Positions 1 to 64,000 of a stretch of 64,000 nt of DNA are shown piece after piece. The stretch's first letter is position 1. Every line of letters starts with the position of its first letter. The notes under the pieces were generated by a model. It was not told the DNA's origin and ran no database searches. It saw nothing but the letters and a program-made list of their open reading frames with translations. Made by a program: the position numbers and the translations under genes. The stretch is from an uncultured Bacteriovoracaceae bacterium (lineage in GTDB: Bacteria > Bdellovibrionota > Bacteriovoracia > Bacteriovoracales > Bacteriovoracaceae), in the NCBI GenBank assembly GCA_950054155.1, contig CATLOT010000001.1, forward strand, positions 186,001-250,000, in the 5' to 3' direction.

Positions 1-224
1 TCTTAGGTAACCTCTTTCGTTTTCAGCAGCAAATTTTTTCAATGGTGCCAGAAGGAAAGGCAGCTTTTTTAAAGCCACTTGCTAGGTTGGTGATTCCTTT
101 TTTGATTACAGGTCTTCTAAGTATCATCAATCCGACGTGGAGCCCTCTTTGGACCATTCTAGGGTGGGCCAGTTTCGAGGGCTTCAACTATCTCAATCGA
201 AAATTTAAATGGGATTTAATGTAG
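1..224 (+). CDS. C-terminal end of a membrane protein, cut by the window start
   Basis: The frame is open from base 3 to the window edge, so the Met codon at 42 is probably internal and this is the last ~74 residues of a longer protein. The visible part has a hydrophobic stretch (LVIPFLITGLLSII) and a second Trp-rich apolar stretch, and ends with a basic tail before the TAG at 222. I do not recognise the family. No terminator is obvious before the convergent dus gene ends at 329. Confidence 0.5.
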   Translation, partial: LGNLFRFQQQIFSMVPEGKAAFLKPLARLVIPFLITGLLSIINPTWSPLWTILGWASFEGFNYLNRKFKWDLM

Positions 225-328
225 TTTAGTAATCCCACTCAACTGAAGTTCTACAAGCGTAGAGGCCAACTTCTTTCCCTTGAGTTAGGGGGAATTGAAA
301 ACTTTTCGTCGTTCCTAACAATATCTTG

Positions 329-1342
329 TTACTTGAGACAGCTTAGTTTTTCCTTAAATTCATTAAGTGTACGTGATCTTAAGAATTGAGACCTGATACT
401 TTCAGAATTCTCATAGTCGTCAAAGAGGTAACGGCTAAAAGCCTTAAAGCGTCTCAGAAGTTGATCATCATCTAAGTCTCTTTTGCGATAATTACGCTCA
501 AGTAGATGAAAGTAATAATCGAGATAACCTTTACGCTCAAAGAGCAGACTCTCTTCGTTGACGGCAAAGAGGCGATCACGATGCTCTTCATAAATGGTTG
601 CCATCCATGGGGTTTTAAGGGCGCCTCTTCCAAGCATAATGCCATGGCATCCTGTCTCATCAAACATTCGTTCAATATCGAGTAGGCTCCAGCAGTCCCC
701 ATTTCCAATGAGTGGGATGGAAAGCGAATTGACCGCTTTCTTAATATAGCTCCAATCAGCAATTCCTTCGTAGAGTTGGTCTCGGGTTCTCCCATGGAGA
801 GTGACGGCCTCGACTCCTTCATCTTCAAGAAGCTTAAGGATATCGAGAAATTTACTATCATCGCGATAACCAATTCTAATTTTTGCAGTAAAGAGGCCTG
901 TAAAGTTTGAGCGAATATCCCGAATTACTTTTTGTAGACTGGTAAGATCATCGAGAAGGTAGGCACCTCCTTTATGAGAGTTCACTTTCTTTGAGGGACA
1001 GCCCAGGTTGATATCAAGATGGTCAAAGCCAAGCTCTTCGATTCTTTGGATATGAGGAGCTGTGTTGGCGTGGGCTGTGGTCAAAATTTGATAGCCCGTT
1101 TTCTTTTTAAGAACTTGATTTGAGTAACAGTGATGACCGAAGTGCTCTAGGATTTTCTTGTCGCTATATTGGCCTTGAGAGGGAAGACGCAAGAAGTCCG
1201 TTGAGAGGTAATTCCACTCTGGAAAGGCCTCTTGGATGGCGAGGCGGTAGGGCTCATCTGTAATGCCTTCCATTGGGGCGAAGAGTAGGGAGCCTTGGGG
1301 GATGCGTTCGGTAAAGCGACTCATCCAGCCTGTATAACACAT
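329..1342 (-). CDS. dus: tRNA-dihydrouridine synthase (Dus family)
   Basis: This is an FMN-dependent enzyme that reduces uridine to dihydrouridine in tRNA D-loops. The N-terminal FAPMEGITD motif is typical of the Dus TIM barrel. The catalytic Cys lies in NLGCPSKKV (Cys115), followed by HGRTR (about 183-187), the phosphate-binding GNGD (about 213-216) and GRGAL. The 337 residues match the usual family length. The start at 1342 has AGGGG seven bases upstream; an internal Met (residue 7) has no such site. The Dus subtype (A, B or C) cannot be fixed by eye. It is monocistronic and its leader carries a CCCTGTAATT element also seen near 26.1 kb. Confidence 0.93.
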   Translation of the reverse strand: MCYTGWMSRFTERIPQGSLLFAPMEGITDEPYRLAIQEAFPEWNYLSTDFLRLPSQGQYSDKKILEHFGHHCYSNQVLKKKTGYQILTTAHANTAPHIQRIEELGFDHLDINLGCPSKKVNSHKGGAYLLDDLTSLQKVIRDIRSNFTGLFTAKIRIGYRDDSKFLDILKLLEDEGVEAVTLHGRTRDQLYEGIADWSYIKKAVNSLSIPLIGNGDCWSLLDIERMFDETGCHGIMLGRGALKTPWMATIYEEHRDRLFAVNEESLLFERKGYLDYYFHLLERNYRKRDLDDDQLLRRFKAFSRYLFDDYENSESIRSQFLRSRTLNEFKEKLSCLK

Positions 1343-1366
1343 AAACTGACCCCTGTAATTGGTGCT

Positions 1367-1444
1367 ATGAAAATGGGTAAGCCATTAACCCATAATGAAA
1401 TTGATGGCTTAGTTAATGAATCTGATTTTGATCATTTGGGGTAA
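1367..1444 (+). other. Possible 25-residue small ORF, divergent from dus
   Basis: A 26-codon frame starts ATG AAA ATG and contains PLTHNEIDGLVNES, which resembles the N-terminal EIDALL peptide of FliM-like proteins, and stops at TAA 1442. There is no good ribosome binding site. It may be a real micro-peptide, a gene remnant or chance. No other gene is seen between 1343 and 1542. Confidence 0.22.
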
Positions 1445-1542
1445 GGGTTCTCTTTTAGATAACACCAATTAGGTGACTAAGTAGCTAGTTTTATTTGGAG
1501 ACCTCTGGTGGCGATGAAGCCGCCACCATTTAAGTAGGTCAG

Positions 1543-2250
1543 TTAAATCGTTGTGGAAGAGAGGAGGTGGGCGAAGTGGGCACTGAGGGCTTTGGTCGAT
1601 TGATAAAAGTGACGGAACTCAAATACTGGAGTGGTCGTCCGTGATCTGACCGTATCCCGAAATAAGATGAATTGATTTTCAGATTGAAGAATAGCCCGAG
1701 AAAGAGCGACGAGGGTTGGTGAGTCTGCCTTTAAGGAGTTGGTAGAGATGAGCTTTCGCAGAAGAACGGCTTGGGCATTGAGGACAAAGGGGCTTCCGGT
1801 ATTTGAAATATTCTCTTTTATTTTCGAGTAGATTTCCTTCGTTATGGCCTTTTTTTTCTCCGGGCTAAAGGTCCATTGGTCTTCGAGAAAGTCCATGGCT
1901 ACGGAAAAGTAAGTGATAGAGAAGCAGGGAGTACTTTCTTCTAAAGGGCTATAATTTACGTGCTTCCACAATTTGGGGTCGTGGGAAATATAATGATCGA
2001 TTAATTCTTTATACCTTTGGCTTTTGATGGTTTTAGAGGTGAGGTAGTTTGCAATTTCTTGTTTCTCTTGCGGGCTTAGGTGATCTTTTAAGCGGATTGT
2101 CTCAATCTTATTTTCAGCCCTTTTGCAGGCGTTTGCTTCAGTCTTAAAACTTGAGACTATGTCTTGGTACTCATGAGTGTTTTTTAGCTTAGGTTTTGTA
2201 CCAGCGCAGCCAAGTAAAAAGAGAGTAGAAATTAAGGATGCTTTTCTCAT
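1543..2250 (-). CDS. Lipoprotein of unknown function
   Basis: This is a 235-residue protein with a short lipoprotein signal (Lys/Arg start, apolar core, lipobox LFLLGC with Cys15), so it is probably attached to a membrane facing the periplasm. The rest is mostly helical and charged, with no motif I recognise. AAGGAG lies six bases before the ATG, which fixes the start. It is transcribed alone, away from the Nudix gene at 2369. Confidence 0.75.
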   Translation of the reverse strand: MRKASLISTLFLLGCAGTKPKLKNTHEYQDIVSSFKTEANACKRAENKIETIRLKDHLSPQEKQEIANYLTSKTIKSQRYKELIDHYISHDPKLWKHVNYSPLEESTPCFSITYFSVAMDFLEDQWTFSPEKKKAITKEIYSKIKENISNTGSPFVLNAQAVLLRKLISTNSLKADSPTLVALSRAILQSENQFILFRDTVRSRTTTPVFEFRHFYQSTKALSAHFAHLLSSTTI

Positions 2251-2368
2251 GATAAACTCCTTGGATTTCGAGGAAGTGAGAGGATCGATTTATTATAGGA
2301 GTTTAAGAGGTCTCATAAGTCAGGTAACTATTGCTGTTGTGTGTCTTAAATGTTAATTATGCCTCCAT

Positions 2369-2836
2369 ATGAAAATAACACTCGTTTCAATTGTTATACC
2401 TGTGCTTCTAGGGCCAGAGGGTTTTCATCTTTGGGGTCAGACAAGGCAAGAAGAGGGGCTGCTCGATGGGACCTGGGAGTTTCCTGGTGGCAAAATTGAA
2501 GCTGGAGAGTTGCCGGTAGAGGCTGCAGCGCGGGAGCTTGCTGAAGAGGTTGGGCTTAAGATTGGGAGTGAGTCTCTTGTAAATTTCAAGACTTACCCTT
2601 ATAGCTATCCCGATAGAAGGGTTGTTCTTCATGTTCACCTCCTTCCAATTTCATCTGAAAACAAGTATCTAGATGGTATTAATAAAGCAGGCTGGAGGAG
2701 TTTTGATTTTTCCAGCTCTGAAGTAAGTAATATTCCTGAAGCGAATAAGCTCATTATCGCTGAGCTTACGTCCTATATTGCTCGTCATCAGTCTGACGAA
2801 AATTGGAGAAAGTGGTGGCAACAGTCCTCATGTTAA
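2369..2836 (+). CDS. MutT-type Nudix hydrolase
   Basis: Nudix enzymes cleave nucleoside diphosphates linked to another moiety; MutT-like members remove 8-oxo-dGTP from the nucleotide pool. A complete Nudix box spans residues 41-63: G, five residues, E47, seven residues, REL (55-57), then EE (59-60) and G62-L63, which binds the catalytic metal. WEFPGGK just before it is typical of MutT-like proteins. No strong Shine-Dalgarno site precedes the ATG. The stop overlaps the start of the next gene (ATGTTAA), so the two are probably coupled. The exact substrate is not shown by the sequence. Confidence 0.88.
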   Translation: MKITLVSIVIPVLLGPEGFHLWGQTRQEEGLLDGTWEFPGGKIEAGELPVEAAARELAEEVGLKIGSESLVNFKTYPYSYPDRRVVLHVHLLPISSENKYLDGINKAGWRSFDFSSSEVSNIPEANKLIIAELTSYIARHQSDENWRKWWQQSSC

Positions 2837-3582
2837 CTGAATTTTTTCTTATGGCCCTTGCCTTTGGAGTCGGGGCTTTTAGCTTTCTTGCTGACACAAG
2901 GGAGACGGGTGCTGGCTTTTTAAGAATTGTAATGAGTATTTGTGGGGGCTCGAGTTTAATTGCTCTTATTCTTCACCTGACTTATGGAACCTTCACTGAT
3001 CCCCAGTCATTTATGTATTACATCGCCTTGCTCTGCTTTGTTCTTATTTACTTCTTTCATCAAGATAAGAAGAGTCCTCTTATGTGGGTGCTCTTCGCTG
3101 TTCACAATATAGCTTTCACTCTTCTTGTCTTTCTTATTAACAATAGTAACTGGGAGCAATTCTTCTTTGCCCTCACTTCAATTCTCTTTTTGGGAAGTGT
3201 TACCTACGCCATGGTGATGGGGCATTGGTACTTGGTCACGCCCAAGCTTTCAGAGAAGCCCCTCAAAATAGCTCTTTATTTCACATGGGCATTCTTTATT
3301 ATCAAAGTCGGCTTCACCGTTATAAGTTACCTCGAAGCAGGAGACTTTTTTACGGTTAATACAATGGCAGGTGGCGGCTATGCCTTTAACTGGATGATGC
3401 TTGCTATGCGTGTTGGTTGGGGTTACGTCGTCTTAGGGATCATGAGCTATTTTGCTTATAAGCTGATCGCGATGCGCTCTATTCAAAGTGCTACTGGAAT
3501 GCTCTATGCGATGACATTCTTTGTATTTGTAAGTGAGTTAATTTCTAATTATATGTTTTTTGAATATGGACTTTATATATGA
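2830..3582 (+). CDS. Polytopic inner-membrane protein, unknown function
   Basis: About 250 residues with seven or eight apolar segments covering nearly the whole protein. I placed the start at ATG 2830, which overlaps the Nudix stop; an upstream in-frame start at 2803 would overlap the Nudix gene by 34 bases. Conserved-looking polar residues inside membrane segments include His in HLTYG and in VMGHWYLV. The second resembles axial-ligand positions of membrane haem proteins, but that is only a resemblance. The stop overlaps the next ATG (ATGA). Confidence 0.72.
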   Translation: MLTEFFLMALAFGVGAFSFLADTRETGAGFLRIVMSICGGSSLIALILHLTYGTFTDPQSFMYYIALLCFVLIYFFHQDKKSPLMWVLFAVHNIAFTLLVFLINNSNWEQFFFALTSILFLGSVTYAMVMGHWYLVTPKLSEKPLKIALYFTWAFFIIKVGFTVISYLEAGDFFTVNTMAGGGYAFNWMMLAMRVGWGYVVLGIMSYFAYKLIAMRSIQSATGMLYAMTFFVFVSELISNYMFFEYGLYI

Positions 3583-4064
3583 GTAATTTAGAGATCACAT
3601 TAACCTGCAGTGAGTGTGGGTCAGGGGTTCACGTTAAACCTACGAGGGATGCAGAGAATGCACAATGTGATGTTTGCCAAAATCTTATTCCGATAAAATT
3701 TAATGAAGACCATATGAATGGTGTTGTTAAAGACTGTCCCTGCTGTGGGCGAAAGGATTTTTATAAGCAAAAGGACTTCAATCGAAAGATAGGTGTCGCG
3801 CTCTTTGTTTTTGGCGCACTCTCTGTTCTTGTCTTTGAGTTTATAGGAGTTGGCTTTCCCTGGAATTACTCTGTCTTTCTGGCCTTAGCGGCTCTCGATA
3901 TTCTTCTCTATTTCTTTGTTCCTCTGGTCGTCGCTTGCTATAAGTGTGATACGTTATTTCGAGGGGTTAGCAATATTGAGGATATCCATGGCTTTAATCA
4001 TGAAATGCACGACAGAATTGTTTACTCAGACCATGATTTCAAAGGTGAGCAACTCGATCATTAA
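3579..4064 (+). CDS. Zinc-ribbon membrane protein
   Basis: A 161-residue protein with an N-terminal cytoplasmic part holding Cys pairs (CSEC, CDVC), then CPCCG, two adjacent membrane segments (GVALFVFGALSVLVFEF and a following apolar stretch) and a final CYKC pair. The four CXXC-type pairs suggest two zinc ribbons, one split across the hairpin of membrane segments. The ATGA overlap with the preceding gene indicates translational coupling. Function unknown. The 210 bases after it show no gene. Confidence 0.75.
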   Translation: MSNLEITLTCSECGSGVHVKPTRDAENAQCDVCQNLIPIKFNEDHMNGVVKDCPCCGRKDFYKQKDFNRKIGVALFVFGALSVLVFEFIGVGFPWNYSVFLALAALDILLYFFVPLVVACYKCDTLFRGVSNIEDIHGFNHEMHDRIVYSDHDFKGEQLDH

Positions 4065-4275
4065 ATAGTGTAAAAAGTACTTAAGTATTGAGAATTATTT
4101 ACGGCGTAATATGGACTGGACTTTCGATGCGTTGTAAAATAGATATCAACAATTCTTATGAATTGAAATGTGGTTTAACAAGGAACTGCTTTATAGAACC
4201 TCCGTCTATTCACGGTCAAAAACTGAAAGGTTATTTGACCACCCCTTCCCTTCAAAATTTTAAAGGACTTGTCTC

Positions 4276-5649
4276 ATGATGGCCGAAGCTACAGTCTCCG
4301 TTACGGAGTGGGTAATTCTTGCGGTTTGTTTTATGGGCTCCGCTTTCTTCTCGGGTTCTGAGGCCGTACTGATGTCTCTTGGAATCGACCGCGCTCGCCA
4401 GCTTATGGATGAGGGGGGCAGTAGAGCGAAGGCCATGACTTTCATGATCGAAAGACCCAATGAACTTCTCACCACTATCCTAGTGGGAAATAATATTGTG
4501 AATATTCTTGCTGCCTCTGTAACGACAGCGATTGCGACGAGACTCTTTAAGTCTGATGCCGTTGGAATTTCAACAGGTCTTGTTACCATCGTTATTTTGA
4601 TCTTTGGTGAGATTATTCCAAAAACCTTTGCGAGAACTCACGCAGAAAAACTTTCAGTCGTTATCATTTATGTTCTACGTTTCAAATACTATGTTCTCTA
4701 TCCTGTCATTCAGGGCATGGTTTGGATGATTAAAACAGTACTTGGAGAAAATGCTGAATTAACAGGCAGGCTGATCACTAAGAATGATATTGAGTATATG
4801 ATCAATAGGGCTGAGCAAGATAAGACAATGGATTCTAAGCAGCTCGATCTTCTCAACTCGATTCTCGAGTTTCCTACCATTAAAGTTAAGGACATTATGA
4901 TTCCTAGGCTAGAGGTGAAGTACCTCCAGCATGACTTTACTTTTAAAGATGTGATTAGCTTTGTTGAAGAAGACGCTTATAGCCGCTATCCGGTATGTGA
5001 TGGTGAGCTTGAAAACTGTCTGGGCTTTCTCCATATCAAAGACCTTGCTTTTATTCGTGGTCAAGAGAAAGAGAACTTTAATATGGCCAAGCATTTGAAA
5101 GACCCCTTCTTTGTCTATGAGCATATGAAGATCCAGGCGGTTTTTGATTACATGAATCGTAAGAAGGTTCACCTTGCCCTTGTCAAAGACGAAAATGGGG
5201 TTGTTGTTGGTATTATTACCCTTGAAGATATCGTTGAAGAAATTGTCGGTGAAATTCAAGATGAGCATGATGATGATGAAGAAGAGGTCATTCAAAAACA
5301 ACTCCAAGAGGAGTTGAATGAAGGTGTGATTATTGAAGGTAACACTTCTCTTCGTGAGCTCTATAATGACTTTGATATAAAGATTCCTCTTAATGATAAC
5401 TATTCAACAGTCGCAGGCTTTCTTCTTGATATGCTTGGAAATAATTTTCCTGAAGAAGGGCAGATCATTGTTTGGGAAGGATATAGCTTTGAGCTTTCTC
5501 GCGTGGAAGATTACGAAATTCGTGAAATTCGTATCAAACATGTGGATGGAGAAAGGCATCTTTTCAATAAGAAAGAAGCAAATGGGAACGACCGTGCGGA
5601 CGCAAATGAGCCTGTCGGAAAGTCTCTGGCTGCAGACTTTGATAACTAA
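4276..5649 (+). CDS. CNNM/HlyC-CorC family transporter with CBS pair
   Basis: The domain order is that of CorC/CNNM-type proteins: an N-terminal DUF21 membrane domain of about 190 residues (FSGSEAVLMSLG, a GNNIVNILAAS helix, the IFGEIIPKTFA motif), a cytoplasmic CBS pair (from IMIPRLEVKYL to GIITLEDIVEEIVGEI) and a C-terminal CorC/HlyC domain (about 350-440). Homologues act in Mg2+ or Co2+ efflux at the inner membrane, and some are still called haemolysins. Length (457) is normal. An acidic DDDEEE linker separates the CBS and CorC domains. It is monocistronic by spacing. Confidence 0.92.
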   Translation: MMAEATVSVTEWVILAVCFMGSAFFSGSEAVLMSLGIDRARQLMDEGGSRAKAMTFMIERPNELLTTILVGNNIVNILAASVTTAIATRLFKSDAVGISTGLVTIVILIFGEIIPKTFARTHAEKLSVVIIYVLRFKYYVLYPVIQGMVWMIKTVLGENAELTGRLITKNDIEYMINRAEQDKTMDSKQLDLLNSILEFPTIKVKDIMIPRLEVKYLQHDFTFKDVISFVEEDAYSRYPVCDGELENCLGFLHIKDLAFIRGQEKENFNMAKHLKDPFFVYEHMKIQAVFDYMNRKKVHLALVKDENGVVVGIITLEDIVEEIVGEIQDEHDDDEEEVIQKQLQEELNEGVIIEGNTSLRELYNDFDIKIPLNDNYSTVAGFLLDMLGNNFPEEGQIIVWEGYSFELSRVEDYEIREIRIKHVDGERHLFNKKEANGNDRADANEPVGKSLAADFDN

Positions 5650-5763
5650 GCTCATTTTTCAATAACCTAACGCGCTGGGCATACAGGTTTCATCCTCTTA
5701 ATTCTAAAGTGGGCCATCGTTTAAACACGTATTTACCCCCCTCTGAAATTAGGAGTTTATCTT

Positions 5764-6885
5764 ATGTTCACTTTTGAGAAGCTCTATGCTGAAGGCCACG
5801 AACAAGTTGTCTTCTTTAGTGATCCTTCCTGTAACTTAAAAGCTATTATTGCTATCCACGATACGACTCTTGGACCAGCTCTTGGTGGAACAAGAATGTG
5901 GCCTTATGCAAGTATCGATGATGCTATCACTGATGTTCTTCGTCTCTCTAAAGGGATGACTTACAAGGCCGCTGTTTCTGGTCTTAACCTCGGTGGTGGT
6001 AAGGCCGTTATTATCGGTGATCCTACTAAGGATAAATCAGAAGCACTCTTCCGTTCATACGGTCGCTTCATTGAAAGTCTAAATGGTCGTTATATCACGG
6101 CAGAAGACGTAAATATCGGTGTTGAAGATATCGAACATATCTTCACTGAAACAACTTATGTTACTGGTGTTGCTCAAACACATGGTGGTTCAGGTAATCC
6201 TTCTCCCTATACGGCCCGTGGTGTATTTCGCGGTATTGAAGCAGCTTGTACTAAAACTTACGGAGAGCGATCAGTTAAAAATAAGGTTGTTGCCCTTCAA
6301 GGTGCAGGCTCTGTTGGTCGCTACCTTGGTGAGCTTCTTTATAAATCAGGTGCGAAAGTTTACTTCACTGATATCAATGAAAAGAATATCGCTGCCTTTA
6401 AAGAGATGGTTCCTAACGCTGAACTTGTAGGCGTTGATGAAATCTATGATGTTGATTGTGACATCTACGCTCCTTGTGCTCTCGGTGCAACTGTTAATGA
6501 TCAAACAATTGATAGGCTTAAGTGTAAAGTTGTTGCTGGTGCAGCCAATAACCAACTTGCTGAAAATCGTCATGGAGATATCCTTAAAGAAAAAGGTATT
6601 CTTTACGCTCCTGACTACCTAATCAATGCTGGTGGTTTGATGAACGTTTCAATTGAATTTGAAGGTTGGTCTGACAACAAAGCTTCTCGTATGGTCGATA
6701 CAATCTATGACACCACAATGAGAATTTTTGAAATCTCTGAAGAGCAGAACATTCCTGTTTATAAAGCGACAGACGTTCTTGCTGAAAGCCGTCTTCAGTC
6801 GATTAAAAATATTCAAGGAAAGTTCCTTGGAGCTGATGTTAATCATCGCTTCCCAGGAAGAAAGAATAGAAATCCATCTCAATAA
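5764..6885 (+). CDS. ldh: Leucine dehydrogenase (Glu/Leu/Phe/Val dehydrogenase family)
   Basis: NAD-dependent oxidative deamination of leucine (also valine and isoleucine) to the 2-oxo acid. The family motif VSGLNLGGGKAVI is present with Lys80 and Lys68 at the positions known as catalytic in leucine dehydrogenases. The NAD site is GAGSVG (180-185), followed by an acidic residue at the end of the next strand (FTDIN). The 373 residues fit the family. AGGAG lies just upstream of the ATG. It lies close to the fused 2-oxoacid dehydrogenase E1 gene (8250), which would act on its products. A strong terminator follows at 6912. Confidence 0.93.
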   Translation: MFTFEKLYAEGHEQVVFFSDPSCNLKAIIAIHDTTLGPALGGTRMWPYASIDDAITDVLRLSKGMTYKAAVSGLNLGGGKAVIIGDPTKDKSEALFRSYGRFIESLNGRYITAEDVNIGVEDIEHIFTETTYVTGVAQTHGGSGNPSPYTARGVFRGIEAACTKTYGERSVKNKVVALQGAGSVGRYLGELLYKSGAKVYFTDINEKNIAAFKEMVPNAELVGVDEIYDVDCDIYAPCALGATVNDQTIDRLKCKVVAGAANNQLAENRHGDILKEKGILYAPDYLINAGGLMNVSIEFEGWSDNKASRMVDTIYDTTMRIFEISEEQNIPVYKATDVLAESRLQSIKNIQGKFLGADVNHRFPGRKNRNPSQ

Positions 6886-6911
6886 TCTTTTTAAGAAATG
6901 TGGATATAAAG

Positions 6912-6938
6912 AAACCGGCAGAATTTGCCGGTTTTTTT
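6912..6938 (+). terminator. Rho-independent terminator after leucine dehydrogenase
   Basis: AAACCGGCA and its complement TGCCGGTTT enclose a short AT loop, and the stem runs into a seven-T tract. This is a complete intrinsic terminator 27 bases after the stop codon. Confidence 0.92.
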
Positions 6939-7010
6939 GTGCCCCTTCTTTGTTTAAGGGCAAATGATGCTTCACTAAAAATGAACCTCTTTATTCGGTA
7001 GAATAGGGGG

Positions 7011-8132
7011 GTGAAGATAACGATCGTCATTACATTATTTCTCGCCCTTCTCGCTCTATTCTTGCCGATTGGATCGGCATGGGGTGCTATCAATTTTAGC
7101 GATGCTGCCTTTCCTGAATTTGTAACCTCCTCTCGAGGCTTGGCGATGGGAAACGCCTTTATCTCTAAGGTTGATGATAGTGCCGCAGCTTTTTATAATC
7201 CAGCGGGACTCGGAACGGTGAGGGCCCCTCACTTTCATCTTTCCAATCTTCATATGGAAGTGAATAAAGATTGGATTGATTTAGGCACGGGCGGGAAGCT
7301 AACAGATGCTGTTTCCAATTTTACGAAAGGTTTTAAAGTTGATGGCACAAGAAATCTTCTTAAAGATCATCCAGGTAGTTTTTCTCATTCACGCTTCCAA
7401 TTTGCTCCCAACTTTACAGCTCGCTATATCTCAATAGGCTATCTCTACTCTAATCAAACAAGAGGGGCATTCGGCACTCATGCCGGCGCTCAATATGAAT
7501 ATGCTAAGAGAACAGACCATGGACCCTATGTAGCTTTAAATCTCTCACTCTTTGGGGGACTTTTTAAGATTGGGGCGACAACGACTTATTTGACTCGAAA
7601 AGAAGTCTTTGGAGAGTCTGATATCAATACTGCCGTCGATCTCCAGGACACTGATTTTAAAAAGGGGAGTGCTTTTGTTTTTACGACAGGAGCTAAGCTA
7701 ACGTTACCTGTATATGCCCTTCCTACTTTTGCCGTGAAAGTAAATAACACTGGTTCGCAAAAGTTTAGCCCAAGTGACGGGTTTGGTGGTGCTCCAGATC
7801 AGATTAAAGAATCTGTTGATCTTGGCTTTTCCTTAACCCCACAAATAGGACAAACGACAAGAGTCCATTTTGAGGTCAATCTTAAAGATGCCACCGATGA
7901 GTTTGCTGATGTCGATACTTCAAGAAAAATTGGTGTCGGCCTAGAGCTCGATTTAAGAAGAATCTTCTTCCTCCGTCTAGGTTACGGTGATGGATTTGGC
8001 TCTGGTGGGTTAGGCATTCGCACGCGAAAGCTTGAGTTTGACCTTACGACTTATGCCGTTGACCGTACAAATTCTCAGTTTCGTGGTGAGGAAGACCGCC
8101 GATTCGCTCTTTCCATCTCTTCTGGCTGGTAA
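7011..8132 (+). CDS. Outer-membrane beta-barrel protein (PorV/UPF0164-like)
   Basis: A GTG start leads into a signal peptide ending near GSAWGA. The mature protein opens with SSRGLAMGNAF and DDSAAAFYNPAGLG, the N-terminal motif of FadL/OmpP1, TraF and PorV/UPF0164-type barrels. Alternating polar/apolar strands rich in Gly, Thr and Tyr follow to a C-terminal aromatic (Trp373), as in outer-membrane barrels. The GTG directly follows a G-run, so the exact start is uncertain. The cargo or partner is unknown. Confidence 0.78.
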   Translation: MKITIVITLFLALLALFLPIGSAWGAINFSDAAFPEFVTSSRGLAMGNAFISKVDDSAAAFYNPAGLGTVRAPHFHLSNLHMEVNKDWIDLGTGGKLTDAVSNFTKGFKVDGTRNLLKDHPGSFSHSRFQFAPNFTARYISIGYLYSNQTRGAFGTHAGAQYEYAKRTDHGPYVALNLSLFGGLFKIGATTTYLTRKEVFGESDINTAVDLQDTDFKKGSAFVFTTGAKLTLPVYALPTFAVKVNNTGSQKFSPSDGFGGAPDQIKESVDLGFSLTPQIGQTTRVHFEVNLKDATDEFADVDTSRKIGVGLELDLRRIFFLRLGYGDGFGSGGLGIRTRKLEFDLTTYAVDRTNSQFRGEEDRRFALSISSGW

Positions 8133-8249
8133 TACTCAGCTAACCCATTGAAAATTCTACAATCTGCCTTTAGACAATCTAGCGCCTGTTGGGTAATGTT
8201 TCTAAAAGAAATGATGTAATGACGCAAATCGTTAAAAGCGGAGAAATCT

Positions 8250-10442
8250 ATGCTTAACAAGAGCTCACAATCAGCCCAAGCTGATTCAGCAAAGAAGACA
8301 GATCAAAAACTTATCGAAGCAAAGCTCAAGCTTGCTAAAGAATTTGGCCTTAAAAAAGAAGACCTCGTGGCCATGCTGAGAAATGTATACCTCTCAAGAA
8401 GACTTGATGACACAGAAATTTCAATGAAGAAGCAGACTAAAGCTTACTTTCAAATTTCAGGTGCAGGTCATGAGGGAATTCTTACAGCAGCTGCAAAGGT
8501 TCTCAAACCAGCTCACGATTGGTTTATTTGTTACTACCGTGACCGTGCCCTCTGTACAGGTCTAGGGGTAACTCCTTATGAAATGCTTTGCCAAGCAAAT
8601 GGAAATATTGGCGATACAAGTTCCCATGGCCGCCAAATGCCTGCTCACTGGGGCAATGTAAAACTTAATATTGTGAATAAGTCCTCTTGTACTGGAACTC
8701 AGTTTCTTCAAGCCGTTGGTCTTGCTGAAGGGGGGAAGTATCTTCAAAAGTTAGATGAAGAGGGCGTTGATCTTGGAGATCGCAAATACGAAAAAGATGA
8801 AATCATTTATGTCTCAACTGGCGATGGAACAACTTCACAAGGTGAGTTCTGGGAAGGTCTAACAACAGCGTGTGTGAATAAGCTTCCCGTTCTTTTTATG
8901 GTTGAAGATAATGGTTATGCCATTTCTGTTCCGGTTGAAGTTCAAACTCCTGGTGGCTCAATCTCAAAGGCTTTAGCTAACTTTCCAGGTCTTAAGATTT
9001 TTGAATGTGATGGAAACTGTCCTATTGAATCTTATGCAACGATGAAGGAAGCAGAGGCTTATCTTCGTGAAGGCAATGGTCCTGCGCTCGTTCATGCTCA
9101 TGTGACACGCCCTTACTCTCACTCAATGAGTGATGACCATTCGATGTATAGAACAAAAGAAGAACTTGAAAGAGAGAAAGAGCAGGATGTTTTTAATAGC
9201 TACCCTAAGCTTCTTGTTGATGCTGGGATTATGTCAGAAGACGAGAGAGCGTCACTCTATGATGAGGTTTCAGCTGAGTGTCGCCAGGCGATGAAAGAAG
9301 CGATTGATACGCCTTGGCCAGAGAAGGGAACTGAGCTTGATCATCTCTACTCTCATGATGTCGATATGATGGGAAGTGACTTTGAAACAGAGGGAACTTT
9401 TGAAGGTAAAGACGATATCCCAATGGCCGGAGCGATCAACAAAGTTCTTCAAAATGAATTTAAGAAAAACCCGCTTCTTAGAATGTGGGGAGAAGATGTC
9501 GCTGACTTTTCTCAATTAGAGAAGCTTGAAGATCCTGACCTCAAAGGGAAGGGTGGTGTATTCAAGCTTACTTCAGGAGTTCAAAGAGCATCTCAGGAAG
9601 GACAAGTTTTCAACTCACCTCTTGCAGAAGCGAATATTGTTGGCCGCGCCGTCGGTCAGGCTATTCGTGGTATTAAACCAGTAGTTGAGATTCAGTTCTT
9701 TGACTATATCTGGACTGCATACATGCAAATTAAAAATGAAGTGGCCACAACACGTTATCGTTCAGGGGGAGACTTTAAGAACCCACTCGTAATTCGTGTA
9801 CCGATTGGTGGATACCTCAGAGGTGGCTCTATTTACCACTCACAAACAGGCGAGTCCCTCTATACTCATATTCCTGGCTTAAGAGTTGCTTATCCTTCAA
9901 ATGCAGCGGATGCTGCCGGGCTTTTAAGAACGGCTATCCGTGCGGATGATCCCGTGATGTTCCTAGAGCATAAGCACCTTTACTACCAAGGTTACAACAG
10001 AACAGCTGACCCAGGTGAGGAATATATGATTCCTTTTGGAAAGGCCCGTGTTGCTAAAGAAGGAAAGGATGCGACTATCGTAAGCTGGGGTGCCCTTGTC
10101 CAGAAATCAATTGATGCTGCCAAGAAAATTGAAAGTGAAACAGGTAAGAGTGTTGAAGTTATTGATCTGAGAACACTTGCTCCTTTTGATATGGACGCCA
10201 TTAAGACTTCGCTAGAGAAGACTAACCGTCTTATGATTGCTCACGAAGAACAAAAGACTTCAGGCTTTGCTGGTGAAATCGCTGCTCGAGTCAATGAAGA
10301 GTGCTTCGAATCTCTCGATGCGCCAATTCTTCGTGTTACAAGTAAAGATGTTCACGTTGCCTACTGTCCAACTCTTGAAGAAGAAATCCTTCCTCAAGTT
10401 GACGACGTTTATAAGCAAATTAAAAAGTTACTCGATTACTAA
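8250..10442 (+). CDS. Fused alpha-beta 2-oxoacid dehydrogenase E1
   Basis: E1 decarboxylates a 2-oxo acid using thiamine diphosphate and passes the acyl group to the lipoyl E2 subunit. The first ~360 residues are the alpha subunit, with the ThDP/Mg motif from GDG (191-193) to N221 (VEDNGYA). The rest, from about 385 on, is the beta subunit (GEDVADF, FNSPLAEANIVG, EIQFFDY, PIGGY, HSQTGES, VEVIDLRTL, HEEQKTSGFAGEI). Both halves are on one 730-residue chain. The single-chain form and the neighbouring leucine dehydrogenase favour a branched-chain substrate, but pyruvate cannot be excluded. No E2 or E3 gene is in the window. Confidence 0.92.
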   Translation: MLNKSSQSAQADSAKKTDQKLIEAKLKLAKEFGLKKEDLVAMLRNVYLSRRLDDTEISMKKQTKAYFQISGAGHEGILTAAAKVLKPAHDWFICYYRDRALCTGLGVTPYEMLCQANGNIGDTSSHGRQMPAHWGNVKLNIVNKSSCTGTQFLQAVGLAEGGKYLQKLDEEGVDLGDRKYEKDEIIYVSTGDGTTSQGEFWEGLTTACVNKLPVLFMVEDNGYAISVPVEVQTPGGSISKALANFPGLKIFECDGNCPIESYATMKEAEAYLREGNGPALVHAHVTRPYSHSMSDDHSMYRTKEELEREKEQDVFNSYPKLLVDAGIMSEDERASLYDEVSAECRQAMKEAIDTPWPEKGTELDHLYSHDVDMMGSDFETEGTFEGKDDIPMAGAINKVLQNEFKKNPLLRMWGEDVADFSQLEKLEDPDLKGKGGVFKLTSGVQRASQEGQVFNSPLAEANIVGRAVGQAIRGIKPVVEIQFFDYIWTAYMQIKNEVATTRYRSGGDFKNPLVIRVPIGGYLRGGSIYHSQTGESLYTHIPGLRVAYPSNAADAAGLLRTAIRADDPVMFLEHKHLYYQGYNRTADPGEEYMIPFGKARVAKEGKDATIVSWGALVQKSIDAAKKIESETGKSVEVIDLRTLAPFDMDAIKTSLEKTNRLMIAHEEQKTSGFAGEIAARVNEECFESLDAPILRVTSKDVHVAYCPTLEEEILPQVDDVYKQIKKLLDY

Positions 10443-10443
10443 T

Positions 10444-10484
10444 TCAATGGGAGTACTCACTTGTAACAGTGAGTGCTCCATTGA
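10444..10484. terminator. Long hairpin between convergent E1 and ComEC-like genes
   Basis: Arms GGAGTACTCACT and AGTGAGTGCTCC pair around a six-base loop with one G-T wobble, and TCAAT/ATTGA extends the stem past a one-base bulge to about 17 pairs. It starts two bases after the E1 stop and includes the last codons of the opposite gene. There is no T tract, so it may stabilise 3' ends rather than terminate on its own. Confidence 0.6.
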
Positions 10485-11449
10485 TCTCCTTTAATGCGGC
10501 TAAAACAGCGCATTCCATTTTCATAATTCAGTCTTACTCCATTCTTAACTTCTTTCACTTCACTGGCCCCATGGGGCGGACGTGAACTAAACGCCTGTGT
10601 CTTTTTAGTGGGTGTCAGGGGTAAGTGAAAGAGTAAAAGGCATAGCGCCAAAGAGGTCTGGAGGAGTTTTTTCCTGTAGCTAATAAGGACGACGGGAATG
10701 AGAGGAAGAAGCGGTAAGGTTAAGGCGGGACCTCTGAGTTGGTAAAGGTTTTCAAGAAGGAGAAGCCAAAGCTTTGAGAGTGAGAACCACTCAAAGAGGC
10801 TTTCAACTAAAAGAAAGGGAAAGAGAAAAGGGCTTAGCATCGAAAGACTAAGACCATAGATGGCGCCAAGAGGAAAGAAGGGTTTTCCAAACCAATCACT
10901 AATGAGGGCTTGAATAAAGAAGAGGAGGCCCCAAATTTTTAAGGTGCTTCTTCCTGTGAGAAGAGTGGAGAGGAAAATAAAACTCAGAGCAAAGCTTAAA
11001 GGATTTTCACCATATTGACCGCCTATCAATGTAAGAGCAAAGGTTATAAGAAAACAGGGAATAATCTTAAATTGATAGAGAGGATTGGTTCTGAGGAGAC
11101 CAAAGAGAATCATTCGTTTAAAGCTATCAAGTCCATCAAAAGGCCAAGTGAGAAGTGACAGAATAAGAAGAAAGGAGAATTTGGTTCTTTTCGTTTTTGA
11201 AATGAGGCCGATAATGAGAAGAAGGCTTGCGAGATGAAGTCCTGATGGTGTCATTAAATGCTGAAGATTTAAAGCACTATGGATTCTTTTTTGATGGGAA
11301 CTCATTGTACTTTTATCACCGAATAAATAGGCCTTAATGACGGGGTTTGAGGACCACTGAGGGATTCTCTTTAGTCGTTTATAAGTCCATTCTCGTTGAG
11401 AAAAAGCGAGCAAAATGAGAAAGAGGGCAAGATAGTGGCGAAAGCTCAT
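10457..11449 (-). CDS. ComEC/Rec2 competence-domain membrane protein, core only
   Basis: The hallmark LMTPSGLHLASL (about 65-76) matches the SGLH motif of the ComEC/Rec2 channel domain, preceded by a YLFGDKSTMS segment as in that family, and followed by many apolar helices. At 330 residues it has only the Competence core: full ComEC proteins (600-800 residues) carry an N-terminal OB-like domain and a C-terminal metallo-beta-lactamase-like nuclease domain, both absent here. It may be a stand-alone DNA-uptake channel or a diverged relative. It is convergent with the E1 gene. Confidence 0.75.
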   Translation of the reverse strand: MSFRHYLALFLILLAFSQREWTYKRLKRIPQWSSNPVIKAYLFGDKSTMSSHQKRIHSALNLQHLMTPSGLHLASLLLIIGLISKTKRTKFSFLLILSLLTWPFDGLDSFKRMILFGLLRTNPLYQFKIIPCFLITFALTLIGGQYGENPLSFALSFIFLSTLLTGRSTLKIWGLLFFIQALISDWFGKPFFPLGAIYGLSLSMLSPFLFPFLLVESLFEWFSLSKLWLLLLENLYQLRGPALTLPLLPLIPVVLISYRKKLLQTSLALCLLLFHLPLTPTKKTQAFSSRPPHGASEVKEVKNGVRLNYENGMRCFSRIKGDQWSTHCYK

Positions 11450-11549
11450 TCCTAAGACTTTGAAAGCTCGTGTCTACTTGAATTTCTCTTAACTTATTGA
11501 TTTATCTGACCTAAAAAGGGTTTAAAGTTCATTTTGCGTGGAGAATAGT

Positions 11550-12398
11550 ATGGATTTGACTCAAATCTCATTAAAAGAAGATATCGCCCACTATTTTAAA
11601 GAGGATGATTTGGCGAGAAACCTTTTCTATCTTGAAAAGCTTCCCGAAGAAAAGGTCGACTGTAACCTCTTTATTAAATCCGATATGGTTCTTGCTGGTC
11701 TCCCTTGGTTTCAGGGAACTTTTGAATATCTTGGAGAAAAAGGTTTTGCGGGTGAGGCTTTAAAAAGTTTTGAAGGGAGAGCTCTTAAGAAAGGAAGTGT
11801 TATTCCTTTAGGTGAACTTCCATTTTCGAAAGCTTTAACTGGTGAAAGGATAGCTCTCAACCTTCTTCAAAGAGCTTCCAATATTGCAACCTTCACCTAT
11901 GCCTTTGTTGAAAAAGCACAGCGTTTTGACATCAAAATTTTAGATACACGAAAAACGACTCCAGGTCTTCGTTCTTTAGAGAAATATGCTGTTCGTGTTG
12001 GTGGCGGATACAATCATCGCCTAGGGCAAACTGATATGTGGATGGTTAAGGATAACCATAAGACTTTCTTTGGTGGTGTTAAAGGAGCTATTGATTTCTT
12101 TAAAAGTGTGGGAGCTTTTTATACTCCGATTGAATTAGAAGTTCACAACGAAGATGAATTCTTTCTCGCTCTCAGTGAGGGCGTAAATCATATAATGTTG
12201 GATAATTTTTCACCAGATCAGGTGAGAAAAGTGATTCAGAAGAAGACGCCTGGAACTACGGTTGAAATTTCAGGAGGCGTCACTCTAGAGAAATTAGAAA
12301 ACTACCTCATTCCTGGAGTCGATGCTATCAGCGTTGGTGCCTTAACTTATGGTGCTCCGCCAGTGGATATTTCCTTCAAGTATCAAAGGAAGAATTAG
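11550..12398 (+). CDS. nadC: Nicotinate-nucleotide diphosphorylase (quinolinate phosphoribosyltransferase)
   Basis: Converts quinolinate and PRPP to nicotinate mononucleotide in NAD synthesis. Clear family motifs: LNLLQRASNIAT, ILDTRKTTPGLR (about 131-141), EKYAVRVGGGYNHR, MVKDNH, EVHN, IMLDNFSPDQV, and EISGGV with DAISVGALTYGAPPVDISFK at the end. I chose ATG 11550, which has GGAG six bases upstream, over an in-frame GTG at 11538. The stop overlaps the nadB start, so the pair is coupled. There is no nadA in the window. Confidence 0.95.
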   Translation: MDLTQISLKEDIAHYFKEDDLARNLFYLEKLPEEKVDCNLFIKSDMVLAGLPWFQGTFEYLGEKGFAGEALKSFEGRALKKGSVIPLGELPFSKALTGERIALNLLQRASNIATFTYAFVEKAQRFDIKILDTRKTTPGLRSLEKYAVRVGGGYNHRLGQTDMWMVKDNHKTFFGGVKGAIDFFKSVGAFYTPIELEVHNEDEFFLALSEGVNHIMLDNFSPDQVRKVIQKKTPGTTVEISGGVTLEKLENYLIPGVDAISVGALTYGAPPVDISFKYQRKN

Positions 12399-13969
12399 TG
12401 CACGCTATCGAATTTGATATCCTTATTATTGGTACAGGCGTTGCGGGTCTCGTGTGTGCGACGGAGTGTGCTGAGGCAGGGCTTAAAGTCGGAGTGGTCA
12501 CAAGAGAGTTTGATCCGCAGGTGACAAACACTTTGTGGGCCCAAGGGGGAACAATCTATCCTTGTGAGGGAGACCTTCACAAAAATCTCGTTGAGGATAT
12601 TCAGCTGGCCTCTTCAAATACCTCAAATCTTGAAGCCGCTAAAATATTAGAAGAAGAATCAGGACCAATTCTAAAGAGAGTTTTGTTAGAAAAGGTTAAA
12701 ACGCAGTTTGAGAGAAACGAAAATGGAGAGTTGCTCTTTACGAAAGAAGCAGCTCATGCTTTCCCGCGAATTCTATTTAAGGGCGATTATACGGGAAGAG
12801 AGATTCAGGTTTCTCTTCTTAATTACCTCAAAGATGAGAGTCGTTTTCCTCATGTAAAAATACTTCAAGGGCATACGGCCATTGACCTCCTTACCCCTCT
12901 TCATCATGGCACAAGTATTCAGCAGCGCTATGAAAATAACAAAGTTGTTGGTGCTTATCTCTTTAATAGAAAAACAGAAAGAGTGAGCAAGGCGGTCGCC
13001 CGCACAACTGTTCTCGCTACGGGTGGTGTTGGTGCCCTTTATCTGCATCACTCTAATGCAGAGGGAGCACGTGGAGATGGTCATGCCATGGCCAGAAGGG
13101 CCGGTGCTACACTTGCTAATATGGAATTCATTCAGTTTCATCCTACGACCTTTCTTGATCGTTCAAGTCATCGCCGCTTTCTGATTAGTGAAGCAGTAAG
13201 GGGAGAGGGCGGAGTGTTACTCAATAGTGAGGGGCATGCCTTTATGGAGTCCTACCATCATGATAGGGAGCTCGCGCCAAGAGACGTTGTCTCTCGCTCA
13301 ATCGATGAAGAAATGATTAAGACACGCCACGATTGCTGTTATCTTGATATCAGCTTCAAAGAGGCGAGTTGGATAAAAGAGCGCTTTCCCACCATTTACG
13401 AGCATTGCCTGGATAAAGGCTTTGATATGACAAAGGAACCTTTGCCTGTTGTTCCTGCGGCCCATTATACATGTGGTGGAGTCAAAACTGACCTCAAAGG
13501 AAGAACAACGCTTGATGGTCTCTACGCAGTTGGAGAGGTCGCCTGCACTGGATTACATGGAGCAAATCGCTTGGCTTCGACGAGTTTGGCCGAAGGGGTG
13601 ACCTGGGGTTATCTTGCGGCTAAAGATATTGTGGAAAATATTGAAAAATATGAATTCTATAATAGTGAGAGATTGAAAAACTGGCAGGATGGAAAAGCTC
13701 CAACTGACCCAGCACTTATTCAACAGGACTGGCTAACACTGAAGCAAACAATGTGGAATTATGTCGGTCTCACGAGAAGCTCTAATAGATTGAAGCGCGC
13801 CGAAGCCATGTTTAAAGAACTCTATGATGAGATCCAACGCTTTTACAGAGATGCAGCACTAAAAGATGAACTCATCGGCTTAAGAAATGGGGTCGAAGTC
13901 GCCTCACAGGTATTAAGCGCGTCTAGACGCAATACCGTCAGTGTGGGATGCTTTTTTAGAAAAGACTAA
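12398..13969 (+). CDS. nadB: L-aspartate oxidase
   Basis: A flavoprotein that oxidises L-aspartate to iminoaspartate, the first step to quinolinate. The FAD-binding GTGVAG lies at the N-terminus after a GTG start that overlaps the nadC stop (TAGTG). Family signatures include LWAQGGT, MEFIQFHPTTF, LISEAVRGEGG, the active-site region DVVSRSIDEEM, AAHYTCGGVKTD and LYAVGEVACTGLHGANRLASTSL. The 523 residues fit NadB. With nadC it covers two of the three steps from aspartate to NaMN. Confidence 0.95.
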   Translation: MHAIEFDILIIGTGVAGLVCATECAEAGLKVGVVTREFDPQVTNTLWAQGGTIYPCEGDLHKNLVEDIQLASSNTSNLEAAKILEEESGPILKRVLLEKVKTQFERNENGELLFTKEAAHAFPRILFKGDYTGREIQVSLLNYLKDESRFPHVKILQGHTAIDLLTPLHHGTSIQQRYENNKVVGAYLFNRKTERVSKAVARTTVLATGGVGALYLHHSNAEGARGDGHAMARRAGATLANMEFIQFHPTTFLDRSSHRRFLISEAVRGEGGVLLNSEGHAFMESYHHDRELAPRDVVSRSIDEEMIKTRHDCCYLDISFKEASWIKERFPTIYEHCLDKGFDMTKEPLPVVPAAHYTCGGVKTDLKGRTTLDGLYAVGEVACTGLHGANRLASTSLAEGVTWGYLAAKDIVENIEKYEFYNSERLKNWQDGKAPTDPALIQQDWLTLKQTMWNYVGLTRSSNRLKRAEAMFKELYDEIQRFYRDAALKDELIGLRNGVEVASQVLSASRRNTVSVGCFFRKD

Positions 13970-13986
13970 TCTCATAAAGGTAGACC

Positions 13987-15993
13987 ATGAAGATACAAAA
14001 AAGCGTAACTGTGCTTACGATGATTTCGTTTGTCTTGAGCATTACGAGTTGTTCGGCTAAGAAAACTATTTTTGAAGAAGTAAATGACTTAAGAAAAGAA
14101 AGTCGTGAGCTTAAAAGTAAAGAGCGCCTCGATAGAGCTCGATCTCTAAGAGACAAGTTTCCGGAAAGTATCTTAGGCAATGTCTCCTATCTTAAGGAAG
14201 TTGATGCTATCGGTTTAGTTCCACTTGAAATTAAAAAAATAAAGAACAAAGACTTAAAAGCCTATCTCACAATGAGATCTGGGACCTTTTCTTTAGGTTA
14301 TCTGCCCGCGGATAAAAATAAGGAGAAGGAAATTGTTAAAGAGCTTGAGGCCTTTTTAGAGAAGAAACCAAGTCTTCAAAAAGAGGGGTGGTTCGATATT
14401 CTCAATATTACTTATGATAAAGAAATTAGAGCACGTGTTTCTAAGAAACTCTTGGGAAAAGATAATAACTCTCTTCTCTTCTTACAAAAGTATGTTTCAA
14501 GTTTAGATCCAATCAAGAATACAGAAGAGATAGTTACTTACTGCCGTAAGGAGTTAAGTAAATCAACACCCGACCTCTCTTTATGTAGCAACCTAAGAGG
14601 GCTAAAGAATTCTGAAGATGAGAAAAAGTCATCTGCATATAGTGATATTATCCAAAGAGTGAAAGAAAAAGGATTGAGTACAAAAGATCTTGAACTCTCT
14701 AAAAAGGTTTATACCTTTCTTTATCGTTTCGATGAAGAAAAGGCCTACGAAGAAATTGCAGCGAAGGTCGTAAAATCAGATAAGAACTGGGTTCCCATCA
14801 AGGTTTATGCTGATTACTTTGGGATTGATAATTACACAGACTTTTTAGACCTCTCAAAATTATTTAAATTAAGTCGTGAGCCGGATTTTGATGAGAGGGT
14901 GGAGAAAGTTCTTCGTGTTGCGAATAATAAAGATAAATCACTTATTGTAAGGGCAGAAGCCTTTAGCCGTCTTTCGAGCTTTTATAAAAACCCCGCAAAT
15001 TTAAATGATGATCTTGCCTTTAAATATATGAAAGAAGCTTATGAACTCAGAGCAGATAATAAGTCCTTTGCGATGAGTTTTGTTGATTTTGGTCTTAATC
15101 AAGGTGTGAGTCAGGACAAGTTGTGGCAGGCGCTCAATAAGTCAGAGGAAACCTTCAATAAAGAAAAAGCCGCATCTCTTACTCATGATAAGCCTCTCTT
15201 TGGGGAGGAGGAAGATTTTCGCTCCTCACTTGAGTATTTAAAGGGCAGACTCTATTTAAAAGATGACAAAGTTACAGAGGCCCATACGGCATTCTTAGCA
15301 TCCTTTGCCTTTAAAGAGGCTCCGATGCCCGCATTTTATCTTGGGAAACTATTAAAGAAAGACCATCCTCTTAAATCATTCAAGTGGTTTTTAAAGGCAA
15401 AGCTTCATGATGATAATGAACTAGATAAGAAGGAACTCGCTGAAATTGAGGAAAATGTCCTGAGTATCGCTAAGAACTCTTATTCCAAAAATTTAACATT
15501 TGAAGAGATCTTTACTGCCTTTTCTGAAAAGGAAAATAAAGAAAATGGTAAGAAAGAAGAGGAAGAAAAAAAGCATCCTCTGATAGGAAAAGACTTTATT
15601 AAGTCTCCTCTAAAGGGAGTCGATGGTAATGATTATGACTGGACTCAACTAAAAGGGAAGAAGGTCATACTAAGCTTTTGGGCTACGTGGTGCACGCCTT
15701 GTTTTGCTGAGATGGCCGTCTTGAATAAAATGATCAAAGAGAAGAAAATTAAGAATCTAAAGGTCGTTGGGATTTGCACAGATGGTATCGCCAACCGGCG
15801 TAAGGTCGAGAAGATTATGAAAAAATCTGATATTCAATACGACATTGTTTTAGATAATGGCGATTATCAGAGTAAGTATGATGTTGCTGCAATCCCCGCA
15901 AACTTCTTTGTCGGTGAGGATGGGAAAATAATTTCAAATGAGACGGGGTATTCCCCACGCTTAGAAGAACTCATTATTAAACAATTCAAATAA
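13987..15993 (+). CDS. Lipoprotein with helical-repeat body and C-terminal TlpA/ResA-type thioredoxin
   Basis: A lipobox (SITSC, Cys about 19) anchors the protein outside the inner membrane. The 500-residue body is helical, with TPR-like stretches near 400-470 (LEYLKGRLYLKDDKVTEAHTAF-type pattern). A Lys/Glu linker (near 515-530) joins it to a thioredoxin domain with WCTPC (Cys569, Cys572) and a cis-Pro in AAIPANFFV. TlpA/ResA domains reduce or oxidise periplasmic disulfides, including apocytochrome c Cys. It follows nadB by 17 bases and ends at a strong terminator. The substrate is unknown. Confidence 0.85.
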   Translation: MKIQKSVTVLTMISFVLSITSCSAKKTIFEEVNDLRKESRELKSKERLDRARSLRDKFPESILGNVSYLKEVDAIGLVPLEIKKIKNKDLKAYLTMRSGTFSLGYLPADKNKEKEIVKELEAFLEKKPSLQKEGWFDILNITYDKEIRARVSKKLLGKDNNSLLFLQKYVSSLDPIKNTEEIVTYCRKELSKSTPDLSLCSNLRGLKNSEDEKKSSAYSDIIQRVKEKGLSTKDLELSKKVYTFLYRFDEEKAYEEIAAKVVKSDKNWVPIKVYADYFGIDNYTDFLDLSKLFKLSREPDFDERVEKVLRVANNKDKSLIVRAEAFSRLSSFYKNPANLNDDLAFKYMKEAYELRADNKSFAMSFVDFGLNQGVSQDKLWQALNKSEETFNKEKAASLTHDKPLFGEEEDFRSSLEYLKGRLYLKDDKVTEAHTAFLASFAFKEAPMPAFYLGKLLKKDHPLKSFKWFLKAKLHDDNELDKKELAEIEENVLSIAKNSYSKNLTFEEIFTAFSEKENKENGKKEEEEKKHPLIGKDFIKSPLKGVDGNDYDWTQLKGKKVILSFWATWCTPCFAEMAVLNKMIKEKKIKNLKVVGICTDGIANRRKVEKIMKKSDIQYDIVLDNGDYQSKYDVAAIPANFFVGEDGKIISNETGYSPRLEELIIKQFK

Positions 15994-15998
15994 AAAAG

Positions 15999-16024
15999 GC
16001 CCCTCGATGAGGGGCTTTTTTTTT
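15999..16024. terminator. Bidirectional terminator between convergent thioredoxin and hugZ genes
   Basis: GCCCCTC and GAGGGGC pair around a three-base loop. A T run follows on the plus strand and an A run (15992-15997) precedes, so it can stop transcription from both sides. Confidence 0.9.
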
Positions 16025-16760
16025 ACTTTACTGATTTAGCGAGGGATACAAACTCTCGATGAAGCCCTGAGGCATCACCTGCATCACTTAGGAAGTTGAG
16101 GTAATGAATACTATTATCAAGCTTCATGTGAAAGCCTTCACGGTCCACTGAAATGAGACTTACTTCTTCAGCTTTCTTTTCTAATAGCTTCTCACCAAAG
16201 GAGTGAAGAGTGTCTTTGTGGTCTTCGTTCATATGAGTGATTGCGCCCATCTCTTCGCCTTTCCATGCGGGAGGATCTTGGCGCCAGCCTTTTTCGGCTT
16301 CGAAGGTATAAATCTTACCAAAGCCCTGAATGAAGTGAATGTGATTAGGTTTAATTTTCCAGAAATCGAAGCCATGGGCTTTAAAGTAGTTACGTGCCAT
16401 TGGAAAGAAGGTGAAATACTTCTCTGAAACTGACGTATAGTCCTCAGCACCTTCTTTAACTACTTCAGCGTCTCCAATAAGCATAACGCGACTTGAGGCT
16501 TGCTTATGAGAAGACTCCATATCAAAAACAGTGAACCCGACTCTAGGGTTAGCTTTAATATTTCTAGTGTGGATAGCGATATCACTAATAAGGATCACAA
16601 TATCTCCTTCCTCTGTCATAACAAAGGGAGTAACACTGCCAAGGGGATAATCATTTTCTTCTTTAGTGAATTGGGTAGAGAGGACACCTGTATCCCATCC
16701 TTTCATAAAAGATCTCGCTATGTGAGAAACTTCTTTCATGTCTGTTAACTTTTCGCTCAT
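16023..16760 (-). CDS. hugZ: HugZ/HutZ-type haem utilisation protein
   Basis: The N-terminal ~150 residues form a pyridoxamine-oxidase-like split barrel (DTGVLSTQ, SVTPFVMTEEGDIVILISDIAIHTRNI, RVGFTVFD, ASSRVMLIGDAEVV); the C-terminal part is a DUF2470 domain (HMNEDHKDTL, VDREGFHMKLD). This two-domain layout is that of HugZ/HutZ, which bind haem and help release its iron in the cytoplasm. It is the last gene of the haem ABC operon, 12 bases after hmuV, with AGGAG before its ATG, which supports the haem role. Confidence 0.87.
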   Translation of the reverse strand: MSEKLTDMKEVSHIARSFMKGWDTGVLSTQFTKEENDYPLGSVTPFVMTEEGDIVILISDIAIHTRNIKANPRVGFTVFDMESSHKQASSRVMLIGDAEVVKEGAEDYTSVSEKYFTFFPMARNYFKAHGFDFWKIKPNHIHFIQGFGKIYTFEAEKGWRQDPPAWKGEEMGAITHMNEDHKDTLHSFGEKLLEKKAEEVSLISVDREGFHMKLDNSIHYLNFLSDAGDASGLHREFVSLAKSVK

Positions 16761-16772
16761 CTCTTTCTCCTT

Positions 16773-17540
16773 TTAAAGGTAGATAATATTAGGTTTTTCT
16801 TTGTCGTTAAGAATTATTCTTGTTTCTATCCCAAAGTATTTCTTTAAGTTTTCCACAGTGAAAACCATTTCTGGCCTTCCTTCAAGTTGGAGTTCTCCCT
16901 TTTCAAGGAGAAGGACATGATCACAACAATTTGAAATCCAATTGAGGTCGTGAAGAATAAGAACCACTGTGAGATTCTTTTCAGTTTGAAGGCGTTTGAT
17001 AAATTTGAGCACCATTTGTTGAATAGAGAGGTCAAAAGCACTTAAGGGCTCATCCAGAATGAGTGTCTTGCCTGAAAGATCATCAAAGGGCATTAGTTGG
17101 CAAAGAGTTCTTCCGAACTGCACTCGTTGGCGCTCTCCACCTGAAAGATGAGGGTAGGGAGTCTCAAGAAGGTCTTGAAGGTGAAGTTCTTCTATTATCT
17201 GATCAACGAATTCGAAGTCGTTTGATGAGAGAGGACGGTGGGGAAAACGACCCATGAGGAGAATATCAAAAACACTTAAACCAAAGCTTACGGGGATCTC
17301 TTGAGAGAGGACCGCTCTTTTTTGAGCAAGGTCAGAAATTTTCATCAAGGGGAGGTCTTGGTAGAGAACTTCTCCCTTTGTCGGCTCTTTTAAGCCGGCG
17401 AGGATTTGAATAAGAGTCGATTTACCGGCACCATTTTTTCCAATAATTCCATTAAAGCTTCCCTTCTTAAGAGAGAAATTGAGATCGTTAAGAATGGTCT
17501 TTCCAGGCACATCAAAGGAGATTCCACGTGTCTCTATCAT
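16773..17540 (-). CDS. hmuV: Haem ABC transporter ATP-binding protein
   Basis: Drives haem import through HmuU. Walker A is GKNGAGKST (34-42), the Q-loop lies at LSQE (about 80), the signature LSGGERQRV (132-140), Walker B LILDEP (160-165), and the switch His is in ILHDLNW. The 255 residues are normal. Its ATG overlaps the hmuU stop (ATGA). FecCDE-type transporters also carry B12 or siderophores; the adjoining HugZ homologue and the HmuT features favour haem. Confidence 0.88.
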   Translation of the reverse strand: MIETRGISFDVPGKTILNDLNFSLKKGSFNGIIGKNGAGKSTLIQILAGLKEPTKGEVLYQDLPLMKISDLAQKRAVLSQEIPVSFGLSVFDILLMGRFPHRPLSSNDFEFVDQIIEELHLQDLLETPYPHLSGGERQRVQFGRTLCQLMPFDDLSGKTLILDEPLSAFDLSIQQMVLKFIKRLQTEKNLTVVLILHDLNWISNCCDHVLLLEKGELQLEGRPEMVFTVENLKKYFGIETRIILNDKEKPNIIYL

Positions 17541-18592
17541 AGTGAGATTCTCCTCTTTTGTTTAAGCAGGAGATAGGTGAAAAAAGGAGTGCCAATAAGA
17601 GCAGTGATGACTCCTATAGGAAGCTCACTTGGTGCAACGACTGTCTTTGCAAAGGTGTCTGAGAGGTTTAAAAATATCCCTCCCGAGAGAAAGCTCGCTA
17701 TCATGAGAGGTTTCATTTTGGGGCCAATAACCATTCTTAGGATGTGAGGAATAACGAGGCCCACAAATCCGATGAGGCCAACATAGGCCGTGATCGGGCC
17801 GCACATCAGGGCTGTAAGAAGGAGAACCTCTTTTTTAATTTTTCCGGTGTCGACTCCAAGGTAGACCGCCTCTCGTTCTCCCATCGTCATGACGTCGAGT
17901 TCACCACTTCGTCTTAAGAGCATAAGGGTACCAACGAGGACAAAACAGCCGAGAATGATATTGGTTGAAGGCTCCGCACCATTAAGGCTGCCTAAAGACC
18001 AAAAGGTAATGGTTCTCAATTGTTCATCATTGGCTAAATTTATAAGAAGACCCGTATAGGCACCAGCAAATGCATTCGCAGCAATACCGGCGAGTAGCAT
18101 AATACCAATATTTACCTTCCCCCCTTGAAGAGCGAGGCGATATACCAATAAACCCAGCCCAAATGCACCTGTAAAAGCGAGAAGAGGAAGAAAGTACTGA
18201 GGATGACTTTCTAGGATACTGCCAAAGACTGGGATCGCCTTACCAAATAAGACACCAGTGACCACACCCATTACTGCGCCACTTGAAATTCCTATGAGTC
18301 CAGTATCTGCCAGTGGATTGTTAAAGAGGTTCTGAAGAGCACATCCAGACACAGCAAGGGCTCCACCAGTAATGAGAGCCAATATAACTCTTGGAAAACG
18401 AATCTTCCAAATAAGGTCAGTAAGGAGTTGATTCTCTCCCGTCAAAAGAGATTGGAAATCCACTACGGAAAGGGTTGCAGGTCCAATGAGTGTTCCTGCC
18501 ATGGCAAAAAGAACCGTCGCGATGAGCAAGGCAAAGCAGATGATATTAGTTTTCTTTTTTTGTCTCGCTACTAGCGCTTTGGTTTTATCCAT
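17537..18592 (-). CDS. hmuU: Haem ABC transporter permease (FecCD/BtuC type)
   Basis: An integral membrane protein of 351 residues with about ten apolar helices and the FecCD signatures RFPRVILALITGGALAVSGCALQNLFNNPLADTG-type N-region (given here only in part: PRVILALITGGAL, NNPLADTGLIG), GIMLLAGIAANA and VGLIGFVGLVIPH. It starts one base after hmuT ends. It would form the dimeric channel through the inner membrane. Confidence 0.9.
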   Translation of the reverse strand: MDKTKALVARQKKKTNIICFALLIATVLFAMAGTLIGPATLSVVDFQSLLTGENQLLTDLIWKIRFPRVILALITGGALAVSGCALQNLFNNPLADTGLIGISSGAVMGVVTGVLFGKAIPVFGSILESHPQYFLPLLAFTGAFGLGLLVYRLALQGGKVNIGIMLLAGIAANAFAGAYTGLLINLANDEQLRTITFWSLGSLNGAEPSTNIILGCFVLVGTLMLLRRSGELDVMTMGEREAVYLGVDTGKIKKEVLLLTALMCGPITAYVGLIGFVGLVIPHILRMVIGPKMKPLMIASFLSGGIFLNLSDTFAKTVVAPSELPIGVITALIGTPFFTYLLLKQKRRISL

Positions 18593-19417
18593 TTATATCT
18601 TTTGTAATTGGCCGATGAAGTCAATGAGGCTTTCTCCTGTTCGAGGACCAAAGCCGAGAAAAGCGAGATCATCCACAACTATCAAGGACTTATTCTTACC
18701 CGCTTTTGTTTTACTTAATCCTTTTATACTCCATGGACCATCTTTTAAACTCTTTGCTCCGCTTTTTAGCATAACGATTGCATCAGGGTTGCTCAAGAGC
18801 AGAGATTCCGCCGTAATGGGCTTAAATCCCTCAACTTTAGAGAAGCTATTTGTAACTCCAGCAAGCTTTATCATTTTGTGAGCAGGGGTCTTCTTTCCAG
18901 AGAGGAAGATACGATTACCACCTCTGGCATAGATGAAGACAACTTTCTTATCATTGATTTCAGGCTGAAGACTTTTTGCTTTTAGAAAGTCCTTTTCAAT
19001 TTTATTGATAAGTTTCTCGGCAAGGTTCATTTTGGAAACAGTCTTCCCTAGTATTTGAATTTTAGAAATAATGCCTTCCTTTGACTCCTCTTCCTTTATG
19101 AGGACGAGGTTAAGCTCAAGAGTTTTAAGCTTGCGGGCGAGTGCGTCGTTTAAGTACTTATCACTTGCAAAAATGATGTCTGGCTTGAGGGAGAGGATGC
19201 CCTCAATGTTAATAGCATGACGATACCCTAGCTGGGCCTTCTCCTTAGCTTCTTGTGGATAAATACTCGTGGCATCAACGCCTACTATTTTTTCTCCCTC
19301 ACCAAGAGCATATAAAGTCTCTGTAATACTTCCCCCGATACTAACGATGCGATCAAAGGCATAGAGGGGTTTTGAAATAAGGAAGAGGGTAAAGAGAAAG
19401 AGAAGAGGACTTTTCAT
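18593..19417 (-). CDS. hmuT: Periplasmic haem-binding protein
   Basis: A signal peptide (MKSPLLFLFTLFLISKPLYA) leads into a class III solute-binding fold: IVSIGGSITETLYALGEG, VGVDATSIYP, LGYRHAINIEGILSLKPDII and GFGPRTGESL near the C-terminus. The VDATSIYP/LGYRH region is typical of HmuT-type haem binders. First gene of hmuTUV-hugZ. GGAG lies nine bases before the ATG. The leader holds a GNRA-capped hairpin (19441-19464). Confidence 0.87.
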   Translation of the reverse strand: MKSPLLFLFTLFLISKPLYAFDRIVSIGGSITETLYALGEGEKIVGVDATSIYPQEAKEKAQLGYRHAINIEGILSLKPDIIFASDKYLNDALARKLKTLELNLVLIKEEESKEGIISKIQILGKTVSKMNLAEKLINKIEKDFLKAKSLQPEINDKKVVFIYARGGNRIFLSGKKTPAHKMIKLAGVTNSFSKVEGFKPITAESLLLSNPDAIVMLKSGAKSLKDGPWSIKGLSKTKAGKNKSLIVVDDLAFLGFGPRTGESLIDFIGQLQKI

Positions 19418-19440
19418 AGCATTTACTCCATTTCACCAAT

Positions 19441-19464
19441 GCCTGTGCCCTTGCGGACACAGGC
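19441..19464 (-). promoter_or_regulatory. GNRA-capped hairpin in the hmuT mRNA leader
   Basis: On the minus strand GCCTGTGTCC pairs with GGGCACAGGC (ten pairs, one wobble) around a GCAA tetraloop. It lies about 24 bases before the hmuT ATG and has no T tract, so it is a leader structure rather than a terminator. Confidence 0.6.
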
Positions 19465-19705
19465 AGTAGCGAAAAATAATCATTCACTGAACAAGCGCAT
19501 GACCTAATGGATCTTGAGGGATTTGGGATCATGGCACTGACGCCTTTACTACGATGAGAAAGCTTATTTGTAGGAACTACAATTATTTGCAGTCATGCTC
19601 GCTGTTCGTGACCTTAGATTGTCTCATTTGGTTTGATTAGTCAAACAGTAGTTCGTCATTATTAACAGTAAAGGGAGTTGATAGAAACCGTTGATTATCC
19701 TTTTA

Positions 19706-19722
19706 AATAAAATGATTTTATT
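19706..19722 (+). promoter_or_regulatory. Perfect AT-rich palindrome before the orphan binding-protein gene
   Basis: AATAAAAT and ATTTTATT flank a single G, 15 bases before the ATG at 19738. The position suits an operator, but such AT-rich symmetry can arise by chance. Confidence 0.35.
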
Positions 19723-19737
19723 GTAGCTTAAGGCAGC

Positions 19738-20502
19738 ATGAGAATAGTCTTCTTACTCATATTCATAATCCAGCCTCTTCAGGCCACTGATATTGTTCTT
19801 AAGGTTGGCCTTGAAGAAGCGCCCCCACTGATTACAAGAGATGGAACAGGAATTCTTAATAAGCTTCTTAAAAAAGTAGAGGCTAATAGTAACTTCAAAT
19901 TTCAGATCAGTTATATGACTTATGGAAGAGCAATCCTTGAGCTTAAGAAAGGAAGAATTGATCTTATTGGGGTGACTCCATACAAGAGCGAAACAAAAGA
20001 ATTTTATACTTTTGCCCAGGACTTAAATTGGTCTTTGAGAACCTGGAATGCTCTCTTTTATAATCTTGAAAATTCCGCAGTGAATGACCTTAATGAGTTT
20101 AATGCTATTGGAACGTTGCCGGGTAATGAAGAATTCATGTCACGCCTTTATAAAATACCTAAAAGTCGATTTAGTTCTGGAAAATTAAAATCCCTCTTTA
20201 AGATGCTCCAAAAGAAGAGACTTGATGGTGTTCTCTTTGAGTATATTTCTGCACGAACAGCTATCGAAAAATTGGCTATTAAAAGCTTTGAAGTCAAAAG
20301 GGTGAGTCCTATTTATGCCTCTCTTTCACTTCGAAATTCTTTGGCAAAGCTTAATCCTCTTTTGAGTAAGGAGCTTAAGCGTGCTTCTAAAGAGAAGATC
20401 TTTGAAGGGTATGAGCATTTACTAGAGTACGAAAATCTTCCTCGAATAAAAGTTAATAATATCTATATTGAGGAAGTGAGCCCCTCCGAAGAGGGGCCTT
20501 GA
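19738..20502 (+). CDS. Orphan periplasmic solute-binding protein (family 3-like)
   Basis: A short signal peptide ends near LQATD. The mature protein begins LKVGLEEAPPLI, has a GILNKLLKKVEA helix, the YGRAILELKKGRIDLIGVTPY segment and a TFAQDL turn, all as in amino-acid-type (SBP_bac_3) binding proteins. The key C-terminal half is shorter and more divergent, and there is no permease or ATPase nearby, so it may act as a sensor or scavenger. AAGG lies four bases before the ATG. Its last codons (EEGP) form part of a GC-rich hairpin. Confidence 0.72.
   Translation: MRIVFLLIFIIQPLQATDIVLKVGLEEAPPLITRDGTGILNKLLKKVEANSNFKFQISYMTYGRAILELKKGRIDLIGVTPYKSETKEFYTFAQDLNWSLRTWNALFYNLENSAVNDLNEFNAIGTLPGNEEFMSRLYKIPKSRFSSGKLKSLFKMLQKKRLDGVLFEYISARTAIEKLAIKSFEVKRVSPIYASLSLRNSLAKLNPLLSKELKRASKEKIFEGYEHLLEYENLPRIKVNNIYIEEVSPSEEGP
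20480..20497 (+). terminator. GC-rich hairpin at the 3' end of the binding-protein gene
   Basis: GCCCCTC and GAGGGGC pair around CGAA, a stable tetraloop context, overlapping the final codons. Only TT follows, so termination may need another factor. Confidence 0.5.
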
Positions 20503-20640
20503 AGATGTGTGTGGTGAGTGGTCTAGAGGATTTCCATTTCCTTGCTCTAGAAGGGGTAGGGTCACGACTCCAATAAGAAAAGTTATTGGCAGACAAATCC
20601 TTGAGTCGCGCGTTGGGTTTTTATCTTTTATGCCAAATTG

Positions 20641-21135
20641 TTAAGCAGCTTTAGGTTCTGAAAGTACGTCTTCCCAAGTAAGGGGTTCAAGTTCACTGCA
20701 CTCGAAGGTGCGGTTCTCTTCTTCATTGAAGAAATAAGAAAACTTGTGGTCATACTCACAAAAAGAGAGTGTGCACTTCTTCATAGGACTTGCCGTCCAG
20801 ATAGTGTCTTCCATCTTGCAACGGTTGAACTGGCAATGTTGCATCTGAGTGAATTCAAACTTGCAATTCACAAAGGTGCAGTTGATGAAAGTGCAATTCT
20901 CCATTTTACTCGCGTAAAAGACACAAGACTCGAAGGTCACATTGGTGAAAGTGGTGAGAGAAAACAGAGAGCCAGAAACAGCCAAGTCCTTAAAATCTTT
21001 AGACTCAATGATCTCATTCTCGATGATTTCATATTGTCCGCAGGCCTTGGCCTCTTCGATTCCCATCTCTTTCTCAGTGGTGAGATGGTGGGTTAGAGAA
21101 AGTTGAGAATCGATGAATTGGGTTAGTGTGTTCAT
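20641..21135 (-). CDS. Pentapeptide-repeat-like protein
   Basis: Between about residues 50 and 130 the protein runs through five-residue turns with F or L at the centre and small or Cys residues around it (SLFSLTTFTNVTFESCVF, MENCTFINCTFVNC, QFNRCKME). This forms a right-handed quadrilateral beta helix. It has no signal peptide and ten or so Cys, so it is probably cytosolic. It faces the XRE regulator across a region crowded with TTGC/GCAA sites, which suggests control by that regulator. The role is unknown; some family members mimic DNA. Confidence 0.75.
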   Translation of the reverse strand: MNTLTQFIDSQLSLTHHLTTEKEMGIEEAKACGQYEIIENEIIESKDFKDLAVSGSLFSLTTFTNVTFESCVFYASKMENCTFINCTFVNCKFEFTQMQHCQFNRCKMEDTIWTASPMKKCTLSFCEYDHKFSYFFNEEENRTFECSELEPLTWEDVLSEPKAA

Positions 21136-21173
21136 GTTGTCCCCCGAGCCTTGTGCTTCCGCTTGGTGGTGTG

Positions 21174-21307
21174 TTGCGTTACCAAGCTTAATTGCATTTT
21201 AGAATGTTTGACCATTTGCGTCAAGCAATATGATTGCACGGTGCAAGATTAAATTGCAATTTCTATTTATTTCAGTGAGTTGCATAGCGAAATTTATTGC
21301 GTTGCAA
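21174..21307. promoter_or_regulatory. Cluster of TTGC/GCAA operator-like sites
   Basis: In 134 bases there are at least ten TTGC or GCAA words, including the inverted pairs TTGCAC-G-GTGCAA (21234-21246), TTTGCgtcaaGCAAT, the palindrome AAATTGCAATTT (21251-21262) and a final ATTGCGTTGCAAG. They fill the divergent promoter region between the pentapeptide gene and the regulator gene. Density far exceeds what neighbouring intergenic regions show. Confidence 0.55.
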
Positions 21308-21377
21308 GTTAAAATTATGAGATTTAAAACCGATAAGGAATGTAAGTCATTAGAACCCCGTTGCTAAGGAGTGGGAA

Positions 21378-21989
21378 ATGGCGCAATTTCATAAAGATAA
21401 GGTTTCACTATTTCTAGGTGCTGTACGTAAGTATATGGAAATCCGAGGCCCTATGACTCAAAGAGAGCTTGCTGAGGCAACTGATACAGGAGTTTCGACG
21501 ATGAGTCGCTTCCTCAATCAACAAACCCAGGAGCTTAACCCTAATCTCATCGCGAAGATAACGGCGATCCTCAATATTCCTCCTATGGAAATTATCGATT
21601 TTGTCGAAGAGGACTATAGTTCTGAGTTTTTAAGGCTCGTGCGCTTCTATAAGGGAGAGGATGCAGGCCAAACGAGAACCAGTGTGGGGCAGCCTGAGGC
21701 GAGTTCTCAAGTAGAGACAGAAGAAGAGGAACAAATAGCCCAGGCGCTTGAAGCGGGCGGCAGTCAAAGAACAACCTCTGCCAATATACGCGTTGGAAAT
21801 AAAACGACTCGCATGAATTACGTAGCCGAAGGGGATAGTCAATTGAGAGAAAAGCTTCAAAGACTCTCTCTTAAGCAAAAGGGATTTCTTAATGGGTTCC
21901 TTAATCTCGATAGTGACGGCCGAGACTTGGTTGCTGATGTTGGTGAAAAAATTATAACTTACCTTAAGCAAAAGGGGATTGATTTTTAA
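21378..21989 (+). CDS. XRE-type helix-turn-helix regulator with long C-terminal part
   Basis: An N-terminal HTH (about residues 12-70): MTQRELAEATDTGVSTMSRFLN is the helix-turn-helix (quoted here as MTQRELAEATDTGVSTM), followed by LNPNLIAKITAILNI as in XRE domains. A low-complexity acidic/Gln linker (about 95-130) leads to a helical C-terminal segment (LREKLQRLSLKQKGFLNGF) that may bind a ligand or dimerise. It probably binds the TTGC cluster upstream and so controls itself and the divergent gene. The next gene starts at the base after its stop. Confidence 0.8.
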   Translation: MAQFHKDKVSLFLGAVRKYMEIRGPMTQRELAEATDTGVSTMSRFLNQQTQELNPNLIAKITAILNIPPMEIIDFVEEDYSSEFLRLVRFYKGEDAGQTRTSVGQPEASSQVETEEEEQIAQALEAGGSQRTTSANIRVGNKTTRMNYVAEGDSQLREKLQRLSLKQKGFLNGFLNLDSDGRDLVADVGEKIITYLKQKGIDF

Positions 21990-22787
21990 ATGAGGCTTTT
22001 GACAAAAATTTTCCTTCTCTTGCTTATCTTTGGAATGAGAAATTCATTCGCTGATGTGAAGTCTTTGAAGGTGATTTTTCTCTCACGCCCCCAGCAGACA
22101 AGTTTTAACTTTAAAAAAACTTATCAATGGGTCAGCCCGATGATGGCCCAATCTGATCCCATGGAAAATTGCCAACCCTATGGCGATGGGTGTTTCCATC
22201 CTCAACTTGGCTATATTGAAGATCCGGAAAAAGTTAAAGAAAGTAATAAGAACAAACTACAAGAGGAAGTTCAACTTAAGACCATAAACGCAGAAGAGGT
22301 CAATCTTATCAATTGCGATAAGGAGTATTACTTTGACCTCTATTGTGGAAAAGCGAAGAAAGGAAAGAAAGCGAAGAGTTTTACTTCAAAGAATCAACTA
22401 TGGATTGATGTCAGCAGTAGCATGCGCCAAGTGGACTTTTCTGAAGACAGTGCCTATTGCGAAAGAAGGCGATTTGTCGCGAAAATACAAAAAGACTGTG
22501 GCAGTGGCCTTGATATTTATACTTTTAATACTGGGCGACAAACAATGGGGGCGCTTGAAAGTGTTTGCATCAATAGTGGAACTAATAATGGCGCCCGACT
22601 TGTACAATGGCTAAAAGAAACGCAAGCAGAGAATGTTGTGATCGTCACAGATGTAGATGAATACGTAGGTGAATTTAGAGAGTATTTGGACCTCTTTGGT
22701 GCTGAAATTGAGGGGATTGGTGTAAAGCCGATCTATGCATCAGACCTCTTTGAAAAGAGTGGTCAGTTGAAAAGCTTCTGCCTTTAA
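21990..22787 (+). CDS. Exported VWA-like protein
   Basis: A signal peptide (cleavage near NSFA) precedes a Cys-containing N-region (CQPYGDGC, INCD, DLYC). From about 136 the sequence LWIDVSSSMRQVD carries a DXSXS MIDAS motif (D140, S142, S144), with VVIVTDVDEY farther on as a candidate MIDAS Asp strand, so the second half looks like a compact von Willebrand A domain that binds ligands through a metal. Eight or more Cys suggest disulfides. It directly abuts the regulator gene and is followed by mutY 15 bases later. Confidence 0.68.
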   Translation: MRLLTKIFLLLLIFGMRNSFADVKSLKVIFLSRPQQTSFNFKKTYQWVSPMMAQSDPMENCQPYGDGCFHPQLGYIEDPEKVKESNKNKLQEEVQLKTINAEEVNLINCDKEYYFDLYCGKAKKGKKAKSFTSKNQLWIDVSSSMRQVDFSEDSAYCERRRFVAKIQKDCGSGLDIYTFNTGRQTMGALESVCINSGTNNGARLVQWLKETQAENVVIVTDVDEYVGEFREYLDLFGAEIEGIGVKPIYASDLFEKSGQLKSFCL

Positions 22788-22802
22788 TGGTAAATCCTTT
22801 CC

Positions 22803-23873
22803 ATGAACAATCAACTCATTAAATGGAGTCATAAAGAGTTCGATGAACTCCCTTGGCGAAAAAAGCGAAGTCTCTATGGGACTTTGGTCAGTGAAATTAT
22901 GTTGCAACAAACAACTGTTGCAACAGTTTTAAAGCACTACGATAGATTTTTGAAAGTCTTTCCAAACTTAGAGAGTCTTGCTCGTGTGAGTGAAGAGGAA
23001 GTGTGCGCTCAGTGGCAGGGTCTTGGTTATTATCGAAGGGCGAGAAATCTCAGAAAAGCTGCTGTCTACATTGTTGAAGAGCTGGCCGGAGAGTTTCCCC
23101 TGACCTTAGAAGAACTTAAAAAGATTCCCGGAGTGGGGGACTATACCGCAAGTGCACTCCTTGCGATGGGTATGAATAAGAAGGCGCTTGCAATAGATGC
23201 TAATATCGAAAGAATTATGGCGCGATTATTTTTAATCGAAGAAGAGAAGGGACCTAAGTTACAAAAGTTTCTTCAAGCCAATTATGAAGACCTTGCTATT
23301 CCTTTTAAGAAGTTTTCTCCAAGAGAAATCAATGAATCACTCATGGACTTAGGGCGAGTGTATTGTCAGGCAAAGCGAGCGGACTGTCCTCTTTGCCCCT
23401 TACGTAAAGAGTGTAAGGCGGCTGAGTCTAGTGTCTCTCCCCTTGATTATCCGAGGCAAAAGCAGGCTAAGAAGAAAGAGTCCCATGACCTCGAACTTCT
23501 GCGTGTCATCGTTACTCACGGTCATAAGGTGCTGGCTTATGAAAAAAATGATAAGGAGTGGCTCAGTGGTCAACTGGAGGTCCCGACTCTCATCCTGAGG
23601 ACAACTGATAAGAAATTAGCTCAGTATCCTCTCTTTGAAGGCCCTAAAGATAGGGTTGAACGAAGGGTTATTACTTCTCTCAAGACTGCAATTACAAAGT
23701 ATAAGATTAAAAATCAGATAGTTATGCTTACGAAGGCTGAATTTGAAGATTTGGTCGACTTGAAGAACTTAAATAAAAACTATAAATACTATGCCTTAAA
23801 TGACGAAACCAATCACTTCTCCACAACCACTCATAAGTGCTTGGCCAAACTCAATATCAAGGTGACTTCATGA
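22803..23873 (+). CDS. mutY: A/G-specific adenine glycosylase
   Basis: Removes adenine mispaired with 8-oxoguanine. E31 in VSEIMLQQTT and D132 in AIDANIERI are the catalytic residues by family comparison. The HhH is LKKIPGVGDYTASAL, and the iron-sulfur cluster Cys are C188, C195, C198 and C204 (spacing 6-2-5). The C-terminal ~120 residues correspond to the Nudix-like recognition domain. With the MutT-like gene at 2369 it belongs to the 8-oxoG defence. The stop overlaps the next ATG. Confidence 0.95.
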   Translation: MNNQLIKWSHKEFDELPWRKKRSLYGTLVSEIMLQQTTVATVLKHYDRFLKVFPNLESLARVSEEEVCAQWQGLGYYRRARNLRKAAVYIVEELAGEFPLTLEELKKIPGVGDYTASALLAMGMNKKALAIDANIERIMARLFLIEEEKGPKLQKFLQANYEDLAIPFKKFSPREINESLMDLGRVYCQAKRADCPLCPLRKECKAAESSVSPLDYPRQKQAKKKESHDLELLRVIVTHGHKVLAYEKNDKEWLSGQLEVPTLILRTTDKKLAQYPLFEGPKDRVERRVITSLKTAITKYKIKNQIVMLTKAEFEDLVDLKNLNKNYKYYALNDETNHFSTTTHKCLAKLNIKVTS

Positions 23874-25003
23874 AGATCTCTCTTACATTAGCCCTCCTCT
23901 TTTGCACTCAGGTTTTTGCTCAAACTTTTAAGGCGACAACTTATAATTTAGGTCTCGCTCATACTTTTGTTCCCTATGCTGAAGAGAGACTTTCTCCTCT
24001 AAAAGAAAAACTCGCTCACTACGATGCTGACGTTCTTTGTCTTCAGGAAGTTTGGAAGAAGAGTGATCAGAGAAAACTTACGAAGGTCTTAAAGAAGCGT
24101 TACCCTCATCACTTTGTGACCAAGATTAAAAATTATCGAACAGGACCGAGACCAACCTGCAAAAAAGATGAAATCTTTGGCGAGGGAAAGTTTGTAAGTT
24201 GCATGCAAAATCAATGTGGTGATGCTTCTGGCGATGACTTCACGACCTGTATTATCAATAAGTGTGGAAATGCGCTTCAGGCTTTAAAGAAAACCAATAG
24301 AAATTGTGCAAGTGCTTTAATGGCCCAAGTCGGGAAAAACCCTCTTTTGAGTATGGCGCAACTTCTTAATCCTTTGTGGCGTGCCGGTCAATTTGCCTAT
24401 AGGGGTTCAAATGGCCTAATGCTCTTTTCAAAACATCCTCTTGAAAAAAAGCGTTACATTGACATGAAGGAGATCTCAACTCTCAACAGAAGAAGTGCTC
24501 TTGAGGCTCAAATTGAAATTGCTGGAAAGAAGCTAACAGTGATGTGTACTCATCTGTCAGCAGATCTTACAGGTACAGCTCCCTATGCTGGTGGATTTGA
24601 CTCATGGGCTGAGGAGAATTCTAGCCAAATTGCTTTTCTTTTAAACGAGATCAATAAGAGCGTGCTCCCGACAGTTTTAATGGGTGACTTTAACTGTGGC
24701 AGTGCTGATCCAATGGCCAATTTAAGTGGGGAGCTCGATCAAAACTGCGAGAAGTTTAGTGATTGGGGCTTTTTAGATCCTCTTAAAGAAGAGACGCGTG
24801 AGTGTACTTTTTGTGAAGAGAACCTTCTTAATGAGGAAGGGTCCAAATCTGTTGCTATTGACCATGTCTTTCTAAAATATCTAACTCCTGTGTCAGGACG
24901 TGTCCTCTTTAAGAGTCCTATCGAAATCGAGACGAAAGAGGGAAAAAAGACCACGAGTCTTTCAGATCATTATGGATATGAAGTCGAAATTGAGCTTCCT
25001 TAA
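23870..25003 (+). CDS. Exported endonuclease/exonuclease/phosphatase-fold protein
   Basis: The ATG at 23870 overlaps the mutY stop and begins a signal peptide ending near QVFAQ. EEP-fold motifs follow in order: TTYNLG, VLCLQEVW, SNGLMLFSKHPL, VMCTHLSAD, VLMGDFNCG, IDHVF and SLSDHYG. The family includes DNase I, sphingomyelinases and phospholipase-like enzymes, all using Mg2+ with Asp/His. An insert of about 60 residues after the first strand block has five Cys (CKK, SCMQNQCG, TCIINKCG, NCA), probably disulfide bonded. Exported EEP enzymes often attack nucleic acid or membrane lipid; the substrate is not evident. Confidence 0.85.
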   Translation: MKISLTLALLFCTQVFAQTFKATTYNLGLAHTFVPYAEERLSPLKEKLAHYDADVLCLQEVWKKSDQRKLTKVLKKRYPHHFVTKIKNYRTGPRPTCKKDEIFGEGKFVSCMQNQCGDASGDDFTTCIINKCGNALQALKKTNRNCASALMAQVGKNPLLSMAQLLNPLWRAGQFAYRGSNGLMLFSKHPLEKKRYIDMKEISTLNRRSALEAQIEIAGKKLTVMCTHLSADLTGTAPYAGGFDSWAEENSSQIAFLLNEINKSVLPTVLMGDFNCGSADPMANLSGELDQNCEKFSDWGFLDPLKEETRECTFCEENLLNEEGSKSVAIDHVFLKYLTPVSGRVLFKSPIEIETKEGKKTTSLSDHYGYEVEIELP

Positions 25004-25058
25004 AATTTGACACTTTATCCCTAGTTTCAGACACTTAAATACATACACGGAGGTATGT

Positions 25059-25520
25059 ATGTTTAGGTTTCTAATCTTCCTGGCCTGTCTTTATATGGTC
25101 ATGGGTTGCACGAGTATTAATAAGTCTCATATGAACTCTTCCATTGGCATCTCTGTTACCAGTCCAATGGATGCGAAGATTGATGTCGACATGACAAAGA
25201 AGCTTGTTGGCTATGCTTCTGGCGGCTATCTCTTTCACCTTCTTAAGGTAAGTGGGGATAATAAATTCGCCGATGGAATCAACTACAATTCTGGTTCTGG
25301 CGATAAGGGCTTTATTGGTAAGGTCTTTGAGGACTTTAGTAACGTAGAGGAAGTAAAGGCAGCCGCAGCTTACAATGCAATTCGTACTTCGGATGCGGAT
25401 GTTCTCATTAGTCCTCAATATGTTATTGAAGAAGGGAATTGGAATCCTTTCTATAAACTCATTAAAGTGAAGGTTACGGGATATCCGGGTAAAGTTATCT
25501 CAATTAAGAATAAGTACTAA
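25059..25520 (+). CDS. Small lipoprotein
   Basis: A 153-residue protein with lipobox YMVMGC (Cys17). The C-terminal half (ADVLISPQYVIEEGNWNPFYKLIKVKVTGYPG) resembles a widespread small lipoprotein type whose members are expected to sit under the outer membrane (residues quoted here as VLISPQYVIEEG and KVKVTGYPG). GGAGG lies before the ATG. Its stop shares a base with the next start (TAATG). Confidence 0.7.
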   Translation: MFRFLIFLACLYMVMGCTSINKSHMNSSIGISVTSPMDAKIDVDMTKKLVGYASGGYLFHLLKVSGDNKFADGINYNSGSGDKGFIGKVFEDFSNVEEVKAAAAYNAIRTSDADVLISPQYVIEEGNWNPFYKLIKVKVTGYPGKVISIKNKY

Positions 25521-26131
25521 TGCTTAAGTGGTTCGTTCTCCTTCTTCTTCTTTCTCCAGGTGTCCTCGCTAAACTCAAAGAGGACACTAAGTTTGTTGCC
25601 CGCATTCTTGGCGCCTCCGATAGTAAAAGAACGATACTCGTTAATCGCGGCAAGGAGCACGGCCTTGGTGTAGATCAGCACGCTAAGATAAGTCTTCCCA
25701 CTGGAATTATTGCGAGGGCAGTAACAGTTAAGCTCTCACCCTCTCGCTCTGTCTGGTCAGTATACCGCTTCTTTGATATGGAGAAGATTGAACCTCAACG
25801 TGTGGCCACATTTAAGATCGCTTCGCCGGTGAGGCTTACCTCTGATGAATCAAAAGCTCTCGGTAGCCTTGCTCAAAAAGTGACAAAGAAGACCGAAGAA
25901 ATTCCTGTTGATCCTAAATTTCAAAAAGAGCAAAAGAAAACGGCGCGCTCTATTTTAAAGAGCCAAAAGGTCACCTCTCAATTTGATAATATTGATTACA
26001 CTCTTCTCGAGGAAGACGATCAAATCATCACGAATCAAAAGCTTAATCCTGAGCTTGACTGGACTGGTCTCAATGGCAAAAAAGATCGTAAAAACTTTGA
26101 TGCCTCTTTAGATTACAGCCAGTTAAAATAA
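25520..26131 (+). CDS. Exported protein of unknown function
   Basis: A signal peptide (cleavage near GVLA) precedes a ~70-residue beta-rich region (TILVNRGKEHGLGVDQHAKI) resembling the small C-terminal barrel found in FlgT-like proteins, then a Lys/Glu-rich tail with repeated DWTGLNGK-type segments. It is translationally coupled to the lipoprotein ahead, so they probably act together in the envelope. Function not known. Confidence 0.65.
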   Translation: MLKWFVLLLLLSPGVLAKLKEDTKFVARILGASDSKRTILVNRGKEHGLGVDQHAKISLPTGIIARAVTVKLSPSRSVWSVYRFFDMEKIEPQRVATFKIASPVRLTSDESKALGSLAQKVTKKTEEIPVDPKFQKEQKKTARSILKSQKVTSQFDNIDYTLLEEDDQIITNQKLNPELDWTGLNGKKDRKNFDASLDYSQLK

Positions 26132-26197
26132 CTGACAGGTCCCTGTAATTAATACACTTCAATGCTTATAGAGCTCAAATTTGGCTAAAATAGGCAC

Positions 26198-26770
26198 ATG
26201 AAAAAACTCATCTTAACGACCCTGATAGCCCTTATCTCTCTAACGAGTTTTGCCTCGGAGGAGGTCACTCAAATTATTGTTCTAAAGGACAAGCGAGAGA
26301 TGCAGCTTTGGAAGGGAAAAGAGCTCTTTAAAACTTACTCTGTAAAGCTTAGTTTATCTTATAATAATCCCGTTTTTCGCCCCGGACCTAAGAGAAGAGA
26401 AGGGGATATGCAGACGCCAGTTGGTTACTACAAAATTAGCAAGAAACGCCAAAATACTAATTATCCTAAGTCACTCCTAATCAGTTACCCCAATTGGAAA
26501 GACCGTCACAATGCTAAGGTCTTAGGTATTCCTGAAGATGAGATTGGTGGAATGATTCTCATTCATGGTAACCCCTTTCGCCCTTCTCCTGCGGTGAGAG
26601 CATTTGCTGCTAAGCTTGGCATTAGTGAAGAGACGATAGATCAGTGGGCGAGAGATTACTTCTATCCCTTCTTTGATTGGACTAATGGTTGTATTGCAGT
26701 AAGTGATGCTGAAATGGATGAGATCTTTGAGCTTATCGCAAAAGACACTCCCATTAATATCTACCCTTAA
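26198..26770 (+). CDS. L,D-transpeptidase (YkuD domain)
   Basis: Exported (signal MKKLILTTLIALISLTSFAS) cross-linking or protein-linking enzyme of peptidoglycan. The YkuD motif is complete: His123 in LIHGNP and the nucleophile Cys165 in TNGCIAVSDAEM. QIIVLKDKREMQLWKGKEL is the usual first strand pair. At 190 residues it is a bare catalytic domain. It may alter the cell's own wall or a neighbour's; no other wall genes are adjacent. The 66-base leader carries a TGACAGGTCCCTGTAATT element. Confidence 0.9.
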   Translation: MKKLILTTLIALISLTSFASEEVTQIIVLKDKREMQLWKGKELFKTYSVKLSLSYNNPVFRPGPKRREGDMQTPVGYYKISKKRQNTNYPKSLLISYPNWKDRHNAKVLGIPEDEIGGMILIHGNPFRPSPAVRAFAAKLGISEETIDQWARDYFYPFFDWTNGCIAVSDAEMDEIFELIAKDTPINIYP

Positions 26771-26773
26771 ATT

Positions 26774-27730
26774 CTAAAAAAGAGAGAGAATACCGTAGAC
26801 GATACCCACAAGAATGAGAAAGAGGGTGAAGTTAACAGCGTATTTGATCGCTTTATAAAGAGCGAGATTGCTTGATTTTAGCGTTCTCACTTTATGGAGA
26901 GTCGGCGTTACGAATGAGAAGATGCGGTTAAAAAGACCTTTTCTATCCTCGGGTGTATTAGGGACGACACTTAAAGAAAGAATGCCTTTAAATATCCAAT
27001 TGAAGAAACTCCCAATAGGACTTAAGGGGCGATCAATATCACACATGAGAATGATTCGCTCTTCTTCGCTATTATTATTGGCATAATGCAGATAGGTTTC
27101 ATCAAAAATAAAATCTTCACCATCACGCCAGCTATAATTGACTCCATCAACATTAATAAAGCAGCGGTCGTCATTAGGGGTTTTAAGGCCAAGGTGATAG
27201 CGAAAACTACAAGCTACCGGATCGAGGTGGCGTGTAAGCTTAGAGCCCACGGGAAGAATGCTAAACATCGCTCCGTTTACGCACTTGATGTCCTTAAGAA
27301 TCTCAACTGTCTTGGGGCATAAGCGTGCCGCTGAACGATGGGTTTCTCCGTACCAATTAATGTAGAACTTACTCCATCCATACTTATAAAAGGTTCTAAA
27401 ACCAATGTCGTAGTAACTGTCGTTGCTTTGGTCTGTGACCTTATCAAAGTAGCCCTGCTCTTTAATGGCGATGACTTCATCGCGAATGGTTTCCCAATTC
27501 TCTTGAACTTTTTTAAGCTCTGGAAATTGATCAACACCAATAATAGGCGTGGCAACCCTCTTCTTAGTGAAGAGGTAGAGGAGGCAATTAATGGGAGTTG
27601 CGATTGGCCATCCTTTTCGGATGTATTCACTCAAGCTTTGGTAGCGCTCCTTTCCACGAAGGGCGTATACATAAGCTATTGAAAGTACTGAAAATATCCC
27701 GAGGGTCGAGAGTCCGATAGTTGCAACCAT
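26774..27730 (-). CDS. lpxO: LpxO-type lipid A hydroxylase (Asp/Asn beta-hydroxylase family)
   Basis: An Fe(II)/2-oxoglutarate dioxygenase. An N-terminal membrane helix, the segment PINCLLYLFTKKRVATPIIG and a cupin-like core with HLDP (iron ligands His, Asp) and HYANNNSEEERIIL (second His and the 2-oxoglutarate Arg) match LpxO, which 2-hydroxylates a secondary acyl chain of lipid A. A second membrane helix sits at the C-terminus. I chose ATG 27730; upstream in-frame codons reach a GTG at 27793. It is a single gene convergent with the L,D-transpeptidase. Confidence 0.83.
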   Translation of the reverse strand: MVATIGLSTLGIFSVLSIAYVYALRGKERYQSLSEYIRKGWPIATPINCLLYLFTKKRVATPIIGVDQFPELKKVQENWETIRDEVIAIKEQGYFDKVTDQSNDSYYDIGFRTFYKYGWSKFYINWYGETHRSAARLCPKTVEILKDIKCVNGAMFSILPVGSKLTRHLDPVACSFRYHLGLKTPNDDRCFINVDGVNYSWRDGEDFIFDETYLHYANNNSEEERIILMCDIDRPLSPIGSFFNWIFKGILSLSVVPNTPEDRKGLFNRIFSFVTPTLHKVRTLKSSNLALYKAIKYAVNFTLFLILVGIVYGILSLF

Positions 27731-27955
27731 AGCCCCACTATAAAACATATGCGGGAAAAAAGCTTGCCGAAAATTGACACAGAGACCACTCACTTGACGA
27801 TGATTTTTGTCATACTAATCTTGGGTCAAGCGGGGGGTCTCGAGGTTCCATGTCTCCATATAACCTTCTCCCAAAATATGTCCCTTGGATTTGCCGATTA
27901 TCCTGCCTCGAGACTCCCGATCCACCTTCTCAATAAAATCCCTAAATTTTAAAAA

Positions 27956-28254
27956 GACCGAGAGTAGGTATAAGCCGGGTCCTGTCGTGAAGTGCCATTC
28001 ATCTAGGATCAGAGTTACCCCTGACCTCGAGCGCCCTACCCGTCTGCTCAAGCTGGCCGCCATAGAACACAGACCTATTTGGGCTTGCACCACGTAGAGT
28101 TTACCTGATTTCACTACAGCCGAACTGTACTTGCTTTCTGTTGCACTTGTCCTCACCTCGCGGTGGACGGGCATTACCCGCTACGCTGCCATATGGTGCC
28201 CGGACTTTCCTCCCGCCAATTACTTGGCCGGCGACACTTTCCCACTCTCGGTTC
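27956..28254 (-). ncRNA. rnpB: RNase P RNA
   Basis: On the minus strand the 5' region GGCGGGAGGAAAGTCCGGGC is the universal bacterial RNase P segment, and the 3' end has GACAGGACCCGGCTTATACC. The P1 stem pairs ACCGAGAGT (28244-28252) with its complement at 27957-27965. Stop-free frames on both strands are shadows. The last stem arm runs into five T on the minus strand, so the gene carries its own terminator. Bacterial A-type by the conserved blocks. Confidence 0.96.
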
Positions 28255-28258
28255 TGTC

Positions 28259-28288
28259 TATATGGCACAGAGCATTCAAATTAGTCAA
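28259..28288 (-). promoter_or_regulatory. rnpB promoter
   Basis: On the minus strand TTGACT (28283-28288) is followed after 18 bases by CATATA (28259-28264). The predicted start is about 28252, matching the P1 stem's 5' end. A strong sigma-70-type match. Confidence 0.7.
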
Positions 28289-28344
28289 TAAAGGAGACAT
28301 TTGATATGAAATAAACCTCATTAATTCCTTTATTTGAGGTTCTC

Positions 28345-29766
28345 ATGTCGAAATACTGCTTAGGTATTCTTGTTTTTTTATTGTCTCTTTCCGCCCATGC
28401 AGGACTTAAGAAAATAGCCCAAGACTTTTTGGGTAATAACTCACAGGTAAAAGTTGCTGAGTCACAAGTTTCTTTGGCTGAACTGGATCTCGAATCTTTA
28501 GAGATGACTAAGAACACCAACCTCACATTCGACTCTGCTTATAGTGACAGTCAAACAGAGTCATTCAGTGCATTTGCTGTTCTCTTGAGAGGAGGAGGCT
28601 TTCGTCAGCCTATTAAGAACTTTAACAACCAGCTTGCTTTGAGTAAGGACTTTGATTGGGGTGGTAATGTTACGGTTCAGCATACTTATCAACGTATTAA
28701 AGTTCCTGGCACACCAATGATCTATGGTTACACACAGGGAATTACATATACTCAAAACTTAGGGGAGGATTTCTTTGGAAGAACTTTCTACCTTCAGCAA
28801 GAAGAGTTAAAGCTTAACGTCGATTTCACTAAGGCCGACAGTGAAAACACCATTCAAAACGCCTTATTGAGTCTTGTTCGTAGTTATTATGATGCTGCTT
28901 TAAATAAGTCCCTTGTTAAACTTCAAAATGAGGCTAAGGATCGTGCGAGTCGAAGACTTTCTCTCATTAAGCGAAGAGTGAGAGATGGGCTAAGAGAAAA
29001 GGTTGATAAGATCCAAGCTGAGATTTCTTTGTATCAGGCTCAAGAAGCTGTTAAGACGGCTCAGCAAAACTTTACTTCTGCGATAGAAGCCCTAAGTACT
29101 GCTGTTCATAGAGTCGTACCCGCTAATGAGATTGTTGGCTTAAATGATAAGATCTTTGTAAGAACTGCGACTCCTAAGGGTGATGTGAAGGGCAATCAAA
29201 ATCTCCAGGCCTTTGAAGAGCTTGTTAAAGCGCGAGAAAAAAATCTTGAAAGGGCCGATAAGTCTCTCATACCTGATATAAGTCTTTCTATTGGAGCTCT
29301 TAATAATAAGTTCGACCGGTCGACGAGTGAAGCTTTTCAAGAGAGTTTGTGGGGACGTCCTAATAGAGAATTAACGGCGAGTCTTAATGTTTCTTGGGAG
29401 CTTGGAAGTGGTCCTGAGAAAATTGAAAAGACGAGATCACTTGTAAATTACCAGACATCTAAGCTTCAGCTTGATCGCCTCCAAAAAGATGTTTACCAAA
29501 CAGAAAAATCGATTAGAGATCAGATCAGTCTTCTGTCGGAGAATCTAAAAAGCTCATCTCGACGTCTTTCTTTAGCGCGAAGTGCTCTTAAGGAATATAA
29601 TAAGCTCTATGAAAGAGGTCGTGCCGATCTTGATCGCCTCATCCAGGCCGAAGAGACTCTCATTAATACTGAAATCAATCATGTTAATTATCTTAGCCAA
29701 AGGGAAAGGCTTGTTCATACACTTGCTTTTCTCTATGGAGATCTAAGAGGTTTTCTCACCGAATAG
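28345..29766 (+). CDS. TolC-family outer-membrane efflux protein
   Basis: A signal peptide ends near SAHAG. The remaining 450 residues have the two-repeat coiled-coil layout of TolC/OprM: an N-half helix pair (VKVAESQVSLAELDLESL), a beta segment, LSLVRSYYDAALNKSLVKLQ, and a C-half ending LYERGRADLDRLIQAEETLIN. It would form the trimeric channel for the RND pump 24 bases downstream. GAGG precedes the ATG. No periplasmic adaptor gene lies between or after. Confidence 0.88.
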   Translation: MSKYCLGILVFLLSLSAHAGLKKIAQDFLGNNSQVKVAESQVSLAELDLESLEMTKNTNLTFDSAYSDSQTESFSAFAVLLRGGGFRQPIKNFNNQLALSKDFDWGGNVTVQHTYQRIKVPGTPMIYGYTQGITYTQNLGEDFFGRTFYLQQEELKLNVDFTKADSENTIQNALLSLVRSYYDAALNKSLVKLQNEAKDRASRRLSLIKRRVRDGLREKVDKIQAEISLYQAQEAVKTAQQNFTSAIEALSTAVHRVVPANEIVGLNDKIFVRTATPKGDVKGNQNLQAFEELVKAREKNLERADKSLIPDISLSIGALNNKFDRSTSEAFQESLWGRPNRELTASLNVSWELGSGPEKIEKTRSLVNYQTSKLQLDRLQKDVYQTEKSIRDQISLLSENLKSSSRRLSLARSALKEYNKLYERGRADLDRLIQAEETLINTEINHVNYLSQRERLVHTLAFLYGDLRGFLTE

Positions 29767-29790
29767 AAACGGGAGAGGGAGAGTCATTGT

Positions 29791-32700
29791 ATGAGAAAGT
29801 TAATAGAGTTCTTTCTAGAGCGCTCTCTTTTGGTCAATTTGCTTACTGTGATGATTCTTCTTGTGGGGGGGATTTCACTCTATGGTCTTCAAAAAGAGAC
29901 ATTCCCATCCGTTGAATTTGATATCATTCTTGTGACGACTGGTTATCCGGGGTCTTCATCAGAGGACGTGGAAAAACTTGTGACGATTCCCCTGGAAAGA
30001 GAGATTAAATCTGTAGATGGGGTTAATGAGTTAAACGCTCTCTCTGCAGAGGGTTCTTCCATTATTTACATGGAAGTTGATGCTGATGCCAATCTTGATG
30101 ACGTATTAGAAGATACTAAGAATGCGATTGATACTGTCGATGATCTACCTGATGATGCAACAGTTCCTATTGTGACCTCTCTTGATAATAAGCAAAGAGG
30201 AATCTTAAGTGTCACCTTAACGGGGCAAGATTATGACTTGCTTAGAGTCACCTCTAAGAGACTTCGTGATCGACTCGAGCGAGTCTCGGGAATCGCCCAG
30301 GTGGAACTTGATGGGTATCGCATTGATGAAGTTCGTATTGAACTTGATCCTCAAAAAATGGCTGAATACGAAGTGACGGTAAGTGAAATTTATCGTGCCG
30401 TTCAGGAGAGAAATCTTAATCTTTCAGGAGGGAATATAAAATCTCCTGAGGGTGATATTATCGTGAGAACGCTTGCCGAGTTTGAATCAACCGAAGATAT
30501 TGAAAATGTTATTATTGTCTCCAATAACTCTGGTCGAAAGGTTGAGCTAAAAAAGGTTGCAGCGGTAAAGAGAGGACCTCGAGAGGAAGGGATCCTTCAA
30601 AGAAGTAATGGTGAGGTCGCGATTTTCCTCAATGTTAAGGCGCGTGAATCAGCTGATATCCTAGATACGACAAATAGCCTAAAGTCTGTAACAGAAGATT
30701 TTTTTAAAGAAAATAAAGAACTCGGGATAGGATACAAATACACTGATGATTTATCCTATTATGTGAAAAGACGCTTAAGTATCTTAAAGGATAATGGAAT
30801 CATGGGAATGATCCTCGTCTTTGTCACCCTTTTGCTCTTTCTCAATGCCCGAACATCATTTATTACTTCAATGGGCGCGCCAATAGCGTTCATGGTCGCC
30901 TTTCTCATTATGGATATGATGGGCTTAAGTGTGAATTTGATCTCAATGTTTGCCCTTATTCTCGTTCTCGGAATGCTTGTTGATGACTCAATTATTGTTG
31001 CTGAATACTATTATCAACAATTAGAGGCAGGGCTTCCTCCCCATGAAGCCGCCCGTAAAGCGGCTTGGAATACGATTAAGCCTGTGACCGCTACGATTGC
31101 CACCACAATGGTTGCCTTTGGTTCTCTCTTTTTTATGGGAGGAATCATGGGGAAGTTTCTCTGGCCTGTTCCTGCCGTCGTTATTATCTGCTTGCTTGCC
31201 TCTCTTCTTGAGTGCTTCTTCATTCTACCATCGCACTTAGCAGACTTTTGTCGCCTAAGTAAGAAAGAACAAGGCAGACGTTGGTACGATTCTTTAACAG
31301 ACTTCTATGCGGGAATTCTCAAATTCTTTATAAAGAAGCCTTGGATTATTCTAGGATCTTTCTTTTTTATCTTTGTGGGTTCCGTCTTTATGGCAACCAA
31401 AATGGATTTTGAACTTTTTCCTGGCGATGATGTTCGAACTGTTTTTTTTCAAGTAAAAGGGAAGGTTGGCGCGCCTTTAGAGGAGACTGATAAAGCTGTA
31501 ATGAAGCTTGAGGAAATGGTTCTCGAAGAATTAAACCCAAAGGAGCTCGATCAGATTAAAGCACAGGTCGGTGTTTTAAGGGGTGATAATGGCAATAAGA
31601 CGGGAAATCACTACGGCTCAATTGTCCTCTATTTAACGCCTCCTGGTGACAGGGAAAGGTCAACGGACGAAATATTGAGTACTCTCACAGAGAAGGGAAA
31701 AAATCTCGTACCGGAATACACAATCACAACCACTAAAATTCAAGGGGGACCTCCTAAGGGCAAGGCGGTTGATATTCAACTCACGAGTGATTCGCTCGAC
31801 GAATTGAAAGCGAGCTCTAAGGTGATTCATTCTCTTTTAAGTAAAGAGAAAGGCATACTTGCACCTGAAATCGATTTTGAAGAGGGGAAAGAACAAGTTG
31901 TTCTTGATGTTAATGATGCTGAAGCGAGACGTCTGGGCCTAAGTACTCAGCAAATTGCATTAGAGATAAGGCGTGTTCTCAGTGGTGACTCTGTAACAGA
32001 AATTCGTGAGTCAGATGAAGATATTGAGATTAAGCTTTTCTTTTCAAGGGCAGCGAGGAGTTCTGTTGATAGTCTTTTGTTACTTAATATCCTTAATTCT
32101 CAAGGGAGAAGGATTCCTCTTAAGAGAGTTGTAACATTAAAGAAGCAACCAGGCGCTTTTGTTATTCGCAGACTTAATCGTAAGAGGATTATTTCGGTGA
32201 CTTCAGATATTGATAAAAAAGTAACCACTCCGATTAAGGTCGCTGCAGATTTTGCTCCTAAGGTAAAAAAAGCGCTTAAGGATTTTCCTTCAGTGGATTT
32301 TAAGTTTGGTGGTGAAAATGAAGATACTCAAGAGTCTATGTTCAGGCTTTTAAAGTCAGGTGTTCTTGCTCTTGGGGCTATTTTTATTATTTTGGTAATT
32401 ATGTTTAATTCCCTTCTTCACCCCGTAGTTGTTATGTCGGCGATTCCTTTAGGGCTTATAGGAGTAATTTGGACGTTTAAGATTACAGGACATGCCCTTG
32501 GTTTTATGGCACTCATGGGGGTTGTCGCCCTTATTGGAGTTGTTGTGAATGACTCTATTGTTTTAGTAACATTTATAAATGAGAAGGTGGAAGAGTTAGG
32601 TGAAGAGAACTTAGGTCAGGCGGTTTTTGAAGCTTCTAAGGGGAGGTTTCGAGCTGTTATTCTTACTACGGTCACAACAGTAGCTGGCCTTGTTCCCATC

Positions 32701-32928
32701 GCTCATCCAAGTGTTTCTAAGGTACTTTCTTTTGGTGCTAATACGGACAGTGATCCTTTCTTGCAGCCAATGGCCTTAAGTTTTGCATGGGGGCTATTCT
32801 TTGCTTCTCTCGTTACTCTCTTCTTTGTTCCTTGTAATTATTTAGTTTTTGAGAGATCGAAGAAGAAAATTAAGGGATTATTGTTACGACTCAAGAGGGA
32901 TAAGGAGACGGCCGCATTGAGTGCATAG
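29791..32928 (+). CDS. RND efflux transporter (AcrB/HAE1-like)
   Basis: 1045 residues with the usual 12 membrane helices in two repeats and large periplasmic loops. Helix 4 has the proton-relay pair D398-D399 in GMLVDDSIIVAEY; the matching helix 10 has N920-D921 in GVVVNDSIVLVTF. The N-terminus (FPSVEFD, TTGYPGSSSEDVEKLVT) is typical of HAE1. It is translated right after the TolC gene. Substrates (drugs, lipids, siderophores) are not indicated. Its 3' end overlaps the convergent zinc-ribbon gene by 45 bases. Confidence 0.92.
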   Translation: MRKLIEFFLERSLLVNLLTVMILLVGGISLYGLQKETFPSVEFDIILVTTGYPGSSSEDVEKLVTIPLEREIKSVDGVNELNALSAEGSSIIYMEVDADANLDDVLEDTKNAIDTVDDLPDDATVPIVTSLDNKQRGILSVTLTGQDYDLLRVTSKRLRDRLERVSGIAQVELDGYRIDEVRIELDPQKMAEYEVTVSEIYRAVQERNLNLSGGNIKSPEGDIIVRTLAEFESTEDIENVIIVSNNSGRKVELKKVAAVKRGPREEGILQRSNGEVAIFLNVKARESADILDTTNSLKSVTEDFFKENKELGIGYKYTDDLSYYVKRRLSILKDNGIMGMILVFVTLLLFLNARTSFITSMGAPIAFMVAFLIMDMMGLSVNLISMFALILVLGMLVDDSIIVAEYYYQQLEAGLPPHEAARKAAWNTIKPVTATIATTMVAFGSLFFMGGIMGKFLWPVPAVVIICLLASLLECFFILPSHLADFCRLSKKEQGRRWYDSLTDFYAGILKFFIKKPWIILGSFFFIFVGSVFMATKMDFELFPGDDVRTVFFQVKGKVGAPLEETDKAVMKLEEMVLEELNPKELDQIKAQVGVLRGDNGNKTGNHYGSIVLYLTPPGDRERSTDEILSTLTEKGKNLVPEYTITTTKIQGGPPKGKAVDIQLTSDSLDELKASSKVIHSLLSKEKGILAPEIDFEEGKEQVVLDVNDAEARRLGLSTQQIALEIRRVLSGDSVTEIRESDEDIEIKLFFSRAARSSVDSLLLLNILNSQGRRIPLKRVVTLKKQPGAFVIRRLNRKRIISVTSDIDKKVTTPIKVAADFAPKVKKALKDFPSVDFKFGGENEDTQESMFRLLKSGVLALGAIFIILVIMFNSLLHPVVVMSAIPLGLIGVIWTFKITGHALGFMALMGVVALIGVVVNDSIVLVTFINEKVEELGEENLGQAVFEASKGRFRAVILTTVTTVAGLVPIAHPSVSKVLSFGANTDSDPFLQPMALSFAWGLFFASLVTLFFVPCNYLVFERSKKKIKGLLLRLKRDKETAALSA

Positions 32929-33597
32929 CTCATAGCCGGTGGCGGCTTCAACTCTTGATGCAGTCTGAGCGTCGACAATAAAGCGGCACTTTTCACAGGA
33001 CTTATTTAGGATTCGAGCAAGAGGAAGATTGAATCGGTGTTTTTTCCTCGCTTCTGAGAAAGTCTGCCAAAGAGAACCTGGCACTTCTTGGCGAAGAACC
33101 TCAATACGAGCTTCATAGTTAGTGATTTGCTGGCGCTCCTGCCTGGTTTCGATTTCAATCTCAAGATTAATCTCATCAAGAGTTTCTTGAGATCCGCTAA
33201 GAAAGACTTCCTTTCCTTTAATGAGGTTTTCATGCTCTTCAATTTCCTCTAGAAGAGTGAGGATTTTTTCTTGCAGGTCATCCACATTTTCTTGGGACAA
33301 AGAGCGATCACGCTCAAGAGCTGAAACTTCTTTTTCATTAGTTGCATAGGGAAGATTTTCTTCGGCTTTCGCCAATTTGTTCTCCCAATCAAAGAGTTCT
33401 TTTTCTAGATTTTGAGTAGTCACTTTCTTCTGTGAAACTGAATTGGTCAGGTTTTCGATCTCATCCTGAGCGCGCTTTCTGAGAGCGTTAATATGCTCAA
33501 GGCGACCTTCCTCAGCTGCAATAGCATCGAGATGCTTTTTAATCATATTGTCCAAGGATTGAATTTCTTTGAGGTGGGAAAAGGCGGCGATGCTCAT
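32884..33597 (-). CDS. Coiled-coil protein with C4 zinc ribbon
   Basis: A 160-residue coiled coil (heptads of Leu, Ile, Glu and Lys) ends in a zinc ribbon with C201, C204, C225 and C228 (CEKC and CTQC). This architecture is that of the DUF164/C4-type zinc ribbon family found in many bacteria, thought to bind nucleic acid or act in RNA metabolism. Its 3' end lies inside the RND coding region, which is unusual but both frames look real. Confidence 0.85.
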   Translation of the reverse strand: MSIAAFSHLKEIQSLDNMIKKHLDAIAAEEGRLEHINALRKRAQDEIENLTNSVSQKKVTTQNLEKELFDWENKLAKAEENLPYATNEKEVSALERDRSLSQENVDDLQEKILTLLEEIEEHENLIKGKEVFLSGSQETLDEINLEIEIETRQERQQITNYEARIEVLRQEVPGSLWQTFSEARKKHRFNLPLARILNKSCEKCRFIVDAQTASRVEAATGYELCTQCGRLLIPLES

Positions 33598-33679
33598 AGA
33601 TTACTAGGTTTCCAAATGTTATTATTGATATTCCCTAAGACTAGCAGAAGTTTCTAGGGGCTAAAAGGAGTCTGCACTT

Positions 33680-34672
33680 ATGCGTGGCAATTCTTTCGGG
33701 AAAATGATCTCGATAACTTCATTTGGTGAATCCCACGGTCCCGGTATTGGAGTCGTGGTTGATGGTGTGCCTCCGGGCCTTGATTTTTCACTTGATTCAT
33801 TAGCGGCAGAACTAAAAAGACGTGCTCCGGGCCAAGTCGCTGGTACGACAGCGCGAAAAGAAGCTGATCTTCCTGAAGTGCTCTCTGGAGTTTTTGAAGG
33901 TAAAACCTTGGGGACACCAATCGCCGTTCTTATAAGAAATACCAATCAGCGAAGTGGTGATTACGAAAAGTTAAAGTCTGACTATCGGCCAGGTCATGCC
34001 GATGAAACGACGATGAAAAAATATGGTGTTCGTGATCATCGAGGTGGTGGCCGCTCTTCTGGTAGAGAAACGATTGCTCGCGTGATTGGTGGTTACTTTG
34101 CCAGTCTTGTTATACCCAGTATTGAAGTGAAAGGCTTCATGATGAAAATGGGTCCCTTTGAGACCGAAGAAATTCCCAAAGACTTAAAAGAAGATTTTTC
34201 TCCCTATTACTTTCCCATCAAGGGAAAGGATAAAGAAATTCGCGACTACCTTCTTAATTTAAAAAAAGAAGGAGAAAGTCGTGGTGGTAAGGTAACGATT
34301 GTTGCGAGAGGTGTGCCTGCGGGATTAGGGGAGCCAGCTTTTGACAAGCTCAAGGCTGATCTTGCTAAATCCCTTCTTTCCATTGGTGCCGTTGTTTCCT
34401 TCAGTTTTGGCCTTGGAGAAAAGATGGCTGACCTCGAGGGAAGTGTTATCTCCCAAGATAGAGCGAGTTTTGGTGGAATTGAAGGGGGGATTTCAAATGG
34501 AGAGGATATTACTCTTCATGTGACTTTTAAGCCCACTAGTACCGTTGGTGATAAAGCTAAAGAAGGACGTCATGATCCTTGTATTATTCCCCGAGCTATT
34601 CCCGTCGTTGAAGCCATGGTGAAACTTGTTCTCGCGGACCATTTTTTAAGACAAAGTGCCTATGAATTCTGA
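33680..34672 (+). CDS. aroC: Chorismate synthase
   Basis: Makes chorismate from EPSP with reduced FMN. GESHGPGIG near residue 17, RAPGQV, GVFEGKTLGTPIAV, RPGHAD, and GGRSSGRETIARVI are family signatures, and the C-terminal KPTSTVG and RHDPCIIPRAIPVVEAM complete it. The 330 residues are slightly shorter than the usual ~360. AAGGAG precedes the ATG. First gene of aroC-aroB-aroA. Confidence 0.95.
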   Translation: MRGNSFGKMISITSFGESHGPGIGVVVDGVPPGLDFSLDSLAAELKRRAPGQVAGTTARKEADLPEVLSGVFEGKTLGTPIAVLIRNTNQRSGDYEKLKSDYRPGHADETTMKKYGVRDHRGGGRSSGRETIARVIGGYFASLVIPSIEVKGFMMKMGPFETEEIPKDLKEDFSPYYFPIKGKDKEIRDYLLNLKKEGESRGGKVTIVARGVPAGLGEPAFDKLKADLAKSLLSIGAVVSFSFGLGEKMADLEGSVISQDRASFGGIEGGISNGEDITLHVTFKPTSTVGDKAKEGRHDPCIIPRAIPVVEAMVKLVLADHFLRQSAYEF

Positions 34673-35699
34673 AGTTAAAAAAGCCAGCCTAAAAGAAATT
34701 GCTGAGGCCTTAAGTAAGGTTGAAACTGATACCTTGTTAGTTGTTGTCGATAGTCGAGTTTGGCAACTCTATGGAAAAGATCTCGAAGAGAATATTAATA
34801 AGGTCCTTGAGGCTAATAAGAAGGTTCTTCTCTATAAAACGCTTGAAGGTGAAGCAACTAAGAGCATGGCCGAATTTGAAAAAGGACTCGAATTCTTTTT
34901 AGAAAAAGGAATTCATCGTAAAAGCCATCTCGTTGCCATTGGTGGCGGAGCTACTAGTGATTTTGCCGGCTTTCTCGCGGCGACTCTCTTAAGAGGCCTG
35001 TCATGGTCTGTTATACCAACAACCTTATTATCAATGGTTGATGCAGGGATCGGTGGGAAGACGGGATTAAATTCCAAAAATGGGAAGAACCTTATCGGGG
35101 CTTTTCATATGCCTGATCATGTTTGGATTAATGAGAGCTTCCTCGAAACGTTGCCTGAAACTGAACTTAACAGTGGAAAGGGAGAGGTTATTAAGTATGG
35201 CTTTCTCTCTCAGGAAATCGCAGAGCTTCTCAAAGCAAAGAGTGATCTCTCCTCAATAATCGAAGCTTGTGCTCAAAAGAAGGAAGCCATTGTCCAGGCT
35301 GACTTCACAGAGAGAGGAGAGAGAATTTCTCTCAACCTTGGACATACCTTTGGCCATGCTATTGAAAAGATCTATACGATGCCTCATGGTGAGGCCATCT
35401 TTTGGGGAATGGCACTTATTTTCAAACTCTATGGAACAGAGGAACAGCTCAAGTTATTGAGAACCTTTGAAACAGGGGTAGGTGCAAGCTTCGGTCAAAG
35501 TCCTTGGTTCAACAAGACTTTTCCTGTTGATAAGATTATTGAATATGTCTCAAAAGATAAGAAAGTAAAGTCGAATGGTATCGTTCAAACTGTTACGATA
35601 AAAGAAGTTGGAAAGTTTGAAACTAAAGAGCGAACCCTAGATGAGATAAGAAAGGAACTTGAAAAGGAAAAAGATGAACTCAGAATCTTCGACTTTTAA
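34662..35699 (+). CDS. aroB: 3-Dehydroquinate synthase
   Basis: NAD- and Zn-dependent second step of the shikimate pathway. Core motifs: AIGGGATSDFAGFLAATLLRG (in part), VIPTTLLSMVDAGIGGKTGLN, KNLIGAFH, the zinc ligand region LNLGHTFGHAIE and PHGEAIFWGM. I chose ATG 34662, overlapping the aroC stop by 11 bases; an earlier in-frame GTG at 34656 is possible. The overlap with aroC and aroA shows coupling. Confidence 0.94.
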   Translation: MNSEVKKASLKEIAEALSKVETDTLLVVVDSRVWQLYGKDLEENINKVLEANKKVLLYKTLEGEATKSMAEFEKGLEFFLEKGIHRKSHLVAIGGGATSDFAGFLAATLLRGLSWSVIPTTLLSMVDAGIGGKTGLNSKNGKNLIGAFHMPDHVWINESFLETLPETELNSGKGEVIKYGFLSQEIAELLKAKSDLSSIIEACAQKKEAIVQADFTERGERISLNLGHTFGHAIEKIYTMPHGEAIFWGMALIFKLYGTEEQLKLLRTFETGVGASFGQSPWFNKTFPVDKIIEYVSKDKKVKSNGIVQTVTIKEVGKFETKERTLDEIRKELEKEKDELRIFDF

Positions 35700-36915
35700 A
35701 ACTAGTAAGAAGTCCTTTAATAAAGAAATCTCAATACCTTCTTCAAAGTCATATGCAAATCGGTTACTTATACTCGCGGCATTAAATCCAAACGAAATAA
35801 AGGTGACTAACCTTCCTCTCTCTTCAGACGTAGAGACCATGCTCAGCTGTTTTGAGCAAATAGGGATTGATCTTGAGCGTGTTGGCAATGATGTCATTAT
35901 CCGAAGTCAATTTCCTCAATGTGAGAGAGATGGGGATGAAATAATTGTTTTGGATACTGGTGATGGGGGAACAACTAACCGATTCTTGTTGCCCTTTCTC
36001 GCCTTGGGAAGAAGAGGGTATGAACTAAAGGCCTCAGGACATATGCGACTTCGTCCAATGGAACCGCTTGTTACGGCCATCAGAAGTTGCGGCGTTGATA
36101 TTGATTTTAATCCATCTGATGATCTCAATGAAAAGTGGATAGTTGTAAAAGGCCCGTACCAAAGTAAAACCAGTCTAATTGAAATTGATTGCTCACAAAC
36201 GACACAGTTTTTAACGGGCTTATCTCTAGCATTATCGAGATCGAAAATTTCTGTTAAAGAGAAGAATCTTTCAGTTAGTCTTCCTTATTGGCATTTAACA
36301 CAAAACCTCATTGAAACCTCTAGGACTGACACTCGTGTTTATCACAATCCTGTAGATTTCTCATCTTTAAGTTATCCATTAGCACTCGCCGCAGTGGATG
36401 GAGAAGTTCTCATTACCAATTGCCATGAACCAGATCCAAATCAGGCAGATTCTCAATTTCTCGAAATTCTACGCGACATGGGATCACAGCTCGAGTTTCA
36501 AGAGCGAGGACTCTTTTGTAAAAAGAAGCCGTTAAAGGGGATTTCCTTTGATGGTTCTCAGTGTCCGGACGTTATACCAACCCTGATTTTTGTCTGCAGT
36601 TTTGCTGAAGGGGAAAGCCATCTTAAAAATCTTGAGGTCCTGACTCACAAAGAGTGTGATCGTTTTACAGAGATGGTCAGGATGCTAAAAGCCGCTAAGG
36701 TTGATTTTGATGCCGATTTCAAGAATTACGAATTAATTATTCATGGTAAGGGCTTACCTATTGAGGGTCGGCAATTCAACTTTGATCCTGTGGATGATCA
36801 TCGTATGGTCATGGTGACTTATCTCTTTCAGAGGATTTTAGGTGGTGGGACAATTACTCGTAATGCCCACCACGTGAAAAAATCGTTTGCAAACTTTTTT
36901 GAGACTTTAGCCTAG
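35674..36915 (+). CDS. aroA: 3-Phosphoshikimate 1-carboxyvinyltransferase (EPSP synthase)
   Basis: Transfers enolpyruvate to shikimate-3-phosphate. PSSKSYANRLLILAAL at the start carries the conserved Lys; LDTGDGGTTNRFLLPFLAL stands where the NAGTAxR loop normally is, so this loop is divergent (DGGTTNR). RLRPM, SQTTQFLTGL, DVIPTLIF and DDHRMVM are also present. The ATG at 35674 has AAGGA six bases upstream; an earlier TTG at 35659 is not needed. It overlaps aroB by 26 bases. Confidence 0.88.
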   Translation: MNSESSTFKTSKKSFNKEISIPSSKSYANRLLILAALNPNEIKVTNLPLSSDVETMLSCFEQIGIDLERVGNDVIIRSQFPQCERDGDEIIVLDTGDGGTTNRFLLPFLALGRRGYELKASGHMRLRPMEPLVTAIRSCGVDIDFNPSDDLNEKWIVVKGPYQSKTSLIEIDCSQTTQFLTGLSLALSRSKISVKEKNLSVSLPYWHLTQNLIETSRTDTRVYHNPVDFSSLSYPLALAAVDGEVLITNCHEPDPNQADSQFLEILRDMGSQLEFQERGLFCKKKPLKGISFDGSQCPDVIPTLIFVCSFAEGESHLKNLEVLTHKECDRFTEMVRMLKAAKVDFDADFKNYELIIHGKGLPIEGRQFNFDPVDDHRMVMVTYLFQRILGGGTITRNAHHVKKSFANFFETLA

Positions 36916-37388
36916 CTCACATAGGGCGAGAGTTCTTTTTGACTATGACCATCGAGTTCTCTCCAGTTGGTGATCCTAAAGAGGTCACCAGCTAGATCCT
37001 CAATGAGAATCGTTCCATTTTCAAGAACTTCAGGCCAGTCTTCAAGTTTTGTCTGAAATACTCTTAATCCCTGAGAGGTCTCGACCTGAAACCTTCTTAA
37101 TTCAACATCTTCTTCAATATTCTTTACATTGATAATATTGAGAACAAATTGAGAGAAGGCGAGCTCTTCCTTAAGAAGAGCCCTGGCTTCAGTATTGATC
37201 TGCTCAAGATCTTCTATCAAGCAAACTTCATTATCATCCTTATCTCTTAAGGATAAGAATTGACCTGGTGTAGTCCAGGGGAAGCATTGCTTGAGAAAAA
37301 CCTCAACTTCTCTTTCACCGTATTTAAGGCAAAGTATTCCGTTTTCTTGTCGCCATAATGTTAATGGCATATTCTTTTGCGCTTTCAT
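36912..37388 (-). CDS. DUF1854 protein, partner of the ABC exporter
   Basis: A 158-residue soluble protein with the DUF1854 look (FPWTTPGQFLSLRD, CLIEDLEQINTEARALLKEEL, WPEVLENGTILIEDLAGDLF, ITNWRELD). Such proteins are typically encoded beside a long ABC transporter and have been linked by annotation to cyanophycin metabolism. AAGGAGG precedes the ATG. Its 3' end touches aroA convergently. No cyanophycin synthetase is in the window. It may regulate or couple with the exporter. Confidence 0.8.
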   Translation of the reverse strand: MKAQKNMPLTLWRQENGILCLKYGEREVEVFLKQCFPWTTPGQFLSLRDKDDNEVCLIEDLEQINTEARALLKEELAFSQFVLNIINVKNIEEDVELRRFQVETSQGLRVFQTKLEDWPEVLENGTILIEDLAGDLFRITNWRELDGHSQKELSPYVS

Positions 37389-37411
37389 TATTCCTCCTTT
37401 ATGACTCTTTT

Positions 37412-39712
37412 CTAAAGAGCATATTCTTCAGCCATCTCCCTTTGCATGCGATGAAGCTTTGAGTAAGCACCATCCTCATCGGAAAGAAGATCTGCATGGC
37501 TTCCCATCTCTTCGATATTTCCTTTACCAATAACAAAGATCCGGTCCGCTTTTCTTAGCGTCGAAAGTCTGTGAGCTACAGCAAATACCGTTCGTCCTTC
37601 AATAAGACGATCGAGTGCATCCTGAATCTTGCGCTCTGTCTCTGTATCAACAGCAGAAGTCGCTTCATCAAGAATAAGGATGCGAGGGTTTGCTAGTACG
37701 GCTCTTGCAATGCTTATTCTTTGCCTTTCTCCACCACTTAAAGTGTGTCCTCTTTCTCCAATGACGGTGTCATAGCCAAGAGAGAGTTTACCGATGAAAT
37801 TATGAGCGTTGGCGATTTTAGCCGCTTCAATAATTTCACTTCTCGTCGCTTCGGGCACACCATAGGCGATATTGTCCATGATGCTTCCGTGAAAGAGATA
37901 GGGTTCTTGAAGAACCATACCCACTTGTCGACGATAGCTGCCAAGTTCGAGTTCTTTGAGCTCCTGACCATCGATAAGGATCTTTCCCGCTTGAGCGTCA
38001 TAGAATCGAGCAATCAATTTCGTGATTGTCGATTTCCCGCCACCGCTTGAACCCACTAAACCGATCATTTCTCCAGGCTGAACCTTAAAGCTAAGGTCTT
38101 GAAGAATTGGTCTTACGCCATCGTAGCTAAAGAAAACATTTCTAAACTCCACACTTCCTTTCACCTCTTCAAGTCGAATCGGATTCTCTTGATTCTCAAC
38201 AGTTGCCTTAGTGTCAAGAATCTCAAAAATTCGATAAGCTGAAGAAAGGGCTCTATTAAGCATTCTTGCAACTTGTCCTAAAACCTCAATAGGAGCCGAA
38301 AACATTGTCATATATAAGAGAAACGAAACAAATGTTCCTGCACTCAAATTGCCATCCTCTGCAATAAGGCGTGGCATGGCAAAACACCAAACAGCGAGAA
38401 GGATCATCTGAAATGAGAGCATGAGAAGTGGCCAAAACTTGGTCCATTCATCATGAATATTATTAAACTCATTGGCGACTTTCTCGTTTCGGTCGTTAAA
38501 TCTCGCTTTCTCTTTTTCCTCTTGGTTAAAGGCCTTTACGACTTGTATTCCCGGAATCGTATCTGAGAGTACAGCTGTAACATTCGACCACTTCCTCCAC
38601 GCCTTCAAAAAGAGCCGCTTCATTTTCTCCCCATGAGCATAAATACTATAAAGGAGTGCAGGCACAGGAAGGGCGAGGATTAATCCAAGCTGCCAATCCA
38701 AGGCAATGAGAACAACAGACAGGCCCATCAACGTAATGAGAGCTATCCCTGTTTCCACCACACCAAAGGCCACAAAGTCCCAGATGCGATCCGTGTCGGA
38801 GCTTACTCGGCTAATAATGGAACCCGTTTGCTTGCGGGAGAAAAAGTCCATGCTCAGTGTTTGTAAGTGAGCGTAGAGCTCTCGACGTAGATCAAAAGCA
38901 ACTTTTTCGCCCAAAATACTCATCTTATTAAGGCGAATGTAAATAAATAGCTCGCGCAATAAGTAGGTTACCCCAAGCGTACCAACCATTATCCAACCAA
39001 GGGTGCTCGCCTCATTAAAACTCAGTTTACCATCTTGAAAAGGTCTCACGACCTGGTCTATCAGGCGCCCCGAAATATAAGGCGGCGCTAAGCTCACAAG
39101 TGTTGTAGCCACAGCACCACTCGTTCCCAAGAATAACTCTTTCTTATAGGGCCCGAGATAGGAGAGAAGACGTGTTAACGTTTTAGCGTTTTCACTTGTA
39201 ACACTATTTTGTGCCTCAACTACGGGCTTCATGACAGACTCTTGGTAAATCGAGTCAGCGTTCTCTTGGCCTCCGAGTAAATTCTGGGTCATCTCTTGAA
39301 ACTGGCTTTCTTTAGCATTTTCACAGAGAAACTTAATATGACCCATAATGACTTTCTGGCGATGAGTGAACTGAACCCTCGCCAAAGCCTTTTTGTCATG
39401 GGCTTCGATGAAGACCAAGCTCGAGCAGGAGAGAGAGCGTTGTTCTCTCACTTCAGCGATTCGATTTAATTCAAATCGTGAAGTGATGAGAAAGGAGCCA
39501 CTCCGTTCAGCCATGATTGTTACATAACTCTCTGTAATAATAAGCCAGTGTTCACAGAATTTGAGTTGCTCATCAAGGTCAATGAGAGAGTAGAGAAGGA
39601 TTCTTCCCTTATCCTCAGTGGCAAGGAGCTCTTTAGCTGTTGCTGGTAAGGCGTCTCTTTGACCGAGATAGCGGTTAATAAATTTTTTCGTTTGTTCATT
39701 TTGTATATTCAT
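37412..39712 (-). CDS. ABC exporter with N-terminal extension
   Basis: The last ~600 residues are an MsbA-like half-transporter: six membrane helices (from about 185) and a nucleotide-binding domain with GSSGGGKST, a Q-loop (VLQEPYLF), LSGGERQRIS, ILDEATSAVD and an H-loop (VAHRLSTL). The first ~160 residues are soluble and mostly beta/alpha, with no membrane helix and no protease-like Cys/His pair, so it is not a C39 peptidase. The layout matches the ABC transporters paired with DUF1854. GAGG lies four bases before the ATG. The cargo is unknown. Confidence 0.88.
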   Translation of the reverse strand: MNIQNEQTKKFINRYLGQRDALPATAKELLATEDKGRILLYSLIDLDEQLKFCEHWLIITESYVTIMAERSGSFLITSRFELNRIAEVREQRSLSCSSLVFIEAHDKKALARVQFTHRQKVIMGHIKFLCENAKESQFQEMTQNLLGGQENADSIYQESVMKPVVEAQNSVTSENAKTLTRLLSYLGPYKKELFLGTSGAVATTLVSLAPPYISGRLIDQVVRPFQDGKLSFNEASTLGWIMVGTLGVTYLLRELFIYIRLNKMSILGEKVAFDLRRELYAHLQTLSMDFFSRKQTGSIISRVSSDTDRIWDFVAFGVVETGIALITLMGLSVVLIALDWQLGLILALPVPALLYSIYAHGEKMKRLFLKAWRKWSNVTAVLSDTIPGIQVVKAFNQEEKEKARFNDRNEKVANEFNNIHDEWTKFWPLLMLSFQMILLAVWCFAMPRLIAEDGNLSAGTFVSFLLYMTMFSAPIEVLGQVARMLNRALSSAYRIFEILDTKATVENQENPIRLEEVKGSVEFRNVFFSYDGVRPILQDLSFKVQPGEMIGLVGSSGGGKSTITKLIARFYDAQAGKILIDGQELKELELGSYRRQVGMVLQEPYLFHGSIMDNIAYGVPEATRSEIIEAAKIANAHNFIGKLSLGYDTVIGERGHTLSGGERQRISIARAVLANPRILILDEATSAVDTETERKIQDALDRLIEGRTVFAVAHRLSTLRKADRIFVIGKGNIEEMGSHADLLSDEDGAYSKLHRMQREMAEEYAL

Positions 39713-39725
39713 AATTTCCTCATTC

Positions 39726-39977
39726 TTATTTTAGTAAATGGTGACTTGGGGGATGCATCGATGCCATGATCAGCGCTCTCTTTTCAAGAGGACTGACTTC
39801 TCGGCTACGATCAGGTCCAATTTTTTCATAAAGTTTTGGAGACTCTAGAAACCACCAGAGAAATCGACCAGCTCTCTTAGCGCTTGCTCCAATAGGTTTG
39901 AAGCTATGGCGAAGGCTTATGGCCAATCTTCTTAATTCTTCTTCTAATTCAAATATTTCTAAACTGTTTTTAAACAT
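39726..39977 (-). CDS. Small basic protein, 83 residues, exporter operon
   Basis: AGGAG six bases upstream gives a clear start. The sequence is helical and charged (LEIFELEEELRRLAISLRHS), then RAGRFLWWFLESPKLYE, with no signal peptide and no Cys. Thirteen bases separate it from the ABC gene. I do not recognise the family. It could be an accessory factor for the exporter. Confidence 0.7.
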   Translation of the reverse strand: MFKNSLEIFELEEELRRLAISLRHSFKPIGASAKRAGRFLWWFLESPKLYEKIGPDRSREVSPLEKRALIMASMHPPSHHLLK

Positions 39978-40147
39978 TACATACTCCTAAGTATTTTAAA
40001 TTATTATGTTTGGTCTTTAGACAAAGGAGTGCTTTAAACGCATGAATTCAAGGGGCCCAAGTTGATTCAAGCGAGAAAGCACGCACGTGCCTAAAGGGTA
40101 TTCACCAGTAAATGTAGGGTAAAAATTTTTTTAAGTTGTCGCTGTGA
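39978..40147 (-). other. Gap with a 37-codon open frame lacking a start
   Basis: Between the 83-residue gene and the small ORF, a minus-strand frame from 40130 to the stop at 40017 reads like protein (segments FTGEYPLGTC, LSRLNQLGPLEFM) but has no ATG or ribosome site until near its end and is closed upstream by a TAA. It may be a gene remnant or a structured leader; short palindromes (GCACGTGC, GGGCCC, GAATTC) also occur here. Confidence 0.3.
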
Positions 40148-40276
40148 CTAGTTACGCTTGCGCGGATCCAGTTGCGTCGTGAGAGGTGAGGTCACTACGC
40201 CAGCAACATTAGACGCATCAATTCCTGCTTTTGTTGAAGCAAGCATTCCGATGAATTTTGTCATGTTGTTAATCAT
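40148..40276 (-). CDS. 42-residue small ORF with strong ribosome site
   Basis: ATG at 40276 is preceded by GGAGG five bases upstream and by a promoter with a perfect TTGACA. The peptide begins MINNMTKFIGMLASTKAG, continues through IDASNVAGVV, and ends TTQLDPRKRN; it has no Cys, an amphipathic N-half and a basic tail. It is in the same direction as, and upstream of, the 83-residue gene, the ABC exporter and DUF1854 gene. It could be the exporter's substrate or a small regulatory peptide. No homologue is recognised. Confidence 0.55.
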   Translation of the reverse strand: MINNMTKFIGMLASTKAGIDASNVAGVVTSPLTTQLDPRKRN

Positions 40277-40315
40277 AGTTTCCTCCGTGTTGTTGATTCA
40301 CACGTTATAGAATTC

Positions 40316-40343
40316 AAAATAACCTAAAAAAAATTATTGTCAA
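40316..40343 (-). promoter_or_regulatory. Promoter of the 42-residue ORF
   Basis: On the minus strand TTGACA (40338-40343) and TATTTT (40316-40321) are 16 bases apart, with an eight-T run between them. The start of transcription would be about 30 bases upstream of the ATG. Confidence 0.55.
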
Positions 40344-40375
40344 CAGGGAAAAAGAATTTATTTTTTAGGATTTTG

Positions 40376-41371
40376 TTAGGAGTAGACTTCAAACCATGTC
40401 GAAAAGAAAGAGTCGAGTTTGCTTGTGTCCCAAAGTGGAGCTTTATTCCAATCTTCTAAAACATCTAAGCTAAAAGCAACACCACTTTCAATAGGGACTC
40501 TTGGTTGCCAATTACAATCAAATTGAAATTTAGAAATATCTGCCCAAACCTTTATGGGCTCATCTTTTAAATCCTTAAGTGATGTTGTTTTAGATTTAAG
40601 TAATGTTGCTAATTCTGAAAGTTCGATCGAGCGACCGCTACCTACGTTATAGGCTTCACCGTCATTGCCCTCTATTGCAGCGATATAAAGAGCATTGGAA
40701 ACATCAGTGCAATAAACAAAGTCGCGAGCATGTTGACCATTTCCGACGATGGTTAAATTCATACCTTCTGCTTTTTGCTTCATCCACAAACTAAAAACAG
40801 AGCCCGGAAAGAGACGTGAAATATTACGAGGCCCGTAGGCATTAAAAATTCTTAAAGATACTGTTGGAAGGCTAAAGAGTTCTCCCCAGTGGAAGACAGC
40901 TTCTTCAGCTTGAAGTTTTGAAAGACCTGAAGGAGTTAAGGGATGAGTAGAGTCAGTTTCAAGAGTCGGTGTACTTGCGATTCCATAGATACTTGAACTG
41001 CTTGCGAAAATAAACTTTTTTAAATCTGACTGGCGAGCAGCTTGGAGGACTTTAATTGTTCCATTAACGTTCGTCGTAAAAAAGACTTCAGGGTTTTTAA
41101 TACTTGATATGGGACATTCTAAACCCGCGAGATGAAAAACGTAGTCTAGGTTCTGAAAATGAGGATCGTCACATGAAAGCTCTAAAATATCTTGGTGAAC
41201 TTTTTTAAACCTCGGATGATTACTCCACTGAGCTAGGTTTTCCCATGTTCCATTTGCCTCGTTATCAAGAGCAATAACTTCATGACCTTCTTTTATAAGA
41301 TGGTCCACAAGATGGCTGCCGAGAAAGCCCGCTGCCCCTGTCACAAGAGATCGAATCATGTTTTTTTCCAT
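40376..41371 (-). CDS. Extended SDR, sugar-nucleotide epimerase/dehydratase-like, catalytic Tyr replaced
   Basis: The NAD site TGAAGFLGSHLVDHL opens the protein, with DN at the end of the second strand, SSSSIYG for the catalytic Ser and FNAYGPRN for the C-terminal family block. In the YxxxK position the sequence is SGLSK (TPSGLSKLQAE), so Tyr is replaced by Ser. Without it, epimerase or dehydratase chemistry as known should fail, unless another residue takes over. Start either 41371 or Met5 (41359). Single gene. Confidence 0.85.
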   Translation of the reverse strand: MEKNMIRSLVTGAAGFLGSHLVDHLIKEGHEVIALDNEANGTWENLAQWSNHPRFKKVHQDILELSCDDPHFQNLDYVFHLAGLECPISSIKNPEVFFTTNVNGTIKVLQAARQSDLKKFIFASSSSIYGIASTPTLETDSTHPLTPSGLSKLQAEEAVFHWGELFSLPTVSLRIFNAYGPRNISRLFPGSVFSLWMKQKAEGMNLTIVGNGQHARDFVYCTDVSNALYIAAIEGNDGEAYNVGSGRSIELSELATLLKSKTTSLKDLKDEPIKVWADISKFQFDCNWQPRVPIESGVAFSLDVLEDWNKAPLWDTSKLDSFFSTWFEVYS

Positions 41372-41550
41372 GAAATAAGTTTAATAGGCAATGGGATTTG
41401 TGTCCAAGTCTTTGCGAAGGAAATTATGGTAGGTGCCTGGAATTAGGACGATTGAAAGGCTTTAGTCAGATAAAAATTACTTAGCCCCCTTGTCGAAAAG
41501 CTGCTTGAGGGGTCAATTAAAGTAATCGAGTAATAAGATAAGGAATGGTT

Positions 41551-42264
41551 ATGAAACTTCTAGTGGCTTCACTTTTTATTCTCTTCATTGCGAGTAGCTT
41601 TTCTAAAAGTGAGGTAATTGAGACTCGTGAATATAGTGATATTTTTAAAAGAATTGATGAAGTTGGGCAACGATATGGAAGTGAGAACGTACTTGTTGTT
41701 TTTGATATAGATGATACCTTACTCGTCATTGAGCACTGTAAAAAACCTAATGGGGAAATGACGTCAGGACTTGGGAAACTTTTTTCTTGTCCCTCTGAAC
41801 ATACAGAGAGAGATCTCAGTTTAAAGATAGCAAGTATTCAAGATAAAGGTTTTGCAACTATCGCCCTTACAGCGAGAGGCAATAGCCTTATTACACCAAC
41901 ACGAAGAGAGTTGGCGAGAAAGCATGAGGGGTTAAAGACCTTCGATTTCGCAGCTAAGCCTTTTATTCAAGAAATCAAAAATATTAAAGTTGCGAAGACA
42001 AAGCGCTGTAAGAAAGGTCAGACACCACCTTGTTTGAGTGGTAAGTTTTCAACCTATCCAAAGTTCTTAGAGGGTGTCATGTACGCCAATGGCACTCATA
42101 AAGGCCTCGCCTTGAAGGCTTTACTTGAGGCGCTTAATGAAAGCTTTAAGGCCATTGTCTTTATTGATGATAGAGTTAAGAATACAAAGAATATGGATAT
42201 GATCTACAAAGATGAAAAGACTGTAGATCTTACGAATTTTCTCTATTTAAGGCATCGCGATTAA
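41551..42264 (+). CDS. Exported HAD-like phosphatase, DUF2608 type
   Basis: AAGGA lies six bases before ATG 41551. A signal peptide (KLLVASLFILFIASSFS) is followed by VVFDIDDTLL, the HAD nucleophile motif DxDxT, TIALTARGN (motif II), Lys in AKPF or HKGLALKALL and VFIDDR (motif IV). DUF2608 proteins are periplasmic or secreted HAD enzymes. The stop overlaps the convergent protease stop. Confidence 0.82.
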   Translation: MKLLVASLFILFIASSFSKSEVIETREYSDIFKRIDEVGQRYGSENVLVVFDIDDTLLVIEHCKKPNGEMTSGLGKLFSCPSEHTERDLSLKIASIQDKGFATIALTARGNSLITPTRRELARKHEGLKTFDFAAKPFIQEIKNIKVAKTKRCKKGQTPPCLSGKFSTYPKFLEGVMYANGTHKGLALKALLEALNESFKAIVFIDDRVKNTKNMDMIYKDEKTVDLTNFLYLRHRD

Positions 42265-43124
42265 TCTCGCTTGATGAGATCAATATAGTTAATCTCGGAG
42301 AAATAATCACGTGGACTAACGAGGCCACCCCAGTCATTACATTCTCTTTGCTCATCTCTTTCATAATTTCTTCCCGTGCCTCTCACCAAGACACCGATGA
42401 TTTGGTTGTTTTGATTGAAAACAGCAGAGCCTGAGTTTACGGAAAAGGAATCAAGGTCACTAGTAAAGCTATCTTTGGCGTCTCCAAAGTTTCCATGTTC
42501 TTTAATTACATAACCATTGTCGGTATATTTCATAGCAAGACCAAAGGGAAAGCCTAGCATATATATCTCTTCCCCTTTTTGAACTCTTTTATAGTTAATT
42601 CTTAAAGGCTCTCGGCTTTTTACCGGACGGTCGAGTCTGATTGTTGCGATGTCGTGATCCCCTGGGAAATTAAAATCAAAAAGAGGCGCTGAGATTAGTT
42701 CAAATACCGAACTCGCGCTCACGATAAATTTATTTTGGTTGCTTTTGGTGACCTTATAGTCAAAGACAGCAACGAATTCTTTGAGATTTAATTCTGAGCC
42801 TTCTTCAACACAATGCCCTGCTGTTAGAATGAGATCTTCTTCAATAAGGGAAGCGGAGCAGTTTGCAATGAGTTTTTGATGTTGAGTAAAGCGAGCATCC
42901 TCGCAGAAGTTGAGATCCTTTTGGTAACTGAGGCCATTTAATTCAACAGTTCCATCTGTGTGCCATGTCAGGTTTTTCTTCCTCACTAATGCTGCGATGG
43001 AATGGGAAATCTCTTGGACCTCAAAAGGGGCATCTCTCACTTCGTGACGATCGTCACTTCCCGTTATTGATGCTTGAACTGAGAGCAAGAGGAAAGAGAG
43101 AAAGAAGGTGCTTAGCACCTTCAT
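42261..43124 (-). CDS. Exported trypsin-like serine protease
   Basis: A signal peptide (MKVLSTFFLSFLLLSVQA) begins at ATG 43124, two bases after the stop of the small exported protein, so I rejected an upstream in-frame start at 43172. The triad is His in LTAGHC, Asp in DHDIATIRL and Ser in SVNSGSAVF. Cys residues around NCSASLI and AGHC are placed as in S1 proteases; the NSGS form resembles the V8/glutamyl group. About 287 residues. It is probably secreted or periplasmic. Confidence 0.87.
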   Translation of the reverse strand: MKVLSTFFLSFLLLSVQASITGSDDRHEVRDAPFEVQEISHSIAALVRKKNLTWHTDGTVELNGLSYQKDLNFCEDARFTQHQKLIANCSASLIEEDLILTAGHCVEEGSELNLKEFVAVFDYKVTKSNQNKFIVSASSVFELISAPLFDFNFPGDHDIATIRLDRPVKSREPLRINYKRVQKGEEIYMLGFPFGLAMKYTDNGYVIKEHGNFGDAKDSFTSDLDSFSVNSGSAVFNQNNQIIGVLVRGTGRNYERDEQRECNDWGGLVSPRDYFSEINYIDLIKRD

Positions 43125-43126
43125 TA

Positions 43127-43429
43127 TTATTCTGCGATTTGACACTTGAGCGATACACCGTCGTCTGCACATACGACATCGTTAGCACTGATATAGGTAG
43201 AGCCCATTCCGTGCTCATCTTGTCCACCAGCTTCAAGAAGGGCCATGGCTAATTCAAGTCCGCCATTTTCAATCATACGATCATAATTGATGTTGCCTTT
43301 CTCGTCGGCATGGAAACACTCTGCAGATCTTTCTGCTGAAACCTTGCAAACGATATTGCCTTCAATAGAAGCAGCAAATGTTTGAGAAACCATAAGAGAG
43401 AAGAGGAGGGTGAGGCTTACTAATTTCAT
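43127..43429 (-). CDS. Small exported Cys protein before the protease
   Basis: A signal peptide ends near TFAAS, leaving a ~80-residue acidic domain with four Cys (IVCK, AECF, VVCA, LKCQ), probably two disulfides. It is translated immediately before the protease gene. Inhibitor, chaperone or substrate roles are possible; none is shown. The family is not recognised. Confidence 0.68.
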   Translation of the reverse strand: MKLVSLTLLFSLMVSQTFAASIEGNIVCKVSAERSAECFHADEKGNINYDRMIENGGLELAMALLEAGGQDEHGMGSTYISANDVVCADDGVSLKCQIAE

Positions 43430-43570
43430 TTCTTATCCTTGTCATTTTTGGGTATGACTTAGAATAAAGGGAACCTCCCTTCAGGGGGAGTCATTGAGTA
43501 AAAGGGAATAGGACCTGTCAGGTATCTAGACACTTTTAAGGTCCCTTAAAGAGCTAAGTTGCCGCAATTA

Positions 43571-45880
43571 CTAGAGGTTGATGTACCTGTTGAGATCGAT
43601 TTTTCCTCGCTCATTTGTGGATTTTATGACGGCGAGGTCAGAAACCTTATTATAGGTTTTCCAAAAGTCAGGAGCAGATCTTGATAGGCCATACTTTTTA
43701 AGTACTTTTAAGACAGCAGCATTGTGTGTCGCGCTTTTAAGGTCTTTATTGAAAGTCGAGATCTGAGACTCCTTTAAGGGAATAATGAAGTTTGCATAAC
43801 TTGATCCTGCACCTTTTATAATGTCAACACTATCCTTTTCAGGCCTTCTTCTGTCTCCCTCAAAGAACATCATGGCAACGTTGTAATGATCTTTATTATG
43901 AATGAGCGTATAGAGCTCAGATGAGTTTTTCTTCTCTATCAATAAATGAATGGTGTCTGGAAGGTATCTCGCCGTTTGAGATGAGAGGCTTTTGAGCTCA
44001 TCAAAGGGAGTCGTGCTTTCTTTATGTAGGTTTGACCTCTTCGTTTGAGTGGGGGTGTAGTAGTCGAGAATTAATTTCTTGAGGAGGCCTTCTTTTGTCG
44101 ATACTTGTGAGCGACTCTTGATCGAAGCTCCTTGATAGACATATTCCTTGCTTAGCTTTTCTTGAACATCGTCAGAGAGGATATCGGCAAGACTTTTAAG
44201 AAGGGATTCGTCTTTATTCGGAGTAGGGATATTCCAGTCTTTCCTTATTTGCTCTCTCTTTTCTTGGGGGAGAAATGAGAGAAAGAGGTCTTCGGAGGCA
44301 ACTCGACTGACCTCCATATAAAGACGGGAATTCACTTGGTGGAGAAGGGGGCCAAAAACGTTATAGCCTGCGCTAAGGTTATAATAGATAGATTCAAAAA
44401 CATGATAATCGAGAACCCACACTGTTTTTGGAACTCGTCCTCTTAGTCCGTGAAGGACAGTGGCGCTATCATAGTGGCGAAAAACAGTGATATTGGCATT
44501 GGGATCGTTATTATTACCTTGCCATAGAGAGTCAAGGCCAAGGGACTTGCCCTTGAGATGAGAGAACTTTGTTTCTACGGATTCCCAGTACCTCTTACGA
44601 AAGTTAACAAGAGGCTTGAGGTCTCCATCAAGTTTTGAGGGAAAGGCTGTCTGCTTGGCAACGTCATTGTAAGCGGCTTCTGATTGAATCAAGGGGTCTA
44701 CGCTCGGATCAAGAAAGAGAACCCAGAAGTGATCGTTTATAACATTGAGGGCCGTTTGACCGCGACAGACAGGACCTTTGATGAAGGTCATAATAAAGTA
44801 ATTACTGTGCTGAAGAAAGAAATTGTAGCGCGCTCTTGGTGGGATCACTTTAAAAGTTTTAAAAGGATTTGAGCCGGCAGAATCATACGCAGGCATCTTC
44901 TCGGGTTCTTTCTTCCAATTTGTCTTTAGAAAATCACGTTCTATGGTAGAGCGAATTTTTGCAGATAGTTTAAAAGGAATATTGGTTTTATGAACGAGTG
45001 TGTTTGTTATAGGTCTTAGACGATAGAAGAACTTCGTTGGAGGCTTTGAAAAAGGAAAGTCTGTAGCAACTTCGTTAATCGTTCCTTTTCGTGTCGTTGA
45101 ACGAACTAATCTGAAAGTAATATTGGGATAATCCTCAAAGTAAAGTGTTGCCAAAAAGAGGTGTTCGTAAAGATAGCGACTTACAATTTGTTCTTTAAGA
45201 CCTTTTTGATTCAGAAAATTTTCCCATGCCAAGATTTGCTTAGAGGTTTTTTGACGAAGGGAATCCTCCATTCTTTCTAGATCTGGTCCAGGAGCCCCTA
45301 GAGAGAGCCATGTCTGTATTTTATCAATCTCACCATCTGTAAGGGCAGGGAGTCCTAGAGGCATTCGTCCAGCCGGGTTGATTTCTCTGAACCTTTCAAG
45401 TTCGGACTCTTCTGTCGAAGTGATGCAAGCACGAGAGTACTCAGAATCATATTTTTGTTGTTTGCCAGACTCTATTCCCGGTGGAGTTGAGATGAGGTAT
45501 TCAAGGAGGTTGTGGGGATTGCCTTTGGTGACACTGAAAAAGCCTAGCTTTCTCCACTCCTGCGGATTTTTGGCATCGACATAGAGCCTTGTTGGTTTTC
45601 GGTTTCCAAAAGTTGAAAAGTCATAGAGATTATCCTGGCTTGCTCCCCTGGTAAGACCTTCATAACTTGTTAGGTTGAGTTGGCAGGGAGAATTATAACA
45701 AGAGTGGCAGGCGATACACTTTTGATCGAAAATTGGTTGGATATGTTGAGAGTGATAATCCTTTAAGGACATAACCTCCACTGTTGTTTCTTTCTGAGAC
45801 TCCTTTTCAAGATAAAGGTTCACAGCAATAACGGAGAGGATAATGATAGAAAATAAAAAGAAAATTTTAGATCTTAACAA
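43571..45880 (-). CDS. cti: Fatty acid cis-trans isomerase
   Basis: A periplasmic haem protein that converts cis to trans acyl chains in phospholipids under membrane stress. A membrane anchor (about 5-22) precedes the c-type haem motif CIACH (C55, C58, H59) and the long Cti body (769 residues, with LHGLRGRVPKTVWVLDYHVF and LYTLIHNKDHYNVAMMFFE segments, quoted in part). The length and the haem site at the N-end match Cti. A small gene (45901) lies 20 bases upstream on the same strand. Confidence 0.88.
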   Translation of the reverse strand: MLRSKIFFLFSIIILSVIAVNLYLEKESQKETTVEVMSLKDYHSQHIQPIFDQKCIACHSCYNSPCQLNLTSYEGLTRGASQDNLYDFSTFGNRKPTRLYVDAKNPQEWRKLGFFSVTKGNPHNLLEYLISTPPGIESGKQQKYDSEYSRACITSTEESELERFREINPAGRMPLGLPALTDGEIDKIQTWLSLGAPGPDLERMEDSLRQKTSKQILAWENFLNQKGLKEQIVSRYLYEHLFLATLYFEDYPNITFRLVRSTTRKGTINEVATDFPFSKPPTKFFYRLRPITNTLVHKTNIPFKLSAKIRSTIERDFLKTNWKKEPEKMPAYDSAGSNPFKTFKVIPPRARYNFFLQHSNYFIMTFIKGPVCRGQTALNVINDHFWVLFLDPSVDPLIQSEAAYNDVAKQTAFPSKLDGDLKPLVNFRKRYWESVETKFSHLKGKSLGLDSLWQGNNNDPNANITVFRHYDSATVLHGLRGRVPKTVWVLDYHVFESIYYNLSAGYNVFGPLLHQVNSRLYMEVSRVASEDLFLSFLPQEKREQIRKDWNIPTPNKDESLLKSLADILSDDVQEKLSKEYVYQGASIKSRSQVSTKEGLLKKLILDYYTPTQTKRSNLHKESTTPFDELKSLSSQTARYLPDTIHLLIEKKNSSELYTLIHNKDHYNVAMMFFEGDRRRPEKDSVDIIKGAGSSYANFIIPLKESQISTFNKDLKSATHNAAVLKVLKKYGLSRSAPDFWKTYNKVSDLAVIKSTNERGKIDLNRYINL

Positions 45881-45900
45881 TGGGTTCTCCCTAAGAAGGA

Positions 45901-46101
45901 TTATTCACTATGGGAGAGGTAACTCTCTACCATTTCTCTTTGGTTGTGCACTTCATGGGAAAAGGAGTTTTTAAACTTAAGGTAAACATCATTAGCTGAA
46001 ATTCTTTGGGCTTCATCGGCGTATTCGATTTCGCGCTCAGATCCCTTCTTGCGACCAATAACTTCACTTAGGATTTGCTTAAACGGCTTTCTCTGTTCCA
46101 T
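45901..46101 (-). CDS. Small hypothetical protein upstream of cti
   Basis: 66 residues with AAGGA before ATG 46101, charged and helical, without a signal peptide (KQILSEVIGRKKGSEREIEY). It would be co-transcribed with cti. No family recognised. Confidence 0.6.
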   Translation of the reverse strand: MEQRKPFKQILSEVIGRKKGSEREIEYADEAQRISANDVYLKFKNSFSHEVHNQREMVESYLSHSE

Positions 46102-46302
46102 GAGTCCTTCCTTTTTGAAGAGTACATACTTAATTTAACTCGATGCGGGGAGGATTGATTCTAGAGCTTGGGTAGATATTGTGTATTTCGCTACACATTC
46201 AAGTGCTCAAAAACTGGCTATGTCCCTGTTTTTTTTACAGTGTATCCAAGCAAAGTTCTTTACTATGTTAAATTAGCCCACCACTTATAACCCAGAGGAC
46301 TT

Positions 46303-47016
46303 ATGCGTAAACCAATGACTTTTCTGTCACTCTTCTTTTGCTTAAGTGTATTTTCAGCGACTAAGAACAGTGTGAAAGAACAGTATGAAATTGCTGAGAC
46401 ACAGACTCGACTCAAGCTTCAATCGCTTCTTTCTCAGCAGAATCAACCCAAGAGAATTAAAGAAATCGTTGGCGAGTTTCAGGCAGAATATGAAAAGAGC
46501 ATTAGAACGCTTAACAAACTGATCGATGAAACTCCATTAACAACATGGAATGCTTATCAAGAAGTGACTGATGGGTCTAAAGCCTATTCAACTCGTCTTC
46601 AAAAGTTTTTAACTTCGAAAACTGGGCAAGAAAGACTAAAGGGGTTTATTCAAGGTAAAGCTCTTCACTCAAAAAAAGTTGTTAAAGAAGCCCTTCAGTT
46701 TGATAAAGCCACTTTTAACACCTTTGATCAGACTTATGCGATTTATAAAAGAGTTGTTCAATCAGCAAACCCCCAAAAAACTGCTGAAGAAATAGCAAAA
46801 ATAACCAGAATTTGTGCTGAGCAGGTGAATGCAGAATCATTTTCTCTTTCCACGAAGAGCGAACGAAAGAGATTAGTGAGCCTCTATAAGAATTTGAGTA
46901 ATGAAGCCAAGTCATTTTCAGATCAATACCTTGAGAAGACGCTTGCTATTCAGCAGACTGCACTTAAATATTCGACAAAAATTCAAGAGTACTACATGAA
47001 AGCTCTAAACAAGTAG
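46303..47016 (+). CDS. Exported helical protein
   Basis: A signal peptide (MRKPMTFLSLFFCLSVFSAT) precedes a 215-residue, almost fully helical protein rich in Lys, Glu, Gln and Ser with one internal Cys (ITRICAEQ). No family recognised. It is followed at two bases by the next gene, so they share an operon. An inverted repeat TGTGTA/TACACA (46180-46197) lies upstream in the divergent region facing the cti group. Confidence 0.6.
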   Translation: MRKPMTFLSLFFCLSVFSATKNSVKEQYEIAETQTRLKLQSLLSQQNQPKRIKEIVGEFQAEYEKSIRTLNKLIDETPLTTWNAYQEVTDGSKAYSTRLQKFLTSKTGQERLKGFIQGKALHSKKVVKEALQFDKATFNTFDQTYAIYKRVVQSANPQKTAEEIAKITRICAEQVNAESFSLSTKSERKRLVSLYKNLSNEAKSFSDQYLEKTLAIQQTALKYSTKIQEYYMKALNK

Positions 47017-47018
47017 CT

Positions 47019-47720
47019 ATGACCTGGGGGATTGTTGGATTAGGATGGCTTGGTCACGAACTTAGTAAAGTTCTTAAGGGCAGAGGTGAGTGCTGCTGGG
47101 GAACTCATAGAAGTGACTTCACATTTGGAAAGGATTCGTTTCCTAATTATCCTGCGCGTATTCTCTTTTTGAACACACCTCCACTCACAGAGTTAAATCC
47201 GAGAACCTTTGCCGATGAGATAAGTTCAGAGGCAGAGCAAATTATTTTCATCAGTTCGACCTCAGTATATGGAAACCTTAAGGGGGTTTGCACGGAGGAC
47301 ACTCTACCTGCGCCACAAACAAAACGAGCTCAATGGCTTGTTGAAGTTGAAAAACAATTGCTGGATCGCTTTGATCAAAAGCTTTTGATCATAAGGCCTG
47401 GTGGACTTATTGGTGAAGATCGTCATCCTGTCTATAGTATTCCTAAGGATCGTGAGCTAGAGGGAGGGAAAGATGTCGTCAATCTTATTCATAGAAAAGA
47501 CTTGATTGAGATCATCATAAGGTCTTCTAATCTGGGTTTTACTGGTATTTTGAACGCCGTATCTCCTGAACATCCAGAGAAAGGTAGTTATTATTGTGAG
47601 ATGGCAACGAGGCTTGGTCTGGATATTCCTCTTTACAAAGACTCCTCTAAAAACTCCAAAGAAGTGAACTCTCTCCATGTTGGAAATTTCTTTAAAGACT
47701 GGACTTCACTAATATTCTAG
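47019..47720 (+). CDS. NAD(P)-binding SDR-like protein (YeeZ type)
   Basis: GIVGLGWLGHELSKVLKG is the nucleotide-binding turn at the N-terminus, followed by FLNTPPL, FISSTSVYG, IIRPGGLIG and DVVNLIHRKDLIEII. The order is that of atypical epimerase-like SDRs such as YeeZ. It lacks a typical YxxxK; KRAQWLVEVEK lies near the usual site. About 233 residues. Function unknown. Confidence 0.75.
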   Translation: MTWGIVGLGWLGHELSKVLKGRGECCWGTHRSDFTFGKDSFPNYPARILFLNTPPLTELNPRTFADEISSEAEQIIFISSTSVYGNLKGVCTEDTLPAPQTKRAQWLVEVEKQLLDRFDQKLLIIRPGGLIGEDRHPVYSIPKDRELEGGKDVVNLIHRKDLIEIIIRSSNLGFTGILNAVSPEHPEKGSYYCEMATRLGLDIPLYKDSSKNSKEVNSLHVGNFFKDWTSLIF

Positions 47721-47765
47721 GGCTCTTCACACTTAAGGGTGTTTTCACTGCATCATAAGGCATAA

Positions 47766-47794
47766 AAAAAGCCATCTTATAAAGACGGCTTTTT
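47766..47794. terminator. Terminator downstream of the SDR gene
   Basis: AAAAAGCC and GGCTTTTT pair, with inner TCTT/AAGA and one mismatch, giving A and T runs on both sides. It serves the SDR gene; read on the minus strand it also follows a tRNA 3'-end copy (47800-47810). Confidence 0.85.
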
Positions 47795-47799
47795 GTTTT

Positions 47800-47810
47800 T
47801 GGTGGGTCAT
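47800..47810 (-). repeat. Extra copy of the tRNA 3' end (copy 1)
   Basis: On the minus strand this reads ATGACCCACCA, identical to the last 11 bases of the tRNA at 48940 (3' acceptor strand, discriminator and CCA), and is followed by a terminator hairpin as at the tRNA itself. No tRNA body is attached. Confidence 0.6.
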
Positions 47811-47860
47811 TGATGTCACTAGTTGAACTCTTGAGAGATTGATCTTGTTTTTTTTGTAGT

Positions 47861-47882
47861 AATTTGACTGGTAAGTCAAATT
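47861..47882. promoter_or_regulatory. Perfect 9-bp inverted repeat before the island lipoprotein
   Basis: AATTTGACT and AGTCAAATT flank GGTA. No T tract follows. It lies 135 bases upstream of the lipoprotein gene at 48017 and could be an operator. Confidence 0.35.
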
Positions 47883-48016
47883 GTCATTTATGGATTGTAG
47901 ATATGGTTTTATTGAAATTTATAAAAGGATAAGGTGCGTGTAATTATTTCATAGGTGGATTCTTATTATCTAACGCAAGGTCTAGGATAAACTAAACAAA
48001 TAAATAAAAGGGAAAA

Positions 48017-48577
48017 ATGTCTATGAAAAATTTTTTAAACTCATTGTTATTTACTTTACTAATATCACTAACTGGTTGCTTTAATTCTTACACCCATTCA
48101 CTGTGTGCTGGAAAAACTCAAGTAAATCTTAATTCCTATGTTGGAGAATACTCAATGTATATGAATTTTCTTGGACAGGAAGTAAAAGAAGGAAAACTAG
48201 ACTTTAAAAAAGGATCTAGTCAGGGAACTTACTCTTTGTATGATGAATATGGGGAAATCTCTTTCGAAGATATGGTAAGTTGTAAGGTAGGAAATCAAAT
48301 TATTCTTGAATCAGAGATGGAGACCGAATCAGGGAATACTACCTCTCTTTTTAGCACAATGTTAGTAGAAGTTAATCCTAATAATGAACTCATTTTGAGC
48401 TTATCGGAATTAGACTATGATCTGTTGTCACAAGATAATGTTCCAACAGTTGAGCTTGCCCCAGATGCTTCCTATGGCCTAGGTGAAGTATTAGTTGCGA
48501 TTGAAAATCAAAATCTAACAGCCAAAGAAGTTCTTCTATATTTTAATAAACCAGGTATTATACAAATAAAAAAGTAA
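48017..48577 (+). CDS. Low-GC lipoprotein gene inside the tRNA-repeat island
   Basis: A signal with lipobox LISLTGC (Cys20 or so) leads a 165-residue beta-rich domain (VGEYSMYMNFLGQEVKEGKL, DFKKGSSQGTYSLYDEYGE). AGGGAAAAA precedes the ATG; a second ATG follows two codons later. It has fewer G and C than its neighbours and sits between tRNA 3'-end copies, which suggests acquisition. No family recognised. Confidence 0.65.
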   Translation: MSMKNFLNSLLFTLLISLTGCFNSYTHSLCAGKTQVNLNSYVGEYSMYMNFLGQEVKEGKLDFKKGSSQGTYSLYDEYGEISFEDMVSCKVGNQIILESEMETESGNTTSLFSTMLVEVNPNNELILSLSELDYDLLSQDNVPTVELAPDASYGLGEVLVAIENQNLTAKEVLLYFNKPGIIQIKK

Positions 48578-48643
48578 GGTTGACTAAGGGTTCAGAATTA
48601 TCCTTTTAGGCGAGTTCTTGATAATATAAACTATCCTTTAAAA

Positions 48644-48681
48644 ATAAACTAAGCCATCACGTCAAAGATGGCTTTGTTTAT
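48644..48681. terminator. Long bidirectional terminator after the island lipoprotein
   Basis: AAGCCATC and GATGGCTT form the core, extended by ATAAAC/GTTTAT outside one mismatched pair. A T-rich run follows on the plus strand. Confidence 0.8.
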
Positions 48682-48737
48682 TTTTGATCTGTTGTTACAT
48701 TAAGACTAAACTTTTTCTTTATCGAAAAAGTGAGAAA

Positions 48738-48748
48738 TGGTGGGTCAT
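48738..48748 (-). repeat. Extra copy of the tRNA 3' end (copy 2)
   Basis: Reads ATGACCCACCA on the minus strand, identical to the tRNA 3' end, followed by a weak hairpin (ACTTTTTC/GAAAAAGT). No tRNA body precedes it, though CTGGACTTG of the T-arm recurs about 17 bases away. Confidence 0.6.
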
Positions 48749-48886
48749 GCGTTCCACACTGGGCTGGACTTGGTCTCATGCGGTCGGCTTCGTGCCTCCC
48801 TTTTCGACCCGGTTCAGTCGCTTCCGTTCGCTTCACGCTCACTCTTCGCCTAGCGGCGCGCTCTTTCACTTCAAATCCATCATGCC
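48749..48886. other. GC-rich non-coding patch next to the tRNA
   Basis: About 140 bases much richer in G and C than the surroundings, with repeated CGCTTCCGTTCGCTTCACGC-like words. Frames through it (for example 48730-48969) run into the tRNA and look artificial. I see no gene; it may be a remnant or structured repeat. Confidence 0.4.
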
Positions 48887-48893
48887 AAAAAAA

Positions 48894-48935
48894 AACCTCT
48901 CAGAATATTCACTTACGTTCATATCCTAAGAGGTT
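48894..48935 (-). terminator. tRNA terminator
   Basis: AACCTCT and AGAGGTT close a longer imperfect stem and, on the minus strand, run into nine T. It starts four bases after the tRNA CCA end. Confidence 0.8.
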
Positions 48936-48939
48936 TTTC

Positions 48940-49016
48940 TGGTGGGTCATACTGGACTTGAACCAGTGACCACCCGGTTATGAGCCGGGGGCTCTAACCA
49001 ACTGAGCTAATGACCC
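48940..49016 (-). tRNA. tRNA with CAU anticodon (Met elongator or Ile2)
   Basis: A 77-base cloverleaf: acceptor GGGTCAT/ATGACCC (seven pairs), D stem GCTC/GAGC, anticodon stem CCCGG/CCGGG with loop CTCATAA (anticodon CAU), T stem ACTGG/CCAGT, loop TTCAAGT, and an encoded CCA. CAU is used by tRNA-Met and by tRNA-Ile2 after lysidine modification; the sequence alone does not settle which. Two extra copies of its last 11 bases lie downstream. Confidence 0.95.
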
Positions 49017-49114
49017 TCAATTGATGTGAAGAATAAAATAACTTAGGTGGGGGTGATTGGTAAAGTGAGAATGGTGCCAAGGTGTGCTAAAGTGGGAGAG
49101 AAGAGGAAGAATTT

Positions 49115-49942
49115 ATGACTAATGAGGCACCGAGTTGGCAAGGACGTGAGTTTTGCCGCTATTCAGCAACAGGAAATACCTTTCTTATTTTTGATAATCG
49201 AAAAGAGGATTTATCGACTCTGGAAAAAGGAGTCTATGCCTCTTGGTGTTCTAAGCACAATGTGGATGGGTTGCTCTTTGTGGAAAACCCTCAAAAATCT
49301 GAGCTTGATTTTCACATGCGCTATCTTAACGCCGATGGTGGTGAGGTTGAGATGTGTGGAAATGGTGCGCGCTCAATTCTCCACTTCTATAGTCAGGTCT
49401 TGGGCGAGAAAGCAAAAGCAAAGCGCTATCATTTCTCAACACAGAAAGGCGAATATCTTGGTGAGAGCAGTGAGCTCTTTCCTATTCAAATGACCGAGTT
49501 GAGGGAATGGGGAAATATTGATGTCAGTGACCTTTTTTCTCCCCAGCTTTCTAGTGATTACCTCAATACGGGTGTTCCCCATGCACTCTATGAAGTTTCC
49601 AATTCACAGGAGCTTCAAGAGATTCAATTGCAAGAAGTTGGATCAAAGATTCGTTATGATGAGAGATTTGAAAGAGGAGTGAATGCGAACTTCTTTTGTG
49701 TTCTTGGACCTGGTCATCTTCGCATGCGAACTTACGAGCGTGGGGTTGAAGGAGAAACTCTGAGTTGTGGCACGGGCGCGACTGCAGTTGCTCTTAGTGT
49801 AGCCAAAAATAAGTCATGGGCTTCTCCAATTCGTATTGAAGTGGGAGGGGGAACTTTAGAGATTAGTTTTAATCAGGACTTTTCGGAGGTCTTTCTCGCG
49901 GGTCCTGTTGATCTTTTAGAAAGAAACACACTTAAAGCGTAG
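49115..49942 (+). CDS. dapF: Diaminopimelate epimerase
   Basis: Interconverts LL- and meso-diaminopimelate for lysine and peptidoglycan. The paired catalytic Cys are C81 in EMCGNGARS and C218 in LSCGTGATAVALS. FCRYSATGNTFLIFDN at the N-terminus and VPHALYEV are further signatures. 275 residues fit. Its 3' end overlaps the convergent VanZ-like gene by 70 bases. Confidence 0.95.
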   Translation: MTNEAPSWQGREFCRYSATGNTFLIFDNRKEDLSTLEKGVYASWCSKHNVDGLLFVENPQKSELDFHMRYLNADGGEVEMCGNGARSILHFYSQVLGEKAKAKRYHFSTQKGEYLGESSELFPIQMTELREWGNIDVSDLFSPQLSSDYLNTGVPHALYEVSNSQELQEIQLQEVGSKIRYDERFERGVNANFFCVLGPGHLRMRTYERGVEGETLSCGTGATAVALSVAKNKSWASPIRIEVGGGTLEISFNQDFSEVFLAGPVDLLERNTLKA

Positions 49943-50232
49943 GCGATAGCCAGGCCGCTACAGTTTCCCACCATATCAAGCACGGAAAAGCCGCGACCGA
50001 CAAGGGGTTGGATGTATTCGATTGCGATTCCCTGAATCGTAAGAAGAACAAAGATGATTTCTTTGGGGTATTGAGCGCGATAAAAGACCATAAAGAGGAA
50101 GAAGTAGAGCCCTGCGTGCACCTCAGCGAGGCCCGAGTTCTCGATAAGTTCCACTTTTTGTTTAAAGGGATAGAGAAAAGCGATAAGCGCTACAATATTG
50201 GAAGCCCATGCAATGAGACGTGATGGATTCAA
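49873..50232 (-). CDS. VanZ-like membrane protein
   Basis: 119 residues with three or four apolar helices and a VanZ-type middle (HAGLYFFLFMVF, IEYIQPLVGRGFSVLDMVGNCSGLAIAY). The DMVGNxxG pattern is typical. The last 23 codons overlap dapF; start at 50232 overlaps the 5' region of the gene at 50271. VanZ relatives affect teicoplanin resistance in some bacteria, but most are of unknown role. Confidence 0.75.
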   Translation of the reverse strand: MNPSRLIAWASNIVALIAFLYPFKQKVELIENSGLAEVHAGLYFFLFMVFYRAQYPKEIIFVLLTIQGIAIEYIQPLVGRGFSVLDMVGNCSGLAIAYALSVFLSKRSTGPARKTSEKS

Positions 50233-50270
50233 TTCTTTTCCTTTTGAGAAAAAATCACTACAATTTTTCT

Positions 50271-50693
50271 ATGTTCGTATTAAAACCTATCTTTATTATC
50301 ATTTTAAGCATTATTTCATTTAATGCTCATTCAAGACTTTTTTTAAATGTCTCTATTGTTAATAAGAAAGGTATTGATAAGGGACTAACTCTTGGAAGCG
50401 AACTTCACTCGATCGAAGAAGTTAATCGCAAAGAAAATATTGTTCTTAAGATGCGCTCAGGAATTCAGGTCGTCCTCAACGCACGTTTTTCTGACAAGCC
50501 CCAAGAAGACACAACACTCTATGGGCCCTCCTCTGAGGTGATGATTACGGGAAAGATTCTTGATGATCGTAACGAAGTCCTCAAGGACTTCTCTGAAAAG
50601 CCACTCTATATTGCTCTTGATGATTCTTCAGTTGTGATTCATTCAAAAGATTCACAGCTTGTTGAGGTCTCTATTGTTCCTCATCTTAAATAA
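50271..50693 (+). CDS. Small exported protein of unknown function
   Basis: I chose ATG 50271, which opens with a signal peptide (MFVLKPIFIIILSIISFNAHS); an upstream in-frame start at 50220 lacks this logic. The mature ~120 residues are mostly beta (LFLNVSIVNKKG, VVLNARFSDKPQ, VEVSIVPHLK). Eight bases separate it from tlyA. Confidence 0.6.
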   Translation: MFVLKPIFIIILSIISFNAHSRLFLNVSIVNKKGIDKGLTLGSELHSIEEVNRKENIVLKMRSGIQVVLNARFSDKPQEDTTLYGPSSEVMITGKILDDRNEVLKDFSEKPLYIALDDSSVVIHSKDSQLVEVSIVPHLK

Positions 50694-50701
50694 GGACTTT
50701 A

Positions 50702-51433
50702 ATGAGACTTGATCAAGCCCTCGTTCAAAGACAACTTATTTCGACTCGTTCTCAAGCGGGACAACTTATAAAAGAGGGGGCCGTCTCAGTAAATGGCAGT
50801 CCTATCAAGAAACCTTCCTTTCAGGTTGGTGAAGAAGACGAGATTCATATTGCCAAGGAGAACCTATGGGTTGGTCGAGGAGCCGAAAAGCTAGCAGGGG
50901 CTCACGCTGATTTTTCACTCGACTTTAAGGACAAGATTGTCGCTGATATGGGGGCTTCCACGGGAGGCTTTGTTGAATACAGCCTTTACCATGGTGCCAA
51001 GAAGGTTTACGCGGTTGACGTTGGTCATGATCAGTTGGCGCAGAAGTTAAGGGATGACCCGCGGGTCATCAATAGAGAAGGCACTAATATAAAAAATGGC
51101 GTTGAGCTTGAAGAACTTTGTGATCTTATCGTCGTCGACCTTAGCTTTATTTCACTTACTCATGTCCTTGAGCCAATAAGAGCTTGTGCAAAAGAGAATG
51201 GGGAGTTAGTGATCTTAGTGAAACCTCAGTTTGAGGTGGGCAGAGAGTCTCTGGGTAAGAAAGGGCTTGTAAGAGATCAAAGTGCGGTAGAGGAAGCTCT
51301 TGAAAAAATCAAAGAAACTTTACAGGGCTTGGAGATGGAACTCTTGAAAGTTTCCCCTTGTCGCGTTAAAGGCAATAAGTCTGGAAATCAGGAATACTTT
51401 TTTTACGTAAGAAATCATTGGAGAAATATATGA
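50702..51433 (+). CDS. tlyA: TlyA-type rRNA 2'-O-methyltransferase
   Basis: An N-terminal S4 RNA-binding domain (RLDQALVQRQLISTRSQAGQLI, VNGSPIKKPSFQV, in part) joins an FtsJ/RrmJ methyltransferase domain: SAM motif ADMGASTGGFVEYSL, then AVDVGHDQL, VDLSFISLTHVL and VKPQFEVG. TlyA proteins 2'-O-methylate cytidines in 16S and/or 23S rRNA; some were annotated as haemolysins. The stop overlaps the next ATG. Confidence 0.92.
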   Translation: MRLDQALVQRQLISTRSQAGQLIKEGAVSVNGSPIKKPSFQVGEEDEIHIAKENLWVGRGAEKLAGAHADFSLDFKDKIVADMGASTGGFVEYSLYHGAKKVYAVDVGHDQLAQKLRDDPRVINREGTNIKNGVELEELCDLIVVDLSFISLTHVLEPIRACAKENGELVILVKPQFEVGRESLGKKGLVRDQSAVEEALEKIKETLQGLEMELLKVSPCRVKGNKSGNQEYFFYVRNHWRNI

Positions 51434-51969
51434 AGAAGATATGCGTCTTTTGTGGATCAAGCTCTGGAAAGAGTGAAAATTATGTCGCCGACGCCTCATC
51501 CCTTGGTGAAATGATGGCCAAGAAGGAAATTGGACTTGTTTATGGCGGAGCTTCGATTGGTGTCATGGGGGCTGTCGCCAATGGCTGCCTCGAGAATGGG
51601 GGAAGTGTATGGGGAGTTATTCCCCAGTCTATTATTGATCTTGAAGTTGGTCATCAAAACCTCACGGGCCTTGAAGTTGTGGATAGTATGCACACAAGGA
51701 AGGCCCGTATGTATGAGCTCTCCGATGCTTTCTTTGCCCTTCCTGGGGGAATGGGTACTCTGGATGAGTTATGCGAGATCATCACCTGGGCCCAACTGGG
51801 TTATCACGCAAAGCCTTGTTATGTGATCAATAAAGATGGCTTCTTTGATTACCTTTTGCGTCATTTTCGCCATGCGAATGAAGAAGGCTTTTTGAGTGAT
51901 GAGCACATGAATCTCTTTAAAGAATTTGATTCTTATGAGTCAGCGCTTGAGGACTTTCTCGCACACTAA
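51430..51969 (+). CDS. LOG-family nucleoside 5'-monophosphate phosphoribohydrolase
   Basis: ATG 51430 overlaps the tlyA stop and has GGAG upstream; an earlier TTG at 51418 is not needed. CVFCGSSSG, GLVYGGASIGVMGAVA, SMHTRKARMYELSDAFFALP and PGGMGTLDELCEIITW are the LOG signatures (PGGxGTxxE catalytic). Formerly called lysine decarboxylase family; homologues release base from nucleotide monophosphates. Confidence 0.9.
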   Translation: MKKICVFCGSSSGKSENYVADASSLGEMMAKKEIGLVYGGASIGVMGAVANGCLENGGSVWGVIPQSIIDLEVGHQNLTGLEVVDSMHTRKARMYELSDAFFALPGGMGTLDELCEIITWAQLGYHAKPCYVINKDGFFDYLLRHFRHANEEGFLSDEHMNLFKEFDSYESALEDFLAH

Positions 51970-52072
51970 AAATCTAAGAACGAAATTGCCAGATTTTAGT
52001 CGATGACCTATACTGCAAGTCGATAAATAATCTAACCTTTTGATTTTACGAAGTCCGTGAGGAGAGCACTGT

Positions 52073-52561
52073 ATGGCCAGGCTTATCTATTTTCTTGCCT
52101 TTATTGTTGGTCTTGTTCTTGTAATGAATATTTCTAGCTACCAGAAAAATACTGTCAGTAACGAGAAGTTTGATTTTCAAAAAGTAGCGGATATGAACGC
52201 GAAAAAAGAAAAAGAAATCGAAGAACTCATGAAACCTAAGAAAGAAGAAGTTGCAGAGGTTAAGGTTGTTAAGGCCGGACCACTTGTTGAGTTAACAACT
52301 CCTGAACTTCAAAATGGTCATGATATTTACAAAGCAAAGTGTATTGTTTGTCACGGAAAAAGAGGCGAAGGTAAGGCCGGACAAAAAGCACCTTCAATTG
52401 GTGGACAATATGATTGGTACATCAAAACACAGGTTGCCAATATGAAGTCTGGTGTTCGTGTTAATAAGGTTATGAATCCTTATATCGCGAGACTTTCTGA
52501 TCAAGATATTTCTGATCTTGCTCAGTATGTTTCAAAACTTCCTTATATGGGTCGTAAGTAA
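52073..52561 (+). CDS. Membrane-anchored c-type cytochrome
   Basis: An N-terminal membrane anchor, a Lys/Glu linker (about 42-70) and a class I cytochrome c domain with CIVCH (C90, C93, H94) and the Met ligand probably in VMNPYIARLSDQDI. PxxGGQYDWYIKTQVANMKSG resembles cytochrome c4/c5-type domains. It could feed electrons to the cbb3 oxidase encoded a few kb away. A perfect terminator follows. Confidence 0.88.
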   Translation: MARLIYFLAFIVGLVLVMNISSYQKNTVSNEKFDFQKVADMNAKKEKEIEELMKPKKEEVAEVKVVKAGPLVELTTPELQNGHDIYKAKCIVCHGKRGEGKAGQKAPSIGGQYDWYIKTQVANMKSGVRVNKVMNPYIARLSDQDISDLAQYVSKLPYMGRK

Positions 52562-52586
52562 ATTTAAAAAATGATTTTCATAAAGA

Positions 52587-52616
52587 AAAGGGTCGCGATT
52601 GCGACCCTTTTTTTTT
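52587..52616 (+). terminator. Terminator after the cytochrome gene
   Basis: AAAGGGTCGC pairs with GCGACCCTTT around GATT, followed by a run of T to 52616. Complete intrinsic terminator. Confidence 0.93.
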
Positions 52617-52642
52617 GCCCTGATTTTAGACTTGTCTCTTAA

Positions 52643-53371
52643 CTATCTTGCTCCAGCACTATTGAAGATACTATTGACTGAGCGACCTTCAATACTTCTG
52701 ACATGAAGGAGAACTCTGTCGGCCTCTAGTCTGTCTGGGACGTTGACCTCGTAATCAAAGGGCATCATCTTCATTGGACAGTGGTCGGAGATTTGCTTCA
52801 TCTTAGGAAGGATACTGTAGACGTTTTTCTCGTTGTCGAGGACTTCAATTTCGTCGAGAACGAAGCAGTCACTAGGGTTGTATCCTTTCAGGACGATTCG
52901 GCGGCTTCCTTCATTTCTTTCAATGTATTCAACTGCAGCGTAGACATGTTCGTCGACAGCATCGGACTGGGCATGGGCCACTTGAAGTTGAGATTTCTTT
53001 TCGTAAACAGATTTTCCGTTAACAACGACGTCGTACATTCCTTTATCGAGAACTCCGAGATCAATCGCTTCAACGAAGGGAACGATCATTTCAGGGCAGT
53101 AAGGATTTGAAGCATCGTATCTGAGAGAGACGACATCGATATTAATTTTTTTGTCTTCTATATTTACAATGGACTTAGGCGCGCGATGGCAAAGGTTTGG
53201 AAGATAGCCGCTAATGATAACTTGGGAGTTGTCATTACTATCAAAGCCTTTGGGGGAGAACACATCCTCAATGGGGACCTTAACTTCTATAGGAACGGAT
53301 GCTTGAGCGGCGAGAGCACCGAGGGCTAGGAATCCTATTAGAAATCTTGCTGCTAAACTCTTCATTTTCAT
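52643..53371 (-). CDS. Exported beta-rich protein of unknown function
   Basis: The start is ATG 53371, with GGAG six bases upstream and a signal peptide (FLIGFLALGALAAQA); the longer frame to 53503 is not needed. The mature 220 residues look like two similar beta domains, each with a Cys pair (LCHRAPKS...NPYCPEM and DCFVLDE...DHCPMKM), which suggests an internal duplication. Function unknown. Confidence 0.68.
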   Translation of the reverse strand: MKMKSLAARFLIGFLALGALAAQASVPIEVKVPIEDVFSPKGFDSNDNSQVIISGYLPNLCHRAPKSIVNIEDKKINIDVVSLRYDASNPYCPEMIVPFVEAIDLGVLDKGMYDVVVNGKSVYEKKSQLQVAHAQSDAVDEHVYAAVEYIERNEGSRRIVLKGYNPSDCFVLDEIEVLDNEKNVYSILPKMKQISDHCPMKMMPFDYEVNVPDRLEADRVLLHVRSIEGRSVNSIFNSAGAR

Positions 53372-53555
53372 AACTATCTCCTGTGTTTTGAAGTGAAATC
53401 CTTCTCTGTTTTTACAACTCAAAGTTAAAGAAAATGACTTGAATTGAAATTGACCTAAAATTTGTTTATTCCAGTTTGTGAACAGAGAAAAAGCTGATCT
53501 CAATCATGTTTATTTGATCTCTCTTTTTTAATAATAAAGAGAAGAGGAGGTGCTT

Positions 53556-54434
53556 ATGAACAAAATGTTATTCTTATTATTGCTAGGCTCAGGCTTGGTA
53601 AAAGCAAGTCCTCATTTGAAGAACGATTGCTTGCCAGAGAGTTCACTTCAATTTCCAATTTCTACCTTTAAGTCAGTTGGTGCGAGTCAAGAAATGAGCA
53701 CAGACAGAGTGATCCAGCACTTTAAAAAAGTGATGGGGCCGATTGTTAAAAAGCAGATGGGAAAGGAGCTTATTGTTAAGCTTGATTGGGAAAACCCCAA
53801 GGTTAACGCTAGTGCAACTTTTGATGATGAGGATAATCCTGTCCTTATTCTCTTTGGGGGAATGGCGAGGCATCCTGAATTAAGTGAAGATGGTCTCTTG
53901 GGAATTCTTTGCCATGAACTTGGTCATCATCTTGGAGGAGCGCCTAAGAAGAAGAGAGGGCGAAGCGATAAGTTGAGTTGGTCTAGCGCTGAAGGACAAG
54001 CTGACTATTACACCACCTCAAAGTGTTTACCCCTCGTTCTCAAAGAGCCTTTAAAAAGTTTTAATTTTGATTCTGTTGCTAAAGAAAATGAAGTGCAAAA
54101 AGCGATGTCATTATGTGAAGGGCAAACCACTTGTGCGAGAATTAATTTGGCAGGACTTTCAATGGCACGTGTATTCGCGAGCTTAAAGTACTATCGCGAA
54201 TTCCCTAGTTTAGAGGTCAACGATGATTTTCAAGCCTGGGAGACTGAACTTGGTCATCCACACCCCCAATGTAGGTTAGACACGCTCCGCGCAGGGGCCC
54301 TCTGTTCGGTTTCGCCTTTGATCCCCTTTGATATAATGGACCCAAGTATTGGGGCTTGTTACCCTAATCGACCAGAGTCTGAAGCAACAAATGGGGAGAG
54401 ACCTCGTTGTTGGTTTAGACCAACAAACCTTTAG
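53556..54434 (+). CDS. Exported zinc metalloprotease-like protein
   Basis: GAGGAGG precedes ATG 53556. The signal peptide ends near GLVKAS. The zinc motif CHELGHHLGG (His120, Glu121, His124 counted from this start) has a likely third ligand in SAEGQADYYTT, the arrangement seen in M48-like gluzincins. Several Cys follow. It has no membrane anchor, so it is probably periplasmic or secreted. Next gene 13 bases on. Confidence 0.78.
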   Translation: MNKMLFLLLLGSGLVKASPHLKNDCLPESSLQFPISTFKSVGASQEMSTDRVIQHFKKVMGPIVKKQMGKELIVKLDWENPKVNASATFDDEDNPVLILFGGMARHPELSEDGLLGILCHELGHHLGGAPKKKRGRSDKLSWSSAEGQADYYTTSKCLPLVLKEPLKSFNFDSVAKENEVQKAMSLCEGQTTCARINLAGLSMARVFASLKYYREFPSLEVNDDFQAWETELGHPHPQCRLDTLRAGALCSVSPLIPFDIMDPSIGACYPNRPESEATNGERPRCWFRPTNL

Positions 54435-54447
54435 TAAGGAGGAACTC

Positions 54448-54735
54448 ATGAACTTAGAGATCACTTTTCGCCACATGGAGCATACTGATAGCATTGATCA
54501 GAAGATCCGTGAAAAAATGGAAAAGTTTGCAAGTAAGCATCTCACACCAAACGCGAATATTCAGTGGACTTGTCTCGTAGAGCACCATGACCATATGGCC
54601 TCAGTTCACGTCAAAGATAAGGGTCATGACTTTCACGTGAAAGCTTCCGCTGAGAGTATGTATAAAACAATCGATCAAGTTCTCACCAAGCTTGTGAGTC
54701 AGGTTGAGACACAGAACCACCACCCAGGCCTATAA
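54448..54735 (+). CDS. hpf: Short ribosome hibernation factor (HPF/RaiA type)
   Basis: AAGGAGG precedes ATG 54448 and fixes the start; the longer frame from 54349 is not needed. MNLEITFRHMEHTDSIDQKI, HLTPNANIQWTCLVEHHDHMA and a C-terminal helix are the S30AE fold. At 95 residues it is the short form that makes 100S ribosomes together with RMF in some bacteria. Regulated with the protease upstream by spacing. Confidence 0.88.
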   Translation: MNLEITFRHMEHTDSIDQKIREKMEKFASKHLTPNANIQWTCLVEHHDHMASVHVKDKGHDFHVKASAESMYKTIDQVLTKLVSQVETQNHHPGL

Positions 54736-54744
54736 AAAAAATCA

Positions 54745-54783
54745 ACCTCTGTCCTTTGTTTAAAGTGACAGAGGTAATTTTTT
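54745..54783 (+). terminator. Terminator after hpf
   Basis: ACCTCTGTC (54745-54753) pairs with GACAGAGGT (54767-54775), followed by AA and a T run. Confidence 0.88.
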
Positions 54784-54825
54784 GTTTACACTAATTAAGA
54801 CATCAACACCTAAAGAGGGAATTTT

Positions 54826-55992
54826 ATGGCAAGGCTTGTCTTATCAATCATGCTTATTATCGCGTTATCATCTGTAGATGCTAAAGAGTATAAAAATACT
54901 AAAGAAGCGATGGATGATATTTTTTCAGCCTTTGTTGATCTTCTTCCCTATGCTTCCAATGAGATGCGCTTTAAAGACCCCAAAGCAGAGGGCTTTATAA
55001 AAGACAGACTTCTTAAATTAAAAACTGCCTTTAAGAAGGCGAAGCATTTAAAAGAAATTAATTCTCCTGGATTTAAACCAAGCTTTGATGCCGTTAGTAG
55101 ACATCTTGATCAAACCTATGATGGTTTTGAGATGAGTCAGAAGAGCTTTGCAAGAAATAGGTTAAAGGCGACAGCCGAGATGTGTATCTCTTGCCATACT
55201 CAACTCCCCAAAGGAGTCAGTCATACTTTCAATTCCCTAAGTAAGGTAAAACGACAGAACTTCAATAATGATTATGAATATGCGGATTATCTCTTCTTAG
55301 TGAGAAACTATACTCAAGCTTCACACTACTATCGAGAGGAAATAAAAAATAGAATATCTAAGAATCAGAAGTTAAAGAAGATTCATGATGATAATAAGGC
55401 TTCCTATATTGATTTTACGATAGAGAAGTCCCTTGAAAGACTACTTACTATTCATACCAAAGTTTTCTATAAGCCAAAGAAAGCCCTAGCTACGGTACAG
55501 GAGTTAATGAAGCAGGATGGTTTAGCCCAGAACTTTAAAAAAGAAATGAAAGATTGGGAAGAAGATCTCAAAGTGTGGGAAAAGCGAAAGGTAACAGAAC
55601 TAAGACATGAAAAAGATGTGAGAGCATTTATCTCTCAATATCTGGAGGAAGATATCAATCAGGTTACTTCACATGTTGATCTTTTGATCGCCTCAGGTTT
55701 CCTTTATCGGTATCTAAATAAGTACCCAAAGACTTCGGCTCAGGCTCAAATCCTTTACACGCTGGGAGCGATTGATGATGTTCTTAATCATAGTTATTTC
55801 TACTCTCTAGCGGAGATTTATTTAAAAAGGTGTGTCGTCAAGTTTCCAAAGTCACCCTATGCGAAGAAATGTTATAAAAGGTATAAAGATAGAGTTGAGT
55901 TTGGCTATACAGGAACAGCGGGAACGTCGATTCCAGAGAGTGAGGCAAAAGAAATAGCGCGATTAAAGAAAATTTTAAGCAACGCTAAGTAA
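54826..55992 (+). CDS. Exported helical protein with one CXXCH site
   Basis: A signal peptide ends near VDAKE. CISCH (C120, C123, H124) suggests one covalent haem, in an otherwise helical, TPR-like 388-residue protein (YADYLFLVRNYTQASHYYREE). No full cytochrome fold is obvious. The 3' end overlaps the small membrane ORF by 18 bases. The role, perhaps with the nearby oxidase locus, is unknown. Confidence 0.68.
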   Translation: MARLVLSIMLIIALSSVDAKEYKNTKEAMDDIFSAFVDLLPYASNEMRFKDPKAEGFIKDRLLKLKTAFKKAKHLKEINSPGFKPSFDAVSRHLDQTYDGFEMSQKSFARNRLKATAEMCISCHTQLPKGVSHTFNSLSKVKRQNFNNDYEYADYLFLVRNYTQASHYYREEIKNRISKNQKLKKIHDDNKASYIDFTIEKSLERLLTIHTKVFYKPKKALATVQELMKQDGLAQNFKKEMKDWEEDLKVWEKRKVTELRHEKDVRAFISQYLEEDINQVTSHVDLLIASGFLYRYLNKYPKTSAQAQILYTLGAIDDVLNHSYFYSLAEIYLKRCVVKFPKSPYAKKCYKRYKDRVEFGYTGTAGTSIPESEAKEIARLKKILSNAK

Positions 55993-56103
55993 CCAAATAG
56001 CACTTGAAATGGGTAATACTGCGATTACACAAAAGAGGAGTAGGTAAAATAACCAGCCTTCAACTCCAATCTTTTCTTTCTTAGTGACAGCTTGCTTGTC
56101 CAT
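55975..56103 (-). CDS. Small membrane ORF at the end of the cco operon
   Basis: 42 residues: a charged N-end (MDKQAVTKKEKIG) then WLFYLLLFCVIAVLPISSA, a single membrane helix. It starts inside the SafE-like gene end (overlap 23 bases) and runs to 55975. A weak GGATGG lies upstream. Small one-helix proteins such as CcoH/CcoM-like factors help cbb3 assembly, so a similar role is possible but unproven. Confidence 0.45.
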   Translation of the reverse strand: MDKQAVTKKEKIGVEGWLFYLLLFCVIAVLPISSAIWLLSVA

Positions 56104-56776
56104 ACGCGATGACCATCCGATAGGTTATAGTAACAAATCCCAATGAAATGAGGCCTAAGCTTGTTAGTTTTGGCCATTCTTCTTTGAGGGGTTTTAGAAT
56201 TTTTGTCAGTAGAGTCGGTGCAATAGTTAAGGCGGGGATAGTACCCAGGCCAAAACTTAGCATGCCTATTGCACCACTAAAAGGATTTTGAAGAACGGCA
56301 AAACTAAAGAGAACGCCGTAGAGAAGACCACAGGGGAGAAGTGCAGAGAGGAAGCCTAGTGAGAATGAGCGTGGCGTTCCCTGGCGCATAGAATAGCTTT
56401 CTACCATAAGCCCTTGGGTCTTTCTTTGAATTTTCTGAGGAAGAGGAATAGAGACCCTTCTTCGTTTTAAACTTTTTATTCCAATAAAAATAAAGAAGAG
56501 TCCCATGAGAATACTGGGAATAACTTTCATGTAAGGATCATCTGTAAGATAAGTAAAGCTTGAACCGATCAGGCCAACGGCACAACCAAGAAGGGCATAG
56601 CTAGTCATCTTACCTAAGTGATAGCTAAAGAGGTGTTCTTTTGACTGCGAGCAACTCGTTGCGAACGCCCCACACATTCCGACGCAATGGAGACTTCCAG
56701 CAAGTCCTGCTGTGAAGCCGATCGCGCATATGCCCCAAAGAGAGGCTTGTGAAATGTTAATTAAGAGGTCCGACAA
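56081..56776 (-). CDS. SafE/DsbD-2-like membrane protein of the cbb3 locus
   Basis: 231 residues, about six helices, with HCVGMCGAFATSCS near the N-terminus and GLLYGVLFSFAVLQNPFSGAIGMLSFGLGT (in part). The HCxGMCG motif is shared with DsbD-like and copper-delivery proteins commonly encoded beside cco genes. It overlaps the ccoG stop by 20 bases. Probably part of oxidase biogenesis. Confidence 0.82.
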   Translation of the reverse strand: MSDLLINISQASLWGICAIGFTAGLAGSLHCVGMCGAFATSCSQSKEHLFSYHLGKMTSYALLGCAVGLIGSSFTYLTDDPYMKVIPSILMGLFFIFIGIKSLKRRRVSIPLPQKIQRKTQGLMVESYSMRQGTPRSFSLGFLSALLPCGLLYGVLFSFAVLQNPFSGAIGMLSFGLGTIPALTIAPTLLTKILKPLKEEWPKLTSLGLISLGFVTITYRMVIAYGQASCH

Positions 56777-58169
56777 GTCTGACTTCCTTCTCTAAGAGAA
56801 TTTTTTCTTTTTTATCAACAAATTGTAAGATTACTGTTTTGGACCCCTGAGAGAGGAAGTTGGGTTTAAACGAGAAGTGCATGATTGCATTTCTTGAGCG
56901 ACCACCATCTAAGGGAAAGGGGTTCTTCGGTGTAATAAGTTCCACGGCCTCTTGGGACGCTTTTTCTTTTAAGCGAAAGAGAACTTCTTTATGGGTACTG
57001 CCTTTATAGTCGAGACGGATACGATAAAGGTTTCGCACTTGCTTAGTTCCATCAGGGAGAACTTGTTCACGGTAGGGTACTTTAGTCCCTCGAATAAGAG
57101 TAACCTTCAAATTATTTGCTTGGGACAAATTGTATCCGAGGATGCTTAAAACAAGTGTAATGGCGCCAAGATAAATGAAAGAGCGTGGTTTAAAGCGTTT
57201 CGTTTCTTTACCTTCGAGAGCAGCTTCAGTGTCGTAGCGAATGAGGCCAGGCTCCTTTCCTACCTTAAGCATGATTTCATCACAGGCGTCGATACAGTTT
57301 GTACAGGCGATACATTCGAGTTGAGTTCCTCTTCGGATATCGATTCCTGTAGGGCACGCCTTGACGCAGTGGTAGCAGTTAATACAGTCACCCTCGTCTG
57401 ATTTTTCAACAGTTCCTCGTCTTGGCTCACCCCTGATGGGGTCATAGGCAACAACAAGAGAGTCTTCATCCATCATAACGGACTGAAGACGACCATAAGG
57501 ACAGGCGATGAGGCAGAACTGTTCGCGAAACCATCCAAAATCAAAAAGAAAGAGGCCAGTAAGAAAGAGCATAATAAAGAAGAGGGTCATATGCTCTTGG
57601 GGAGGCGACATTGTAATCCAAAAGAGCTTCCTCGCACCGACAAAATAGCCTAGAAAACTATGAGAGATATGAAGAGATGCAATAAGGAAGAGTCCCCATT
57701 TTAATGACTTTTTCCACACCTTCTCAAAATTCCAAGGTGCTTGATCAAGTTTCTGGCGTTGCCGAGATTTTCCTTCAATGAGACGCTCTATTTTCCCATA
57801 GATCGCATCGATGAAAACAGTTTGAGGGCATGCCCAGCCACACCATACTCTACCCCACAAGGACGTAATAAATCCCATTGTAAAAACAAAGGCGAGAAGC
57901 ACGAGGAGAAAGAGGGGAGCATCATGAGCATAGAAGGTTTGGCCAAAAAAAGTGAACTCACGTTGTGGTATATCGAGGAGAATAATTTGTTTTCCCTGAA
58001 AATGAATCCAGGGAAGGATTAAGTAAAGTCCAATGAGAGCACGATAAAAAAATGTTCTGCGAGTCTTCCACTTACCTGATACATCTTCTGGATGCAGGTA
58101 AACGCGATGACCTTTTTCATCAGTCGTCGCTAATCTTTCCTCGTGTAATTCAAATCTATTCTGTGCCAT
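56757..58169 (-). CDS. ccoG: cbb3 oxidase accessory protein CcoG
   Basis: 470 residues with five or so membrane helices and a ferredoxin-like region: CINCYHCVKACPTGIDIRRG and CIACTNCIDAC hold eight Cys for two [4Fe-4S] clusters, and GWACPQTVFIDAIYG and CPYGRLQSVMMDEDSL precede them. CcoG (RdxA/FixG) reduces copper for cbb3 assembly. A C-terminal Ig-like domain completes it. A single-gene gap separates it from ccoP. Confidence 0.93.
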   Translation of the reverse strand: MAQNRFELHEERLATTDEKGHRVYLHPEDVSGKWKTRRTFFYRALIGLYLILPWIHFQGKQIILLDIPQREFTFFGQTFYAHDAPLFLLVLLAFVFTMGFITSLWGRVWCGWACPQTVFIDAIYGKIERLIEGKSRQRQKLDQAPWNFEKVWKKSLKWGLFLIASLHISHSFLGYFVGARKLFWITMSPPQEHMTLFFIMLFLTGLFLFDFGWFREQFCLIACPYGRLQSVMMDEDSLVVAYDPIRGEPRRGTVEKSDEGDCINCYHCVKACPTGIDIRRGTQLECIACTNCIDACDEIMLKVGKEPGLIRYDTEAALEGKETKRFKPRSFIYLGAITLVLSILGYNLSQANNLKVTLIRGTKVPYREQVLPDGTKQVRNLYRIRLDYKGSTHKEVLFRLKEKASQEAVELITPKNPFPLDGGRSRNAIMHFSFKPNFLSQGSKTVILQFVDKKEKILLEKEVRLVGPLN

Positions 58170-58225
58170 CTCTATCTCCTTGTGCTCAGATTATCATTTC
58201 TGAGCACAAGATTCTTTGTGCTAAA

Positions 58226-58831
58226 TCAATCTTCGAGTTTTTCACCCTGTGGTTCTTTACCGGGAGTGTTCTTTCCTTTGACACTCAGGACGTAATGAAC
58301 TGCTGCAAAGAGTTCTTCTTTGCTAAGCATATCAGCCCAAGCGGGCATCCCATTATCCTCATTACCAACGCGGATAAAACTGAAAATTTTGACAGGAGTA
58401 ACCTCTTTTATATTGAGCCAGTAAGCATCAGTGAGGTTGGGGCCGATATCACCTTTTCCACCAACTTCATGACATGAAAGACAGTTCTCTTCGTAAACTT
58501 CAGCTGCCATTTGATCAGCGTTTTCGCCTTTTTGCCAGGCTTGAAACTCGGCAAGCTGGAAATCACCCGTTAGTTTTCTCTGTTCCTCACGAATGGCTTC
58601 AACTTTAGCGAGTTTTTGATCGAACTCATCTCTAAGAGTAGGAGCGCCAGCAAAGTTGTAGAAGTAGATGTAGCCTATGGCAAAAACGACTCCACCAATA
58701 AAGGTCCACACCCACCAAGAAGGAAGAGGGTAATCAAATTCCTCAATCCCGTCGTAATCGTGATCAAGGAGTAGATTTCTTTCCTCTTCGTTTAAAATGA
58801 CATTATCTGCGGTTCTTTTATTATTACTCAT
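58226..58831 (-). CDS. ccoP: cbb3 oxidase subunit III, mono-haem form
   Basis: One membrane helix near 40-60 (SWWVWTFIGGVVFAIGYIYFYNFAG) and one cytochrome c domain with CLSCH (C117, C120, H121). Canonical CcoP is about 300 residues with two haem domains; this has 201 and one. The short N-region with DYDGIEEFDYPLP is typical of CcoP, which supports the call. The start overlaps the ccoQ stop (ATGA). Confidence 0.9.
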   Translation of the reverse strand: MSNNKRTADNVILNEEERNLLLDHDYDGIEEFDYPLPSWWVWTFIGGVVFAIGYIYFYNFAGAPTLRDEFDQKLAKVEAIREEQRKLTGDFQLAEFQAWQKGENADQMAAEVYEENCLSCHEVGGKGDIGPNLTDAYWLNIKEVTPVKIFSFIRVGNEDNGMPAWADMLSKEELFAAVHYVLSVKGKNTPGKEPQGEKLED

Positions 58832-59022
58832 TTTTTATCTCCAGTAGCTTGGGAAACTGGCTGACCTTCGTCGAAGGGGAGAGATCCAGCATCATTGTAA
58901 AAACCCTTGCTGCCTTTACGAAATGTCCAAAAGACAACAAAGATAAAGAAAGTGAGAAAGATTACAAAAGCGAGGACTGTTAAATCAGTCCACGCAAAAT
59001 TACTCAGCACTTGAGATTTCAT
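58828..59022 (-). CDS. ccoQ: cbb3 oxidase subunit CcoQ
   Basis: 64 residues, one membrane helix (TVLAFVIFLTFFIFVVFW), then GFYNDAGSLPFDE, as in CcoQ. I use ATG 59022, with GGAGG upstream, over TTG 59037. It lies between ccoNO and ccoP, overlapping both. Confidence 0.87.
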   Translation of the reverse strand: MKSQVLSNFAWTDLTVLAFVIFLTFFIFVVFWTFRKGSKGFYNDAGSLPFDEGQPVSQATGDKK

Positions 59023-61168
59023 CTTCAACTCCTCCAAGGTCAGTGCCTAGTCGCTGTAGGTAAGCGATAAGAGCAATGATCTCTTTATTAATCATTTTTG
59101 CATCCACTCCATCTTTAGCGAGCTCATCCATAATTGATTGAGCCTGAGTTTTCGCTGCAGCGACAGAGTTGTTAATTTCGTCGTCTGAATAAGGTGCACC
59201 AAGGGCCGCAAGAACTTTCATTTTCTTCTCAACGACACTGTACTTGATCTTATTCTTATAGAGCCAAGGGTAGTTTGGCATGATCGACCCTGGAGTTACG
59301 TCACGAGGGTTGAGCATATGACGATAGTGCCACATATGATTGTATTTCCCACCCACTCTATGAACATCAGGACCAATACGGCGAGAACCCCATTGGAAAG
59401 GACGATCATAGACATACTCTGCGGCTTGAGAAACTTTCCCGTAACGAAGTTGTTCGGCAACCATGGGTCTAATCATTTGACTGTGGCAAACGTAACAGCC
59501 CTCTCTGACGTAAACATCACGGCCCATAACCTCTAAAGGAGAGTAAGGCTTAACCCTTTCATCTTTTACAATGAATTGGTTTGAAACTAGTGAGGGAACG
59601 AGTTCAATCACTGATCCAACGAGAATAGCGACGAAGGCGAGGACAGAAAAGACGAGAGGAAGTCCTTCAAGTTTTCTGTGCTTACCGCCATGCTCATCAA
59701 GGGGACTTGCACTAAGTGGTAATGCTTTGAACTTCTCATCTTCTGTTTCTTCTTTAGGTGCAAGCTTAATAGTCTTATAAACATTGTATACAAGAAGAAC
59801 GAAGCCAAAGAGAACAAGAACTCCACCAATCGCTCTTACCCAGTACATTGGAATAATCTTGACGACGGTTTCAACAAAGTTGGGATAAACAAGCTTTCCA
59901 GTCTCATCAACTGCACGCCACATAAGACCTTGGGTAATACCTGCAGTCCACATAGACATGATGTAAAGAAGAAGACCAATTGTTGCTGACCAAAATTGAA
60001 TATTGGCTAAGCGCTCTGACCAAATTTTAGTTTTCCAAAGCTTAGGGACCATATAGTAAAGCATCCCTGAGGTAAGCATATAGTTCCAACCAATCGTTCC
60101 TGAGTGAACATGACCAACAATCCAATCGGTAAAGTGAGCAAGACTATTGACTGACTTAATTGAGAGGAGGGGTCCTTCAAAAGTCGACATACCGTAAAAA
60201 GTAACAGCGGTCGCAAGGAACTTTAAAATGGGCTCTTTTCTCACACGATCCCAAGCCCCTCTTAGAGTAAGAAGACCGTTAATCATACCACCCCAAGACG
60301 GTGCCCAAAGAGCAATGGAGAAGGCCATCCCTACAGTTTGCACCCACTCTGGAAGAGTTGAATAGAGAAGGTGGTGTGGGCCAGCCCAGATATAAACAAA
60401 GATGAGCGACCAAAAGTGAATAATTGAAAGTCGATAAGAGTAAACAGGTCTATTGATGGCCTTCGGCACGAAGTAGTACATAAGTCCAAGAAAAGGTGTT
60501 GTGAGGAAAAAGGCAACAGCGTTGTGACCATACCACCACTGAACGAGAGCATCCTGAACACCAGCAAAAACAGAGTAAGACTTCATAAGCCCTACGGGAA
60601 TGGCCAGGTTGTTAACAACATAGAGAAGCGCAACAGTAAGGATTGTCGCAATATAAAACCAAATGGCTACATAGATGTGTCGCTCCCTTCTTTGCTTAAG
60701 GGTCAGAAAGAAGTTAACACCAAAAGTCACCCATATTACCGCAACAGCGATATCAAGTGGCCACTCAAGTTCTGCATACTCCTTAGCTTGGGATAGACCA
60801 AGAGGAAGAGTGATCGCAGCGCCAACAATGATAATTTGCCATCCCCAGAAATGAATTTTACCGAGAAGGTCACTCGCCATTCTCGTTTTGAGAAGTCTCT
60901 GGGTTGAATAATAAACCCCCGCAAAAATAGCATTTCCGACAAAAGCAAAAATAGCTGCATTTGTGTGGAGTGGTCTTAAACGACCAAAGGTAAACCAAGG
61001 GAGATCGAGATTTAGCTTCCATGAGGCCAGCTCAAAAGCAATCCAAACTCCGAGAAAGAGGGCTATGACCCCCCAGATAAGTGTGGCGATAACAAACATC
61101 TTGGTGAGTTTGTCATCATAGGAAAAGACTTCGAGGTCCTTTTCCTGGGCTTGCGTGACAGTGCTCAT
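59000..61168 (-). CDS. ccoNO: Fused cbb3 oxidase subunits I and II
   Basis: The first ~480 residues are CcoN, the haem-copper catalytic subunit: LRPLHTNAAIFAFVGNAIF, WWYGHNAVAFFLTTPFLG, HHLLYSTLPEWVQ and HFTDWIVGHVHSGTIGWN carry the ligand His. The rest, after a linker, is CcoO: a membrane helix, then the mono-haem site CYVCHSQMIRP (Cys558), MPNYPWLY and IALIAYLQRLG. In most proteobacteria these are two genes; here they are one 722-residue chain. It overlaps ccoS and ccoQ. Confidence 0.95.
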   Translation of the reverse strand: MSTVTQAQEKDLEVFSYDDKLTKMFVIATLIWGVIALFLGVWIAFELASWKLNLDLPWFTFGRLRPLHTNAAIFAFVGNAIFAGVYYSTQRLLKTRMASDLLGKIHFWGWQIIIVGAAITLPLGLSQAKEYAELEWPLDIAVAVIWVTFGVNFFLTLKQRRERHIYVAIWFYIATILTVALLYVVNNLAIPVGLMKSYSVFAGVQDALVQWWYGHNAVAFFLTTPFLGLMYYFVPKAINRPVYSYRLSIIHFWSLIFVYIWAGPHHLLYSTLPEWVQTVGMAFSIALWAPSWGGMINGLLTLRGAWDRVRKEPILKFLATAVTFYGMSTFEGPLLSIKSVNSLAHFTDWIVGHVHSGTIGWNYMLTSGMLYYMVPKLWKTKIWSERLANIQFWSATIGLLLYIMSMWTAGITQGLMWRAVDETGKLVYPNFVETVVKIIPMYWVRAIGGVLVLFGFVLLVYNVYKTIKLAPKEETEDEKFKALPLSASPLDEHGGKHRKLEGLPLVFSVLAFVAILVGSVIELVPSLVSNQFIVKDERVKPYSPLEVMGRDVYVREGCYVCHSQMIRPMVAEQLRYGKVSQAAEYVYDRPFQWGSRRIGPDVHRVGGKYNHMWHYRHMLNPRDVTPGSIMPNYPWLYKNKIKYSVVEKKMKVLAALGAPYSDDEINNSVAAAKTQAQSIMDELAKDGVDAKMINKEIIALIAYLQRLGTDLGGVEDEISSAE

Positions 61169-61344
61169 ACTTCCTTCCTTTTATGAGTATTATTGTGTTC
61201 ATCAGAATCATCATCTAATAGTATTCTTTTGCTTGGTGTATCGAGGTCATCAAATTGACCGCTCTTGGCCGCCCAAATAAAAAAGAGGACGAAAACAGAG
61301 CCTAAGATCAAGGCCATGGGGATGAGAATTTTAAGAATTTCCAT
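61165..61344 (-). CDS. ccoS: cbb3 oxidase maturation protein CcoS
   Basis: A 59-residue protein with one N-terminal membrane helix (ILIPMALILGSVFVLFFIW), then AAKSGQFDDLDTPSKRILLD, the CcoS signature (GQFDDLDTPA/SxRIL). GGAG lies nine bases upstream of ATG 61344. It overlaps ccoI (14 bases) and ccoNO (4 bases). CcoS is needed to insert metals in CcoN. Confidence 0.93.
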   Translation of the reverse strand: MEILKILIPMALILGSVFVLFFIWAAKSGQFDDLDTPSKRILLDDDSDEHNNTHKRKEV

Positions 61345-63733
61345 GACTGATCTCCAAAATATTATCTCTGGTTTGAAAGAGGGTGATGCCTAAAACAGTG
61401 AGGCTACTTAATGGCATAAGCACTGCAGCCTCGAGGGGACCGATAAAACCAAAAATAGCTAAAACTGCTCCAGAAATGTTATACATTAATGAAAAGCTTA
61501 GGTTTATCTTAACAGTATTAATCGCTTTTTGGGCAAGAAAAAGAGCTTTATTAATATGCTCAAGATTGGGCTGAGTGAGAAATATATCTGCCACTCTAAG
61601 GCTGACTTCAACTGAACCGTGGGTTGCAATACTTGTCATCGCCTCGTTGAAAGCAAGAGAATCGTTAGCCCCATCTCCAACAAAGAGGGAATGAGGAAGA
61701 TGGCGAACTTTTTGTGCTTTGTCCTCTGGGCTCATCTGCGCCAAAAAGGTTCTTTCTTTAAACTCAAGAAGAGCTGCAGTTTCATTGACGATAGCCTCTT
61801 TATCACCAGAGAAGAGGTAAGTCTGATAACCATTGGCTCTTAGCGTCTTGAGAGTAGCAGGTGCTTCCTCTCTTAAAGAATCATTAAGAGTGAGCTTTAA
61901 GATTGCTTCACCATTTTTAGTAATATTTACGATGGTGTCTTTGTTTGTTCCCTCAGATGAAAAGGCTTCATAAGAGTCTTGGTTGATTTTAGCCCGGATA
62001 CCAAATCCAAGAATCTCTTCATAAGAATCAAACTCAAGAGTGTTGAGCCATTGATCTTGGGTATTGGCCCATTGAGTAATAGCTTTGGCGACAGGATGAG
62101 AGCTTTTGCATTCAAGAGAAAAGGCGATTTCCTGAGGACTAAACTGAGAAAAGTGTTCTTCATTAAGAACCTCGACTTTTGTTACAGAATAATCACCTTT
62201 AGTAAGAGTTCCCGTTTTATCAAAAATGATATTCTTAACTTTTGTAAGCTTCTCTAGCGCATCCTCAGTTTTAATAATAATACCGTGAGATTGGCCAAGG
62301 CTCATTATTCGGCTAAATGTGAGTGGTGTCGCGAGTCCAAAAGCGCAGGGGCAGGTGACAATGATAAGAGCGAGAGTGTTTTCAAGGGCCTTTTCAAATC
62401 CAAGAAAAGAATAATTGGCAAAGAACGATACAATCGCGACCAAGATAATAATATTTACAAAGTACTTACTTACAGTGTCAGTGAGGTATGAGTAGTGTGA
62501 TTCTTTGAGTGATTGGTGTTCAAGATCTGTTAAGAGCTTGCCAAGGCGAGTTTCCCTTCCCACCTTTTCTGCTTTTACTTCAACGCGAGAGCCGATATTT
62601 AAGGTGCCCATGAAGACCTTACTACCTTTTTCATGGAGTATATTTTGGCTCTCTCCTGTGAGGGTACTGAGATTGATTTTAGTAGCGCCTTTTGTGATAA
62701 CTCCATCGCAGGGGAAAACTTGATTGGGAAGAATAGCAATACTATCGCCAGTATTAAGTTGATCAGGATGGATGTGTTCAAAGTCGCCATTAGCCATTTT
62801 TCTTTGAATGCTTCCTCGTTGAAAAATTCCCGAAAGATCGTTCTTATTAAGGCTTGTTTGCTGAACTTTACGCAAAACAAAGCGACTGAGAAGAATAAGA
62901 AAAGTGAGAGTGGTGATCGAATCAAAGTAAATAAGCTCTTTTCCCATAAGGAGAAAGTAGGAACTTATAAGAAACCCAAGAATGATCGCGAGGCTTAGGG
63001 GGATATCTATATTAACTCTTTTATTCTTGAGGGAACTCCAGGCTGATTTATAAAAAGGTGAAGCACAATAGGTTACAACCGGAAGAACAAGGATAAAGCT
63101 TAAAAGACCAAAACTTAGAGAGTAACCCCCATTTGCTCCCGCATAAACACTTCCAGCGTAGAGCATAATATTCATCATAGAAAAGCCGGCAATACCAATT
63201 TTTAAAAGAAGAGAGCGTTCTTCTTTGAGTTTCAGCTTTTCCAGTTCATCCTGATTGGAAATCGGAAAAGGAGGGTAGCCCAATTTATTAAGAGTTTCCG
63301 CAGCCTTTTTGAATTTATCGTGATCTTTATGAAGTGTAATAGTGACGAGGCTTTTACCAATATTTAGGCGTGCCTCTTTAACTTCTTCGACTAACTCTGG
63401 AAGTCTTTCGATGAGCCACAGACAGGCTAGGCAGTGAACACCTTTAAGATAAAAGGACATGGACCATAGCCCTTCTTGAAAGGAGCCATAATCATTAAGA
63501 AATTGCGTATGATTAAGGTAATCAAAGTGAGTGTCTTCTACAGAGACGGGTTTTGTGTAATCACCTGTTTGATCTTGAATTTTATAAAATTGCTGGAGAT
63601 TTCCTTGTTCAAGGATTGAATAGACACTTAAGCAGCCTTGGCAACAGAATACATTTTTGCTGTCGTCGTAAAACGGCGCATGTACTGGCTCATGGCAGTG
63701 TTTACAATGAATGAGGGTATTAACCTGACCCAT
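61331..63733 (-). CDS. ccoI: Copper-translocating P-type ATPase CcoI (FixI)
   Basis: An N-terminal Cys cluster (HCKHCHEP, FCCQGC), a heavy-metal-binding domain (KGVHCLACLWL), eight helices, the CPC motif TCPCAFGLATP, the phosphorylation site DKTGTLTKG and hinge GDGANDSLAF. FixI/CcoI supplies copper to the oxidase. I start at ATG 63733; an upstream TTG (63784) and ATG (63769) lie at or before the predicted transcription start. First gene of ccoI-ccoS-ccoNO-ccoQ-ccoP-ccoG. Confidence 0.92.
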   Translation of the reverse strand: MGQVNTLIHCKHCHEPVHAPFYDDSKNVFCCQGCLSVYSILEQGNLQQFYKIQDQTGDYTKPVSVEDTHFDYLNHTQFLNDYGSFQEGLWSMSFYLKGVHCLACLWLIERLPELVEEVKEARLNIGKSLVTITLHKDHDKFKKAAETLNKLGYPPFPISNQDELEKLKLKEERSLLLKIGIAGFSMMNIMLYAGSVYAGANGGYSLSFGLLSFILVLPVVTYCASPFYKSAWSSLKNKRVNIDIPLSLAIILGFLISSYFLLMGKELIYFDSITTLTFLILLSRFVLRKVQQTSLNKNDLSGIFQRGSIQRKMANGDFEHIHPDQLNTGDSIAILPNQVFPCDGVITKGATKINLSTLTGESQNILHEKGSKVFMGTLNIGSRVEVKAEKVGRETRLGKLLTDLEHQSLKESHYSYLTDTVSKYFVNIIILVAIVSFFANYSFLGFEKALENTLALIIVTCPCAFGLATPLTFSRIMSLGQSHGIIIKTEDALEKLTKVKNIIFDKTGTLTKGDYSVTKVEVLNEEHFSQFSPQEIAFSLECKSSHPVAKAITQWANTQDQWLNTLEFDSYEEILGFGIRAKINQDSYEAFSSEGTNKDTIVNITKNGEAILKLTLNDSLREEAPATLKTLRANGYQTYLFSGDKEAIVNETAALLEFKERTFLAQMSPEDKAQKVRHLPHSLFVGDGANDSLAFNEAMTSIATHGSVEVSLRVADIFLTQPNLEHINKALFLAQKAINTVKINLSFSLMYNISGAVLAIFGFIGPLEAAVLMPLSSLTVLGITLFQTRDNILEISHGNS

Positions 63734-63770
63734 TTTATGTCGATCCTTTTTTCGTTGATTCCCTTTCATG

Positions 63771-63812
63771 AATATAAGCGTCAATTGTGTTTAATTGCAT
63801 GACATAGATCAT
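63771..63812 (-). promoter_or_regulatory. FNR-type site and -10 box before the cco operon
   Basis: On the minus strand ATGATCTATGTCAT (63799-63812) has TGAT and TCA half-sites around four bases, close to the FNR/ANR box TTGAT-N4-ATCAA. A TATATT -10 lies at 63771-63776, giving a start near 63764, so the box centre is about -41.5, the class II activator position. This suggests oxygen control of ccoI onward. Confidence 0.5.
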
Positions 63813-63840
63813 ATTTTAGTAAGAGAATGATGAGGATTCA

Positions 63841-64000
63841 TTAAGAGACTTTTTTAAGAAGAGCGCTAAGAATGGAGCGTAAATCTTGATCAGATTCCTC
63901 TTCTAAAATTTCAAGAACGGTAGAGCGGTCGAGAAAGACAACTTCTGAGTCATGGCTTATTTGCGCTCCATAAATGCTGGGGGTGTGTCCCATAAGCTCG
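63841..64000 (-). CDS. Partial cyclic-nucleotide-binding-like protein at the window end
   Basis: The last 52 residues of a minus-strand gene: GHTPSIYGAQISHDSEVVFLDRSTVLEIL resembles the end of a cNMP-binding beta-roll (in part: SEVVFLDRSTVLEIL), followed by only ~25 helical residues, so there is no Crp-type HTH after it. The start lies beyond the window. It sits just upstream of the cco operon in the same direction. Confidence 0.5.
   Translation of the reverse strand, partial: ELMGHTPSIYGAQISHDSEVVFLDRSTVLEILEEESDQDLRSILSALLKKVS

Follow-up and report, generated by a model that had tools for sequence, protein, structure and literature searches.

What leaves several exact copies of a tRNA 3' end lying one after another behind the tRNA gene itself? 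The question is raised by a stretch of 64,000 nucleotides (hereafter, the window) from the genome of an uncultured Bacteriovoracaceae bacterium (G000). The single tRNA gene called in the window by ARAGORN is tRNA-Met(CAU); it adjoins dapF, an adjacency also seen at many of the family loci examined. When the last 11 nt of this tRNA (ATGACCCACCA, 48940-48950), comprising the 7-nt 3' strand of the acceptor stem followed by ACCA, are taken as the reference tail, three exact copies are found in the window, all on the minus strand, where 0.03 would be expected by chance and where none of 100 shuffles reached three; genome-wide there are four copies, three of them at the tRNA-Met locus, and none of the reversed control sequence. 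Chance matches as the source of the copies are ruled out by these shuffles and this control, and many other 11-mers do not match the tRNA by chance. Each tail is followed by a T-run-trailed hairpin, with arms at 48921-48938 and 48891-48908 behind the tRNA, with arms at 48667-48685 and 48640-48658 behind the copy at 48738, and within 47762-47795 behind the copy at 47800. An earlier note on this DNA, according to which the tRNA end recurs exactly at 47800 and 48738 with a terminator-like hairpin behind each copy, therefore described the locus correctly.

The same note had read the repeats as the borders of one small island, holding a lipoprotein gene and a GC-rich patch and left either by repeated integration at the tRNA gene or by loss of tandem copies of it. 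Both contents are indeed present, but they belong to two separate insertions rather than to a single island (Table). It is likely that two unrelated small pieces entered one after the other behind tRNA-Met(CAU), and that with each of them the tRNA stayed intact while a copy of its tail came to lie at the far end of the piece. The first would consist of a terminator, a non-coding hairpin element with a T-arm-complementary left arm and a three-way-junction core, and a tail copy. The second would be a single-gene cassette, made up of a terminator, a lipoprotein gene on the opposite strand, a half-site and a tail, and would represent one of a changing set of cassettes carried at this tRNA by the genomes of the family.

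Table. Features of the tRNA-Met(CAU) locus, in window coordinates. G005 is a genome of the same genus; R1 is the covariance model described in the text.
Feature	Position	Strand	Basis or remark
tRNA-Met(CAU), intact	48940-49016	minus	ARAGORN
Terminator-like hairpin directly behind CCA	48887-48939	minus	53/53 nt identical to G005
Left arm TGGATTTGAA, reverse complement of T-arm 3' half TTCAAATCCA	48870-48879	minus	sequence and family test
Structured core, three-way junction with tandem-GA hairpin GTGAGC-GTGAA-GCGAAC	48813-48866	minus	model R1 match
Right arm CCAAGTCCAG (tail copy's T-arm 3' half), pairing with left arm	48764-48773	minus	sequence, fold
15-nt interruption CCCAGTGTGGAACGC, separating right arm from acceptor tail	48749-48763	minus	absent in G005
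Tail copy 2 ATGACCCACCA, end of hairpin insertion	48738-48748	minus	exact match
Terminator-like inverted repeat behind lipoprotein gene	48640-48685		inverted repeat I1
Predicted lipoprotein ORF, 186 aa, lipobox LTGC (cargo)	48017-48577	plus	within 47811-48737
Lipoprotein gene cassette including closing tail copy, 938 bp	47800-48737		absent at G005 junction
Half-site GTTCAACTAGTGACATCA adjoining tail copy 3	47811-47828	minus	repeated 3 times in G005
Tail copy 3 ATGACCCACCA	47800-47810	minus	exact match
Terminator GCCGTCTTTATAAGATGGC	47762-47795	minus	G005: directly after hairpin tail (about +190), again after tail at +1484

The first insertion runs from the tRNA end to the tail copy at 48738 and comprises the terminator and the GC-rich patch (48749-48886). 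As a candidate coding sequence, the patch offers only short overlapping ORFs, and Rfam 15 gave no match to it above threshold. Along the tRNA strand, the predicted fold has the order terminator, left arm, three-way junction, second structured part, and right arm with tail, the junction consisting of a stem that closes it and of two hairpins, A and B, the latter (GTGAGC-loop-GCGAAC) containing two G-A mismatches. The element lies 73 nt behind the tRNA-Met and is followed by 11 nt of that tRNA's own tail, as is typical of the family defined below; only 11 of the usual 21 nt are continuous because of the 15-nt interruption in front of them, which is possibly a trace of another cassette end.

Is such a sequence peculiar to this tRNA? 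A DNA search with the patch recovered it in G005, behind both tRNA-Met and tRNA-Leu(CAA), and in other genera, where it follows tRNA-Phe, -Asp and -Trp. An exact scan of GTDB genomes for the hairpin motif returned 43 stretches; in the records of Bdellovibrionota type, 9 of 10 motif copies (counted by hand) stand behind a tRNA on the same strand, while outside these records a tRNA is near the motif only once (L118, on the other strand). A Selenomonadaceae MAG, Sheep_1_mag_3, carries the motif GTGAGCGTGATGCGAACG at six places (L078, L097, L099, L103, L111 and L118), its copies being closed by CCCGCC/GCGGGC, followed by a second repeat and mostly not situated behind tRNAs. In an alignment of seven cores, none of them from the window's genus, 21 cells carry changes on both sides, where shuffling gives 9.1 (sd 2.3) and 0 of 500 shuffles reach as many; the count is rough, since not every member is aligned in register. 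The covariance model built from these seven cores (R1) finds the window core in its own genome with E 3.3e-6 and 32.9 bits. It matches 53 of 339 genomes of the phylum, with the window copy included. The weaker matches (E 1.1e-4 to 0.01, about 31 rows) were set aside in the counting; among the latter, a row of G005 was already covered and two rows of G048 fall inside a stretch that was examined.

Among the 80 of 83 model hits examined (the others are the weak secondary hits L355 350-415, L344 1072-1118 and L344 3694-3740), 59 follow a tRNA or tmRNA gene on the same strand at a distance of 20-419 nt, involving 24 gene kinds with tmRNA included, and the proportion is 51 of 72 when the eight hits identical to model sequences are omitted. 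At least 11 nt of the gene's own 3' tail recur behind the element in 40 of the 59; in 22 of the 59 the repeat is exactly 21 nt long (positions 56-76, counted by hand), and it is never longer, while the tails of other tRNAs, used as a control, match behind the elements in only 7 of 3368 comparisons. In 52 of the 59, the left arm resembles the T-arm 3' half in reverse complement more closely than it resembles the 5' half, with one case of the reverse and six ties. Terminator-like hairpins occur between tRNA and element in 20 of 50 cases (4.8 after shuffling). Elements also stand behind tmRNA (L341 of G235 and L321 of G148), the latter with a 21-nt copy of the tmRNA tail. As for the 21 hits lacking an upstream ARAGORN call, several have a tRNA-like tail or are cut by a contig end, and some sit behind protein genes; in two genera (L349 and L362), the hairpin core stands right behind genes with GroEL-like C-termini and has no tRNA tail. 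A phage origin was also considered, since the exact motif occurs in six viral stretches; on these, which are devoid of a tRNA, no model score exceeds 23.9 bits, so that they lend it no support. The literature searched contained no description of this hairpin family.

Does the element insert, or has it always been part of these tRNA transcription units? An answer is suggested by two genomes of one genus, G076 and G108, that share the same tRNA-Met. In G108, the trailer TTCATGTCACTAGTTGAA stands directly behind the CCA; in G076, the CCA is separated from the matching trailer by two hairpin elements, each with CAAGTCTTGCATGACCCACCA as its closing sequence, such that the native trailer TNATGTCACTAGTTGAA is found behind the CCA in the former and behind the last tail in the latter. 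Identity is 79.5% between the trailers (91.7% without gaps) but only 51% between the upstream flanks, and the genomes are therefore not close strains. Insertion with duplication of the tail predicts just such an arrangement, by which the new terminator behind the tRNA would have arrived together with the element. By the same logic, with the native trailer lying beyond the last tail, the terminator behind the CCA in the window would be the left end of the hairpin insertion.

These observations also bear on the possibility that the hairpin is a selected small RNA or 3'-processing structure, whose tail copy is a part of the RNA and not the scar of a mobile piece. The tyrT rtT RNA of E. coli provides a model for such a tail copy. 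The compensatory changes in the core would agree with it, as would the occurrence of similar modules behind protein genes (GroEL-like C-termini in two cases) and the fact that the element and its terminator are far better conserved between the window and G005 than the neighbouring spacer: terminator and element are 100% and 90% identical, respectively, compared with 56% for the spacer and 67% for dapF. This conservation fits a recent transfer, but it would fit a conserved function too. Against this reading stand a patchy occurrence in 53 of 339 genomes, a tRNA partner that differs from genome to genome, occupied and empty sites within one genus and copies whose tails have decayed. We therefore consider a purely functional RNA rather improbable, and insertion of the element behind a pre-existing tRNA remains the preferred reading.

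The second insertion, the lipoprotein cassette, can be recognized by its absence from G005, where the tail of the hairpin element is immediately followed by the terminator whose window counterpart stands behind the copy at 47800; the 938-bp piece is thus missing at that junction. The predicted lipoprotein itself has no Pfam match. Further on, G005 carries other genes, three of which are closed by the half-site GTTCAACTAGTGACATCA with at most two letters different, two of them having intact tails and one a damaged tail, and the half-site also occurs, in reverse complement, behind the tail of G076 and G108. Around the tail, as a candidate general recombination site, the half-sites form at most a weak inverted repeat overall, with a mean of 8.87/16 over 52 sites against 8.27 (maximum 8.54) for letter-shuffled sites and 8.47 (maximum 8.87) for swapped right flanks, which thus reach the observed value, although some single sites are good. 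The comparison with relatives for which the earlier note had called hence yields empty sites for both kinds of piece, G005 for the cassette and G108 for the two hairpin elements of G076; and in place of three copies fixed with the same content, relatives differ in the number, position and content of their tail copies.

How far does this variation reach within the family? Mostly single genes make up an array in G016, where they are set apart by five tail copies with a conserved, roughly 200-bp leader (two further leaders are partial); several of the genes take their start codon (MVM...) from the leader. When 115 genomes were searched with one leader, 27 places turned up in 11 of them; by their coordinates, 24 of these places are downstream on the tRNA-Met contig, and three are on other contigs (G096 twice, G101). 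A leader profile gave 34 hits in 13 of 76 genomes, all downstream of tRNA-Met and in one orientation, with none upstream, where the available stretch is, however, short (about 0.5 kb) for many loci. The cassettes encode an S41 peptidase, GNAT, MerR and Rha-like proteins and proteins without Pfam match, so that the same location holds different genes in different relatives. Rha does not qualify as an array-only gene, given that it occurs in 33 of 115 genomes, with several copies lying outside the tRNA-Met contig. Between genera that share 39-54% identity in dapF, the single yardstick used, cassette genes are 75-94% identical. Copies of a genome's own tail (at most one mismatch) downstream of the tRNA number 22 on the same strand and five on the opposite strand, compared with 3.5 for shuffled acceptors, in 74 of the 76 loci (G099 and G103, included in the leader profile, did not pass the tRNA filter and were omitted from this count); they are present in 13 of the 74 genomes and absent from 61, several loci having less than 2 kb downstream. 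Terminator-like hairpins follow the tRNA-Met in 42 of 73 cases (10.4 after shuffling) and the cassette tails in 19 of 26 (3.2 after shuffling). Many leader cassettes carry ATGGACCACCA regardless of the tail of the host tRNA, and the hairpin element of G015 carries the tail of the tRNA-Met of G008 and not that of its own tRNA, which indicates that tails travel with the pieces.

Other rearrangements of tRNA ends are seen in the same family. Behind the tRNA-Met of G004 (L012/L043) and G003 (L013/L044) stand 43-nt tail copies that start in the anticodon loop and are preceded by an inverted copy of the 5' side of the anticodon stem, in what looks like a possible anticodon-loop version of the same idea, and in G013 a full T-arm case was seen. 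Elsewhere in the window's own genome, a tRNA-fMet (L138, G000:C6) is followed at about 58-118 nt by a different small hairpin, GCAGGATTCGGTCTTTATATGGTTCGCTGAATGC..GCATTCAG, and then by the 14-nt tail of that tRNA; nearly the same core is found, in tandem form, behind tRNA-Arg(TCT) of G003 (L175).

Could the tails instead be what is left of tandem tRNA genes that decayed or were partly deleted, with their 3' ends and terminators spared? Terminators stand behind the tails just as they do behind tRNA genes, and G016 has, about 120-35 nt upstream of its tRNA-Met (L016/L046), a second, mutilated tRNA-Met copy with a duplicated upstream flank and with an unrelated hairpin in place of the anticodon stem; tandem duplication does therefore happen in the family. 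Near the tail copies of the window, on the other hand, no 5' part of a tRNA was found, the sequence that precedes the second tail belongs to a family located behind 24 kinds of tRNA and tmRNA genes, the tail behind the patch in G015 is that of a tRNA-Met from another genus, and arrangements lacking such pieces occur in G005 and G108. Loss of tandem copies is consequently very improbable, and the interpretation offered by the earlier note is, as a whole, partly supported: repeated integration is borne out, its alternative is not.

If pieces are added repeatedly, what adds them? Entry might proceed by site-specific recombination at the T-loop/acceptor end, with the enzyme supplied in trans, each incoming piece presenting the tRNA with a new tail and a new terminator and pushing the old tail outwards; judged from the static arrangements of these sequences, such site-directed recombination may both add and remove cassettes. 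An integrase using this tRNA, which the earlier note had suggested looking for, was not detected at the tRNA-Met locus in the seven genomes searched with PF00589, although all seven have matches elsewhere; as the locus itself has none, the entry mechanism is one that we infer and do not show. In the window's own genome, tyrosine-recombinase matches occur within about 250 nt of a tRNA gene on G000:C27 and G000:C31, and these are candidates for a trans-acting enzyme or may belong to ordinary islands. The want of an integrase at the locus would also suit RecA-dependent homologous recombination between tail and terminator repeats, requiring no site-specific enzyme: in G005, these repeats are about 50 bp long and 94% identical, and the shared leaders of about 200 bp could recombine as well. 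Recombination of this sort would nonetheless leave unexplained how the hairpin spread to 24 kinds of tRNA gene with a tail repeat of exactly 21 nt, and why the left arm follows the sequence of each tRNA. For this reason, we regard it as unlikely to be the whole basis of the arrangement, and favour site-specific entry.

It is tempting to go one step further and to view the hairpin elements as a new class of tiny non-coding mobile element (about 130-300 bp with the terminator). Such an element would enter any tRNA or tmRNA gene at the T-loop, with a duplication of exactly positions 56-76; it would supply a fresh terminator, and its left arm would be copied in inverted form from the tRNA entered, for instance through fold-back or RNA-templated synthesis, leaving every copy closed by T-arm sequence of its own host. 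This proposal is tentative, and we would rather doubt it than assert it. If the element is mobile, it would be among the smallest tRNA-specific mobile elements known, and the agreement between the left arm and each host tRNA would allow the way in which it inserts to be tested directly.

How do these pieces compare with known systems? Transfer RNA genes are landing sites for phages and for islands of many kilobases. Here, sub-kilobase, integrase-free pieces pile up behind the same tRNA, one of them a structured element found behind 24 tRNA and tmRNA kinds across a phylum, and the cassette array is a compact natural setting in which to follow the turnover of genes at a single tRNA in bacteria of predatory type. 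Integrons, too, are arrays of mostly single-gene cassettes behind a fixed site, and their enzyme, as may be the case here, can possibly act in trans; the present arrays differ in that the fixed site is a tRNA 3' end, that the genes have their own leader and that no IntI-type integrase was found next to the array (no PF00589 match at the locus in the seven genomes).

A closer parallel is provided by additive flexible genomic islands, in which pieces are added at a tRNA with 3'-end repeats, as described for fGI-2 of 'Ca. Methylopumilus' (PMC10872708), for 'Ca. Actinomarinales' (PMC7771536) and for Alteromonas (PMC5217437). Shared with them, as far as the relevant passages go, are the tRNA-end pieces, the recurring 3'-end direct repeats that delimit what has been added, the variable content and size (fGI-2 from 330 bp) and, with the Actinomarinales islands, cassettes common to several genera. 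By comparison, the present cassettes are mostly single genes, one group of which shares a leader supplying the start codon, and the window also has a non-coding hairpin element, of which those passages make no mention. The cassette half of the locus thus resembles a member of this known kind. The hairpin element fits instead the geometry of the islands defined by Islander, which restore the tRNA and displace a fragment of it (PMC4383910), tRNA fragments having been treated as integration scars elsewhere too (PMC9897764): an intact tRNA lies at one end and its fragment at the other, in the correct orientation, tmRNA is a target and a T-stem site class is among those listed. Islander islands, however, must hold an integrase and have size peaks at 13.6 and 39.9 kbp according to the sections concerned, whereas the present pieces measure 0.2-0.9 kb and no integrase gene was found in the window's intervals (ORFs and PF00589 search); the element is far smaller, gene-free and follows the sequence of its host tRNA. 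Tycheposons, in the account given of them in PMC10872708, likewise have a tRNA-Met at their border and carry cargo, but they span 4-200 kbp and possess a xerD-type recombinase, in contrast to the sub-kilobase pieces without one described here. Phage Ms6, finally, whose attB lies in the T-loop of tRNA-Ala, recombines in a tRNA T-loop as well, yet it is, from what is reported in PMC1762012, an autonomous phage that uses one isotype. Set against all of these, the locus is ordinary in principle and unusual in scale, and the GC-rich patch is the more surprising of its two pieces.
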